From the IMG/VR virus record IMGVR_UViG_3300026519_000474, positions 1-31,895 of that record: DNA of 31,895 nucleotides; one strand, given 5' to 3'. The notes under the pieces are model-generated. The model searched no databases and was not told where the DNA came from. It saw only the letters and a program-made list of their open reading frames with translations. Position 1 is the stretch's first letter. The number at the start of each line of letters is the position of its first letter. Both the position numbers and the translations under genes were made by a program. This document shows, one piece after another, positions 1-31,895 of the stretch. Source of the DNA: a virus.

Positions 1-43
1 CCGCCCGCCTGCCGCGGCGCAGCTTGTCCAGCCGCACGCTCAT
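1..43 (-). CDS. 5' end of an early-operon gene, cut by the window edge
   Basis: Only the first 14 codons are present (start MSVRLDKLRRGRR). The ATG overlaps the stop of the upstream gene by four bases (ATGA), the same coupling used throughout this operon, which is the main reason to call it. The N-terminus is strongly basic. Product unknown. Confidence 0.5.
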   Translation of the reverse strand, partial: MSVRLDKLRRGRRA

Positions 44-396
44 GATGCCTCCTCCGCAGCCTGATCGGCGGGCAGTGGGCCAGCGCCGGCATTTTCTGCC
101 CATGCCCGGCGCTCCGCGATGCGCCGGCACACCAATTCGGCATAGCCCTGAATGTCCTTCCAGTGCTCCGGCTCCTGCTCATCGCCACTGACAATGCGCG
201 CCATCTTCGTGGCGATGTGGATCAGCGCGGAGCGGACGGTGGGAGGAAGATCAATCCACCGTTGGCCAGCCCCCAGCCGCATCATCTCGATGATGCCTTG
301 CTCGATCAGGGAGGTGGTGAAAAAATCGCCATGCGTGCGCTGGCGCTCGGCCAGCAGCGCGCTGATCCCCCCGACAGGCTGGCCATCATCACTCAT
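40..396 (-). CDS. DUF6378-like phage protein
   Basis: A 118-residue protein that looks like the DUF6378 family common in phage early regions: an N-terminal LLAERQRTHGDF motif, a helical middle with a KMARIVSGD segment, then HWKDIQGYAELV. Family function is not established. Conserved His and Asp positions could suggest a metal site, but that is only a guess. It overlaps the zinc-ribbon gene upstream by 8 bp and the next gene by 4 bp, so it is translated as part of the coupled early operon. No signal peptide or membrane segment is visible. Confidence 0.7.
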   Translation of the reverse strand: MSDDGQPVGGISALLAERQRTHGDFFTTSLIEQGIIEMMRLGAGQRWIDLPPTVRSALIHIATKMARIVSGDEQEPEHWKDIQGYAELVCRRIAERRAWAENAGAGPLPADQAAEEAS

Positions 397-577
397 CGCT
401 CACCTCCACCAGCTTGCCGCCGCAGAAGCATTTTTCTTGCGGCTCGTCGCCATACGGGCATCCACAGCGGACACATTTGCGCCGCCGCCTGTTTTCTCCG
501 TGCGCCTCCTTCGGATGGCGCGGTGGCGCGCGGTGGACGCGCAGGCGGCTGAAAGGGTCTCGCCACTTCGGCTTCAT
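389..577 (-). CDS. Small zinc-ribbon protein
   Basis: A 62-residue basic protein whose C-terminal half has cysteines at about 35, 38, 40, 50 and 52 (CxxCxC...CxC), a treble-clef or ribbon-type zinc site. The ATG at 577 was preferred because it forms an ATGA overlap with the stop of the upstream gene; a start further upstream would add an Arg-rich stretch lying inside that gene. Probably a small nucleic-acid-binding or regulatory protein, but no specific family is recognised. Confidence 0.6.
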   Translation of the reverse strand: MKPKWRDPFSRLRVHRAPPRHPKEAHGENRRRRKCVRCGCPYGDEPQEKCFCGGKLVEVSDE

Positions 578-981
578 GCGACATCCTCCCACGCTGTTTC
601 GCCGCCGCGCTGGCGGCAGATGGCACACAATCGCATCCCTTCCCGCACCGCGCGGGCTGGCAGCTTCTTGCCGCAGCTCATGCAGTGCTGGCGGCGCTCC
701 TGCCGGCGCTGGCGCACCTGCTCCACATTTTCGCTGACCTGCTCCAGCAGCGCCTCGGTGTGGCGGCAGGTCTCGCAGCGCAATGTCCCCAGCACCTCCG
801 GCTCCAGGTCATCGCCGCAGCGTCCGCACTGTGGCGTCAGCGGCTTCGGCTTCGGCGGCGGCGGAGGGGATTGCACCAGCGCCCGGCAGGCGCGGGGCGA
901 AATCCCCAGCACCCGCGCCAGCTTCTTCGGGCGGCGGCGCAGGTTGCGCAGGCGACGTGCTGTCAGCAGCGGGCGCATCAT
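574..981 (-). CDS. Double zinc-ribbon protein
   Basis: A 135-residue protein with two four-cysteine sites: C52/C55 with C69/C72, and C100/C103 with C119/C122. The ribbons are separated by a predicted helix of about 25 residues and preceded by a basic helical N-terminus and a Pro-rich linker. The second ribbon (CMSCGKKLP...CAICRQR) resembles zinc ribbons of small phage regulators and of the DksA/TraR type, though the family is not certain. RBS GGAGGG precedes the start, which overlaps the stop of the GapR-like gene. A DNA- or RNA-polymerase-binding role is inference. Confidence 0.6.
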
Positions 982-1352
982 GCCGTCCCTCCGGTGCTGG
1001 CGCTTGCCTCTGCCCGCTCACCATCCTCCGGCAGGCGGATGGTGATTTTCGGGTTGCCGTCCGCGTCGTGGGAGACGCGCACGTCGCGCTCCGCCGCCCA
1101 GCGCTCCAGCGGCGTCATGCCGAGCGCCTGCATGTAGAGGTCGAGCAGGGCCTGCTCCTCCTCGCGCTCCTGCTGATCCTGCTTGCGCAAGGCGATGACC
1201 TTGCGCATCACCTTGGTGTTGAACCCCAGCGCCTTGGCCTCGGAATAGACCTGCTTGATGTCCTCGGCGATGGCGGCCTTCTCCTCTTCCAGCCGCTCGA
1301 TGCGCTCGACAAATGAGCGGATCGTCTCCCTGACGATTACCTCACCGCTCAT
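978..1352 (-). CDS. GapR-like nucleoid-associated protein (DUF2312)
   Basis: A 124-residue protein whose first about 80 residues closely follow GapR/DUF2312: [19 protein letters not shown], then [14 protein letters not shown], then [16 protein letters not shown]. In Caulobacter, GapR binds AT-rich, overtwisted DNA ahead of replication forks and helps gyrase. The extra C-terminal about 45 residues are acidic and Ala-rich and go beyond the core domain. GapR is essentially an alphaproteobacterial family, so this is the best single host clue. A GGAGGTGGGAGC RBS supports the start. The phage copy could compact or untwist its own DNA, or interfere with host replication. Confidence 0.85.
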
Positions 1353-2086
1353 GCTCCCACCTCCTCCATTTGATCGCCGGCGGGGGCGCCGGCATCCGTG
1401 TCGTCGTCGTAATCTCCCCAGCGCTCCAGCCGCTCACGGGTGCCCGGCCCCAGCCAATCCAGCGCCGGGCGGCCACCACCATCACCATCGAGGCCCCACA
1501 CCACCCAGCAATAGGCGGTGGCGGTGCTGGCGCGGCGGCTGAGCTTGCCCTCGTGCATGGCCACCCGCTCGCTGAAAATCAGCACCTGCTGCGGCGGGGT
1601 GCGCTTGAATACCTGCTCATGCCTGGCCGCGCCCTCCAGCCATTGCAGCCGCACCAGCAGCGCGATGCGCTGAAGGCCAAGGCGCTGCGCATGCAGCAGG
1701 AAATCCACCGCCAGCGTGAATGGCGGATTGGTGATCATCCAGTCCGGCCATATCTCGAGAGGCGGCGGGCGATGGCTCCGCAGGAAGTCCGCCTGCCGGA
1801 TGGGCGTGCACAATCCTCTGCGCGGCGGGTGCACGGGGGAAATGTCGCTGGCGATGACGTTGCCGAAATACTCCTGCAGCGCCAGCACCATGTCGCCACG
1901 GCCCGCCGCCGGCTCCCACACGGTGCGGCCCTTCAGGTCGTCATGCCGGCTCAGCCATTCGCACAGCGCGCGGGTTGCCCAGGGCGGCGTGGGGAAAAGC
2001 TGCCGCGTGGCCGATGTGCCGGCGCGACGAAGCCCGCCGCGGGCATACAGCTCGCCAAGGCCGACCATGTCCTGCCGCGCGCTCAT
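1349..2086 (-). CDS. DNA N6-adenine methyltransferase-like protein
   Basis: A 245-residue Rossmann-type methyltransferase. Motif I ([10 protein letters not shown], residues 57-66) is the S-adenosylmethionine loop, residues 80-81 (SD) fit motif II, and NPPF at 120-123 is the catalytic motif of N6-adenine methyltransferases. No target-recognition domain is obvious and no restriction endonuclease lies beside it, so it is an orphan enzyme of the type phages use for protection from restriction or for regulation. The target is unknown. It overlaps its neighbours by four bases on both sides. Confidence 0.75.
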
Positions 2087-2313
2087 CGCTCCTCCCCCTT
2101 GACGATGGCCGACGCCAAGCCATCACGGCCATGCTTCTGCAACAGCGCCTGCAGCCACAGCAGCGTGCGCAATGCTGCCTCCATGCGGCGGATGCGCAGC
2201 TCCGCCTCGCCGGCGGTCATCTGCTTGCGGCACACCCGCCGCGGATAGACCTCGCGGCGCATCCGCAGCTCGTGCTCCAGCTCCTCGATCTGCGCCCGCA
2301 GGGTGATCTTCAT
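2083..2313 (-). CDS. Small coiled-coil phage protein
   Basis: A 76-residue, highly charged and helical protein. Residues 1-20 form a coiled coil (QIEELEHELRMRREVYPRRV), followed by a second long amphipathic helix ending in a [13 protein letters not shown] tail. Small proteins of this type are frequent in early operons of alphaproteobacterial phages, but no function is known to me. The start has a GGGAG RBS; the stop overlaps the methyltransferase start. Confidence 0.6.
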   Translation of the reverse strand: MKITLRAQIEELEHELRMRREVYPRRVCRKQMTAGEAELRIRRMEAALRTLLWLQALLQKHGRDGLASAIVKGEER

Positions 2314-2341
2314 GCCGCCGGCTCCCGCCCTTTCTCATTCC

Positions 2342-2641
2342 TCATTCGTCGAGGACGGCGTCAATGAGGTCGTCCTCAGCAAGAATCGTGATCAGCTCTC
2401 GCCCCAGCCGCGCCCATGACCACCCGCGCACTGCCGCCGCAGCCTCGAGCCTTGCTATGACCTGTTCGTCATCCAGCTCGATTTGCATGATGCGCGCCTT
2501 CCTCTGGCGGCGCGCCGCGGTGCGCAGCCGTCCAATCACACCACCCCGGCTCAGCCCCGTGCGTCTGGCGATCTGGCCGTGCGACATCCCCGCCTCACGC
2601 ATGGCCAGGATGTCCTCCGGCGCGTATTGGTGATGCTTCAT
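2342..2641 (-). CDS. GcrA-like helix-turn-helix protein
   Basis: A 99-residue protein. Residues about 8-35 form a helix-turn-helix (ILAMREAGMSHGQIARRTG, then LSRGGVIGRLRTAARR) that resembles the N-terminus of GcrA, the alphaproteobacterial sigma-70-binding cell-cycle regulator that reads CcrM methylation. The second half (MQIELDDEQVIARLEAAAAV and onward) is helical and acidic at its end and is not the GcrA C-terminal domain. The ATG at 2641 follows GAGGGGTGAGACG. Likely a DNA-binding regulator; the link to true GcrA is by resemblance of the HTH only. Confidence 0.55.
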   Translation of the reverse strand: MKHHQYAPEDILAMREAGMSHGQIARRTGLSRGGVIGRLRTAARRQRKARIMQIELDDEQVIARLEAAAAVRGWSWARLGRELITILAEDDLIDAVLDE

Positions 2642-2652
2642 CGTCTCACCCC

Positions 2653-3078
2653 TCATTCCGCAGGCGGTAGGCCATCGATTTCAGCCGCACGGCGGTGCGC
2701 GCGCTCCATTCCGCGCAGCCGGCGCTCCACCTGCTCCAGCGCAGCAATATCCGGCTCGTAAAAATCAGGATCGGTGGCCAGCAGTTGCGCACGCAGGCGC
2801 GCCACGCGCTGCGCCATGGTCTCAGCTCGCGCATCCTTGATGGCCTCCCATTCATGCACCTCCACCCGCCGCGCCTCCGCATACCAGAGCGCCCGCGCGC
2901 GGCGGTATCTCACCCCCAGCGCCCGCGCCGCGCGGGCAATGCGCGACTTCACGTTCTCGCCCTCGCGCGGCGGGAAGGCCTCGCGCAGCGCCTCCGCCGC
3001 CGCCTGCACCAGCGCCTCAGCCATGGCAGCCCTCCCCTTGGACAACCTGTCCAAGCTCTTGGATGACCTGTCCGACAT
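2653..3078 (-). CDS. First gene of the leftward early operon, helical protein of unknown function
   Basis: A 141-residue, Ala/Arg-rich helical protein with a possible HTH around residues 45-75 (SRIARAARALGVRYRRARAL), followed by a coiled coil (MAQRVARLRAQLLA). Two starts are credible: ATG 3078 after GGAGGATTCCAAG, and ATG 3024 (Met19) after GGGGAGGGCTGCC. If the second is used, two dyad repeats at 3037-3076 lie in the untranslated leader rather than inside the gene. A DNA-binding role is possible but not shown. Confidence 0.6.
   Translation of the reverse strand: MSDRSSKSLDRLSKGRAAMAEALVQAAAEALREAFPPREGENVKSRIARAARALGVRYRRARALWYAEARRVEVHEWEAIKDARAETMAQRVARLRAQLLATDPDFYEPDIAALEQVERRLRGMERAHRRAAEIDGLPPAE
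3037..3076. repeat. Two tandem 19-bp operator-like dyads
   Basis: Copy 1 (3037-3055, CTTGGACAACCTGTCCAAG) contains a perfect 7-bp inverted repeat, TTGGACA/TGTCCAA, around a 3-bp centre. Copy 2 (3058-3076) matches 15 of 19 positions. They are offset by 21 bp, two helical turns. The sites sit at the start of the first leftward early gene, so they could be operators or a leader element. The protein that might bind them is unknown; they do not resemble the ACAAAACA operator of the CI region. Confidence 0.45.
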
Positions 3079-3169
3079 CTTGGAATCCTCCCTCGCTAGA
3101 GTGGCCAGCGCGAGAGGAGGTCAGGCAATCGCCCGACAGGGCGGCAGAAGAGGAGGAAAGACAGCACGC

Positions 3170-3373
3170 ATGCATCGCATTGGACACATCACGCGGCGGC
3201 TGCTGGCGCGCATCGAGCGGGAGAGGGAGCGCCAGCGCCTGGCCGCGCAGCGGCGAATGAATGAGGTGGCGGGCGGGCCGCGGGGATCGAACGGCCCGCC
3301 CGCCGGGCGCCGCCGGGAGAAGCAGCGCGGGGGAGGGGAGAGAATGGTGGCTGCCCGCGATTGCGCTCCATGA
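3170..3373 (+). CDS. Possible small plus-strand gene in the early intergenic stretch
   Basis: A 67-codon frame on the opposite strand to the flanking genes, starting MHRIGHITRRLLARIERERE, very rich in Arg and Glu, then Gly/Arg-rich. In its favour: an AGGAGG upstream (though about 13 bases from the ATG) and a good plus-strand intrinsic terminator only 15 bp after the stop. Against it: biased composition, no recognisable family, and a large hairpin inside the frame. The terminator may instead end a small RNA or antisense transcript. Apart from this frame, the hairpin at 3268-3304 and the terminator, nothing else was recognised in 3079-3519. Confidence 0.3.
   Translation: MHRIGHITRRLLARIERERERQRLAAQRRMNEVAGGPRGSNGPPAGRRREKQRGGGERMVAARDCAP
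3268..3304. repeat. Perfect 13-bp inverted repeat
   Basis: GGCGGGCGGGCCG (3268-3280) is followed after 11 bases by its exact reverse complement (3292-3304). It would form a very stable GC hairpin on either strand. No T-run follows on either side, so it is not a classical terminator. It could be an RNA structure or protein-binding site in the leader between the Cro-like gene and the early operon. Confidence 0.6.
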
Positions 3374-3387
3374 CACCAGGCCCCCCG

Positions 3388-3416
3388 GCAGGCCGCTGCC
3401 CCGCGGCCTGCTTTTT
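3388..3416 (+). terminator. Rho-independent terminator, plus strand
   Basis: GCAGGCCGC (3388-3396), a 6-base loop, GCGGCCTGC (3403-3411), then TTTTT (3412-3416). The T-run is on the plus strand only. It therefore ends a rightward transcript from the 3079-3387 stretch, although all recognised neighbours here run leftward. It also insulates the immunity region from rightward transcription. Confidence 0.75.
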
Positions 3417-3519
3417 GCGCCGTGCGCTCGCGGGCTGATGACTGCCGGCCACCGGCGACAGCAGGAGGAGGCGAGGGGGCGGGCACTGGCGTGGGCAAGG
3501 AAAAGCGGCGCGGCGCGAC

Positions 3520-3723
3520 TCATGACCTCACCTCCTCTTGCCGGAGGTAGAAATCATCGGGCCGCACCGCGCCGCCGGTGATCTCGACAATGCGGCGCAT
3601 CACGTCAGGCCGCGGCACGCGCCCGCGCAGATAATTGCGCACCGCCGGCTCGGTAACCCCGAGCAAGCGCGCAAACTCCGCCACCGTCAGCCCATGCAAT
3701 TCCATGTATTTCGAAAGCTGCAT
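3520..3723 (-). CDS. Cro-like HTH repressor
   Basis: A 67-residue XRE-type DNA-binding protein. The helix-turn-helix lies at about residues 14-38 (TVAEFARLLGVTEPAVRNYL), with a short C-terminal segment. It diverges from the CI-like repressor, is the first gene of leftward transcription, and overlaps the shared operator region, the classical place of Cro. The -10 element ends about 7-8 bases before the ATG, so its mRNA is probably leaderless or nearly so; no Shine-Dalgarno is visible. It probably acts at the 19-bp dyad to shut off the repressor promoter. Confidence 0.75.
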   Translation of the reverse strand: MQLSKYMELHGLTVAEFARLLGVTEPAVRNYLRGRVPRPDVMRRIVEITGGAVRPDDFYLRQEEVRS

Positions 3724-3730
3724 GCCTCAT

Positions 3731-3759
3731 GACAAAACATATTGTTTTGTTCGTGTCAA
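3731..3759 (-). promoter_or_regulatory. Leftward early promoter (for the Cro-like gene)
   Basis: On the minus strand a perfect -35, TTGACA (plus positions 3754-3759), is followed after 16-17 bases by a weak -10 (TTTTGT or TTTGTC, about 3731-3737). The 19-bp operator lies over the spacer and -10, so repressor binding would block RNA polymerase. The predicted start is within 1-3 bases of the Cro ATG at 3723. Confidence 0.55.
3732..3750. promoter_or_regulatory. Operator 1, immunity region
   Basis: ACAAAACATATTGTTTTGT is a perfect inverted repeat with 8-bp arms and a 3-bp centre, placed between the divergent Cro-like and CI-like genes. The identical arms recur at 5610-5628. It is an AT-rich island in a GC-rich genome, as expected for a repressor site. 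The likely ligand is the CI-like repressor encoded beside it, and possibly the Cro-like protein. Confidence 0.75.
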
Positions 3760-3815
3760 GGGAGCCACCGAATTGTTCGTTTTCTGCCTTCTCAAGGCGC
3801 ATTACGCATGGAGAC

Positions 3816-4427
3816 ATGCGCAAGGAGATTGGCGAAAACCTCAGGCGACTGCGAAAACAGGCCGGCATTTCCGCCGCCGCGCTGGCGGAGGCTGTCGGCA
3901 CATCGGATCAGCAGATTTATCACCTGGAGCATGGCCGCCGGACGTTGACGCGCGATTGGGCGGAGAGGCTGGCTCCACACCTGCGCGCATCGCCGGTAGA
4001 GCTGTTGTTCCCAGAGCTGCAAAAACCGCCGGCAGTAAGCATTCCCATTTTCGGCTACGCCGGTGCGCGCGAGGCGGTGGACGTGCTGGAGGATGGTCAG
4101 CACACGGCCATCGACCATCTGCAATTGCCGTCGGTGGCGGACGGCTATGCCGCCGTCATCGTGCGCGGCGAATCCATGCGCCCGGTCTACAATCCCGGCG
4201 ACATCCTGCTGTTCCGCCCGCCCAGCGTCCGCCCCTGGCCGCTGGAGCAGGTGCTGGGGCGCGACTGCGTGGTGGTAACCGAGCAGGGCCGTGCTTACGT
4301 CAAACGCCTGCGCCGTGGCCGCGAGGCCGGCGTCGTCGATCTCATCAGCTACAATCCGGCGGTGGAGCCGATCTATGACGTGCGCCTGCGCTGGGCGGCA
4401 CCGGTGGAATGGGTGCGCAGGGGCTGA
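3816..4427 (+). CDS. CI-like repressor with S24/LexA autoprotease domain
   Basis: A 203-residue prophage repressor. An XRE helix-turn-helix fills residues about 4-55 (ENLRRLRKQAGISAAALAEA, then GTSDQQIYHLEHGRR). The C-terminal S24 domain has the catalytic Ser at 120 (RGESMRPVYNPGD), Lys at 163 (RAYVKRLRR), and a plausible Ala-Gly cleavage bond at 82-83 (GYAGAR). RecA-stimulated self-cleavage, and hence SOS induction, follows from family knowledge. The ATG at 3816 starts directly at the HTH; the in-frame ATG at 3729 would run through the operator. Its GGAG is only 2 bases from the ATG, so initiation signals are poor, as for other CI genes. It ends 4 bp from the convergent membrane gene. Confidence 0.85.
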   Translation: MRKEIGENLRRLRKQAGISAAALAEAVGTSDQQIYHLEHGRRTLTRDWAERLAPHLRASPVELLFPELQKPPAVSIPIFGYAGAREAVDVLEDGQHTAIDHLQLPSVADGYAAVIVRGESMRPVYNPGDILLFRPPSVRPWPLEQVLGRDCVVVTEQGRAYVKRLRRGREAGVVDLISYNPAVEPIYDVRLRWAAPVEWVRRG

Positions 4428-4436
4428 TTGATCAGC
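4423..4436. repeat. Short dyad between convergent stops
   Basis: GCTGATTGATCAGC: 6-bp arms around TG, spanning the stop codons of the repressor and the convergent membrane gene. There is no T-run on either side. It could be a weak bidirectional transcription barrier or nothing. Confidence 0.3.
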
Positions 4437-5226
4437 GCTGCCGCCAGATTTTCAGCTGCACATCGGAGCTGTCCGGGCAGATGCAGAGCGGATAGAAGCG
4501 GATGCCGGCTGAGCGCATGAAGAAGGGCTTGCCGCTGCGCAGCACCGCCACGCCATTGCCGGCAATCGCCCCGTTCTCCAGCGCCGCGGCGGGTGGAAAA
4601 ATGACGTCCAGCCATTTCTGCATCATGAACAGGAATGGCTCCAGCCCGTATTTGCGGGCGCGGATGGGGTTTTTCTCCACCACCACGTAAAGCGCCTGCG
4701 GCTCATGCGCCTGCGTGCGGGCGATCAGCCGCCAGTAGTATTCCTCTGCTGGCCGCGGGCCATCCAGCATTTTCTCGTGCTGCGGCGGGGTGCGTGGCAG
4801 GCGCACGGCCACCGTGCCAGCACCGGTTTCCTTGTCCACTTCCAGCGAGACCTTGCCGCCTATAGCGGAGAGTTCCTGCCGGGCGCGCCGCGCCAGTGCC
4901 GCAAGGTCTATCCAGTATTGGCCTGCCGCCGCTTTTGCTTGCTGCGCCGGTGCCCCCCTCTTGTCTGCCGCGGGCGCGGAAGAGGTGGCTGCGGCGGCTG
5001 GCTGCGCAGGCTGTGCAGCCGGGGCAGGCGGTGGAGCTTCGGCCTGCTCGCCGCCCAGCAACACCGCCACCAGCGGGCCGATAATCACCGCCAGCAGCAG
5101 GCTGCCCAGCGCCTTTGCGGCCGGGGCCAGGATGCGCTTCTCCGAGAAAATGGAGATGAGATGTCCCAGCGCCGCCAGCACGAAAATGCCGCTGATCGCG
5201 ATGCCGACCCAGTCAGCCCAGTCCAT
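4432..5226 (-). CDS. Membrane-anchored protein with Ala/Pro linker, possible conversion gene
   Basis: A 264-residue protein with two N-terminal membrane segments (about residues 8-27 and 38-58), then a low-complexity Ala/Pro/Gln linker (about 60-100) and a C-terminal domain of about 160 residues that should lie on one face of the membrane. The C-terminal domain contains YYWRLIARTQAHEPQALYVV and FPPAAALENGAIAGNGVAVL; no family is recognised. It lies on the minus strand inside the immunity/integration region, beside a secreted protein, a position typical of genes expressed by the lysogen. Superinfection exclusion or another surface change is a guess from context. Confidence 0.6.
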   Translation of the reverse strand: MDWADWVGIAISGIFVLAALGHLISIFSEKRILAPAAKALGSLLLAVIIGPLVAVLLGGEQAEAPPPAPAAQPAQPAAAATSSAPAADKRGAPAQQAKAAAGQYWIDLAALARRARQELSAIGGKVSLEVDKETGAGTVAVRLPRTPPQHEKMLDGPRPAEEYYWRLIARTQAHEPQALYVVVEKNPIRARKYGLEPFLFMMQKWLDVIFPPAAALENGAIAGNGVAVLRSGKPFFMRSAGIRFYPLCICPDSSDVQLKIWRQR

Positions 5227-5229
5227 CGC

Positions 5230-5508
5230 TCACCCCCGCCGCTTGCATGGCCGCGAGCAGACGTTCTCGCACGGGATGCCGTCCTTGTCCCTGTCCAGCT
5301 TTGAAAGCCCGCATTTCAGGAAGTAGTAGCAAGCCTCCCGGCAGTTGCGCATCTGCTTGCAGTAGCGCTTCTTGCCGCACTGCTGCGTCAGCAGTGGGCG
5401 GCTGGCGCTCCAGCCAGGGGTGGCAGAAGAGAATGCCTTTTTCGCCGCCGCTGGCAGTGGCGTGGCGACAATGGCGACGATGGCCGCGGTCAGCAGAAGC
5501 CTTTTCAT
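5230..5508 (-). CDS. Secreted Excalibur-domain protein
   Basis: A 92-residue protein. Residues 1-22 are a signal peptide (MKRLLLTAAIVAIVATPLP, AAA cleavage region). The C-terminus contains LDRDKDGIPCENVC, the Excalibur calcium-binding motif (DxDxDGxxCE) usually found in extracellular proteins. Several more Cys (QQCGKKRYCKQMRNCREACY) suggest disulfides. The ATG at 5508 was chosen because the signal peptide starts there and AAGGGGGGATCC precedes it. It ends 3 bp before the membrane gene, so the two probably form one operon. Confidence 0.7.
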   Translation of the reverse strand: MKRLLLTAAIVAIVATPLPAAAKKAFSSATPGWSASRPLLTQQCGKKRYCKQMRNCREACYYFLKCGLSKLDRDKDGIPCENVCSRPCKRRG

Positions 5509-5577
5509 GGATCCCCCCTTCTCTTCAGCGGCCTCCCAGTAGTTGCATGGTGGCAAACACCTCTTTTTTTCGGAAAG

Positions 5578-5590
5578 AAACAATTTGTTT
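5578..5590. repeat. Small A/T-rich dyad upstream of operator 2
   Basis: AAACAATTTGTTT: 6-bp arms around one T, about 20 bp upstream of operator 2. It resembles a diverged half-strength version of the ACAAAACA dyad and could be an auxiliary repressor site. Confidence 0.3.
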
Positions 5591-5600
5591 AATTTTTCGG

Positions 5601-5630
5601 TTGACAATGACAAAACAGATTGTTTTGTAT
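5601..5630 (+). promoter_or_regulatory. Repressor-controlled promoter of the DnaA-like/integrase operon
   Basis: A perfect -35, TTGACA (5601-5606), an 18-bp spacer and a weak -10, TTGTAT (5625-5630). Operator 2 fills the spacer and overlaps the -10. The sequence from the operator to the RBS AAGGGAGCC is largely shared with the CI/Cro intergenic region, pointing to duplication of a promoter-operator unit. The first gene starts at 5655, 8 bases after AGGGAG. Confidence 0.65.
5610..5628. promoter_or_regulatory. Operator 2
   Basis: ACAAAACAGATTGTTTTGT, with the same 8-bp arms as operator 1 (3732-3750) and a different 3-bp centre (GAT in place of TAT). It should place the 5655-7828 operon under the same repressor as the lytic promoter. 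A 10-bp perfect palindrome, TGTTCGAACA, follows at 5631-5640. Confidence 0.75.
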
Positions 5631-5654
5631 TGTTCGAACAAGGGAGCCCTGCTC

Positions 5655-5912
5655 ATGACAATAATCACCCCACTTCCCACCGCCCGCCGGGCGGCGGAGA
5701 ATGACCTGAAGGTGCTGGTGCGCGCCACCCAGCGCCTGCAGGCGGAGGCCGAGGCGCTGCTGCAGCGCGAGCGTGCCGGCATCCACGCCGGCCCGGAGGC
5801 GCTGCAGCGGCTGGAGAACGAGGCGCGCATGCTGCGCCTCCTCATCGCCCATGCGCGGCGGCGGCTGGCCGACATGCCGCGCATGCCGGCCACCATCCGG
5901 AGGGCCGGCTGA
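5655..5912 (+). CDS. Small coiled-coil protein, first gene of the repressed operon
   Basis: An 85-residue, Arg/Glu/Leu-rich protein expected to form one long helical hairpin (residues about 10-40 and 50-75: NDLKVLVRATQRLQAEAEAL and RLENEARMLRLLIAHARRRL). No family recognised. The start at 5655 follows AAGGGAGCCCTGCTC; the stop overlaps the next ATG (TGATG), so it is translationally coupled to the DnaA-like gene and may be its partner. Confidence 0.65.
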   Translation: MTIITPLPTARRAAENDLKVLVRATQRLQAEAEALLQRERAGIHAGPEALQRLENEARMLRLLIAHARRRLADMPRMPATIRRAG

Positions 5913-6394
5913 TGCGCGGGCGCGAGGTTATCCGCCGCGTGGCCGCCATCGCCGGCGTGCCGGTGGCCGAGCTGCTGGGGCGCAGCCGCCGGCGCGAGGT
6001 GGTGCGCGCGCGGCAGGTGGCCATGTGGCTCATCGCCACCGGCCTCGGCTACACCGCCTCGCTCACAGGGCGGCTGCTGCAGCGCGATCACTCCACCGTG
6101 CTGCACGCCATCCGCTGCGTGCGCCAGGCACTGGCCTGCCCGCAGGATGCGCACCAGCGCCAGCTGGCCGCGCTGGCGCTGAAGTGCCACCACCGCCTGG
6201 AGGGAATGCTGGTGGAGGACAGGGCAGGGTGGCCCGAGCCGGTGGAGGCCGTCATCATTGCCCGCCTGAACAGGGCGGCATTGCCGCAACATCTCGCTGC
6301 CCAGCGCGCCGCCAATCGCCGCCGCTGGCAGCAGGCAACAGAGCGTCTGCGCGCGCGGGAGCGCCGCAGCATTCGCTGGGAGGATGTGCGATGA
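5912..6394 (+). CDS. DnaA domain IV-like DNA-binding protein
   Basis: A 160-residue protein whose first about 75 residues look like the C-terminal DnaA-box-binding domain of DnaA: a helical start (REVIRRVAAIAGVPVAELLG), a basic RSRRREVVRARQVAMWL segment, then the signature RDHSTVLHAIRCV. The AAA+ ATPase domain is absent, so it can bind DnaA-box-like DNA but not remodel it. The rest is helical and basic. Such stand-alone proteins could compete with host DnaA, regulate replication, or help a phage origin. It is coupled to both neighbours by overlapping stop and start codons. Confidence 0.75.
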   Translation: MRGREVIRRVAAIAGVPVAELLGRSRRREVVRARQVAMWLIATGLGYTASLTGRLLQRDHSTVLHAIRCVRQALACPQDAHQRQLAALALKCHHRLEGMLVEDRAGWPEPVEAVIIARLNRAALPQHLAAQRAANRRRWQQATERLRARERRSIRWEDVR

Positions 6395-6579
6395 ATCCTT
6401 GGCCGCTTCTCATCGCCAGCATCATCGCCGGCCTACACTTTTGGGGGGAGGTCAACGCCAGAATGGCAGGTGAATACAGTCCATCGATGCAGCCATTCAC
6501 TACCACAGACTTCTGGCTGGGCCTCACCTTGCTGATGCTGGCGATCTATGCCGCCGCGGCGAATGGAGGTAGCAGATGA
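6391..6579 (+). CDS. Small membrane protein
   Basis: A 62-residue protein with an N-terminal hydrophobic segment (about residues 3-18) and a stronger C-terminal one (about 42-57, FWLGLTLLMLAIYAAAA). The start overlaps the DnaA-like stop (ATGA); the stop overlaps the next ATG. No family recognised. Its position between a DNA-binding protein and the excisionase gives no clear functional hint. Confidence 0.6.
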   Translation: MNPWPLLIASIIAGLHFWGEVNARMAGEYSPSMQPFTTTDFWLGLTLLMLAIYAAAANGGSR

Positions 6580-6989
6580 CCACCGCGGGTGCCACATCCA
6601 CGCAACTGCCGGCGTGGGCGGTGGAGCCGCTGACGCTGGAGCAGGCGGCGCGGGTGCTGGGGGTATCTCGCCGCACGCTGGTTGATTTCCTGCGCCGCCA
6701 CCCGCATTATGAGAGGCGGGGCCGGCGCAAATTGTTCTATCCGGAGCACATCGAGGCGCTGAGGGCGGCATGGCGGGAGGAGGCAGAGAGGCAGGCAGGC
6801 TCAAGCTCGTGCGCCGCGGGCGCATCTGGTATGCCGTCGGCAGCATTGCCGGGCGACGCGTTCGAAAGAGCCTTGGCACTGGCGACCGGCGCCGCGCCGT
6901 CGAGCTCGCCGCGCAGCTCGAGGCGCGGCTCTGGGAGGAGCGCATCTACGGCGATGCCGCCGTCCGCACCTTCGAGGAGGCGGCGGTGA
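6576..6989 (+). CDS. Excisionase-like HTH protein
   Basis: The first about 75 residues form a winged-helix/MerR-type domain (LTLEQAARVLGVSRRTLVDF, then the wing YERRGRRKLFYPEH) as in excisionases and helix_turn_helix_17 proteins. A GGAGGTAGCAG RBS supports the start. From codon 65 on, the frame overlaps the integrase gene for 220 bp and becomes Ser/Ala/Arg low complexity, so the functional part is probably the N-terminal domain only. As an excisionase it would bind attP arms and direct excision; the position directly before int supports this. Confidence 0.6.
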   Translation: MTTAGATSTQLPAWAVEPLTLEQAARVLGVSRRTLVDFLRRHPHYERRGRRKLFYPEHIEALRAAWREEAERQAGSSSCAAGASGMPSAALPGDAFERALALATGAAPSSSPRSSRRGSGRSASTAMPPSAPSRRRR

Positions 6990-7828
6990 GCTACCTGGAG
7001 GCCGGCGGTGAGGGCCGCTTCCTGCCGCCGCTGCTGCAGTATTTTCGCGGCAGGCCGCTGGCCGAGATACAGCCCGGCGATGTCATCAAGGCGGCCATCG
7101 AGCTGTATCCCACCGCCAGCGCCGCGACGCGCAATCGCCAGGTCATCACGCCGGCCCGCGCGGTCATCAATCATGCCGCCGAGCTGGGCTGGTGCGCACC
7201 CATCCGCGTCAAGCGATTCCGCGAGCGCAAACCACAGCGGGTGGCGGTGGATCGCCGCTGGATCGACCGCTTCATGGCCGCGGCGATGCAGCCGGGCGGG
7301 CGGCGGGTGCCGAAGCCGCACCTGGCGGCGCTGGCGCTGTTCATGTTCACGACCGGCGCGCGCATCAGCGAGGCGGTGGCGCTGACGTGGGATGATGTCG
7401 ACCTGCCCGCCCGCCGCGCCCGCATCACCATGAGCAAAACGGGCGGCGAGGTGCGCGAGGCGGTGCTGACGCAGGAGATGGTGGCGCTGCTGATGCGCCT
7501 GCCGCGCCAGCACGGCGGGCGGGTGTTCGGCTACGCCAGCCGCCATGCGGTCATGAGTGCCTGGCGCAGCACCTGCGCGGTGGCCGGCATCGAATACGTG
7601 CCGCCACACCAGGCGGGGCGGCACTCATTTGCCACCGCCCTCAATGCCGCTGGCATCGACCCGAAGACGGCGATGGAGGCCGGCGGCTGGAAATCCGCCC
7701 GTCTGTATCTGGAGCGCTATGTGCACGGCGATGACGCCGCCGACCGCATCGCCCAGGTATTCGAGCGCGACGCCGATGATACCCCTCAAACCGATAATGT
7801 CTTCCCGTTGTTGCGAGGAGAGGGGTAG
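6770..7828 (+). CDS. int: Tyrosine-recombinase integrase
   Basis: A 352-residue phage integrase. The N-terminal arm/core-binding part (residues about 10-160) begins LKLVRRGRIWYAVGS. The catalytic domain shows Arg198 (TTGARISEA), Lys223 (MSKTGG), H280/R284/H285 (PHQAGRHSFAT), Trp307 in the place of the usual second His, and the nucleophile Tyr317 (LERYVH). In the His box one residue separates this protein from the usual HxxR spacing. It recombines attP with the tRNA-Ser attB. The start ATG follows GAGGGCGGC. Unusually, a toxin-antitoxin pair separates it from the attachment core 1 kb downstream. Confidence 0.9.
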   Translation: MAGGGREAGRLKLVRRGRIWYAVGSIAGRRVRKSLGTGDRRRAVELAAQLEARLWEERIYGDAAVRTFEEAAVSYLEAGGEGRFLPPLLQYFRGRPLAEIQPGDVIKAAIELYPTASAATRNRQVITPARAVINHAAELGWCAPIRVKRFRERKPQRVAVDRRWIDRFMAAAMQPGGRRVPKPHLAALALFMFTTGARISEAVALTWDDVDLPARRARITMSKTGGEVREAVLTQEMVALLMRLPRQHGGRVFGYASRHAVMSAWRSTCAVAGIEYVPPHQAGRHSFATALNAAGIDPKTAMEAGGWKSARLYLERYVHGDDAADRIAQVFERDADDTPQTDNVFPLLRGEG

Positions 7829-7846
7829 GAGATGACTTAGGGGGCA

Positions 7847-7878
7847 TGTTGCTCTATAAATGAGCATATGAGGCAACA
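7847..7878 (+). promoter_or_regulatory. Nested dyads and candidate promoter of the first Panacea module
   Basis: TGCTC-TATAAAT-GAGCA (7850-7866) brackets a TATAAA -10-like element with 5-bp inverted arms. An outer pair, TGTTGC (7847-7852) and GCAACA (7873-7878), encloses it. The arrangement suits autoregulation of a toxin-antitoxin operon. The RBS GGAG follows at about 7881. The -35 is not clear. Confidence 0.45.
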
Positions 7879-7892
7879 GTGGAGCATCTGCC

Positions 7893-8447
7893 ATGGCGCA
7901 GCGCAATGATGACCGTTTGGAGTATATGATACTGTTTTTTGCGGCAAAGGCTCCAGATGGCAAAACAAAGATGGCAAAATATCTGTGGGAAGCTGATGTG
8001 GAAGCGTTCCGCAGGTTTGGGCGCAGTCTATCTGGGCGAGATCTCTATCTGCGCTTAGAGCACGGCCCTGTGCCACAAAATTTTGATAAGGCCTTGGCCA
8101 AGCTGCGCGAGGAAGGGCTCCTTGCGCGAGAATTCCTTGACAAATATGGGTATCGTGAAGAGCGCCATCACCTTGCTGATGATGCAGCGGTAGATTTTTC
8201 TGTCTTCAGCCCAGAGGAGGTGGACGTCCTGCATACTGCCATCGTTCGGCTGCAGGATTTATCTGCCAGGCAGGCAAGTGAGCGCACTCATGATGCCTAT
8301 TGGGAGGAGCTGGCGCTTGGCGGGCGGATGTTTGTTTCAGCTGGCGCAGTGGTAGAGGGGGAGGTTACCGAAGAAGCTCTTGCATGGGCTGAATCTGTGC
8401 GCAAAGAGATCATAGAAGAAGAAGCTTCCTTGCAAGAAATCGAATGA
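7893..8447 (+). CDS. Panacea-domain (SocA/DUF4065-like) antitoxin, module 1
   Basis: A 184-residue protein. Residues about 10-90 match the Panacea/DUF4065 pattern: KTKMAKYLWEADVEAFRRFG, then LYLRLEHGPVPQNFDKAL and AKLREEGLLA. Panacea proteins are promiscuous antitoxins that directly neutralise diverse toxins encoded next to them. The C-terminal half (ending VTEEALAWAESVRKEIIEEE) is acidic and may add specificity. The gene is visibly richer in A/T than the integrase before it, a sign of separate acquisition. GGAG sits 8 bases before the ATG. It is followed after 8 bp by a small gene, the presumed toxin. Confidence 0.75.
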   Translation: MAQRNDDRLEYMILFFAAKAPDGKTKMAKYLWEADVEAFRRFGRSLSGRDLYLRLEHGPVPQNFDKALAKLREEGLLAREFLDKYGYREERHHLADDAAVDFSVFSPEEVDVLHTAIVRLQDLSARQASERTHDAYWEELALGGRMFVSAGAVVEGEVTEEALAWAESVRKEIIEEEASLQEIE

Positions 8448-8455
8448 GATAAAAA

Positions 8456-8773
8456 ATGCAGATTGCGAAACCAGCAGGGGGGTTCCATGTCCAATGCCGC
8501 CCACAAGCCAGTGATATGGCGGCACGCCTTTGCAATGGGAATCCTTCCCTTGAGGCCTATAAAGATGGCATAATAAAGCGTTTGCGTGAAGCGGGTCATA
8601 TGATGGGCAAGGCTTTAGACTGGCAAGAGCTTCCTGGGGCAAGGATTTTTATTGCAGATAATCCTCCAGGGTTGCCCGTTGGCGCGCAAATATGGATCAT
8701 CTATCGCACACTGGGAGATACACTCACGTTCCACCGCATACAGGTCAGCAATGGTCTTCAAGCAGTTAACTAA
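8456..8773 (+). CDS. Presumed toxin partner of Panacea module 1
   Basis: A 105-residue protein of no firmly recognised family. A helical first half (SLEAYKDGIIKRLREAGHMM) is followed by predicted strands (ARIFIADNPP, AQIWIIYRTLGDTLTFHRIQV). This helix-then-sheet order and the YR-D-R pattern loosely resemble RelE/ParE-type toxins; that is inference. It has no membrane segment, unlike the partner in module 2. The ATG has little Shine-Dalgarno and lies 8 bp after the antitoxin stop, consistent with coupling and lower toxin output. A/T-rich relative to phage genes. Confidence 0.55.
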   Translation: MQIAKPAGGFHVQCRPQASDMAARLCNGNPSLEAYKDGIIKRLREAGHMMGKALDWQELPGARIFIADNPPGLPVGAQIWIIYRTLGDTLTFHRIQVSNGLQAVN

Positions 8774-8850
8774 ATTGCCGCATCTACGACACAGCAAGTG
8801 GAAATACCGCTGCATCTATCTGACTTGTTTGGTGAAATTTTATTCCCATT

Positions 8851-8916
8851 CTCCCCTGCTAAGGGAGTAGGCGGGCAGACCCCGCCTCGAGGGTTCGAAT
8901 CCCTTCCTCTCCGCCA
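8851..8916 (+). other. attP: Attachment site: 3' part of tRNA-Ser(GCU)
   Basis: 66 bp that read as the 3' two-thirds of a serine tRNA: anticodon arm CTCCC-CTGCTAA-GGGAG (anticodon GCT), a long variable arm of 7 bp (AGGCGGG/CCCGCCT), a T arm with GGTTCGAATCC, the acceptor 3' strand CCTCTCC, discriminator G and CCA. The matching 5' strand (GGAGAGG) and a D arm are absent from the bases upstream, so it is not a functional tRNA. Phages that integrate into a tRNA gene carry exactly such a 3' fragment in attP to restore the gene. Its place 1 kb after int and before the lysis genes fits. The rest of 8774-9073 is noncoding and may hold integrase arm sites. Confidence 0.85.
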
Positions 8917-9017
8917 TTTCCCAAATAAATCATGAAGTTATGGGCGTTCTCGGCATCTGCCACGGGAGCGGGCTTGATGCCGTAAATGTGCAGGAACGTG
9001 CAGCGAACTGCGCCAAT

Positions 9018-9054
9018 ATGTGGCACAGATTTGACACAGCGGGATTCGCCACAT
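9018..9054. repeat. Inverted repeat with two GACACAG/GGCACAG boxes beside attP
   Basis: ATGTGGC (9018-9024) and GCCACAT (9048-9054) are exact inverted arms. Between and overlapping them are GGCACAG (from 9022) and GACACAG (from 9033), 11 bp apart. Lying about 100 bp from the attachment core, they are candidate arm-type sites for integrase or excisionase. Confidence 0.4.
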
Positions 9055-9073
9055 GTTCTGCGCTGGATGCATA

Positions 9074-9505
9074 TCAGCGCCGGCGCAGCACCTTCTCCAG
9101 CGTCCGCCCGCCGATGTAGCCACCTATGGCGATGTTGACGCTGGTCATGATCCAGCCCAGCAGGGTGTCGCCGATGCGCACCGGCGGCATGCCCAGCCAG
9201 TCCACGGCGATAGGCAGGAGGAGGGCGTAGAAAATCATCACGAAGGCGAAGGAAAGGGCGACGATGGGGCGCCAAAGGCGCTGCAGCGCGCTCTCGCCGC
9301 GCAGCTCGGCAATGAGCACATCGCGGCGGGCCTGCAGCTCGGTGGTGGCCACCGCCTCGATGGAGCGGGTGATGGCCTGCTCCAGCTCTGCTCGCAGCTC
9401 CGCCTCGCTCAGCTTGCGCTGCTGCGCCCGCTCGATGACGGCCAGCACCTCGCGCACGATGGGGCCACCCAGCAGGCTGGCCAGCAGCTTGCCGATGCCG
9501 ATCAT
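9074..9505 (-). CDS. Holin, 3TM/GTA type
   Basis: A 143-residue protein with a helical, charged N-terminal part (SEAELRAELEQAITRSIEAV) and hydrophobic segments near the C-terminus (about 90-108 and 115-135), resembling the 3TM holin family PF11351 first noted in gene-transfer agents. Such proteins permeabilise the inner membrane to release endolysin. ATG 9505 follows GGGAGGGAGTGCTGGG and overlaps the upstream stop. It is the last gene of the late operon before attP. Confidence 0.75.
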   Translation of the reverse strand: MIGIGKLLASLLGGPIVREVLAVIERAQQRKLSEAELRAELEQAITRSIEAVATTELQARRDVLIAELRGESALQRLWRPIVALSFAFVMIFYALLLPIAVDWLGMPPVRIGDTLLGWIMTSVNIAIGGYIGGRTLEKVLRRR

Positions 9506-9624
9506 CCCAGCACTCCCTCCCATACCAGCCGCGCCAGCGCCGCCAGCGCCATGATGGCCAGCGCCACCAAGCAGACGTGGGCCGCGCGGGCGAGCACATG
9601 ACGGATGATCTCGCCGCCGGTCAT
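9502..9624 (-). CDS. 40-residue membrane peptide of the lysis cassette
   Basis: MTGGEIIRHVLARAAHVCLV and onward: one transmembrane helix (about residues 12-32), basic before it. Start and stop overlap both neighbours by four bases, so it is translated with them. It could be an antiholin, pinholin or spanin-like accessory peptide; no family is recognised. Confidence 0.6.
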   Translation of the reverse strand: MTGGEIIRHVLARAAHVCLVALAIMALAALARLVWEGVLG

Positions 9625-9926
9625 TTTTTCGACTCCCGCTGCATGCGAGCGCGGATGAAATCCATCACGCCACCGATGAGCAGGATGCCGGAGACGCCAA
9701 CGATGAATCCCGCCAGGCTGGCTGCGTCTGCCGGCGACATGCTCAAGCTCTTGACCAGCGCCGGCTGGAGCGCCGGCCCGAAATAGACCGACGAGATCCC
9801 GCCGACGGTGATGCTGATGACGGCATCCGGCCACAGCCGCTCGCGCAGCGTCAGCACTCGCACCAGCGCGCCCAGGACGCCAGCCAGCGCCGCCTTGGCC
9901 TCTGGCCCGGTCAGGAATTCCTTCAT
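9621..9926 (-). CDS. Membrane protein of the lysis cassette, possible second holin
   Basis: A 101-residue protein with three hydrophobic stretches (about residues 13-25, 35-55 and 72-90, the last ASLAGFIVGVSGILLIGGVM), then a basic C-terminus (RARMQRESKK). Size and topology fit small phage holins. The start overlaps the upstream stop. Confidence 0.6.
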   Translation of the reverse strand: MKEFLTGPEAKAALAGVLGALVRVLTLRERLWPDAVISITVGGISSVYFGPALQPALVKSLSMSPADAASLAGFIVGVSGILLIGGVMDFIRARMQRESKK

Positions 9927-10153
9927 TCCGCCCCTCTCGCCAGCCGCGCGCGAATGCCGATGGCCAGCAGGCCGGCGCTGATGAGCGCGCCAGGATCGCT
10001 GCTGCCGAAGAGGATATCGATCAGCGGGCGGATGGCCGGCGTGAGATGCGGGATCTCCACCCCCCAGACCCGGAAGAGGCCGGAGAAGATGAGGATGATG
10101 CCCGTCCACCAGGTGAGCGAGGTGGGGCGGATGTAGCTCTGTAGACGATCCAT
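9923..10153 (-). CDS. Small two-TM lysis-cassette protein
   Basis: A 76-residue protein with hydrophobic segments at about 15-32 (WWTGIILIFSGLFRVWG) and 55-68 (GALISAGLLAIGI). It follows the endolysin gene by 4 bp. Probably a holin-type or holin-modulating protein; similar small proteins occur next to endolysins in alphaproteobacterial prophages. Confidence 0.6.
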   Translation of the reverse strand: MDRLQSYIRPTSLTWWTGIILIFSGLFRVWGVEIPHLTPAIRPLIDILFGSSDPGALISAGLLAIGIRARLARGAE

Positions 10154-10157
10154 GTGG

Positions 10158-11024
10158 TCAGCCTCCGATGATCTGCTGCAGCCAATGCCAGGCCTGCTGC
10201 AGCCATCCTGCGATGCTGGCGCCAGCCGCCGCGAGAGCGGTCAGCGCGGCAATGAAAAGCCCCACCACGCCAGGGCGGCGGGTGGGGCTGGAGGCAGCAG
10301 CCGGTGGGGGTGGCGCTGCCGGCCCGGGGATGCTCTCCCCGGGGTGGTCTGCAGGAGGGGGCGGGGGAGAGGCAGCAGCAGGCGGCGCGGGTGGTGCTTC
10401 CGCTGCCACTTGCACTTCCGGCCACGGTCGCTTGCGCCAGCGCTCGTAGGCGCTGCGGAGCTTCACATCATAGCGATTCTTCTTGTAGGCGCGGCCATTG
10501 TAGGCGCGCGCGAAGCGCGCCCACTGCCGCCGGCGCAGCGCCTCGATCATGCTCTTGCTGGCCGCCAGGAAGCGCCCCAGCGCCTCCAGCTGCTGGCGCT
10601 CTCCGCGCTGGAAATCCTCCACCATCGCGCGGGCGCTGGGATAGCCCGCGCGCCGGTGATTGAAGCCCATGATCTGCGGCAGGCCGTAGCTGGCGAAATT
10701 GTAGGCCAGGTCGCCGACGATTGCGCGGGCGCGCTCCAGCTGCCGCCAGCGCTCGGCATTGCTGCGCGGATATTTGCGCTCTCCCCAACGTCGATAGGCC
10801 AGACCATCCAGGATCAATCTGCGGAGCTTCGCCGGCGCGCGGACGCGGGTAAGACGATGCGCGATGTGCGGCTCGTAAAGGATGCGGACGCGCCCGGCGC
10901 GGTCGAAGCCGCGGCGGCGCGGCCAGCCGCACTCCACCTCCAGCACCGCCGCCAGCGCCGCCGGCTCCACGCCGATATGGGCGGCCACCTCGGCGATGTC
11001 CTCGCGGGTGATCCTGTCGGTCAT
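10158..11024 (-). CDS. Endolysin: N-acetylmuramidase (DUF3380/PF11860) with C-terminal membrane anchor
   Basis: A 288-residue peptidoglycan-cleaving enzyme. Family signatures: Glu31 in VLEVECGW (presumed catalytic), ILYEPH (48-53) and SYGLPQIMGFNH (112-123). Unlike the usual soluble enzyme, a Pro/Ala linker (about 205-245) leads to a hydrophobic and amphipathic C-terminus (about 252-288, GLFIAALTALAAAG). That tail could tether the enzyme to the membrane or act in its export. The ATG at 11024 overlaps the upstream stop; no N-terminal signal is present, so release should depend on the holins. Confidence 0.8.
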   Translation of the reverse strand: MTDRITREDIAEVAAHIGVEPAALAAVLEVECGWPRRRGFDRAGRVRILYEPHIAHRLTRVRAPAKLRRLILDGLAYRRWGERKYPRSNAERWRQLERARAIVGDLAYNFASYGLPQIMGFNHRRAGYPSARAMVEDFQRGERQQLEALGRFLAASKSMIEALRRRQWARFARAYNGRAYKKNRYDVKLRSAYERWRKRPWPEVQVAAEAPPAPPAAASPPPPPADHPGESIPGPAAPPPPAAASSPTRRPGVVGLFIAALTALAAAGASIAGWLQQAWHWLQQIIGG

Positions 11025-11224
11025 GATCTGCTCTCCACGATCTGCATGCTGGCGCGCAGCGCCTCCCACTCGGTGATGTCATCCAGCGCCGCCTGCCGTG
11101 CGAGGTCATTGCCCTCGGCCTCGGCCTGGCGCACCGCCGCCTCGCAGGCGGTGATGGCGGCATCGATGAGCGCCTCCAGCCGCTCGCGCTTGGCCAGCGG
11201 GATGATGATCATCCCATCCGTCAT
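11021..11224 (-). CDS. Small helical protein of the lysis cassette
   Basis: A 67-residue acidic helical protein (RLEALIDAAITACEAAVRQA in the middle). No signal peptide or membrane segment, no family recognised. Overlaps both neighbours, so it is coexpressed with endolysin and the NlpC/P60-like protein. Confidence 0.55.
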   Translation of the reverse strand: MTDGMIIIPLAKRERLEALIDAAITACEAAVRQAEAEGNDLARQAALDDITEWEALRASMQIVESRS

Positions 11225-11742
11225 CGCACCCGCACCTCGATGGTGGTATCAGCACCCGCCGCGCGCAGGCGGTCGATGAGCGCACCGGGCGATTGCGGCT
11301 GTCCGATGTCGGCCAGCCCGGCGCAGCGCCGGTAGATCGCCGCCACGAATTCCTGACATGTCTGCTGGGCGTCGTCGCGCATCGGGATGCCCAGCGCCGC
11401 GCGGATGATGTCTGCCCATCCGTAGGCATAGACGCCCAGCCGCCGTCCGGCATAGGCGGCGGCCTCCGGCGTCCATTGCAGCACGCCGGCGGAGGCCGTC
11501 GGGATCCAGTCGAAGCGGCGCAGAGTGCTGAGCCGCCGGAGGCGGAAGCCGGTGCGGGCGTGGCTGTCCACCATGTAGACGCCCTCCTCGCGCTCCTCCG
11601 GCAGGCGCAGGCGCAGGGCGACGCCGACGTGGCTGTAATCCGAGCCAGTGCGCGTCCGCACCAGCCGCGCCATCCAATTGCGGCTGCGGAATGCGATGAG
11701 ATCGCCGGTCGCGATCTGCGGGCGGGCGGTGGCGTAGTCCAT
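11221..11742 (-). CDS. NlpC/P60-superfamily (permuted papain-like) cysteine protein
   Basis: A 173-residue protein with GDLIAFRS near residue 13, the His of a permuted NlpC/P60 fold at 38 (YSHVGVAL), and the probable nucleophile Cys129 (QQTCQEFVAAI). Relatives (YiiX-type) hydrolyse amide bonds in peptidoglycan or lipids. There is no signal peptide. Its place in the lysis cassette suggests a cell-wall or virion-associated peptidase; the actual substrate cannot be read from the sequence. Confidence 0.65.
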   Translation of the reverse strand: MDYATARPQIATGDLIAFRSRNWMARLVRTRTGSDYSHVGVALRLRLPEEREEGVYMVDSHARTGFRLRRLSTLRRFDWIPTASAGVLQWTPEAAAYAGRRLGVYAYGWADIIRAALGIPMRDDAQQTCQEFVAAIYRRCAGLADIGQPQSPGALIDRLRAAGADTTIEVRVR

Positions 11743-11745
11743 CGC

Positions 11746-12195
11746 TCACCTCCGTCTGTTGCGCCTGGCCAGGCGGGTGGGGCGGCGGCAATACCAGCTC
11801 CACGTGCGCGCCGGGCCGACATCCACGTGCACGAATGACCTGCCGCAGTAGAAACCGCGCCCACCGCCCACATGCCGCGCCCACCAGCGCAGTATCCAGC
11901 GCTTGCTGACGCCGGGGATGATGATGTCCGCCGCACGGCAGCCGGCGGCGATGCGGTGATAGCTGCGCGGCGCGCGGCGATTGCCATGCAGGCGGCAGCC
12001 CCCGTGCGGGGTGATGGTGATGTGCCTGCCGGTGGCGCGGTGCAGCGCCCGCAGATTGGCCAGCAGGCGCGGGTGCAGCCCGCGCACCGGCCCGCTGATC
12101 CAGCCATCCGCCGCCGATGCCGGGGGCTGGCCGGTGGACATGAAAAAGGCCGCCACGAGGGCGGCCAGCAGCATGAGCAGGCGAAATTGCATCAT
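11746..12195 (-). CDS. Secreted M15-like (VanY/DUF882-type) peptidase
   Basis: A 149-residue protein with a signal peptide (about residues 1-29, ending ASAA) and the zinc-site pattern of M15 peptidases: His80 (RSYHRIAAG), Asp90 (AADIII) and H123/D125 (FVHVDVGPAR). These enzymes trim D-Ala-containing peptides of peptidoglycan in the periplasm. The ATG at 12195 was chosen because the signal peptide starts there and it overlaps the SNase stop. With its own signal it can act before lysis. Confidence 0.7.
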   Translation of the reverse strand: MMQFRLLMLLAALVAAFFMSTGQPPASAADGWISGPVRGLHPRLLANLRALHRATGRHITITPHGGCRLHGNRRAPRSYHRIAAGCRAADIIIPGVSKRWILRWWARHVGGGRGFYCGRSFVHVDVGPARTWSWYCRRPTRLARRNRRR

Positions 12196-12683
12196 CTCAG
12201 CCTGTCCTCCTTGCCGATGGAGCGCGGTGGCGGGCACCAGCCCTTGCGGTGGCCGCCGTCATAGCCGCGGCCCAGCCCGCGGCGGATGAGCAGGCGGGAG
12301 AGGTCATACCAGCGGCCATGCCGGCGCACCCGCACGGTGGCGATGATGCGCCCGGCGTATTTGCCCAGCCGCACGTCCTGCAGCCGCACGCGCGTGCCGG
12401 GCGGCAGCAGGCTGCGCACATGGCGCGTGGCCCGCTCCGCCGCCGCCCGCTCCATCTCGCAGCGAGCACGGAATCCCTTCTCCGGCGTGTCCACGCCGCG
12501 CAGGCGCACGCTGGCCAGCACCGTGAGCGTCGGCCAGATTTTCACCCGCGCGCGGAAGGTGTCGGCATCCAGCACCCGCACCACCTCCGCCGTGTATGGG
12601 CCGGGATAGTCCGCCGGCTGGGCTGCCGCTGTGCTGCTCAGCATCAGCAGCACCAGCAGTGCTGATTCCACCTGCTTCATCAT
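12192..12683 (-). CDS. Secreted staphylococcal nuclease-like (SNase) protein
   Basis: A 163-residue protein with a signal peptide (about residues 1-21) and an SNase OB-fold: VLDADTF (metal-ligand Asp39/41), RLRGVDTPE (catalytic Arg62 and Glu68) and KYAGRIIATV (Arg112). All the expected catalytic residues are visible. It should cleave DNA or RNA outside the cytoplasm. A secreted nuclease inside a lysis operon is uncommon; degrading released host DNA or affecting competing phage DNA are guesses. It overlaps gpD by four bases. Confidence 0.75.
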   Translation of the reverse strand: MMKQVESALLVLLMLSSTAAAQPADYPGPYTAEVVRVLDADTFRARVKIWPTLTVLASVRLRGVDTPEKGFRARCEMERAAAERATRHVRSLLPPGTRVRLQDVRLGKYAGRIIATVRVRRHGRWYDLSRLLIRRGLGRGYDGGHRKGWCPPPRSIGKEDRLR

Positions 12684-13678
12684 GTCGCCTTGGCCTTCGC
12701 CTCGATGCTGGTGCGGTAGCCGTCGCCCTTCGCAAAGCTGTGGCGCACGGTCTTCTGCACGAATTCCACGCCATCCACGCCGGCGCGCACGCCGGAAAAT
12801 GTCATTGGCGCTCCCGCCATCGCGGCTATATTGCCCTCGATGACCACCGATGCGCTGTCCGCGGCGCGGCGGGTCTCCTTCGCGCGCGCCTTGGCCGCCG
12901 CCTTGGCTTCGGCCTCGCTGGCGAACGGCTCGCGCAGCTTCAGCACCGCCTTGGCCTTCGGGTCGCTCTCCACCCGCACCTGGCGGCGCTTCGCCGCCGC
13001 CCGATCCTGCCAGTAGGCCACCACCGCCTTGTAGCGCGGGCGATCGACGAATTTCACCCGGCAGCTGCCGGGCACGATCATCGGCGGGGTGATGACCAGC
13101 GTGGTGAGCGCCTGCCCGCCGGCGCTCTTGCCCTCACCGCGCGGGGCGATGATGAGCTTGTCATCCTTGATGACCACCATGCCGCCGTGGCGCGCCACGA
13201 TGCGGCGCAGGAAATGCAAATCGCTTTCGTCCTGCTGCCCCAGCCACTCGTATTTGCGGCTGCCGATCGTGCTGTCCACCTTCGCCTGCAAGCCATTTTC
13301 TCCGGCGATCTTCTCGGCGATCTGGCGGATGGTCTTGCCATCCCAGTGGCGCTCCTTCGGCTGCTTCAGGCCGCCGCGCATCGAGGCGCTCTTGCCGCTG
13401 ATGCGCATGGTGTAGGGCAGGCAGGCGACCTCCACCTCATCCACCGTGAATGCGCCCATGTAGCGCACGCCGGTTTCCGCGTAGCCCATCCAGATTTTCA
13501 CCTCCGCGCCACGCCGCGGGATGGCCAGTGCGCCAGCCGGGCCATCCTCAAGCTCGGCGGAGAAAGTGTCGGCTTTATCAGCCTCATTGTCCACCACCTC
13601 CAGCCGCACCAGGCGGCTGTAGAAGGCCGCGGCCATCGGCTGGCCGTCCACCGTCAGCTCGACGATCGGGCGCGGCAT
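12680..13678 (-). CDS. D: Tail protein D (P2 gpD-like baseplate hub)
   Basis: A 332-residue homologue of P2 gpD (387 aa), the hub protein through which the spike and tape measure connect (T4 gp27-like fold). Typical features: SRLVRLEVVDNEADKADTF near the start, ERHWDGKTIRQIAEKIAGEN and SDLHFLRRIVARHGG in the middle, and a C-terminal VRHSFAKGDGYRTSIEA. It lies 4 bp after gpX, as in P2-type tails, but is followed by lysis genes rather than by a late regulator. Confidence 0.85.
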   Translation of the reverse strand: MPRPIVELTVDGQPMAAAFYSRLVRLEVVDNEADKADTFSAELEDGPAGALAIPRRGAEVKIWMGYAETGVRYMGAFTVDEVEVACLPYTMRISGKSASMRGGLKQPKERHWDGKTIRQIAEKIAGENGLQAKVDSTIGSRKYEWLGQQDESDLHFLRRIVARHGGMVVIKDDKLIIAPRGEGKSAGGQALTTLVITPPMIVPGSCRVKFVDRPRYKAVVAYWQDRAAAKRRQVRVESDPKAKAVLKLREPFASEAEAKAAAKARAKETRRAADSASVVIEGNIAAMAGAPMTFSGVRAGVDGVEFVQKTVRHSFAKGDGYRTSIEAKAKAT

Positions 13679-13681
13679 CGC

Positions 13682-13894
13682 TCAATCCCACAGCGAGATC
13701 ATCTGAGTTTCGCGGCGCGGCTCGGGCAGATCGGGCAAGGTGATGACGAGGCCGTCCGGCAGCACCGGGCCATGATCCGCCAGCCGCGGGTTGGCGGCCA
13801 GCACCGCCTCCACCGCGGCGGATTGCAGACCATAGTGGCGGTAGCAGATGAGATCGAGCATCTCGCCGGCGCGTGTGCGGTATTCGGTAGGCAT
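13682..13894 (-). CDS. X: Tail protein X (LysM-like)
   Basis: A 70-residue protein like P2 gpX (67 aa), with a LysM-type fold: TRAGEMLDLICYRHYG, then VLAANPRLADHGPVLPDG. It is a small tail protein near the hub. AGGAGA lies 5 bases before the ATG at 13894; a GTG directly before it is the alternative start. Confidence 0.8.
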   Translation of the reverse strand: MPTEYRTRAGEMLDLICYRHYGLQSAAVEAVLAANPRLADHGPVLPDGLVITLPDLPEPRRETQMISLWD

Positions 13895-13909
13895 CACGGT
13901 CTCCTGCCA

Positions 13910-14341
13910 TCAGAAGAGCGACAGAATCTGCCCCACGCCCATGAATGCGCCACCGCCATCCTCCACCCGGCGCAGCTCCAGCCGGTAGGCATCGCGCCGC
14001 GGCAGGCCGCTGGCGGTGTGATAATCGCGATCCTCGCTGATGCGCTCCAGCGCGAAAAAACCGTAAATCTGCCCGCCCAGGCTCACCAGCGGCATGGCGA
14101 TGCCGGACTGCGCCATCTGCCGCAGCCCCTCCAGCGATCCCATGCCGCCCAGCTCCTCCGGGAAGAGCACGCCGGAGATGGTGATCCTGTCCTGCTTCGG
14201 GCCAGTCCACTGCAGGCTGTCCAGCCGGCCGGCTACCGGCACGGAGGCCCAGGAGGCGTCCAGCTCGCGCCCCACCTGCCGGAAGCTCAGGCCATGCAGC
14301 GCCTGGAAGGCGAATGGCCCCAACGCCATCGGCGTGCTCAT
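13910..14341 (-). CDS. U: Tail protein U (P2 gpU-like)
   Basis: A 143-residue homologue of P2 gpU (159 aa), a tail protein needed for tail completion. Features: FAFQALHGLSFRQVGRELDA, LQWTGPKQDRITISGVLFPE, and GFFALERISEDRDYH. The start overlaps the tape-measure stop by four bases. Confidence 0.85.
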   Translation of the reverse strand: MSTPMALGPFAFQALHGLSFRQVGRELDASWASVPVAGRLDSLQWTGPKQDRITISGVLFPEELGGMGSLEGLRQMAQSGIAMPLVSLGGQIYGFFALERISEDRDYHTASGLPRRDAYRLELRRVEDGGGAFMGVGQILSLF

Positions 14342-17106
14342 CCCACGTCCTCCACGTCGGCCATGCGGGCGCGCAGCTCATCGCCCAGCCGCCGCCCCAG
14401 CTCCGTGGAGAGCTGATCGGCGCTCATGCCGCCGGCATGTATCTGGATTGCTCCCGGTGCGACGGTGATCTGCACCGTGCGCGACGCTGGCGCGGTGGTG
14501 GCCATCACCGGCGTGGCGGTGGTGGAGGCGGCAGCAGGTGGTGTCGGCGGCGCATAGTAGAGCGGCGCGGCGATGGAGGCTGCCGCGGCCATGCGCGCCA
14601 GGCGGCGGACATTTTCGTTGTGCGCCACCCAGCCGCGGCGGGTGGGATAGATCAGCTCTGGCCCGCGCTCGCCCACCAGCGCCGGCACGCCGCCGCGCAT
14701 CCAGCCACCGGTGGCAAATGGCTCCGGCCCGGCGGGGGTCTTCGCCTTCGGCGCGGAGCTGTGCACCCGCATCCCGCGCACAGTCTTGCCGCCCATGCCG
14801 AGCGCCGAGGCGATGCGACTGCCCAGCGCCCGCGCCCAGGCCAGCAGCCCGGCAGCGGCGTTTTTCAGGCCGGCGAAAAAGCTTTGCATCACTCGCCGGC
14901 CAGCAGCCAGCAGGTCAATGCCGCCGAACACCTTTGCGATGGCCAGCGGGATGCCGGCCAGCGGCGCCAGGACGATAAGCCCCCAATCGATGGGCGTCAG
15001 GCGGCGGATGCCCTCCCAGGCCTGCGACGCCCGTGCCTTTACCGCAGCCCAGGCGGCATCAAGTCCGCTCCACAAATACTTGTCCCACTTCAGCGGCTTG
15101 ATCAGGAGACCCCACGCCAGCTGCCCGGCCAGCGCCACCCAGTTGATGCCTGGGATGAAGCGCGCGCCCCACGCCAGCGGGCGCACCAGCATGCCCCAGC
15201 TCAGCCGCCCGGCCAGCCGAGGCCACGGGATGCGCGGGATGAGGGATGCTGTCCAGGTAATTGGTTTCAGCAGTTTGCCAAGGGCAAATCTTCGGGCCCC
15301 GCCGATCCCCAGGCGTGCGCCGATGCGTGAGTATAGGCGCTGCTTGCGGCGCATCCTGAACCATTCCAGACCATATCCGGCGATTGCCTTGCCAGTCTTG
15401 CCGATGCCCCAGGCCATGGCCGCCGCGCCTGCCGCAATCTTGAGAGCCATCAATGCCGCTACAGCACCCATCACGCCAGCCACAAACTTCGGATGTTCTG
15501 CCACCAGTTTCGAGAAGCTCTCCACATAGGGTTTGATCGCTTTCGTCAGCTTGATGAGCGCAGGCAGCACGGCGGTGCCGATCTGAATGCTCAGTTCAGA
15601 AAACTGATTCATCAGCATGCGGAACTTCATGTCAGCTGCGGATATACGGGTCTGGTATTCCTGCTCCGCCGAGCCTCGGTATTGCTCAGGCTGCGCGACC
15701 GACCTGTATGCCTGCAGCAGATAGTCCACTCCGGTGACCATCTTGCCGCTCTTCTTGTCCTTGACCTTTTGGAAGAATATCGAGGCGGCGCGGGCTTCTG
15801 CGCCAAACAGCTGACGAATGAGCGCCGGGCGTTCCCAGTCCTGCACCTTTTGCATGCGCTTCATGACATCCAGAAATGTTCCCCAGGCATCCTTCGACAT
15901 TCTCTTGGCCAGCGACACGGGGGACAGACCGAGGCGTTTCAGTGCTTTCTTCTGGCCTTTCGTGGCGGCCCGCCCGGCAGTTAGCGGATTCATCATGTTC
16001 CTGACAGTCGTCGCGACCACGTCAGGGGCAAAATCGCCAGCAATGGCAAATGCACCCAGAGCGGACACCTGCGCGGAAGAAAACCCCATGCCCCGCAACT
16101 CCGCGTGAACGCGCGAGTAGTAGTTCAGGAGTTCCGCCGCGCTGAGCGCCCAAGTATTGGACAGATGATTGATCCTGTCCATGTGCAACGACAGCTTGTC
16201 CAGGTCTTTACCAAAGGCCTTGTATTGCCGAGCCAGCCTCTTGCCTGCCTCCTCCGGGCTGACATCCCAGGCAATGGAGCCCTTGATGACCATTTCCGTG
16301 AAGCGCTTGTTGTCCTGCTGATCGTTAATGCCGCCTTCGTAAGCGGCGGCGGAAATGGCAGCAATGCCGGCAGCTTCCATCGGCGTCTTTGTGGACATCT
16401 TGAGTATCCACTGCCGATAGGCCTTCTTTTCCTTGTCGCTGGTGAAATTGGCCTTTTTCACCACGTTGGCGAACTCTGCCTCGAAATCCACCGCGCGCTG
16501 CACGGGCGACCACATCTTGCGCAGGCCCGCCGTGCCGGCGGCGATCATGCCGCCACCAACAGCCATGCGCCCGGCACCACCTTGAATGCCTGCCTTCATG
16601 CGCTCGCGCGCCGCCCCAAACTGCTTGGCCAGCTCCAGTTGCTTGTTCATCAGCCGGTTGGTGCGCGCCAGTTGTTGCTGCAGGCGCTGCTCCTGCTCGC
16701 TCATCCGGCCAACATCCACGCCAGCCTTGCGCAACCCCGGCAGCAGGGCATTCAGCGCCGCCTGCTGCTCGCGCATCTTGCGCCCCGTTTCGCCCAGCTT
16801 CCGGCGCAGGCGGCTCATCTCCTCCACCATCTTCCTGGTGGGGCGGGAGACGCTGTTCATTTTCTCGCGCAGGCGCGCAGCATCTTCCCCCGCCTTGCGG
16901 AACGCCTGCATGGTCTTTTTCAGCGCCGCGTCCTGCTTTTTGAAATCCTCGATGAGCTTGACCGGGCCGCGGGCGCGCTTCCACGCGGATTCCGTGCGCT
17001 TGATCTGGGCCGCCAGCTTCTTGTTGCTGGCCAGCACCTTTTTCATCGGGCCGCTGACCTTGTCCAGCAGCGACACCTGCAGTTGGGTGTGAATGGTCTT
17101 CGACAT
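14338..17106 (-). CDS. T: Tail tape-measure protein (P2 gpT-like)
   Basis: A 922-residue protein, the longest in the window, setting tail length. The N-terminal about 190 residues are coiled coil. About 205-520 looks like the TP901-type tape-measure core (VDFEAEFANVVKKANF). A hydrophobic stretch follows (about 540-580, GVMGAVAALMALKIAAGAAA). Then three Trp-rich repeats of about 25 residues (IPRIPWPRLAGRLSWG; IPGINWVALAGQLAWG) precede a C-terminus with TGGWMRGGVPALVGERGPEL, common to Mu/P2-type tape measures. In P2-type phages it follows E/E'; here a 3.2-kb island intervenes. Confidence 0.85.
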   Translation of the reverse strand: MSKTIHTQLQVSLLDKVSGPMKKVLASNKKLAAQIKRTESAWKRARGPVKLIEDFKKQDAALKKTMQAFRKAGEDAARLREKMNSVSRPTRKMVEEMSRLRRKLGETGRKMREQQAALNALLPGLRKAGVDVGRMSEQEQRLQQQLARTNRLMNKQLELAKQFGAARERMKAGIQGGAGRMAVGGGMIAAGTAGLRKMWSPVQRAVDFEAEFANVVKKANFTSDKEKKAYRQWILKMSTKTPMEAAGIAAISAAAYEGGINDQQDNKRFTEMVIKGSIAWDVSPEEAGKRLARQYKAFGKDLDKLSLHMDRINHLSNTWALSAAELLNYYSRVHAELRGMGFSSAQVSALGAFAIAGDFAPDVVATTVRNMMNPLTAGRAATKGQKKALKRLGLSPVSLAKRMSKDAWGTFLDVMKRMQKVQDWERPALIRQLFGAEARAASIFFQKVKDKKSGKMVTGVDYLLQAYRSVAQPEQYRGSAEQEYQTRISAADMKFRMLMNQFSELSIQIGTAVLPALIKLTKAIKPYVESFSKLVAEHPKFVAGVMGAVAALMALKIAAGAAAMAWGIGKTGKAIAGYGLEWFRMRRKQRLYSRIGARLGIGGARRFALGKLLKPITWTASLIPRIPWPRLAGRLSWGMLVRPLAWGARFIPGINWVALAGQLAWGLLIKPLKWDKYLWSGLDAAWAAVKARASQAWEGIRRLTPIDWGLIVLAPLAGIPLAIAKVFGGIDLLAAGRRVMQSFFAGLKNAAAGLLAWARALGSRIASALGMGGKTVRGMRVHSSAPKAKTPAGPEPFATGGWMRGGVPALVGERGPELIYPTRRGWVAHNENVRRLARMAAAASIAAPLYYAPPTPPAAASTTATPVMATTAPASRTVQITVAPGAIQIHAGGMSADQLSTELGRRLGDELRARMADVEDVG

Positions 17107-17107
17107 G

Positions 17108-17116
17108 TGCTATAAT
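17108..17116 (+). promoter_or_regulatory. Extended -10 promoter of the 37-residue membrane peptide
   Basis: TGCTATAAT is a perfect extended -10 (TGnTATAAT). No good -35 is seen at the right spacing, which extended -10 promoters tolerate. It starts 2 bp from the ATG of the divergent tape-measure gene. The peptide ATG follows 6 bases after the -10, so transcription should begin at or next to the ATG, giving a leaderless mRNA. Confidence 0.65.
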
Positions 17117-17122
17117 GCCTGC

Positions 17123-17236
17123 ATGAACGATTTCTTCGACGATATGCTGCACTTCTTCGCGCGCCTCATGATGTGGGTGGTGGTGGGCGCGCTCGTTCTG
17201 TGGCTGGTCTGGATGTATTTCGTGCTGACCAGCTGA
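17123..17236 (+). CDS. 37-residue single-TM peptide with its own promoter
   Basis: The peptide begins MNDFFDDMLHFFARLMMW, with acidic residues at 3, 6 and 7. A hydrophobic segment (about 16-35, Val/Leu/Trp-rich) spans the membrane and the C-terminus is VLTS. It runs against the late operon and has a perfect extended -10 directly upstream and no Shine-Dalgarno. Independent expression is typical of a moron gene. Single-TM peptides of this size include toxins, exclusion proteins and regulators of membrane proteins; which applies here cannot be told. No homologue is known to me. Confidence 0.6.
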   Translation: MNDFFDDMLHFFARLMMWVVVGALVLWLVWMYFVLTS

Positions 17237-17290
17237 CATCTCGCCATTTTCTTTCCCGGCATCGGCAAAATGCCCAGCACCAACAGGCCA

Positions 17291-17306
17291 CCGGGCACAT
17301 GCCCGG
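17291..17306. repeat. GC hairpin downstream of the membrane peptide and antirepressor genes
   Basis: CCGGGC-ACAT-GCCCGG lies in the gap between the convergent 37-residue peptide gene (stop 17236) and the antirepressor gene (stop 17344). No T-run follows on either strand, so it is at best a weak bidirectional barrier. Confidence 0.35.
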
Positions 17307-17343
17307 CAGCCTGCTGGCTGGGCAGGACGATGTGAGCGAGGGA

Positions 17344-18105
17344 TCACACCGCCAAGCTGCGTTGCGTGGTCTCTATCAGGATTTCGTCCGGCACCCTCTC
17401 GCGCAGGTATTCAAGCCCCTTCGGCGTTACGTAGGTGCGGGGTCGCGCCTTGTCGTCCACGATGGTGCTCTTCACCTCGAAGATGCCCATCTGGATGTAA
17501 CGCACCCGCGCCACGAGGTTGCCGCCCTGGTAGAAGAGGTATTTCGACTTCAGCCACTGGATGAACTTGTTCGGCTTCGCGCCGATGGCCCGCGCCGCGT
17601 TCTGCAGGCCATACAGCCCGTCGGCGTTCAGGAACTGCTCGTAGAAGCTCACCTTGGGTGCGTCTTCCTCGATCTTCGCCTCCAGCTTCAGCACCCGCTC
17701 GGTGTAGTTCAGCAGCAGGCCGCGCAGCGCGGCAGGGTCATCCAGCGCTGGCGGCTGGTTCTGCATCTGGCGCAGCCGCCGTTCGCATTCGATGAAATAT
17801 TTCCGCGCCTGCCGGCCCCGCTCGTTGCGCTCCACCATGGCCAGCTCCTTGGCCATGTCCAGCGTGATGTAGTATTCCTTGGCAGGGCGGCCACCCTTGG
17901 GGTTTTTCCCAATTTCGGGAAAAACCTCTTGGAGCACTACGAAGTCATGCCCCTCAACAAACCCATAAGCTTCGATGCGCTCCTTGATCCAGTCGGCAAA
18001 CTTTTTCCCGACCTGCAGAAACGCATGCAGCTCGCGGGCATTCACCGTCTCCACCGGATCGCCACCGAAGTCCACCTGGTGCAGTGCAATCAGCTCTTTC
18101 ATCAT
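17344..18105 (-). CDS. Phage antirepressor, AntA + KilAC domains
   Basis: A 253-residue protein. Residues about 18-110 form an AntA/AntB domain (VNARELHAFLQVGKKFADWI, YITLDMAKELAMVERNERG, ARKYFIECERRL). Residues about 145-245 are the KilAC/ANT domain (FLNADGLYGLQNAARAIGAK, YVTPKGLEYLRERV). Such antirepressors inactivate phage repressors and favour induction. Normally they sit in early or immunity regions; here the gene is in the tail operon between the tape measure and E', beside an XRE regulator. The start 18105 follows GGGGGGCAGG; a second ATG follows immediately. Confidence 0.85.
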   Translation of the reverse strand: MMKELIALHQVDFGGDPVETVNARELHAFLQVGKKFADWIKERIEAYGFVEGHDFVVLQEVFPEIGKNPKGGRPAKEYYITLDMAKELAMVERNERGRQARKYFIECERRLRQMQNQPPALDDPAALRGLLLNYTERVLKLEAKIEEDAPKVSFYEQFLNADGLYGLQNAARAIGAKPNKFIQWLKSKYLFYQGGNLVARVRYIQMGIFEVKSTIVDDKARPRTYVTPKGLEYLRERVPDEILIETTQRSLAV

Positions 18106-18118
18106 CCTGCCCCCCTGT

Positions 18119-18379
18119 TCAAGCCTCGTCCTGCGCCTGCCGCAGCGCCTTCTTCGCCGCGGCGATGTCCATGAAGATGCGCTCCAGCAGCGGCGGGATC
18201 GCCGCGTAGCTGGCCTCCCGGTGCATGTCGTCGGCAGCGCACAGCACGCCACCGGCGCGGGCCAGCAGCAGGCAGTCCTCCAGCTTGTCCAGCGCCGTGG
18301 CGATGCGCTCTTGCGCCGCGCCAGGCCGCGGGGAAGGATTGTCGATCCTGTTCAGATGGGCTACTGATACATCAGCCAT
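18119..18379 (-). CDS. Small helical protein upstream of the antirepressor
   Basis: An 86-residue protein, helical and mildly acidic, with a central LDKLEDCLLLARAGGVLCAA segment and a C-terminal AAAKKALRQAQDEA. No family recognised. It shares an operon with the antirepressor (13 bp apart) and diverges from the XRE gene across an operator-like dyad, so it is probably under XRE control. GGAG lies 9 bases before the ATG. Confidence 0.55.
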   Translation of the reverse strand: MADVSVAHLNRIDNPSPRPGAAQERIATALDKLEDCLLLARAGGVLCAADDMHREASYAAIPPLLERIFMDIAAAKKALRQAQDEA

Positions 18380-18404
18380 AACCTGATACTCCGGTTATCG
18401 GGTT
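18380..18404. promoter_or_regulatory. Operator-like dyad between the antirepressor operon and the XRE gene
   Basis: AACCTGATA (18380-18388) and TATCGGGTT (18396-18404) match as inverted arms in 8 of 9 positions around a 7-bp centre. A 12-bp palindrome, CTGATACATCAG, lies just inside the minus-strand gene (18364-18375). The divergent XRE protein is the obvious candidate binder. Confidence 0.45.
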
Positions 18405-18412
18405 GGTGGTCA

Positions 18413-18453
18413 GGCCCAACGTTGGTGCTCCTACACCGCGTTGGGCCGCTTTT
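18413..18453 (+). terminator. Hairpin with T-run upstream of the XRE gene
   Basis: GGCCCAACG (18413-18421) and CGTTGGGCC (18439-18447) are exact inverted arms around 17 bases, followed by GCTTTT. It resembles a plus-strand terminator, but no plus-strand gene precedes it closely. It may block readthrough into the XRE promoter or be an operator. Confidence 0.35.
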
Positions 18454-18455
18454 CG

Positions 18456-18484
18456 TTGCTTCCAACGGTAAGATTTTCTATCAT
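18456..18484 (+). promoter_or_regulatory. Promoter of the XRE gene
   Basis: TTGCTT (18456-18461), a 17-bp spacer and TATCAT (18479-18484). The predicted start near 18491 lies after the ATG at 18483 and just before the ATG at 18498, so the second ATG is preferred, with a leader of about 7 bases. Confidence 0.5.
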
Positions 18485-18497
18485 GTCGTCAGATTTT

Positions 18498-18758
18498 ATG
18501 TCAATAAGAAATTTGAGGGCTGACGACGTGCTCACCCCTGCACAGTGTCGCGCGGGACGCGGCCTCATCGACATGCAGCAAACTGCTCTTGCCGATAAGG
18601 CAGGCGTTTCTCCCAAGCTCATCATTGATTTTGAGCGAGGCAAGAGAAATCCTCGGATGGAAAGCCTCCTCCGCCTGCGCGAAGCGCTGGAGGAAGCCGG
18701 TGTCGAGTTCATCCCTGCCGATGAGGCCGGCGGCCCCGGCGTGCGCCTGAAAAAATGA
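18498..18758 (+). CDS. XRE-family transcriptional regulator
   Basis: An 86-residue protein: LTPAQCRAGRGLIDMQQTAL (helices 1-2), ADKAGVSPKLIIDFERGKRN (recognition helix), then LREALEEAGVEFIPADE and a GGPGVRLKK end. This form is very common in Alphaproteobacteria as a small stand-alone regulator. The last 25 bp of coding sequence before the stop are repeated exactly 586 bp downstream, after the next gene. It probably controls the divergent antirepressor operon and perhaps the following WYL-like gene. Confidence 0.8.
   Translation: MSIRNLRADDVLTPAQCRAGRGLIDMQQTALADKAGVSPKLIIDFERGKRNPRMESLLRLREALEEAGVEFIPADEAGGPGVRLKK
18727..18751 (+). repeat. 25-bp direct repeat, copy 1 (3' end of the XRE gene)
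   Basis: Identical to 19313-19337. It encodes the GGPGVRLK end of the XRE protein here. Both copies are also preceded by ATGAGG a few bases upstream. The pair brackets the WYL-like gene. Confidence 0.85.
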
Positions 18759-18819
18759 GCCCTTTTGCCTTGCGCCCTTCATCCTCCCGTGGAATCCTTT
18801 CCCAAGGGAGGGGAGGCTC

Positions 18820-19305
18820 ATGGGCAAGACCATCACCATTGAATATGTAGATATCAACGGCAACCACACGCTGCGAGAGATCGAACCTCTCGAAATTTCC
18901 GACGGCGACATGCTCCACGCCTATTGTCATTTGCGTGGAGACTGGCGGCATTTCAGGATCCGCCGCATACAGAGCATCATCGACAGCGATGGCGTCATTC
19001 ACGACGATCCTTGGGAATTTTTCGGCATAGAGCCGGTTGATGACCTTTCTTTCCCATCTTCTGCTGCGCGCCCTGTCTTCTCATGGGAGAAGAAGCGCCC
19101 CACACAGCAAGCAACCTTCCACATTTCTCGAGACATTGACAGAAAACTTGAAGACGCTGACAAGAACCTTGCGATTGCAAGAGAGCTCTTGAAGGATTCA
19201 TCACCTGAAGATGATGCAATCTCGTTCAAGGCCATCCTGAAGGCAATCTTCCACTTGGCTGGTTTTGCCTACCTCGTCTATTTCATCATCAGGCATTTCT
19301 TATGA
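18820..19305 (+). CDS. WYL-like domain protein with C-terminal membrane segment
   Basis: A 161-residue protein. Residues about 1-65 resemble a WYL-type Sm-like fold (IEYVDINGNHTLREIEPLEI, AYCHLRGDWRHFRIRRIQSI). Linked to it is a charged helical segment (about 105-130), then a C-terminal membrane helix (about 144-160, GFAYLVYFIIRHFL) with no HTH. WYL domains usually sense nucleic-acid-type ligands and control regulators; a WYL-like sensor joined to a membrane helix is unusual and could be an effector or exclusion protein. A strong GGGAGGGGAGG RBS precedes the ATG. The gene lies within a segment flanked by 25-bp repeats, which argues for recent acquisition as a unit. Confidence 0.6.
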   Translation: MGKTITIEYVDINGNHTLREIEPLEISDGDMLHAYCHLRGDWRHFRIRRIQSIIDSDGVIHDDPWEFFGIEPVDDLSFPSSAARPVFSWEKKRPTQQATFHISRDIDRKLEDADKNLAIARELLKDSSPEDDAISFKAILKAIFHLAGFAYLVYFIIRHFL

Positions 19306-19312
19306 GGTCACA

Positions 19313-19337
19313 CCGGCGGCCCCGGCGTGCGCCTGAA
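19313..19337 (+). repeat. 25-bp direct repeat, copy 2
   Basis: Identical to 18727-18751. In the same reading as the XRE end, it would continue GGPGVRLKRQ and a stop at 19343-19345. This looks like the original 3' end of the XRE gene, displaced by the inserted WYL-like gene. Confidence 0.85.
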
Positions 19338-19346
19338 GCGCCAATG

Positions 19347-19368
19347 AAAAAGCCGCCCGAAGGCGGCT
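19347..19368 (-). terminator. Rho-independent terminator of Panacea module 2
   Basis: On the minus strand, AGCCGCC-TTCG-GGCGGCT (19351-19368) is followed by TTTT (19347-19350). It is a perfect 7-bp stem with a stable UUCG tetraloop, 2 bp after the stop of the toxin candidate. It separates the module from the late genes downstream. Confidence 0.85.
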
Positions 19369-19370
19369 GA

Positions 19371-19724
19371 TCACTCATTCTTCATATTCGGAAGTTTGTC
19401 CAAAACCTTCTTGAGCAATCCTTTCAGAAGATCGACAGCAAGGTCAACGCCAAGGTGATTGGCCAAAAGGATAAGGGCCACGACCTCTAACAAAAATATG
19501 TATGTGGATGGCCATCCTATCCATTGGAAGGCCTGCATGTCCGCCATGATGGTCATGGCGAAAATCCAATAGAAGCGCTCCTCTTTTCGACCATCGCGCT
19601 CGCTCTCGAGCCTTTTTTCCAGCTCGGCCAAGTCTGCGGATTTCTTGCCATCATCATCAGGGCAAGAAAGAGGGGGGATTTCAAGCCCCTTGAGAACTGC
19701 CTGTTCCTCTTCCCCAGGCGGCAT
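19371..19724 (-). CDS. Two-TM toxin candidate of Panacea module 2
   Basis: A 117-residue protein with an acidic N-terminus, a charged helix (about 30-50, LAELEKRLESERDGRKEERF), two hydrophobic segments (about 52-68, FYWIFAMTIMADMQAF, and about 75-92, IFLLEVVALILLANHLGV), and an amphipathic Lys-rich C-terminus. Membrane-acting toxins are one class known to pair with Panacea antitoxins. The ATG at 19724 starts 4 bp after the antitoxin stop, with a weak AAGG Shine-Dalgarno; a longer frame upstream would lie wholly inside the antitoxin gene. A terminator follows at once. Confidence 0.65.
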   Translation of the reverse strand: MPPGEEEQAVLKGLEIPPLSCPDDDGKKSADLAELEKRLESERDGRKEERFYWIFAMTIMADMQAFQWIGWPSTYIFLLEVVALILLANHLGVDLAVDLLKGLLKKVLDKLPNMKNE

Positions 19725-19728
19725 GGCC

Positions 19729-20199
19729 TTATGCTTTCCCCTTCTCCGTGTTGCGCTCCGCGTTGCGCGCCTGCCACTCTTCCCGCATGTCTTCCGTGGT
19801 GATCTTGATGCCATGCGCACCGGGAACATAGCGCTTGTGCCACGCCCCCTTGCACCAGTGCGTGTTCTGCACCAGCTCCCCAGGCGACTTGTCTTTCAGG
19901 ACCTGCCACACCTTGCGCAGCATGTCGGCTTCGGGGCTGTCCTCATCCAGGTCGTCCGCAAACAGGAAGGCCGCCTCCGTGATCGGCTTGCTGCCCCGGT
20001 ATTTGCACATGTGGTAGACGGAAGGCAGCACGGGGCCATAATCCCATGCTTCGAAGTCCTCACTCACCAAGCGCTCGCCCTTTGTGCCTGTATAGGCCAT
20101 GTCGGCCAGATACAGCAGCTTCTGTAGCTTCAGGTTCGAGAGCGTATAGCCACTCAATTTCGCCAGATATTTGGCAGCGGCATCAGGCTTGATGGTCAT
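19729..20199 (-). CDS. Panacea-domain (SocA/GepA-like) antitoxin, module 2
   Basis: A 156-residue protein with the Panacea/DUF4065 pattern: LSNLKLQKLLYLADMAYTGT, then VSEDFEAWDYGPVLPSVYHM and KYRGSKPITEAAF. The C-terminal part (WCKGAWHKRYVPGAHGIKIT) is also typical of this family. It belongs to the GepA-like branch and differs clearly from the module 1 antitoxin. GGAGGAGATCGCC gives a strong RBS, so antitoxin should exceed toxin. The upstream gap (20200-20294) is A/T-rich and has small dyads (CCCTTTGCAAGGG; AACATGGGTGTT) that may serve autoregulation. Confidence 0.8.
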   Translation of the reverse strand: MTIKPDAAAKYLAKLSGYTLSNLKLQKLLYLADMAYTGTKGERLVSEDFEAWDYGPVLPSVYHMCKYRGSKPITEAAFLFADDLDEDSPEADMLRKVWQVLKDKSPGELVQNTHWCKGAWHKRYVPGAHGIKITTEDMREEWQARNAERNTEKGKA

Positions 20200-20294
20200 G
20201 GCGATCTCCTCCCTTGCAAAGGGAACCTACCATTTATCAACATGGGTGTTAATGAAAAGTTGACAATCATCGCAACTCATGCTCGTGCCGCGCC

Positions 20295-20746
20295 TTACCT
20301 CTGCCCACCCACTGCCATTACCTGGGCGATGCGCGCGGCCTCGCGGTGCCACTCGATGGCCTCGCTGGCAGGTAGCCGCCGCACGTCGGAAAGCGGCGTA
20401 TGTAGCACCGCCGCCACCTCCGCCGCCAGCGCCCGCCAGGTCAGGCCGCGCTGGCGACCGCCGGCGTTTCCCGCGGCCCCTCGTCCTCGCCGGCGGAGTC
20501 CTCCAGCAAAGGGGCAGCGGCCTCCGTGATGCGCGTGAAATCGGCGCGGGTGATGCGCTGCATCACCTCCATCTCCACGCCAGCCATGGAGGCCAGCAGC
20601 GCCACCGACTGGCGCAGCTCGCCGCCGCCCACCGCCTCGGCGGTGAGCATGTCGCCAACCGTCGGCTCGCGCAGCACCAGCTTGTCGATGCGCTGGCCGC
20701 CGGCCTCCACCGGCGTGCGCAGCTTCACGGTGATGGTCTTGCTCAT
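20295..20746 (-). CDS. E: Tail assembly chaperone E and E+E' (programmed -1 frameshift)
   Basis: Gene E itself runs 20746-20441 (101 aa; TAC_7-type, with LREPTVGDMLTAEAVGGGEL). In the -1 frame an open stretch continues from the slippery site to a TAA at 20295 and encodes a GpE'-like end (TWRALAAEVAAVLHTPLSDV, ASEAIEWHREAARI). The heptamer CCCTTTG (20507-20513 on the minus strand) fits X XXY YYZ with zero-frame codons CCT TTG. Shifting there gives a product of about 150 residues, close to P2 E+E' (142). In P2 the equivalent slip occurs at T TTT TTG. Both products assist tail assembly around the tape measure. Confidence 0.85.
20507..20513 (-). promoter_or_regulatory. Ribosomal slippery heptamer
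   Basis: C CCT TTG on the minus strand in the E frame (codons 79-80). After a one-base backward slip the codons are CCC and TTT, and the -1 frame is open for 70 more codons. No stop occurs in the -1 frame between the site and the E' part. Confidence 0.75.
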
Positions 20747-20759
20747 GTGATGGCCTCCG

Positions 20760-21269
20760 TCAGGTCAGCAGCATGGCGGCGCGCTGCGCGCCGGTCTGCG
20801 AGGAGCCGCCCACGCTCACCTCGAAGGGATCCATCTCCACCACCTGCTGGCCGTCGATCTCCAGCTTGTAGTAGCGGATGGCGACCTCGAAATCGGTCTC
20901 GGCCATGTCGCCCGGCTTCCAGCCGCCGGGGTCGGCCTTCTTCAGCCGCCCGCGGATGTAGGCGACGGCGGAGTGCACCGTGCCGTCCTCGTCCACCAGC
21001 GCGCCGGTAACCATGAATTCCTTCTCCCGCCCCACCGCCAGGCCGAAGAGCTTCAGCACCTGCGGGTCGAAGGCCGTCATCTTGAAGCTCATCTCCAGCT
21101 TCTCGTAGCCCAGCGGCACCTCGATGGGCATCACCATGCCGGCGTTGCGCACCTCTTCCAGTTTTTCTTCCGGCACCGGCAGGGTGATCTCGCTGGCCTG
21201 GCCGACCTTGCTCTCGCGGTCGGCCCAGATGGTGCAGTTGCGCAGGATGTAGCGCGGCAGCTCGCTCAT
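20760..21269 (-). CDS. FII: Tail tube protein FII
   Basis: A 169-residue P2 FII-type major tail tube protein (P2: 172 aa). Typical parts: LPRYILRNCTIWADRESKVG, ITLPVPEEKLEEVRNAGMVM, and YKLEIDGQQVVEMDPFEV near the end. It forms the inner tube inside the sheath. Placed between FI and E as in P2. Confidence 0.9.
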   Translation of the reverse strand: MSELPRYILRNCTIWADRESKVGQASEITLPVPEEKLEEVRNAGMVMPIEVPLGYEKLEMSFKMTAFDPQVLKLFGLAVGREKEFMVTGALVDEDGTVHSAVAYIRGRLKKADPGGWKPGDMAETDFEVAIRYYKLEIDGQQVVEMDPFEVSVGGSSQTGAQRAAMLLT

Positions 21270-21295
21270 GATCTCATCTCCTTGTGCTCAGGGCC

Positions 21296-22507
21296 TCAGG
21301 CCGCCTCGGTCAGCGGGCCGTTGTCGCCGATCTCGCTCAGCACACCGTCCAGCAGCACGTTGTAGTAGAGCGTGTTGCGATGCGCGATGATCTTGATGTC
21401 CTCCATCGGCGCCGGCGGCTCGAACTCCACCGACAGCACCACGCGCCCGCGGGCCATCTGCAGATCGTCGTTCTTCTCCGGGTCGATCCAGACATTGCCG
21501 CCCAGGATCGCCCCGAAGGCCCGCAGGTCGCGCAGGAAGGCGCGGCCCGATTCCACCAAGAACTTCAGGTTGGCCTTGGTGAATGGCCTGTCCACGAATT
21601 CCATGTAGGCCTTCTCGATGGCCTCGTTGATGAAATCCGCCGTGCGGCGGACGGAGAGGAACACCCACAGGTCATCACCGGTGGCCACCCGGTTGCCCCA
21701 AGTGATGAAGCCCTCGCCGGTGTTGATGATGGTGTTCACGCCATCGACATTGAGGTAATTGGCGTGATCGCCATAGGCCACCGCGCGGGTTACGCCGGTG
21801 ATGCCGCGGATGGGCTTGTTGGAGACAGACCACCAGAAGCCCTGCTCGCGATCCACCCGCGCCTGCACGCCGGCGAAGCGGGCGGATGCGGGCTGCGGCA
21901 CATGGGCATTGGCCGTGGTGCTCCATACCGTTACCTTCGGGTCGGTGATGTAGAGGCGCTGGCTGTTCAGCTTGCTGCGGTAGGCCTTGGCAGCGTCATC
22001 GGTGGTATCCGGGCCGTCCACGAAGGCGACGGCGCGGAGCTTCTCCGCCACCACCGCCAGCTCGGCGGCCACCGGGTTGGCGTTCGTGCCGTCAAAGGCG
22101 GAGGTGAAGCCCGGCGCGCACAGCAGCCGCGGCTTGAATTTCCAGCCGAACAGGCCCTCGGCCTTGGTGAATGCATGCACGCCGGTGCGCTGGGTGGCAT
22201 CGCCGATGATGTTGGAGGTCTGCACTGCCGGGTCGGCGTCCTCCGCCACACGCACCACGATGATGTAGGTGCCGGTCTGATCCAGCACGGCGTCCACCGC
22301 CTCCTTCAGCGTGCCGCCATCGCCCAGTGCCGCGGCCTCGGATGCCCGCTGCAGCAACACCGGCGTGTTGAGCGGGAATTTCGCCGCATCCGCCGCCGGT
22401 GCAGTGCCGATGATGCCGACCACCGCCGTTTCGGCGAGCTGCACGAGCACCGGCGTTTCCGCACTCTCGGTTACGGCGACGCCGTGATTGTAGGTCAGAT
22501 CAACCAT
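21296..22507 (-). CDS. FI: Contractile tail sheath protein FI
   Basis: A 403-residue sheath subunit (P2 FI: 396 aa). Features: YNHGVAVTESAETPVLVQLA at the start, VVGIIGTAPAADAAKFPLN, and the C-terminal domain with WIDPEKNDDLQMARGRVVLS. The presence of a sheath shows a myovirus-type contractile tail. A/T-poor as its neighbours, with an A-rich leader before the ATG. Confidence 0.9.
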   Translation of the reverse strand: MVDLTYNHGVAVTESAETPVLVQLAETAVVGIIGTAPAADAAKFPLNTPVLLQRASEAAALGDGGTLKEAVDAVLDQTGTYIIVVRVAEDADPAVQTSNIIGDATQRTGVHAFTKAEGLFGWKFKPRLLCAPGFTSAFDGTNANPVAAELAVVAEKLRAVAFVDGPDTTDDAAKAYRSKLNSQRLYITDPKVTVWSTTANAHVPQPASARFAGVQARVDREQGFWWSVSNKPIRGITGVTRAVAYGDHANYLNVDGVNTIINTGEGFITWGNRVATGDDLWVFLSVRRTADFINEAIEKAYMEFVDRPFTKANLKFLVESGRAFLRDLRAFGAILGGNVWIDPEKNDDLQMARGRVVLSVEFEPPAPMEDIKIIAHRNTLYYNVLLDGVLSEIGDNGPLTEAA

Positions 22508-22579
22508 TTTTTGGTCTCCTCAAGCAAAAGGCCCGCCGTGGGGCGGGCCGGCAGGGTCATCTGCGGCTGCTGGCAGCGC

Positions 22580-23182
22580 TCACTGCTGCAATGCCTGGGC
22601 GGCCTGCTGCACCTCGCTCACGAGGGCGTCGGCGGCGGCCTGCTTGGCGGCCTCGTCAGCCGCGCCGGGCACGTCCACCTTGAGCTGCGTGCGCCTGGCC
22701 TCGGCCAGTGCGGCGAATTGCTCATAGCCCTGTGCCGCAGCGATGATGGCATCGGCCAATTGGCGCTTGGTCAGGCCGCGGACGGGAGCCTCGGCGGTCA
22801 GGAATGGATATTCCTGCGCGCTCACCGTGCCGGGGTAGCCGGCGGCGCGGTAGCGCTCCGCCTCCGCGTATTTGCGCTCGTAGCGGGCGCCACGGCTGAC
22901 CGAGGACGTGTAGACCTGGTCAGCAATCGCATCGATCCGCTGCTCGGCAGCGGCGATGATGCGCGCATCGATCACTTCCGGCGGTGGCGGGGGCGGTGGC
23001 ATCACCTGCTGACCATCCCACATGTGGCCGGGGCGGCCTGCCCAGTCGTCCGGAAACGCCTCCCACGTGCAGCCCTCTGCCGCCGGGCGGTCGAATGGGG
23101 CATCATCCGGCCAGTCCTCCACCACCTGGCGGATCAGTGAGAGGCCGGTGGTCTCGTCAAATTGCAGCTCTGCGTATTTCAT
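22580..23182 (-). CDS. Tail fibre assembly-type protein
   Basis: A 200-residue protein starting MKYAELQFDETTGL, with a Trp-containing segment (WPDDAPFDRPAAEGCTWEAF), a Pro run (PPPPPPPEVID), a helical middle and a TKRQLADAIIAAAQGYEQFA segment. This order (short beta region, proline stretch, helical DUF4376-like part) matches fibre assembly chaperones that follow fibre genes. GGAGGAGCAG precedes the ATG at 23182. It sits between the fibre genes and FI, the place of gene G in P2. Confidence 0.65.
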   Translation of the reverse strand: MKYAELQFDETTGLSLIRQVVEDWPDDAPFDRPAAEGCTWEAFPDDWAGRPGHMWDGQQVMPPPPPPPEVIDARIIAAAEQRIDAIADQVYTSSVSRGARYERKYAEAERYRAAGYPGTVSAQEYPFLTAEAPVRGLTKRQLADAIIAAAQGYEQFAALAEARRTQLKVDVPGAADEAAKQAAADALVSEVQQAAQALQQ

Positions 23183-23192
23183 CTGCTCCTCC

Positions 23193-23846
23193 TCACCATG
23201 CCAGCAGTCGCCATTCCCACCCCGGGGTGGTGGCGTCAATGTATGTGCCATTCACCAACGCCAGCCGTGGCACGCTGTCGTTGTATTGGCGCAAATCCAG
23301 GGTGATCTGTGTGTCATCGATGTAGATTTGTCTGTTCATGTTCCGTCGGGCGTCGCCCCACAGCAGAGTGCTGGTGCCAGCGGTGTAGCCCTGCACATCT
23401 GCCGTGGCCCTGAGCTCCACCGCTGCCATCAACGGGCGTGGCGACATCCCGTGCGCCACGCTGACGGTGTTGGCGATGGCCGAGGTCGCAAACCAGCCGC
23501 TGGCGAATGCGGGCGGGATCTGTGGCGGTGCCGTCGTGCTGATATGCTGCGCCGTGATGGCGCCATTGGCAATGTGATGCGTCTGGATGATGCCGGCGGC
23601 GTCATCCAATTTGGCCGCCAGGGCGGCGGCCAGACCCTGCACCTCGCTGATCTGATGCGTGTGCGCCGCCACGGTGCCGTCACTGCCGGCCAGTTGCTGC
23701 ACTTGCGCTTGCAGCGCCTGCAGATCGGCCTGCAGCTGAGCGTAGCCGCCCACCGTCGCGTCGGCCTGATCGAGCCAGGCATCGACGCGGGCAGAGAGCG
23801 CCTGCACCTCGGTGATCAGGGTGGTGATATCCGGTAGCTGCACCAT
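23193..23846 (-). CDS. Tail fibre tip or receptor-binding protein candidate
   Basis: A 217-residue protein. The N-terminal about 55 residues form a coiled coil (LITEVQALSARVDAWLDQAD; LQADLQALQAQVQQLAG), followed by an AAHTHQISEVQGLAAALAAK repeat of the kind found in phage fibres and by a beta-rich C-terminus (ASGWFATSAIANTVSVAHGM). The coiled coil predicts a trimer. As the last of three fibre genes it may be the host-contacting tip. Confidence 0.6.
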   Translation of the reverse strand: MVQLPDITTLITEVQALSARVDAWLDQADATVGGYAQLQADLQALQAQVQQLAGSDGTVAAHTHQISEVQGLAAALAAKLDDAAGIIQTHHIANGAITAQHISTTAPPQIPPAFASGWFATSAIANTVSVAHGMSPRPLMAAVELRATADVQGYTAGTSTLLWGDARRNMNRQIYIDDTQITLDLRQYNDSVPRLALVNGTYIDATTPGWEWRLLAW

Positions 23847-23865
23847 GATGTCCGTCTCCTCAATC

Positions 23866-24420
23866 TCAGAATGCGCTCACGTGGCGGCGGTGGTTCTGCA
23901 GCGCCAGCCGCAGCGCCAGCACATCAGTAGCCATCAGCGCCAGCCAGGCCTCGGCCAGCTGCTGCACGTCCGCGCCGGTGGCCAGCACGGCGGAGGGGTC
24001 GAGGCTGAGCTGGATGGCGTCTGCGCTGCTCACCTGCAGGATCATGCGGATGACCAGGTCAGTGGCGGAGCCGTCCGCCAGCACGGGCTTGTAGGTCTCC
24101 GGATGCGAGCCGATGGCCACCAGCTCGCCGGCGGCGGAATACAGCCCCACCTCCCTGATCCACCAGCCACCGGCAGAAGGCGGGATCACCGTCTCGGCGA
24201 TCACCCAGGCGGGATTATCCGCATCGATGCGCACATCAGTGAGGGCGCCGCGCCAGCGCTCGCCCGTGAGTGCGGTGGCGCTGGCCACCGGCGTGATGGG
24301 CCCACCCCCGCCATCGCCGACGGCGATCTCCGCCAGCTGCAGCGGCTGGCCACTATCAATCGCCTGCGCCAGCGCCGCCGCGCCGGCATCGGTGAGGATC
24401 ACGTGATAGGGCTGCGTCAT
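23866..24420 (-). CDS. Short tail-collar fibre protein (gpH N-terminal type)
   Basis: A 184-residue protein made of the P2 gpH-type N-terminal collar domain (DUF3751): ILTDAGAAALAQAIDSGQPL, AEIAVGDGGGG, IPPSAGGWWIREVGLYSAAG. It then ends in a helical segment without a fibre body. It is related to the N-terminus of the 460-residue fibre upstream (shared IPxxAGGWWxxxxGLxxxxGxLxAIxxxEP order), so the two genes look like an old duplication of the baseplate-attachment domain. Confidence 0.65.
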   Translation of the reverse strand: MTQPYHVILTDAGAAALAQAIDSGQPLQLAEIAVGDGGGGPITPVASATALTGERWRGALTDVRIDADNPAWVIAETVIPPSAGGWWIREVGLYSAAGELVAIGSHPETYKPVLADGSATDLVIRMILQVSSADAIQLSLDPSAVLATGADVQQLAEAWLALMATDVLALRLALQNHRRHVSAF

Positions 24421-25799
24421 GCCACGACACTCCCATCCTGCACGCGCCGCCAGTTGGTGCCATCGGAAAATGCCAGCGTCGGCCCGCCGCTTTCATCGCT
24501 GACGAACACCAGCCCGCCAGCCCCGACAGCAGATGCTGACGGCAGCGTGGCTACCGTATGGCTCGGCAAGCGCACCGCACCGTAGAATTGAGAGACAACC
24601 AGCCCGGCATTGTCCGTGATGGCTGCGGCGTCCTCGCGATACCAGGCGCCAGCGCCATCCTGCCGCCAGGCATACATCCTGAATTCCGCCGTATCGGCAT
24701 TGTCGGCACCGCGGAACGCCAGCTCGGCGCGGGCGCCGTCGAACGGCTTATAGTATGCCAGTGCGCCGGACGTTTCGCTTGTTACGCCTTCTCCGTCCGC
24801 GATCCGAATGCCCTTCGGAAAGATCGGCCCCCAGGGGGTGATGCGCATGCGATACCTTGAGGGGTCGGCAATGTCGCTGCCCTCCGAGAAAATGAGGTCA
24901 TTCTCATACAGGCCGGGCCTGCCCGCCGCGATGGTGAACATGGCGCCGGGATCTTGCGCGTTCTCGATCGTGAGGCCTTCATCCTCCCCCACCACGTGCA
25001 ATTGTCCTGCCGGGGATGCCGTGTTCACCCCCATTCTGCCTGTTGCGCCATCGATGGACAGTGCCTGCTTCCAGGTGGCGCCGTCTGCCGACACTTTCAC
25101 GGAGAAATCATCACCACCGGCCAAGCCCAGCTCGGCGCGGCCTGACCAGCCCGTCTGGAACAGCAGCGAGGCGGTGTTGGCAGCGGCGGCCTTGTTGACC
25201 TTGAACTGCACGTCGCCGGTGCCGGGGGTTACGTCGTCATAGGAGAACAGCACGGCGTCGGACTTCACGGCCAGCCGGTTGGTGGCATCGGCGGTGGCGT
25301 TGATGCCGAGCTTGCCGTCCGGCACCGGGTTGAAGGCGCCGGCTACCCACTCCCGCGTCGCCAGCGCTGTCGGTGGCACCTGCAGGCTGATGGCGCTGGC
25401 CTGGCTGACGGCCAGGCGCAGTGTCAGCGTCAGCTCGCGATGGGTGCTGACGTAGACGGGCTCCAGCGCCGCCACGGCGATGAGGTCGCCGGCATCGTCG
25501 ATCAGCCCGGCGGCGTGCAGCCACCAGCCGCCGGCCTGCTGCGGGATGACGGCGCTGATGATGACCTCGCCGGCAGCATCATCGCTGTGGATGTCCGCAG
25601 GCGCACCGCGCCAGCGCTCGCCGGGCAATGCCGTCAGCGCGGCGTCCGGCTGCCACACCGGCGACTGCGGGCTGGCCGGCGTGAATGAGCTGATGCCGCC
25701 ATCGCCGGCCACCACCTCCTCGATGCGCACGGGCTGCCCGCCGGCCAGCGCCGCGGCCACCTTGGCCTGCCCGGTATCCGTGAGGATGAGCGTGCTCAT
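24417..25799 (-). CDS. H: Main tail fibre protein
   Basis: A 460-residue protein. Residues about 1-150 form the DUF3751/gpH collar domain that binds the baseplate (ILTDTGQAKVAAALAGGQPV; IPQQAGGWWLHAAGL). The body follows with LGINATADATNRLAVKSDAV, NKAAAANTASLLFQTGWSGR and VSADGATWKQALSIDGATG, a fibre body frequent in alphaproteobacterial prophages. The C-terminus ends GGPTLAFSDGTNWRRVQDG, a common fibre tip. It overlaps both neighbours by four bases. Confidence 0.75.
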   Translation of the reverse strand: MSTLILTDTGQAKVAAALAGGQPVRIEEVVAGDGGISSFTPASPQSPVWQPDAALTALPGERWRGAPADIHSDDAAGEVIISAVIPQQAGGWWLHAAGLIDDAGDLIAVAALEPVYVSTHRELTLTLRLAVSQASAISLQVPPTALATREWVAGAFNPVPDGKLGINATADATNRLAVKSDAVLFSYDDVTPGTGDVQFKVNKAAAANTASLLFQTGWSGRAELGLAGGDDFSVKVSADGATWKQALSIDGATGRMGVNTASPAGQLHVVGEDEGLTIENAQDPGAMFTIAAGRPGLYENDLIFSEGSDIADPSRYRMRITPWGPIFPKGIRIADGEGVTSETSGALAYYKPFDGARAELAFRGADNADTAEFRMYAWRQDGAGAWYREDAAAITDNAGLVVSQFYGAVRLPSHTVATLPSASAVGAGGLVFVSDESGGPTLAFSDGTNWRRVQDGSVVA

Positions 25800-26488
25800 G
25801 CTGCCGCACCTCCCACATAGACATCACCACTCGCCACCGCAGCGCCCGCCAGCGGCGGATAGATCGTCGTGGTCTGCACGCCCGTCAGCGCCGCGCCCAT
25901 CCGCAGCGCGCCCGGCGCATCCGCCTGCCGAGGCAGCGACGGATAGATGGCCACCACCGCCCCCGCCTGCGCAGCAGCCGCCGCGCGCAAGGGGGTAGGC
26001 GCGCGCAGCCCGATGCGTAGTGTCATCGGGCGGGAGAGTGGCCGCACCGGACGCACCGTGCGGCGCACCACGCGCGCCGCATGTGCCACATCAGCCGCAC
26101 CGGCCACCTGCCAGCCATCCAGCCATGCGGTCAGCGTCCAGGTGCCGGCGGTGCGCGGCGGCGAGACCTGCCACCACTCGATGAGCTCCGCGCTGATGCC
26201 CAGCGGCTGCAGTGCCCGCTCCACTGCCGCGCGGGTGCCTTTCAGCCGGTGCACCTCCGGTGCGGCGGCAATCACCCGGCGGCGCACCTCCTCCGGCCAG
26301 GCTGGATCCCACTCATCCACCGACCACGCCCAGGCCAGCCACGGCAGCAGCTCGGCAGGGCAGCGCCAGGGATCCCACAGCGTGTCCACCGGCACCGGCA
26401 CGTCGGCCAGCCGCGCCTGCGCCGCCTCGATGGCGCGCTCCAGCGCCGTGGCATTGGCTGGCAGCAGGGATTTGTGCTGAGCGTTCAT
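25796..26488 (-). CDS. I: Tail protein I (baseplate)
   Basis: A 230-residue protein (P2 gpI: 176). The first about 125 residues match gpI: SLLPANATALERAIEAAQAR, DTLWDPWRCPAELLPWLAWA, WSVDEWDPAWPEEVRRRVI, and HRLKGTRAAVERALQPLG. The extra C-terminal about 50 residues are Ala/Gly-rich. ATG 26488 overlaps the gpJ stop. Confidence 0.85.
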   Translation of the reverse strand: MNAQHKSLLPANATALERAIEAAQARLADVPVPVDTLWDPWRCPAELLPWLAWAWSVDEWDPAWPEEVRRRVIAAAPEVHRLKGTRAAVERALQPLGISAELIEWWQVSPPRTAGTWTLTAWLDGWQVAGAADVAHAARVVRRTVRPVRPLSRPMTLRIGLRAPTPLRAAAAAQAGAVVAIYPSLPRQADAPGALRMGAALTGVQTTTIYPPLAGAAVASGDVYVGGAAA

Positions 26489-27396
26489 GCTGCGGGCTCC
26501 AGTGTCAGATTGATGGCCGTGCAATACGCCGCCTGCACCGGGCTGATCTCGATGTCCGCCGCCGGCGCACCCAGGCTCACCCGCTCCACGCCGGGCTGGG
26601 CCAGGGCGGCGTGGATGAAGCTCGTGTCCACGCTCAGGCCAATCCGATGACGCTCATCCGCGTAGCGCTGCAGCGCCTGCGCCGCCGCGGCCTCCACCAC
26701 CGCCGGGTCGGCACCCGGCAAGATGCGCAGCGTGGCGGTGATCTCGTAGGCGACAATCTCGGCGGACTGCACCATTACCTGGTCAGCCAGCGGGCGGCGC
26801 TCATCGGCGCTGATGTAGTCGCGCACCGCTGCCACCAGGTCTGCCGGGGCGCTGCCATCACCCTCGCGCGAGAGCACCACCACCAGCACCTGCGCCGGGG
26901 AGAGGCCCAGGCCGTCATCCGGGCCGTAGGCCTGCGCATCGCGCACCCGTGGATCGGCGGCCAGCGCATGATAGATGTAAGCCCCTTGCGGCCCGCAGGT
27001 GCTGAAGGCCTCCACCGCCAGCTGGATGCGCCGGCGGTATTCATCGTCCGGCTCGTAGGTGGGCGGCACCGGCGGCGTGGCATCCGGATCGCCCTCATCC
27101 AGCACCTTGCGCGCCACGCCGTAGAATGCGCCGAGATGATCCAGGTCAGCCCCCGTGGAGCGCGCCAGCATCACTGCCTGCGCCGCGTCATTGACGCGCT
27201 GGCGCAGCAGCATTTCGCGATATGCCGCCACCTCCAGCAGCTTGACGACCGGGTCGCTCTCCAGCAGCGCATCGAAATCCGGCCAGCGCTGGCGGAAGTC
27301 ATCCAGCATCTGCTGGCGGATGACCTCGTAGTCCAGCGCCTCCACCACCGCCGGGGGCGGCAGCCTGGCCAGATCGATGGCGTCGAATCTGCTCAT
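26485..27396 (-). CDS. J: Baseplate wedge protein J
   Basis: A 303-residue homologue of P2 gpJ (302 aa), the baseplate J-like wedge protein (T4 gp6 analogue). Features: FDAIDLARLPPPAVVEALDY, a middle with GADLDHLGAFYGVAR, then ALAADPRVRDAQAYGPDDGL. The start overlaps gpW by four bases, keeping the W-J-I order of P2. Confidence 0.9.
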   Translation of the reverse strand: MSRFDAIDLARLPPPAVVEALDYEVIRQQMLDDFRQRWPDFDALLESDPVVKLLEVAAYREMLLRQRVNDAAQAVMLARSTGADLDHLGAFYGVARKVLDEGDPDATPPVPPTYEPDDEYRRRIQLAVEAFSTCGPQGAYIYHALAADPRVRDAQAYGPDDGLGLSPAQVLVVVLSREGDGSAPADLVAAVRDYISADERRPLADQVMVQSAEIVAYEITATLRILPGADPAVVEAAAAQALQRYADERHRIGLSVDTSFIHAALAQPGVERVSLGAPAADIEISPVQAAYCTAINLTLEPAA

Positions 27397-27770
27397 GCCG
27401 CCAGCCTCACCACGCCATGCACGTCCTCGGCCACACTGTAGTCGCCGCGATGGCCGAGCGGATAATACGTGCCATCCAGCCGCAGGCTGATCCGCCCATC
27501 GGCATCGCCGTCCTCAATGCTGCAATGGGTGGGGCGGAAGCGCGGCTCCCAGCGGCGCATGGCCTCAGCCACGGCGGCGTAGAAAGCCAGCACCACCCGC
27601 GGCTCCATCGGCGCATCGATGAGCTGCGGCAGGCGGCTGCCGTATTCACGGCGCATCACCCGCTGCAGCAGGCGGGTGGTCAGGATGTCCTCGATGGACT
27701 GCACCACGTGCGGCCAGCCCGTGAGCGGCTTGCCGGTACGCCTGTCCATCCCCACCGCGCCAATGGTCAT
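27393..27770 (-). CDS. W: Baseplate protein W (gp25-like)
   Basis: A 125-residue protein of the gpW/gp25 lysozyme-like baseplate family (P2: 115 aa): VQSIEDILTTRLLQRVMRRE, YGSRLPQLIDAPM, then AMRRWEPRF. It belongs to the wedge of contractile baseplates. Confidence 0.9.
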   Translation of the reverse strand: MTIGAVGMDRRTGKPLTGWPHVVQSIEDILTTRLLQRVMRREYGSRLPQLIDAPMEPRVVLAFYAAVAEAMRRWEPRFRPTHCSIEDGDADGRISLRLDGTYYPLGHRGDYSVAEDVHGVVRLAA

Positions 27771-27946
27771 TTCTGCTGGCCGCCCTTCTTCTGGGCGCCG
27801 GCCTCCACCGGCTTCAGCCGCACATCATGCGGCGGCAGGTAATAGCGCGCCTGCGCCGGGTGCAGCTCGATGACATCACCCGCGGCCCGCCACTGGTGCA
27901 TGATCTCGCCATCCACCAGCACCTCGTATTTCTGCAGCTCGCTCAT
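27767..27946 (-). CDS. Small conserved-type phage protein between V and W
   Basis: A 59-residue protein starting MSELQKYEVLVDGEIMHQW, then ELHPAQARYYLPPHDVRL and a Lys/Gly/Gln-rich tail. GGAGG lies 5 bases before the ATG at 27946. It has the look of the short proteins found near connector or baseplate genes of Mu/P2-like phages, but no function is known. P2 has no gene here. Confidence 0.6.
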   Translation of the reverse strand: MSELQKYEVLVDGEIMHQWRAAGDVIELHPAQARYYLPPHDVRLKPVEAGAQKKGGQQK

Positions 27947-27957
27947 GATTGCCTCCA

Positions 27958-28518
27958 TCACGCGAATACCTTCGGCGCGCCATCCACCGCGGCGTCGCCA
28001 TCCGAATCCAGGTCGCCGACGCGATGCACCGGCTGCTGGCCGTCATCCAGCCTGGTCTGTCCGTAGGTAACGATTTCCGCCGCCGTGATCAGCACGCGGC
28101 TGCCGCCCACCCGCAGCTCGATGCTGCTGCCGGTCATGGTGATGCGCGCATCGCCGATGGTCAGCACGTGTTCCGCCGCCCGGTTGTGCGGCGCGGGATT
28201 GGCATTGCTGTAGCAGCCAGTGTCGCAATAGGCGTCCGTGAGATCGCCGTTCTCGCTGATGACCACCACCTGCTCGCCCGGCGAGGGCGGCGACCAGCTC
28301 TTAATCGCTCCAGCGCGCTCCTTCCATGGAATCCAGCCGGTCAGAAATGGCTGGCCGTCCTCCTCGTTCAGCCGCACCCGCACCAGCCCGCGGCCAGCAT
28401 CCACCTGCTCGATGACGCCGGTGCGGCTCTTGTTGCGCAGCCGCCGCTTGAGGTCGGCCACCTCCGCCGTCAGCCGTGCGATGTGCTCGGTCAGGTCTCC
28501 GGTCGGGTCGATGCTCAT
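27958..28518 (-). CDS. V: Baseplate spike protein V
   Basis: A 186-residue protein like P2 gpV (211 aa), the membrane-piercing spike. An N-terminal helix (HIARLTAEVADLKRRLRN) precedes the OB domain (GVIEQVDAGRGLVRVRLNEE; FLTGWIPWKERAGAIKSWSP; PGEQVVVISENGDLTDA) and a beta-helical stalk (ARITMTGSSIELRVGGSRVL). The metal-binding HxH apex of P2 V is not obvious at the C-terminus. Confidence 0.85.
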   Translation of the reverse strand: MSIDPTGDLTEHIARLTAEVADLKRRLRNKSRTGVIEQVDAGRGLVRVRLNEEDGQPFLTGWIPWKERAGAIKSWSPPSPGEQVVVISENGDLTDAYCDTGCYSNANPAPHNRAAEHVLTIGDARITMTGSSIELRVGGSRVLITAAEIVTYGQTRLDDGQQPVHRVGDLDSDGDAAVDGAPKVFA

Positions 28519-29282
28519 GGCTGCAAATGCGTCGGCTGTGCATCCGGATCGGGCTGATCTGCCGCGAAGGCATAGCCATCCTGATGATCCGGATCGATCA
28601 TCAAAGCCTCGGCCACCGAGCGCGATGCGCCCAGCAGCGCCGCCATCACCTGGTGCGATGGCCGGCCCGGCTGGCGCTCCGCCTGCTCACGGATAGCCAC
28701 CGCCATGTCGGCCAGCACACTATCCGGCTGCTGCTCCAGCAGCGTGATGAGCTGATCCATCAGTGGCGTCGCCTGGCCAGTGGCCGGAGGGTCGCGCGGG
28801 ATGCGCACGCGCATCTCGATCAGCCGCGCCGCATGGCGCGTGGCGCGGTCATCATCGCTCCATGCGCCGCGGCGGATGCGCACGGCCTCGATGGACTGCA
28901 CCAGTGCCGCCCACAGGTCGCGCGCCGCCGATGCCACCTCCTGCAGGGCGTCCAGCACCTGCATCTCCAGCACATCCAACGCCACCTCCAGCTGCGCGTC
29001 GGTGGCCGGCATCAGCAGCTCGAATCCGTCCTGCGAGCTGCTGAAAATGCCCATGGCCAGCTCGATGGTCAGCGACACGCTGCGCTGGGATTTGCGCAGC
29101 GCGGTGGCATCGCCGGCGGCCTCCTCGTCATCCACATAGACGAGGATGAACGGCTGCGCTTCCCGCGCGGCGAGGTCATCGATTTCGCCGATGCGCGAAT
29201 CCCACACGCGATCACCGGCGGTGGTCTGCCCCCGCAGCGCCAGCACGGTGGCCAGCCGCAATGCCAGTCGATTGAGGCTCAT
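28515..29282 (-). CDS. Tail terminator/completion-type protein
   Basis: A 255-residue protein beginning LALRLATVLALRGQTTAGDR, with VWDSRIGEIDDLAAR, an FILVYVDDEEA segment and SVSLTIELAMG. The first about 150 residues follow the pattern of tail terminators (short beta-alpha fold, DDE segment); the rest is helical and unknown. It lies between the head-tail connector and spike gene V, where a terminator belongs. Confidence 0.55.
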   Translation of the reverse strand: MSLNRLALRLATVLALRGQTTAGDRVWDSRIGEIDDLAAREAQPFILVYVDDEEAAGDATALRKSQRSVSLTIELAMGIFSSSQDGFELLMPATDAQLEVALDVLEMQVLDALQEVASAARDLWAALVQSIEAVRIRRGAWSDDDRATRHAARLIEMRVRIPRDPPATGQATPLMDQLITLLEQQPDSVLADMAVAIREQAERQPGRPSHQVMAALLGASRSVAEALMIDPDHQDGYAFAADQPDPDAQPTHLQP

Positions 29283-29653
29283 GCCGGTGCCTCCACCAGC
29301 TCCAGCGTGTAGCGCTCCTGCACGTCATCGCGGTGGATAGCGCGCACAATGAATGCCTGCCCGCTGGCCGTCAGCTCGATGCGATCGCCCTCGCGCACCC
29401 GGCCTGGCGGCAGCTCTGCCTTGCGCACATGCAGCCGCGGGCGGGTGGTGGTCAGCTCCGGACGCATGCCGATGCCGGCGGCCTCCGCCCGCCAGTCCAG
29501 CACCGCCCAGAACACAGCCGGCGAGCGGGAGCTATCCGCGGCAGCACCGGCGTATTGATCCTGCACCTGCGGGATCAGCCGGCACTCCTGTGCGTAATGA
29601 CCGTCCAGCACCTTCTCGGCCTGCGCCAGCAGGCGCTGGTAGGGGGTGGTCAT
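29279..29653 (-). CDS. Head-tail connector-like protein
   Basis: A 124-residue protein: helical start (YQRLLAQAEKVLDGHYAQEC), then beta strands including RPRLHVRKAELPPGRVREGD and AFIVRAIHRDDVQERYTLEL. The small beta-barrel with a hairpin resembles lambda FII/SPP1 gp16-type head completion proteins. It overlaps both neighbours and stands between head and tail modules. Confidence 0.6.
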   Translation of the reverse strand: MTTPYQRLLAQAEKVLDGHYAQECRLIPQVQDQYAGAAADSSRSPAVFWAVLDWRAEAAGIGMRPELTTTRPRLHVRKAELPPGRVREGDRIELTASGQAFIVRAIHRDDVQERYTLELVEAPA

Positions 29654-29862
29654 TGCTGGCCACCCCCTTTCTTGCCCCCGGCGTTTCCACTGCCTGTCTT
29701 CGGCTGCGCCGCGGCTTCGTCAGCCGCGATGCGCACGCGCCCGGCCTCGGCCTGCCGCAGCCAATAGACCGTCAGCTCCACCGCTGCGCCCTTTTTCGGC
29801 AGCGGTTTGGCGTCGCCGGGCATGCGCACCTCGGATGCAATCGGGATCACGCGCACCTTCAT
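29650..29862 (-). CDS. DUF2635-like small phage protein
   Basis: A 70-residue protein that fits the DUF2635 pattern of Mu-like phages: MKVRVIPIASEVRMPGDAKP, LPKKGAAVELTVYWLRQAEA, and GRVRIAADE, then a Gly/Lys/Gln tail. Function unknown. The ATG at 29862 has GGAGG 5 bases upstream; a longer start at 29874 overlaps the capsid stop (TGATG). Confidence 0.7.
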   Translation of the reverse strand: MKVRVIPIASEVRMPGDAKPLPKKGAAVELTVYWLRQAEAGRVRIAADEAAAQPKTGSGNAGGKKGGGQQ

Positions 29863-29873
29863 CGCCGCCTCCA

Positions 29874-30887
29874 TCAGGCCGTGGCGGAGATGAGCGCTGC
29901 CGGGCGGGTGCAGATGGAGAGGCAATTGCGCTGCACCTCCAGGTCATACCCTTTGCCGTTGGGCATCTCGGTCATTTTGGCGTAGATGGTCTCGGCCTGC
30001 GTGTTCACCGTCTCGTTGTAGTCCGCCGGCGCATAGTAGGTCTTGTAGAGGTCGGGCAGGCCGCCCACCACGAAGCGCGCGTTATTGGCCGGGATCAGCG
30101 GTTGATTGTTCTTCGCCGCCTTGACCTTGGCGCTGGAGCGATAGCGCACCCAGCGGATGCCACCGAAGGTGAAGGGGCGGCGCGCATCGCCGCGCAGGGC
30201 AGCGGCGGCCTCCCAGTTCTGGTAGGTGGACTTGACCGCATCGTGGCTGATCAGCGCGTCCCAGAAATCGGCCCCCACAACCGCCGTTACGGGGTAGAGG
30301 TCGCCTCCCACCTCCACGTCCAGCGCATCGGAGAGTGCATCGAGCACCTTCGTGCACTTGCCACGCACATCCGTGCCGGCGGTGCCCAGCGCAAAGGAAA
30401 TCGGTGGCGGAGGCGCGATGCCGAAGCGGTCGAAGAGATTCTCGTAGACCCGCCCCTTGCTGTCCGTCAGCTGCCCGGTGATCGCGCCAACCCGCTGGTG
30501 CTCGCGGGTGAAATCCAGGTCGTTCTTGTGGCGCGCGATCTTGCGGGCCACGCGCTCCTGCACTGTCTCCAGCTGATCCACCGTGCCGAAGGCGCGGCGA
30601 GACTGCACCTCGTCGGCCAGCACCGTGTCATCCCGCTGGAAATGCGGAATGGCGAAGGAGGCGATCTTGGTGGAATCGTGCTTCACCGTCTGGCCAGGGC
30701 CGCCGCGGGGGCTGGGATCGACCAGGCCAATGAGGCCGTCCGCGTATTCCACCGCCACGTTGGTAACATCCAGCGGCTCATCCTCGAAGATGCCCAGCCG
30801 GCCCAGCACCGTGGGCGCCTCCGGCAGGCGGCGGGCGACGGAGGTCAGAGCCTCCATCGTGAAGCGGTCATCGCTCAGGATATTCAT
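29874..30887 (-). CDS. E-like: Major capsid protein, lambda gpE type
   Basis: A 337-residue protein of the Phage_cap_E family (lambda E: 341 aa): FTMEALTSVARRLPEAPTVL at the start, GPGQTVKHDSTKIASFAIPH, FQRDDTVLADEVQSRRAFG, and the end with AKMTEMPNGKGYDLEVQRNC. It forms an HK97-fold shell. Directly upstream lie the decoration protein and the protease/scaffold, the lambda order. Confidence 0.9.
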   Translation of the reverse strand: MNILSDDRFTMEALTSVARRLPEAPTVLGRLGIFEDEPLDVTNVAVEYADGLIGLVDPSPRGGPGQTVKHDSTKIASFAIPHFQRDDTVLADEVQSRRAFGTVDQLETVQERVARKIARHKNDLDFTREHQRVGAITGQLTDSKGRVYENLFDRFGIAPPPPISFALGTAGTDVRGKCTKVLDALSDALDVEVGGDLYPVTAVVGADFWDALISHDAVKSTYQNWEAAAALRGDARRPFTFGGIRWVRYRSSAKVKAAKNNQPLIPANNARFVVGGLPDLYKTYYAPADYNETVNTQAETIYAKMTEMPNGKGYDLEVQRNCLSICTRPAALISATA

Positions 30888-30913
30888 GTCTGCATCTCCT
30901 CAGAAATCCATTG

Positions 30914-31279
30914 TCAGCGCACGATCACGCCCAGCGCCTGCAACTGCGCGATGGCGGTGGCCTTCTGTGCATCGGTGATGCCATCCGGCCAGATCAGCAG
31001 GTCGGCCTTCACTTCCGCGTCGCGCACGATGGCGGCGGCCATCACATCCGCCGCGGTGGCATCCGCGTGATCATAGAGGATGGCCGCGGCGCTCTCGCTG
31101 CCGTCGGTGGCGGACGGATTGAGCGGCGTGTGCTTGCCATCCGCCGCCAGCGCGCCCAACACCGTGCCGGGCGCAAGCTGGCCGGAGCCGGCGGCCAGCG
31201 TGATGTTTTCGCGGGAGCGGGCGCCATTCGCCTCGCTCAAGATGAATTCGCCCGCGCGGGCGGGGGCATCGATGGTCAT
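30914..31279 (-). CDS. D-like: Head decoration protein, lambda gpD type
   Basis: A 121-residue protein of the HDPD family (lambda D: 110 aa): GEFILSEANGARSRENITLA, LAPGTVLGALAADGKHTPLN, AAAILYDHADATAADVMAAA and IVRDAEVKADLLIWP. It trimerises on the shell and stabilises it. Located between protease/scaffold and capsid gene as in lambda. Confidence 0.9.
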   Translation of the reverse strand: MTIDAPARAGEFILSEANGARSRENITLAAGSGQLAPGTVLGALAADGKHTPLNPSATDGSESAAAILYDHADATAADVMAAAIVRDAEVKADLLIWPDGITDAQKATAIAQLQALGVIVR

Positions 31280-31293
31280 TGCTCCAGCTCCTC

Positions 31294-31895
31294 TCAGTCA
31301 GCATTCAGCATGCCGGCGCGCCGCAGGACGCGCTCCCAGCTCTCCATGGCCGCTTCCTTGCGGCTGGGCGTGGCGGTGGCCAGCTCCAGGCCGAGACCGG
31401 CATCATCGGCCTGCGGCATCAACTCCACCTTGGCCTGCTGCCGCGGCGCGGCGGCAAGCACCTCGATGGCCTGCGCCGGCTCCATGTCGGTCGTCAGCGC
31501 CAGCTTGCGCGCCAGCGCCTCGCGGCCCTTTGCCTCGTCGGCGTCCAGGATGGCGGCAATGCGGGCGCGCTCGGCCTGCACCGCCTCGCGCACGTAGTCA
31601 TCCGCCGTAATCTCGCACGCCTTCATTTCCTTGCCCGCCGCAGGGGCAGGCGCTTCGGTCTGCTTCTTGTTCATGATCACGTCCTCCAATCTGCCGATGC
31701 GGTCGGCAAGGCCGACCTCGATGGCCTCCTGCCCCTCGTAAACGCGGGCCTCCATCGCCCGCATGGCGGCGGGCGAAAGAGAAGGCCGCCCGGCATGGAC
31801 GGCCTCGATGAACAGCTCCCAGGCGCGATCCACCGATCGCTGAATGTCCGCCCGCACATCATCGGGCAGTGGCTCATACGGATTGCCGTCCGCCT
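31294..31895 (-). CDS. C-like: S49-type capsid protease/scaffold, C-terminal part (cut by window edge)
   Basis: The frame is open to the right edge, so only the last about 200 residues are seen. Residues near the edge (PYEPLPDDVRADIQRSVDRA; MEARVYEGQEAIEVGLADRI) match the end of the S49 (SppA/lambda gpC) protease domain, where VGLADRIG is typical. After an Ala/Pro/Lys linker follows a helical, scaffold-like region (VREAVQAERARIAAILDADE). An internal ATG near 31675 (MNKKQTEAPAPAAGK) could give a separate scaffold, like lambda Nu3. The catalytic Ser/Lys region is outside the window. Confidence 0.85.
   Translation of the reverse strand, partial: ADGNPYEPLPDDVRADIQRSVDRAWELFIEAVHAGRPSLSPAAMRAMEARVYEGQEAIEVGLADRIGRLEDVIMNKKQTEAPAPAAGKEMKACEITADDYVREAVQAERARIAAILDADEAKGREALARKLALTTDMEPAQAIEVLAAAPRQQAKVELMPQADDAGLGLELATATPSRKEAAMESWERVLRRAGMLNAD

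Follow-up and report, generated by a model that had tools for sequence, protein, structure and literature searches.

Known two-operator switches

In the immunity region of phage lambda (NC_001416), cro, OR, cI and some other genes are followed by OL and the operon that contains xis and int, and cI and int are on the same strand. Among phages of alphaproteobacteria, the nearest described counterpart is Rhizobium phage 16-3 (DQ500118), where the C repressor is flanked by PL and PR and the operators are annotated as OL1/OL2 and OR1/OR2. OL1 and OL2 stand on either side of the PL -35 box, with OL2 in the spacer, OR1 and OR2 are at PR, and the overlapping xis and int lie downstream of PL. According to passages of one study of this phage, no regulator other than the C repressor is known to interact with PL and PR, and PR functions in Methylobacterium (PMC3694467). 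We noticed that the annotated PR -35 box of the 16-3 record (L143:36513-36518) reads GACTCA and that a TTGACG is found about 4 nt upstream; the annotated box may be shifted.

Here we analyse a locus of this layout in an uncultured phage. The window corresponds to an entire IMG/VR virus record (31,895 bases), and the features of the locus are collected in Table 1. From its sequence, we predict that two identical dyads serve as OR and OL in an immunity module of the lambda type, i.e. that one CI-like repressor acts on both promoters, and we give this reading a probability of roughly 0.85.

Table 1. Features of the immunity and integration region, and dyads of the comparison loci.
Feature	Positions	Strand	Remarks
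Cro-like HTH protein, 67 aa	3520..3723	-	HTH_3 E 7e-9, phrog_35
Perfect 19-nt dyad ACAAAACA-TAT-TGTTTTGT	3732..3750		Right-operator candidate, spacer of cro promoter
TTGACA, -35 candidate of cro promoter (PR)	3754..3759	-	3 nt from perfect dyad
CAAGGGAGCC	3757..3766	+	Same 10-mer as second site; no identified gene start after
Weak dyad-like 19-mer, 10 of 16	3767..3785	-	35 nt upstream of perfect dyad, cro direction
CI-like repressor, 203 aa	3816..4427	+	HTH_31 + Peptidase_S24, phrog_4
264 aa protein, no known family	4432..5226	-	No Pfam/PHROGs match; between the two candidate operators
Small Excalibur-domain protein	5230..5508	-	PF05901 E 8e-10; between the two candidate operators
Weak dyad AAGAAACA-ATT-TGTTTAAT, 12 of 16	5575..5593	+	35 nt upstream of perfect dyad, int direction
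TTGACA, -35 candidate of int-operon promoter	5601..5606	+	3 nt from perfect dyad
Perfect 19-nt dyad ACAAAACA-GAT-TGTTTTGT	5610..5628		Left-operator candidate, spacer of int-operon promoter
CAAGGGAGCC	5639..5648	+	Includes ribosome-binding site 5641-5646 of gene starting 5655
85 aa protein, first operon gene	5655..5912	+	No match in Pfam or PHROGs
160 aa protein, DnaA DNA-binding domain only	5912..6394	+	PF08299 E 1e-16
62 aa ORF, overlaps both neighbours	6391..6579	+	No Pfam match
Small HTH protein, 137 aa, excisionase candidate	6576..6989	+	Weak HTH_17 E 1e-5, phrog_66 E 0.007
Tyrosine integrase, 352 aa	6770..7828	+	PF00589 E 4e-21, phrog_1
Pyei1 dyads	12138, 12163 (cro/CI) and 10069, 10098 (head of int block)		Strict rule
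ctOK67 dyads	24923 (before CI) and 26591 (head of int block)		Strict rule
L036 dyads	6668 and 3330		Strict rule

Gene organisation of the locus

The gene identities given in the initial annotation stand. The matches to HTH plus Peptidase_S24, HTH_3, Bac_DnaA_C and Phage_integrase are strong, while the excisionase call is weak and concerns a small HTH protein overlapping int. The CI-like protein combines an HTH with a C-terminal S24 domain, as in CI-type repressors. We located S120 and K163, which we take to be the expected S24 catalytic residues, and A82-G83, a candidate self-cleavage site. Both genes between the dyads run leftward, against CI.

The second promoter heads a tightly packed, overlapping series of rightward genes (5655-7828) that includes the integrase and, on a weak match, the excisionase candidate. 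The first gene of this left operon (5655) occupies the place of N in lambda and has no match in Pfam or PHROGs. The excisionase candidate and the integrase share 220 nt, read in different frames, much as xis and int of 16-3 overlap by a similar length (31673-31898), and the candidate stays beside int in the relatives L003-L009.

Several other genes of the record are worth describing. Directly after the integrase there is a Panacea antitoxin gene (7893-8447, plus strand), one of two different SocA-like Panacea antitoxin genes in this one phage (the other at 19729-20199, minus strand); the neighbouring ORF at 8456-8773 has no Pfam match and could be the toxin. The lytic operon encodes a GapR-like DNA-binding protein (978-1352, minus strand; PF10073 E 7e-33). 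An AntA/KilAC antirepressor is encoded among the tail genes (17344-18129, minus strand), so DNA damage may not be the only trigger that releases the promoters; Paracoccus phage Pyei1 has an annotated KilAC gene (34767-35591) at a comparable position. Close to the antirepressor, in the structural region, lies a further HTH_3 regulator gene (18441-18758, plus strand). The integrase is joined to the far end of the structural genes inside the record (7829-8860) and the lytic operon runs off its left end. Hence, the record resembles a cut-open circular or excised form of the phage, not a host-flanked prophage. The window contains no tRNA from which an att site could be proposed.

Two identical dyads at two promoters

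The motif ACAAAACA-NNN-TGTTTTGT is present twice without mismatch and with perfect 8-nt arms, at 3732-3750 between cro and CI and at 5610-5628 ahead of the integrase operon, exactly where the initial annotation had placed it. There is thus a candidate operator between cI and the divergent cro-like gene, and the same sequence stands beyond cI at the other promoter, with 1878 bp between the centres of the two dyads. The initial annotation had suggested looking for more copies across the genome, and the search returned no third site at 3 or fewer mismatches in the whole 31,895-base record. Only these two 19-mers match all 16 of the 16 fixed positions; the best remaining one, at 5575-5593, matches 12, and 14 further 19-mers, of which some overlap the perfect dyads themselves, score 10 or 11.

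Could such a pair arise by chance, as AT-rich palindromes or as RNA hairpins? GC-rich dyad pairs are common in this GC-rich record (1093 of 5000 random windows have one at a total mismatch of 2 or less), which speaks for this explanation. However, none of 100 dinucleotide shuffles contained two matches (mean of 0.02 matches at 3 or fewer mismatches), the 3732/5610 pair is the only one in the record with a GC content of 50% or less, and both of its members are at promoters. Chance is therefore extremely improbable. In 3400-5800, the one terminator-like match (3863-3879) lies away from the dyads, and we rejected the reading of the dyads as a terminator or hairpin.

Two other repeats were observed in the same regions. 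A 12-nt perfect palindrome, TTGTTCGAACAA, directly follows the second dyad (5630-5641), and TTGTTCGT occurs twice in the cro/CI region, 26 nt apart (3747 and 3773). The palindrome or the repeated sequence may be the site of a further regulator.

The dyads are arranged in the same way relative to the promoter elements of each site. The initial annotation had put the second dyad inside a TTGACA promoter of the 5655-7828 operon, and indeed this box (5601-5606) stands 3 nt before the 5610 dyad. It had not mentioned the equivalent box of the first site, a TTGACA on the minus strand at 3759-3754. There are only seven exact TTGACA in the record (five on the plus strand and two on the minus strand), and none of 200,000 random placements brought one within 0-6 nt of both dyads. 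Upstream of each box we found a weaker dyad, and the resulting order is mirrored between the sites. Towards cro, on the minus strand, a weak dyad (3785-3767) is followed after 7 nt by the TTGACA and after 3 nt more by the perfect dyad (3750-3732); towards int, on the plus strand, the weak dyad at 5575-5593 is followed by the box and the perfect dyad at the same distances of 7 nt and 3 nt. In the direction of transcription, the weak dyad begins exactly 35 nt ahead of the perfect one at both sites. The best sum of weak-dyad scores at a same offset (22) was reached in 1 of 5000 flank shuffles, and the score of 12 in the flank of the second site alone in 246 of 5000. As candidate second operators of each side, the weak dyads match poorly (10 and 12 of 16).

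The -10 boxes are less clear. Scanning 3400-5800 for sigma-70 promoters gave no site with an acceptable -10, the best candidates (TTTTGT/TTTGTA) being poor matches. The perfect dyads sit 3 nt past TTGACA and may overlap promoter elements. The start codon of cro (3723) coincides with the position where transcription from PR is predicted to begin (about 3724), and for this reason cro may be leaderless.

A rival reading concerns which protein uses the dyads. The Cro-like protein likewise has an HTH domain and is encoded beside one of them, and it could be their main user: made after induction, it would lower its own promoter and that of the int operon, while CI would act at other DNA. This requires another site for CI, but the cro/CI intergenic region contains no other dyad of comparable quality, and we find this scenario unlikely. 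In lambda, Cro and CI share operators. It is likely that both CI and Cro share the sites here, which is compatible with two operators under one repressor.

Origin of the second site

The initial annotation had concluded that a promoter-operator unit was copied, with similar bases continuing beyond the dyad up to the ribosome-binding site. Our alignments give a different picture of what the sites have in common. When both are taken on the plus strand, the alignment spans 42 columns with a score of 44, and the largest score among 2000 shuffles was 30. When they are aligned in the direction of transcription (minus against plus), the score is 29, which was reached in 2 of 2000 shuffles. Part of the likeness lies in CAAGGGAGCC, present at 3757-3766 and 5639-5648 with a 4-nt shift of register relative to the dyads; the downstream flank with this 10-mer is weaker when taken alone (11 of 5000 shuffles reach its score). 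The -35 boxes of the two promoters are on opposite sides of their dyads. These comparisons suggest that a dyad-bearing block was probably copied in direct orientation, and they imply that the wording of a copied promoter-operator unit is only partly right: the block made of the dyad and the 10-mer does align directly, but the promoters face opposite ways, so that in terms of transcription only the dyad and the geometry are common. Similarly, the bases beyond the dyad are shared, with the 4-nt shift, but a ribosome-binding site is found at 5641-5646 only, and no identified gene start follows 3757-3766.

A copied block raises the question of whether the 5610 dyad is but a leftover from duplication of the operator beside cro, with the int promoter in practice not under CI. 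The direct-orientation alignment takes in a 10-mer that has no evident role at 3757, and the -10 is poor; both speak for a relic. Yet, both arms of this dyad are perfect, its -35 box is at the matching distance, the mirrored weak dyad is present, and other phages show the layout with sequences of their own. We thus judge it quite improbable that the second site is a mere remnant, and retain the reading in which CI would act on both.

Search for the layout in other phages

We found no close relatives of CI in viral_contigs or genome_contigs, and consequently the co-variation of dyad and repressor within one lineage could not be followed. The DnaA-domain protein gave no relatives in viral_contigs, and no DNA similarity to 3400-7900 was found in the phage collection. 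Three exact matches to the operator pattern in viral_contigs were treated as chance, none being in a related locus. Integrase relatives are plentiful. The DNA around the closest of these (L003-L015, L053-L058) shows no Cro match and CI-profile matches that are weak at most, which makes these loci of no use for a comparison of operators.

A CI-profile match was present in 8 of the 23 loci that were scanned; L036, L041, L016 and L038 entered the dyad comparison, and L011, L058, L009 and L057 were left out. Seven phage genomes were also compared, hand-picked from the top of 45 CI-match records and hence not a random sample. We applied a strict rule (7-nt arms, at most one mismatch per dyad and at most two between dyads) to 11 other CI-type loci. 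In three of the 11 (Pyei1, ctOK67 and L036), a dyad of their own, different from the one described here, is present at cro/CI and again before int or an int-bearing block. A shared dyad pair was absent from seven of the 11 under this rule; L141, outside the 11, had none either. Two further pairs were not counted: that of L038, the remaining one of the 11, whose dyads are 250 bp apart and away from int, and that of L140, which is near a divergent gene pair in a locus where we did not identify the repressor. The rule found no pair in lambda, a known positive; it is therefore insensitive and its negatives say little.

When the focal copies were excluded, equally long windows drawn at random contained such a pair in 268 of 5000 draws for Pyei1, 50 of 5000 for ctOK67 and 0 of 5000 for L036. 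In Pyei1 and ctOK67, each of the two promoters has a TTGAC box whose end lies 0-7 nt ahead of the dyad, and L036 has no TTGAC box before its int-side dyad. The dyad varies between phages yet matches within each of them, which is what one would expect of a site that follows the repressor of its own phage. The literature searched contained no description of operators for Pyei1, ctOK67 or L036, an absence that is weak evidence; the Pyei1 report describes CI and Cro in its lysogeny section, and the word 'operator' was not found when its main text was searched (PMC6536676).

Predicted working of the switch

The two candidate operators are singled out by being the only perfect dyads, by the TTGACA 3 nt before each in opposite directions and by the matching weak dyads at an offset of 35 nt. 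Their assignment to one repressor further draws on the gene calls, the overlapping gene series at 5655-7828, the three of 11 loci with a repeated dyad of their own and the OL/OR operators of 16-3. The proposal in the initial annotation that one repressor serves two promoters, the second belonging to the operon with the DnaA-domain, excisionase and integrase genes, is thereby supported by anatomy and comparison, as a prediction.

The switch could work as follows. A dimer of the CI-like repressor (3816-4427) would bind the dyad in the spacer of the leftward cro promoter (PR), and the same repressor would bind the identical second copy of this dyad, within the spacer of the rightward, PL-like promoter of the int operon. 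Each perfect dyad would be helped, perhaps cooperatively, by the weaker operator 35 bp upstream, beyond the -35 box. In the lysogen, both promoters would be shut by CI. Its inactivation, through S24 self-cleavage upon DNA damage or through the phage's own antirepressor, would turn on the lytic genes together with the operon of the DnaA-domain protein, excisionase and integrase. After infection, before CI accumulates, the same int-operon promoter would supply the integrase. One may speculate that the DnaA-domain-only protein takes part in excision or in the start of replication at induction, in which case a single repressor would couple escape from the chromosome to the onset of replication, and that the operator groups also loop through CI across the 1878 bp, enclosing two genes expressed in the lysogen; we regard this extension as rather doubtful.

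This locus provides a clean predicted pair of left and right operators in an uncultured phage. The simple rule behind it, i.e. that a dyad at cro/CI is repeated where the integrase-bearing genes begin, found the layout in three other phages or contigs, and can aid the prediction of immunity groups and of the genes that are silent in the lysogen.

Comparison with known systems

Among the loci with a repeated dyad, Pyei1 (vB_PyeM_Pyei1, MK291445) resembles the present one in having an S24-type CI, two operator candidates at cro/CI and two at the head of a leftward gene block that ends in int. It differs in its dyad, ATGGGGGAnTTCCCCCAT, and in that many genes, over about 9 kb, separate int from the left operator candidate. 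The best match to CI in the phage collection (37.5%) comes from phage ctOK67 (MW202613), where, as here, genes on the minus strand separate CI from the left operator candidate. Its dyads have another sequence (CGCTACATTTGTAGCG before CI and CGATACAGTTGTAGCG where the rightward int block starts), a RelE-type toxin-antitoxin pair lies between them, and its DnaA-domain gene is on the lytic side.

The described switches differ from ours in several respects. Lambda has three 17-nt operators per side and N as first gene of the PL operon, and its rexAB genes read in the direction of cI, whereas both genes between the dyads read against CI here. The operators of 16-3 are shorter (12-14 nt) and of the ACAA/TTGT types, its C repressor has little similarity to CI (43% over 37 aa), and its operator groups are 841 bp apart instead of 1878 bp, with only c (and an ORF inside c) between them, whereas here there are two further genes. 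The known workings of such switches are unchanged by this case: the layout is the classical lambda-style arrangement in one more phage, well formed and ordinary in kind.

Follow-up and report, generated by a model that had tools for sequence, protein, structure and literature searches.

A tRNA-Ser(GCU) fragment as the probable core of a complete attP in a metagenomic phage contig

What does a tRNA gene reduced to its 3' part do in the interior of a phage contig, and what does its position say about the form of the phage DNA that was sequenced? The fragment lies within a window that comprises a whole IMG/VR record, 31,895 bp long, classed as linear and without N. The virus is a temperate, contractile-tailed phage, and a megablast search among phage records found no close phage. 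We conclude, with a probability of roughly 0.9, that the fragment serves as core in a complete attP of a temperate alphaproteobacterial phage, with the DNA excised, replicating or packaged or, less likely, forming the junction of tandem prophages. The surroundings of the fragment are as follows:

3816-4427, + strand: S24-type repressor
6576-6989, + strand: candidate Xis, an HTH_17 (excisionase-type) open reading frame that runs into the beginning of int (Pfam HTH_17, 1.2e-5, just short of the cut-off)
6770-7828, + strand: tyrosine-recombinase integrase, 352 aa, apparently intact (Pfam Phage_integrase, 4e-21; phrog_1 integrase, 1e-43)
7893-8447, + strand: SocA/Panacea-domain protein (SocA_Panacea, 2e-11)
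8456-8773, + strand: 105-aa partner of the SocA/Panacea-domain protein
8851-8916, + strand: probable attP core, the tRNA-Ser(GCU) 3' part, spanning anticodon stem to encoded GCCA (from sequence and alignment)
9074-9505, - strand: holin, the nearest lysis gene past attP (phrog_3427 holin, 6e-15)
10158-11024, - strand: N-acetylmuramidase endolysin (Pfam Muramidase, 2e-46)

To the left of the fragment, the + strand carries genes for the repressor, a DnaA-C-domain protein, the candidate Xis, the integrase and the SocA/Panacea pair, and farther left the - strand carries early genes, including those for a GapR-like protein and a DNA methyltransferase. To the right, lysis, tail and head genes on the - strand follow directly after the P' arm in the order holin, muramidase, tail, tape measure, sheath, baseplate, major capsid protein E and head decoration, with a truncated head protease at the window's right end. 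This map agrees with the preliminary description of the locus, which placed the fragment between an integrase/TA module and the lysis genes, flanked by early genes to one side and by lysis, tail and head genes to the other. A small exported-looking Excalibur-domain protein is encoded amid the early genes (5230-5508), and small exported-looking M15-peptidase-like and SNase-like proteins are encoded near the lysis genes (11746-12683), the SNase-like one scoring just under the Pfam cut-off.

The 66 bases of the fragment hold an anticodon arm (CTCCC-CTGCTAA-GGGAG), a long variable arm (GGCGGG-CAGAC-CCCGCC; tRNA-Ser(GCU) variable arm sequence GGCGGGCAGACCCCGCC) and a T arm (GAGGG-TTCGAAT-CCCTT), followed by the 3' strand of the acceptor stem, CCA included. 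RNA folding of 8851-8916 yields three hairpins that correspond to the anticodon, variable and T arms; the folding energy is not unusual (z -0.9) and, because it is unremarkable alone, the identity of the tRNA depends on sequence. All 66 bases align with chromosomal tRNA-Ser(GCU) genes at 86-91% identity, with differences mainly in the variable arm. The alignment begins one base past the same G of ...GGCGCTCCCC in the chromosomal tRNA-Ser genes, and the G directly before the match in those genes is absent from the phage. ARAGORN found no complete tRNA in the window, and a scan of both strands found no second T-arm-like sequence of this kind there. With the arms present, the 5' part absent and no whole tRNA, the locus carries a tRNA-Ser(GCU) 3' fragment, as first described. 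An Rfam match to 'Plastid-psbl-rps4' on the - strand looks like antisense similarity to tRNA-Ser.

A host tRNA-Ser(GCU) gene sharing the same 66 bp, which the preliminary description suggested looking for, was not found as an exact copy, and the chromosomal genes aligned had 86-91% identity. A 47-base stretch of the tRNA, sought as an exact match in 84,980 genomes, had no counterpart, and a 42-base pattern sought in viral contigs matched only the window's own record. A search of 385 genomes from the class to which the Jannaschia genome described below belongs, with 3 mismatches or fewer permitted, was equally empty. Among ~400 genomes of that genome's family, the best gene had 91% identity and a variable arm 3 bases shorter. 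We infer that the host is probably an alphaproteobacterium, a relative of the Rhodobacteraceae.

Relatives of the integrase were taken from viral contigs and bacterial genomes. The window's integrase keeps the residues that are invariant across 11 relatives, and relatives in Alphaproteobacteria are 47-52% identical to it. The closest relatives are alphaproteobacterial, except for one record titled Bacillus subtilis. That record (L049, JAHREI010000013.1, strain SK6B4) holds an alphaproteobacterial-type integrase and a tRNA-Thr 3' fragment, and its label is likely the result of contamination or mislabelling. A tRNA 3' fragment lies directly after int in the best 10 genomic relatives and in nearly all relatives in named genomes, the tRNA types being Ser(GCU), Thr(GGU) and Arg(CCU). 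At one related locus (L002), a small open reading frame similar to the candidate xis also overlaps int.

Comparison across these relatives recovered arm sites for the integrase, which repeat finding around the core alone had missed. In relatives, a paired motif, approximately TTGGCACAnAnTTGGCACAG, lies within the 3' end of int, ~60 bp ahead of the core. The motif was first spotted by eye in relatives and in the window; a position weight matrix was then built from nine P-arm sites, all from loci outside the window, with the window's own sites and the P' sites of two prophages described below (L067 and L115) held out of training. The sites in the window are:

8775-8794, + strand: candidate P-arm site TTGCCGCATCTACGACACAG, with a degenerate left half (PSSM 11.3, rank 5 in the window)
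9020-9039, + strand: predicted P'-arm integrase site GTGGCACAGATTTGACACAG (best match to the matrix in the whole window)

The P' site scores 24.3 bits, with 40 random first-order Markov controls reaching no more than 18.3, and is identical at 19/20 positions to the site behind the tRNA gene of a Paracoccus alkanivorans prophage. It lies 103 bp beyond the core, and the corresponding site in a Jannaschia prophage lies 102 bp beyond the complete tRNA. The P site is 59 bp from CCCTGCTAAG, a distance of 61 bp in the Jannaschia prophage. Arm sites thus flank the core on both sides, with P' strong and P weak but at the expected spacing. At two Thr-type loci (L048 and L050), the motif was not picked up where it was expected. 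Because P and P' are both present, the fragment is a complete attP rather than an attL or attR, as proposed when an intact attP was first noted in mid-genome between the integrase and lysis genes. The same evidence bears on the idea that the fragment is merely a decayed tRNA, or the remnant of a phage-encoded one, with no role in integration. Such an origin would explain the missing 5' half, but we consider it scarcely credible, given that the fragment resembles the 3' part of a tRNA along its whole length, holds a position relative to the integrase that matches close relatives, and is flanked by arm sites of the integrase family.

Integrated sister phages reveal the architecture expected of a lysogen. 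At one end, they have int, the tRNA 3' fragment and host DNA; at the other, the complete tRNA, the P' arm and late genes. In Jannaschia (NZ_CANLTR010000004), a 60-bp perfect repeat occurs beside int at ~97.1 kb and again at 139356-139415, where it forms the 3' part of a complete tRNA-Ser(GCT) 42 kb from the copy at int. Past this tRNA lies a gene for a YkuD L,D-transpeptidase, which we assign to the host, and inside the prophage toward this end is a tail-fibre gene (phrog_5616). In the P. alkanivorans prophage, the repeat is 48 bp long, its two copies are 42 kb apart, and the complete tRNA is tRNA-Arg(CCT). This layout, with int and late genes at opposite ends, fits the earlier statement that int and lysis genes lie apart in this way in a single prophage. 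By analogy, the integrase of the window's phage would recombine the 66-bp core with the matching sequence in a host tRNA-Ser(GCU) gene, and the phage copy would restore the 3' end upon integration, so that the tRNA would remain functional. We infer both that this phage recombines and where its exact crossover falls.

The ends of the window bear on how the genome continues. Comparison of the two ends found no terminal repeat or overlap between them. The record is therefore incomplete, and the overlapping ends that had been suggested as a check for circularity were not seen. The genome presumably closes into a circle. The right end shares sequence with two other contigs:

31769-31895: exact 127-bp end overlap, common to L081 and L107 (assembly graph break)

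The window's last 127 bases are the first 127 of L107 (IMGVR_UViG_3300026519_000534) and match the end of L081 over exactly 127 identical bases. L081 is a strain variant, 94% identical, from the same metagenome, which holds two or more coexisting strains. The window's right end is thus an assembly break rather than a phage end, and the exact 127-bp sharing indicates assembly with k=127 and suggests that the window, too, derives from this metagenome. L107 runs on with the protease N-terminus, the portal and a gpA-type terminase, genes that are absent from the window, which places portal and terminase past the right end, where a circular map predicts them. As the two strains have the 127-bp end in common, L107 may belong to either or both. 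This continuation does not reach the window's left end, and no contig was found that joins that end or the far end of L107. In the related contig L103, a methyltransferase, a terminase and a portal gene follow one another on one strand, an order that fits the window's left end leading toward the terminase.

In which form, then, was this DNA present? A single prophage has int and lysis genes at opposite ends with host DNA beyond the att sites; in the window, phage genes flank the core on both sides, and the order int, P arm, core, P' arm, lysis genes is a permuted phage map. P and P', which a whole integrated prophage would hold apart, are joined in the contig, and the DNA is therefore not a single integrated prophage. 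Neither host genes nor an attL- or attR-flanked prophage end, named in the preliminary description as findings that would speak against its reading, was detected beside the fragment or elsewhere in the record, and L107 adds no host DNA. Of the options originally offered, an unintegrated or tandem phage map is upheld by the joined P, core and P' and the continuation in L107. The phage-plasmid option lacks positive support, since no Rep, ParA or ParB families were found among the proteins tested from the recovered part of the genome. The window could also be the inner junction of two tandem prophages at one tRNA-Ser gene, where recombination leaves an attP-like hybrid with identical local sequence. 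A locus in Paracoccus onubensis (L065/L111/L112) shows that such inner junctions can occur in chromosomes: its int is decayed, P, core and a weak P' are grouped around an inner tRNA-Arg 3' fragment, and 9 kb upstream stands a complete tRNA-Arg that has a P' site of its own. The locus is the remnant of tandem or successive integrations. Nevertheless, we regard tandem prophages as an unlikely source of the window: they call for a second copy, although a single excised one would do, and the record and L107 are without host DNA. Tandem lysogens are probably also rarer in metagenomes than free phage DNA.

The joined arms would mislead if the assembly had fused the int side of one prophage with the lysis side of another through the 66-bp core, a sequence that is repeated in any lysogen, in a metagenome that does contain more than one strain. 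Multi-k assemblers of the SPAdes type also reuse contigs from smaller k and can carry joins over. However, the k of 127 implied by the exact end overlaps is longer than the core, so that the join of P, core and P' should be backed by k-mers with both flanks and the core junction is probably real. The P' spacing agrees with that of true prophages, and the two sides together form a coherent phage map. We therefore consider a chimera very improbable and favor excised, replicating or packaged phage DNA with a complete attP.

Between int and attP, the window carries an insert of ~1 kb (7829-8850) with a GC content of 0.504, compared with 0.661 for the whole window. The int stop codon is 1063 bp from the T loop, compared with 31-46 bp in the relatives measured (L044 and L045 left out), where this cargo is absent. 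Judged by sequence, the pair at 7893-8773 is a candidate toxin-antitoxin module; antitoxins with a Panacea domain are described as neutralising many toxin types (PMC8832971). A second SocA/Panacea gene with a small neighbor, also a candidate toxin-antitoxin pair, occurs at 19371-20199 in the tail gene cluster, and both pairs are in low-GC patches. A second cargo region, 17344-19305, lies between the tape measure and the tail tube/sheath genes and holds an AntA/KilAC antirepressor and, on the opposite strand, a WYL-domain open reading frame, again at low GC. We propose, with rather more doubt than confidence, that this integrase clade holds on to one arm-site pair while switching cores among Ser, Thr and Arg tRNAs, and that this phage acquired its Panacea-type toxin-antitoxin cargo at the precise spot separating int from the P arm, which would set the pair beside the junction of the lysogen.

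From the order int, P, core, P' and lysis genes, a single metagenomic contig can thus be interpreted as phage DNA in excised form and not as prophage, a reading backed by the sister lysogens and the arm-site motif. The motif is usable on other alphaproteobacterial phages. The finding itself is a well-supported case of known, ordinary temperate-phage biology.

Among known systems, the Jannaschia sp. prophage (~97.1-139.4 kb; L047, L066, L067) is similar in its integrase (52% identical), tRNA-Ser(GCU) target, arm motif and P' spacing. It differs in being integrated, in lacking the cargo between int and core, and in the type of the recognised virion gene near its far end, the phrog_5616 tail fibre. 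The prophage of P. alkanivorans 4-2 (L044, L114, L115) likewise has a 52% identical integrase, the architecture of the Jannaschia-type prophage and the P' site matching at 19/20, but its target is tRNA-Arg(CCU). Rhizobium phage phiU integrates at a tRNA-Pro gene. Its integrase (AB004561) is 46.9% identical over 59% of the protein, and phiU differs in its tRNA target, with a comparison record of 2.9 kb only. The tRNA-gene islands and prophages catalogued by Islander (PMC4383910) share the tyrosine integrase and the arrangement of the ends, one bearing the regenerated tRNA and the other the displaced 3' fragment; those elements show attL and attR, whereas the window shows the unintegrated attP.
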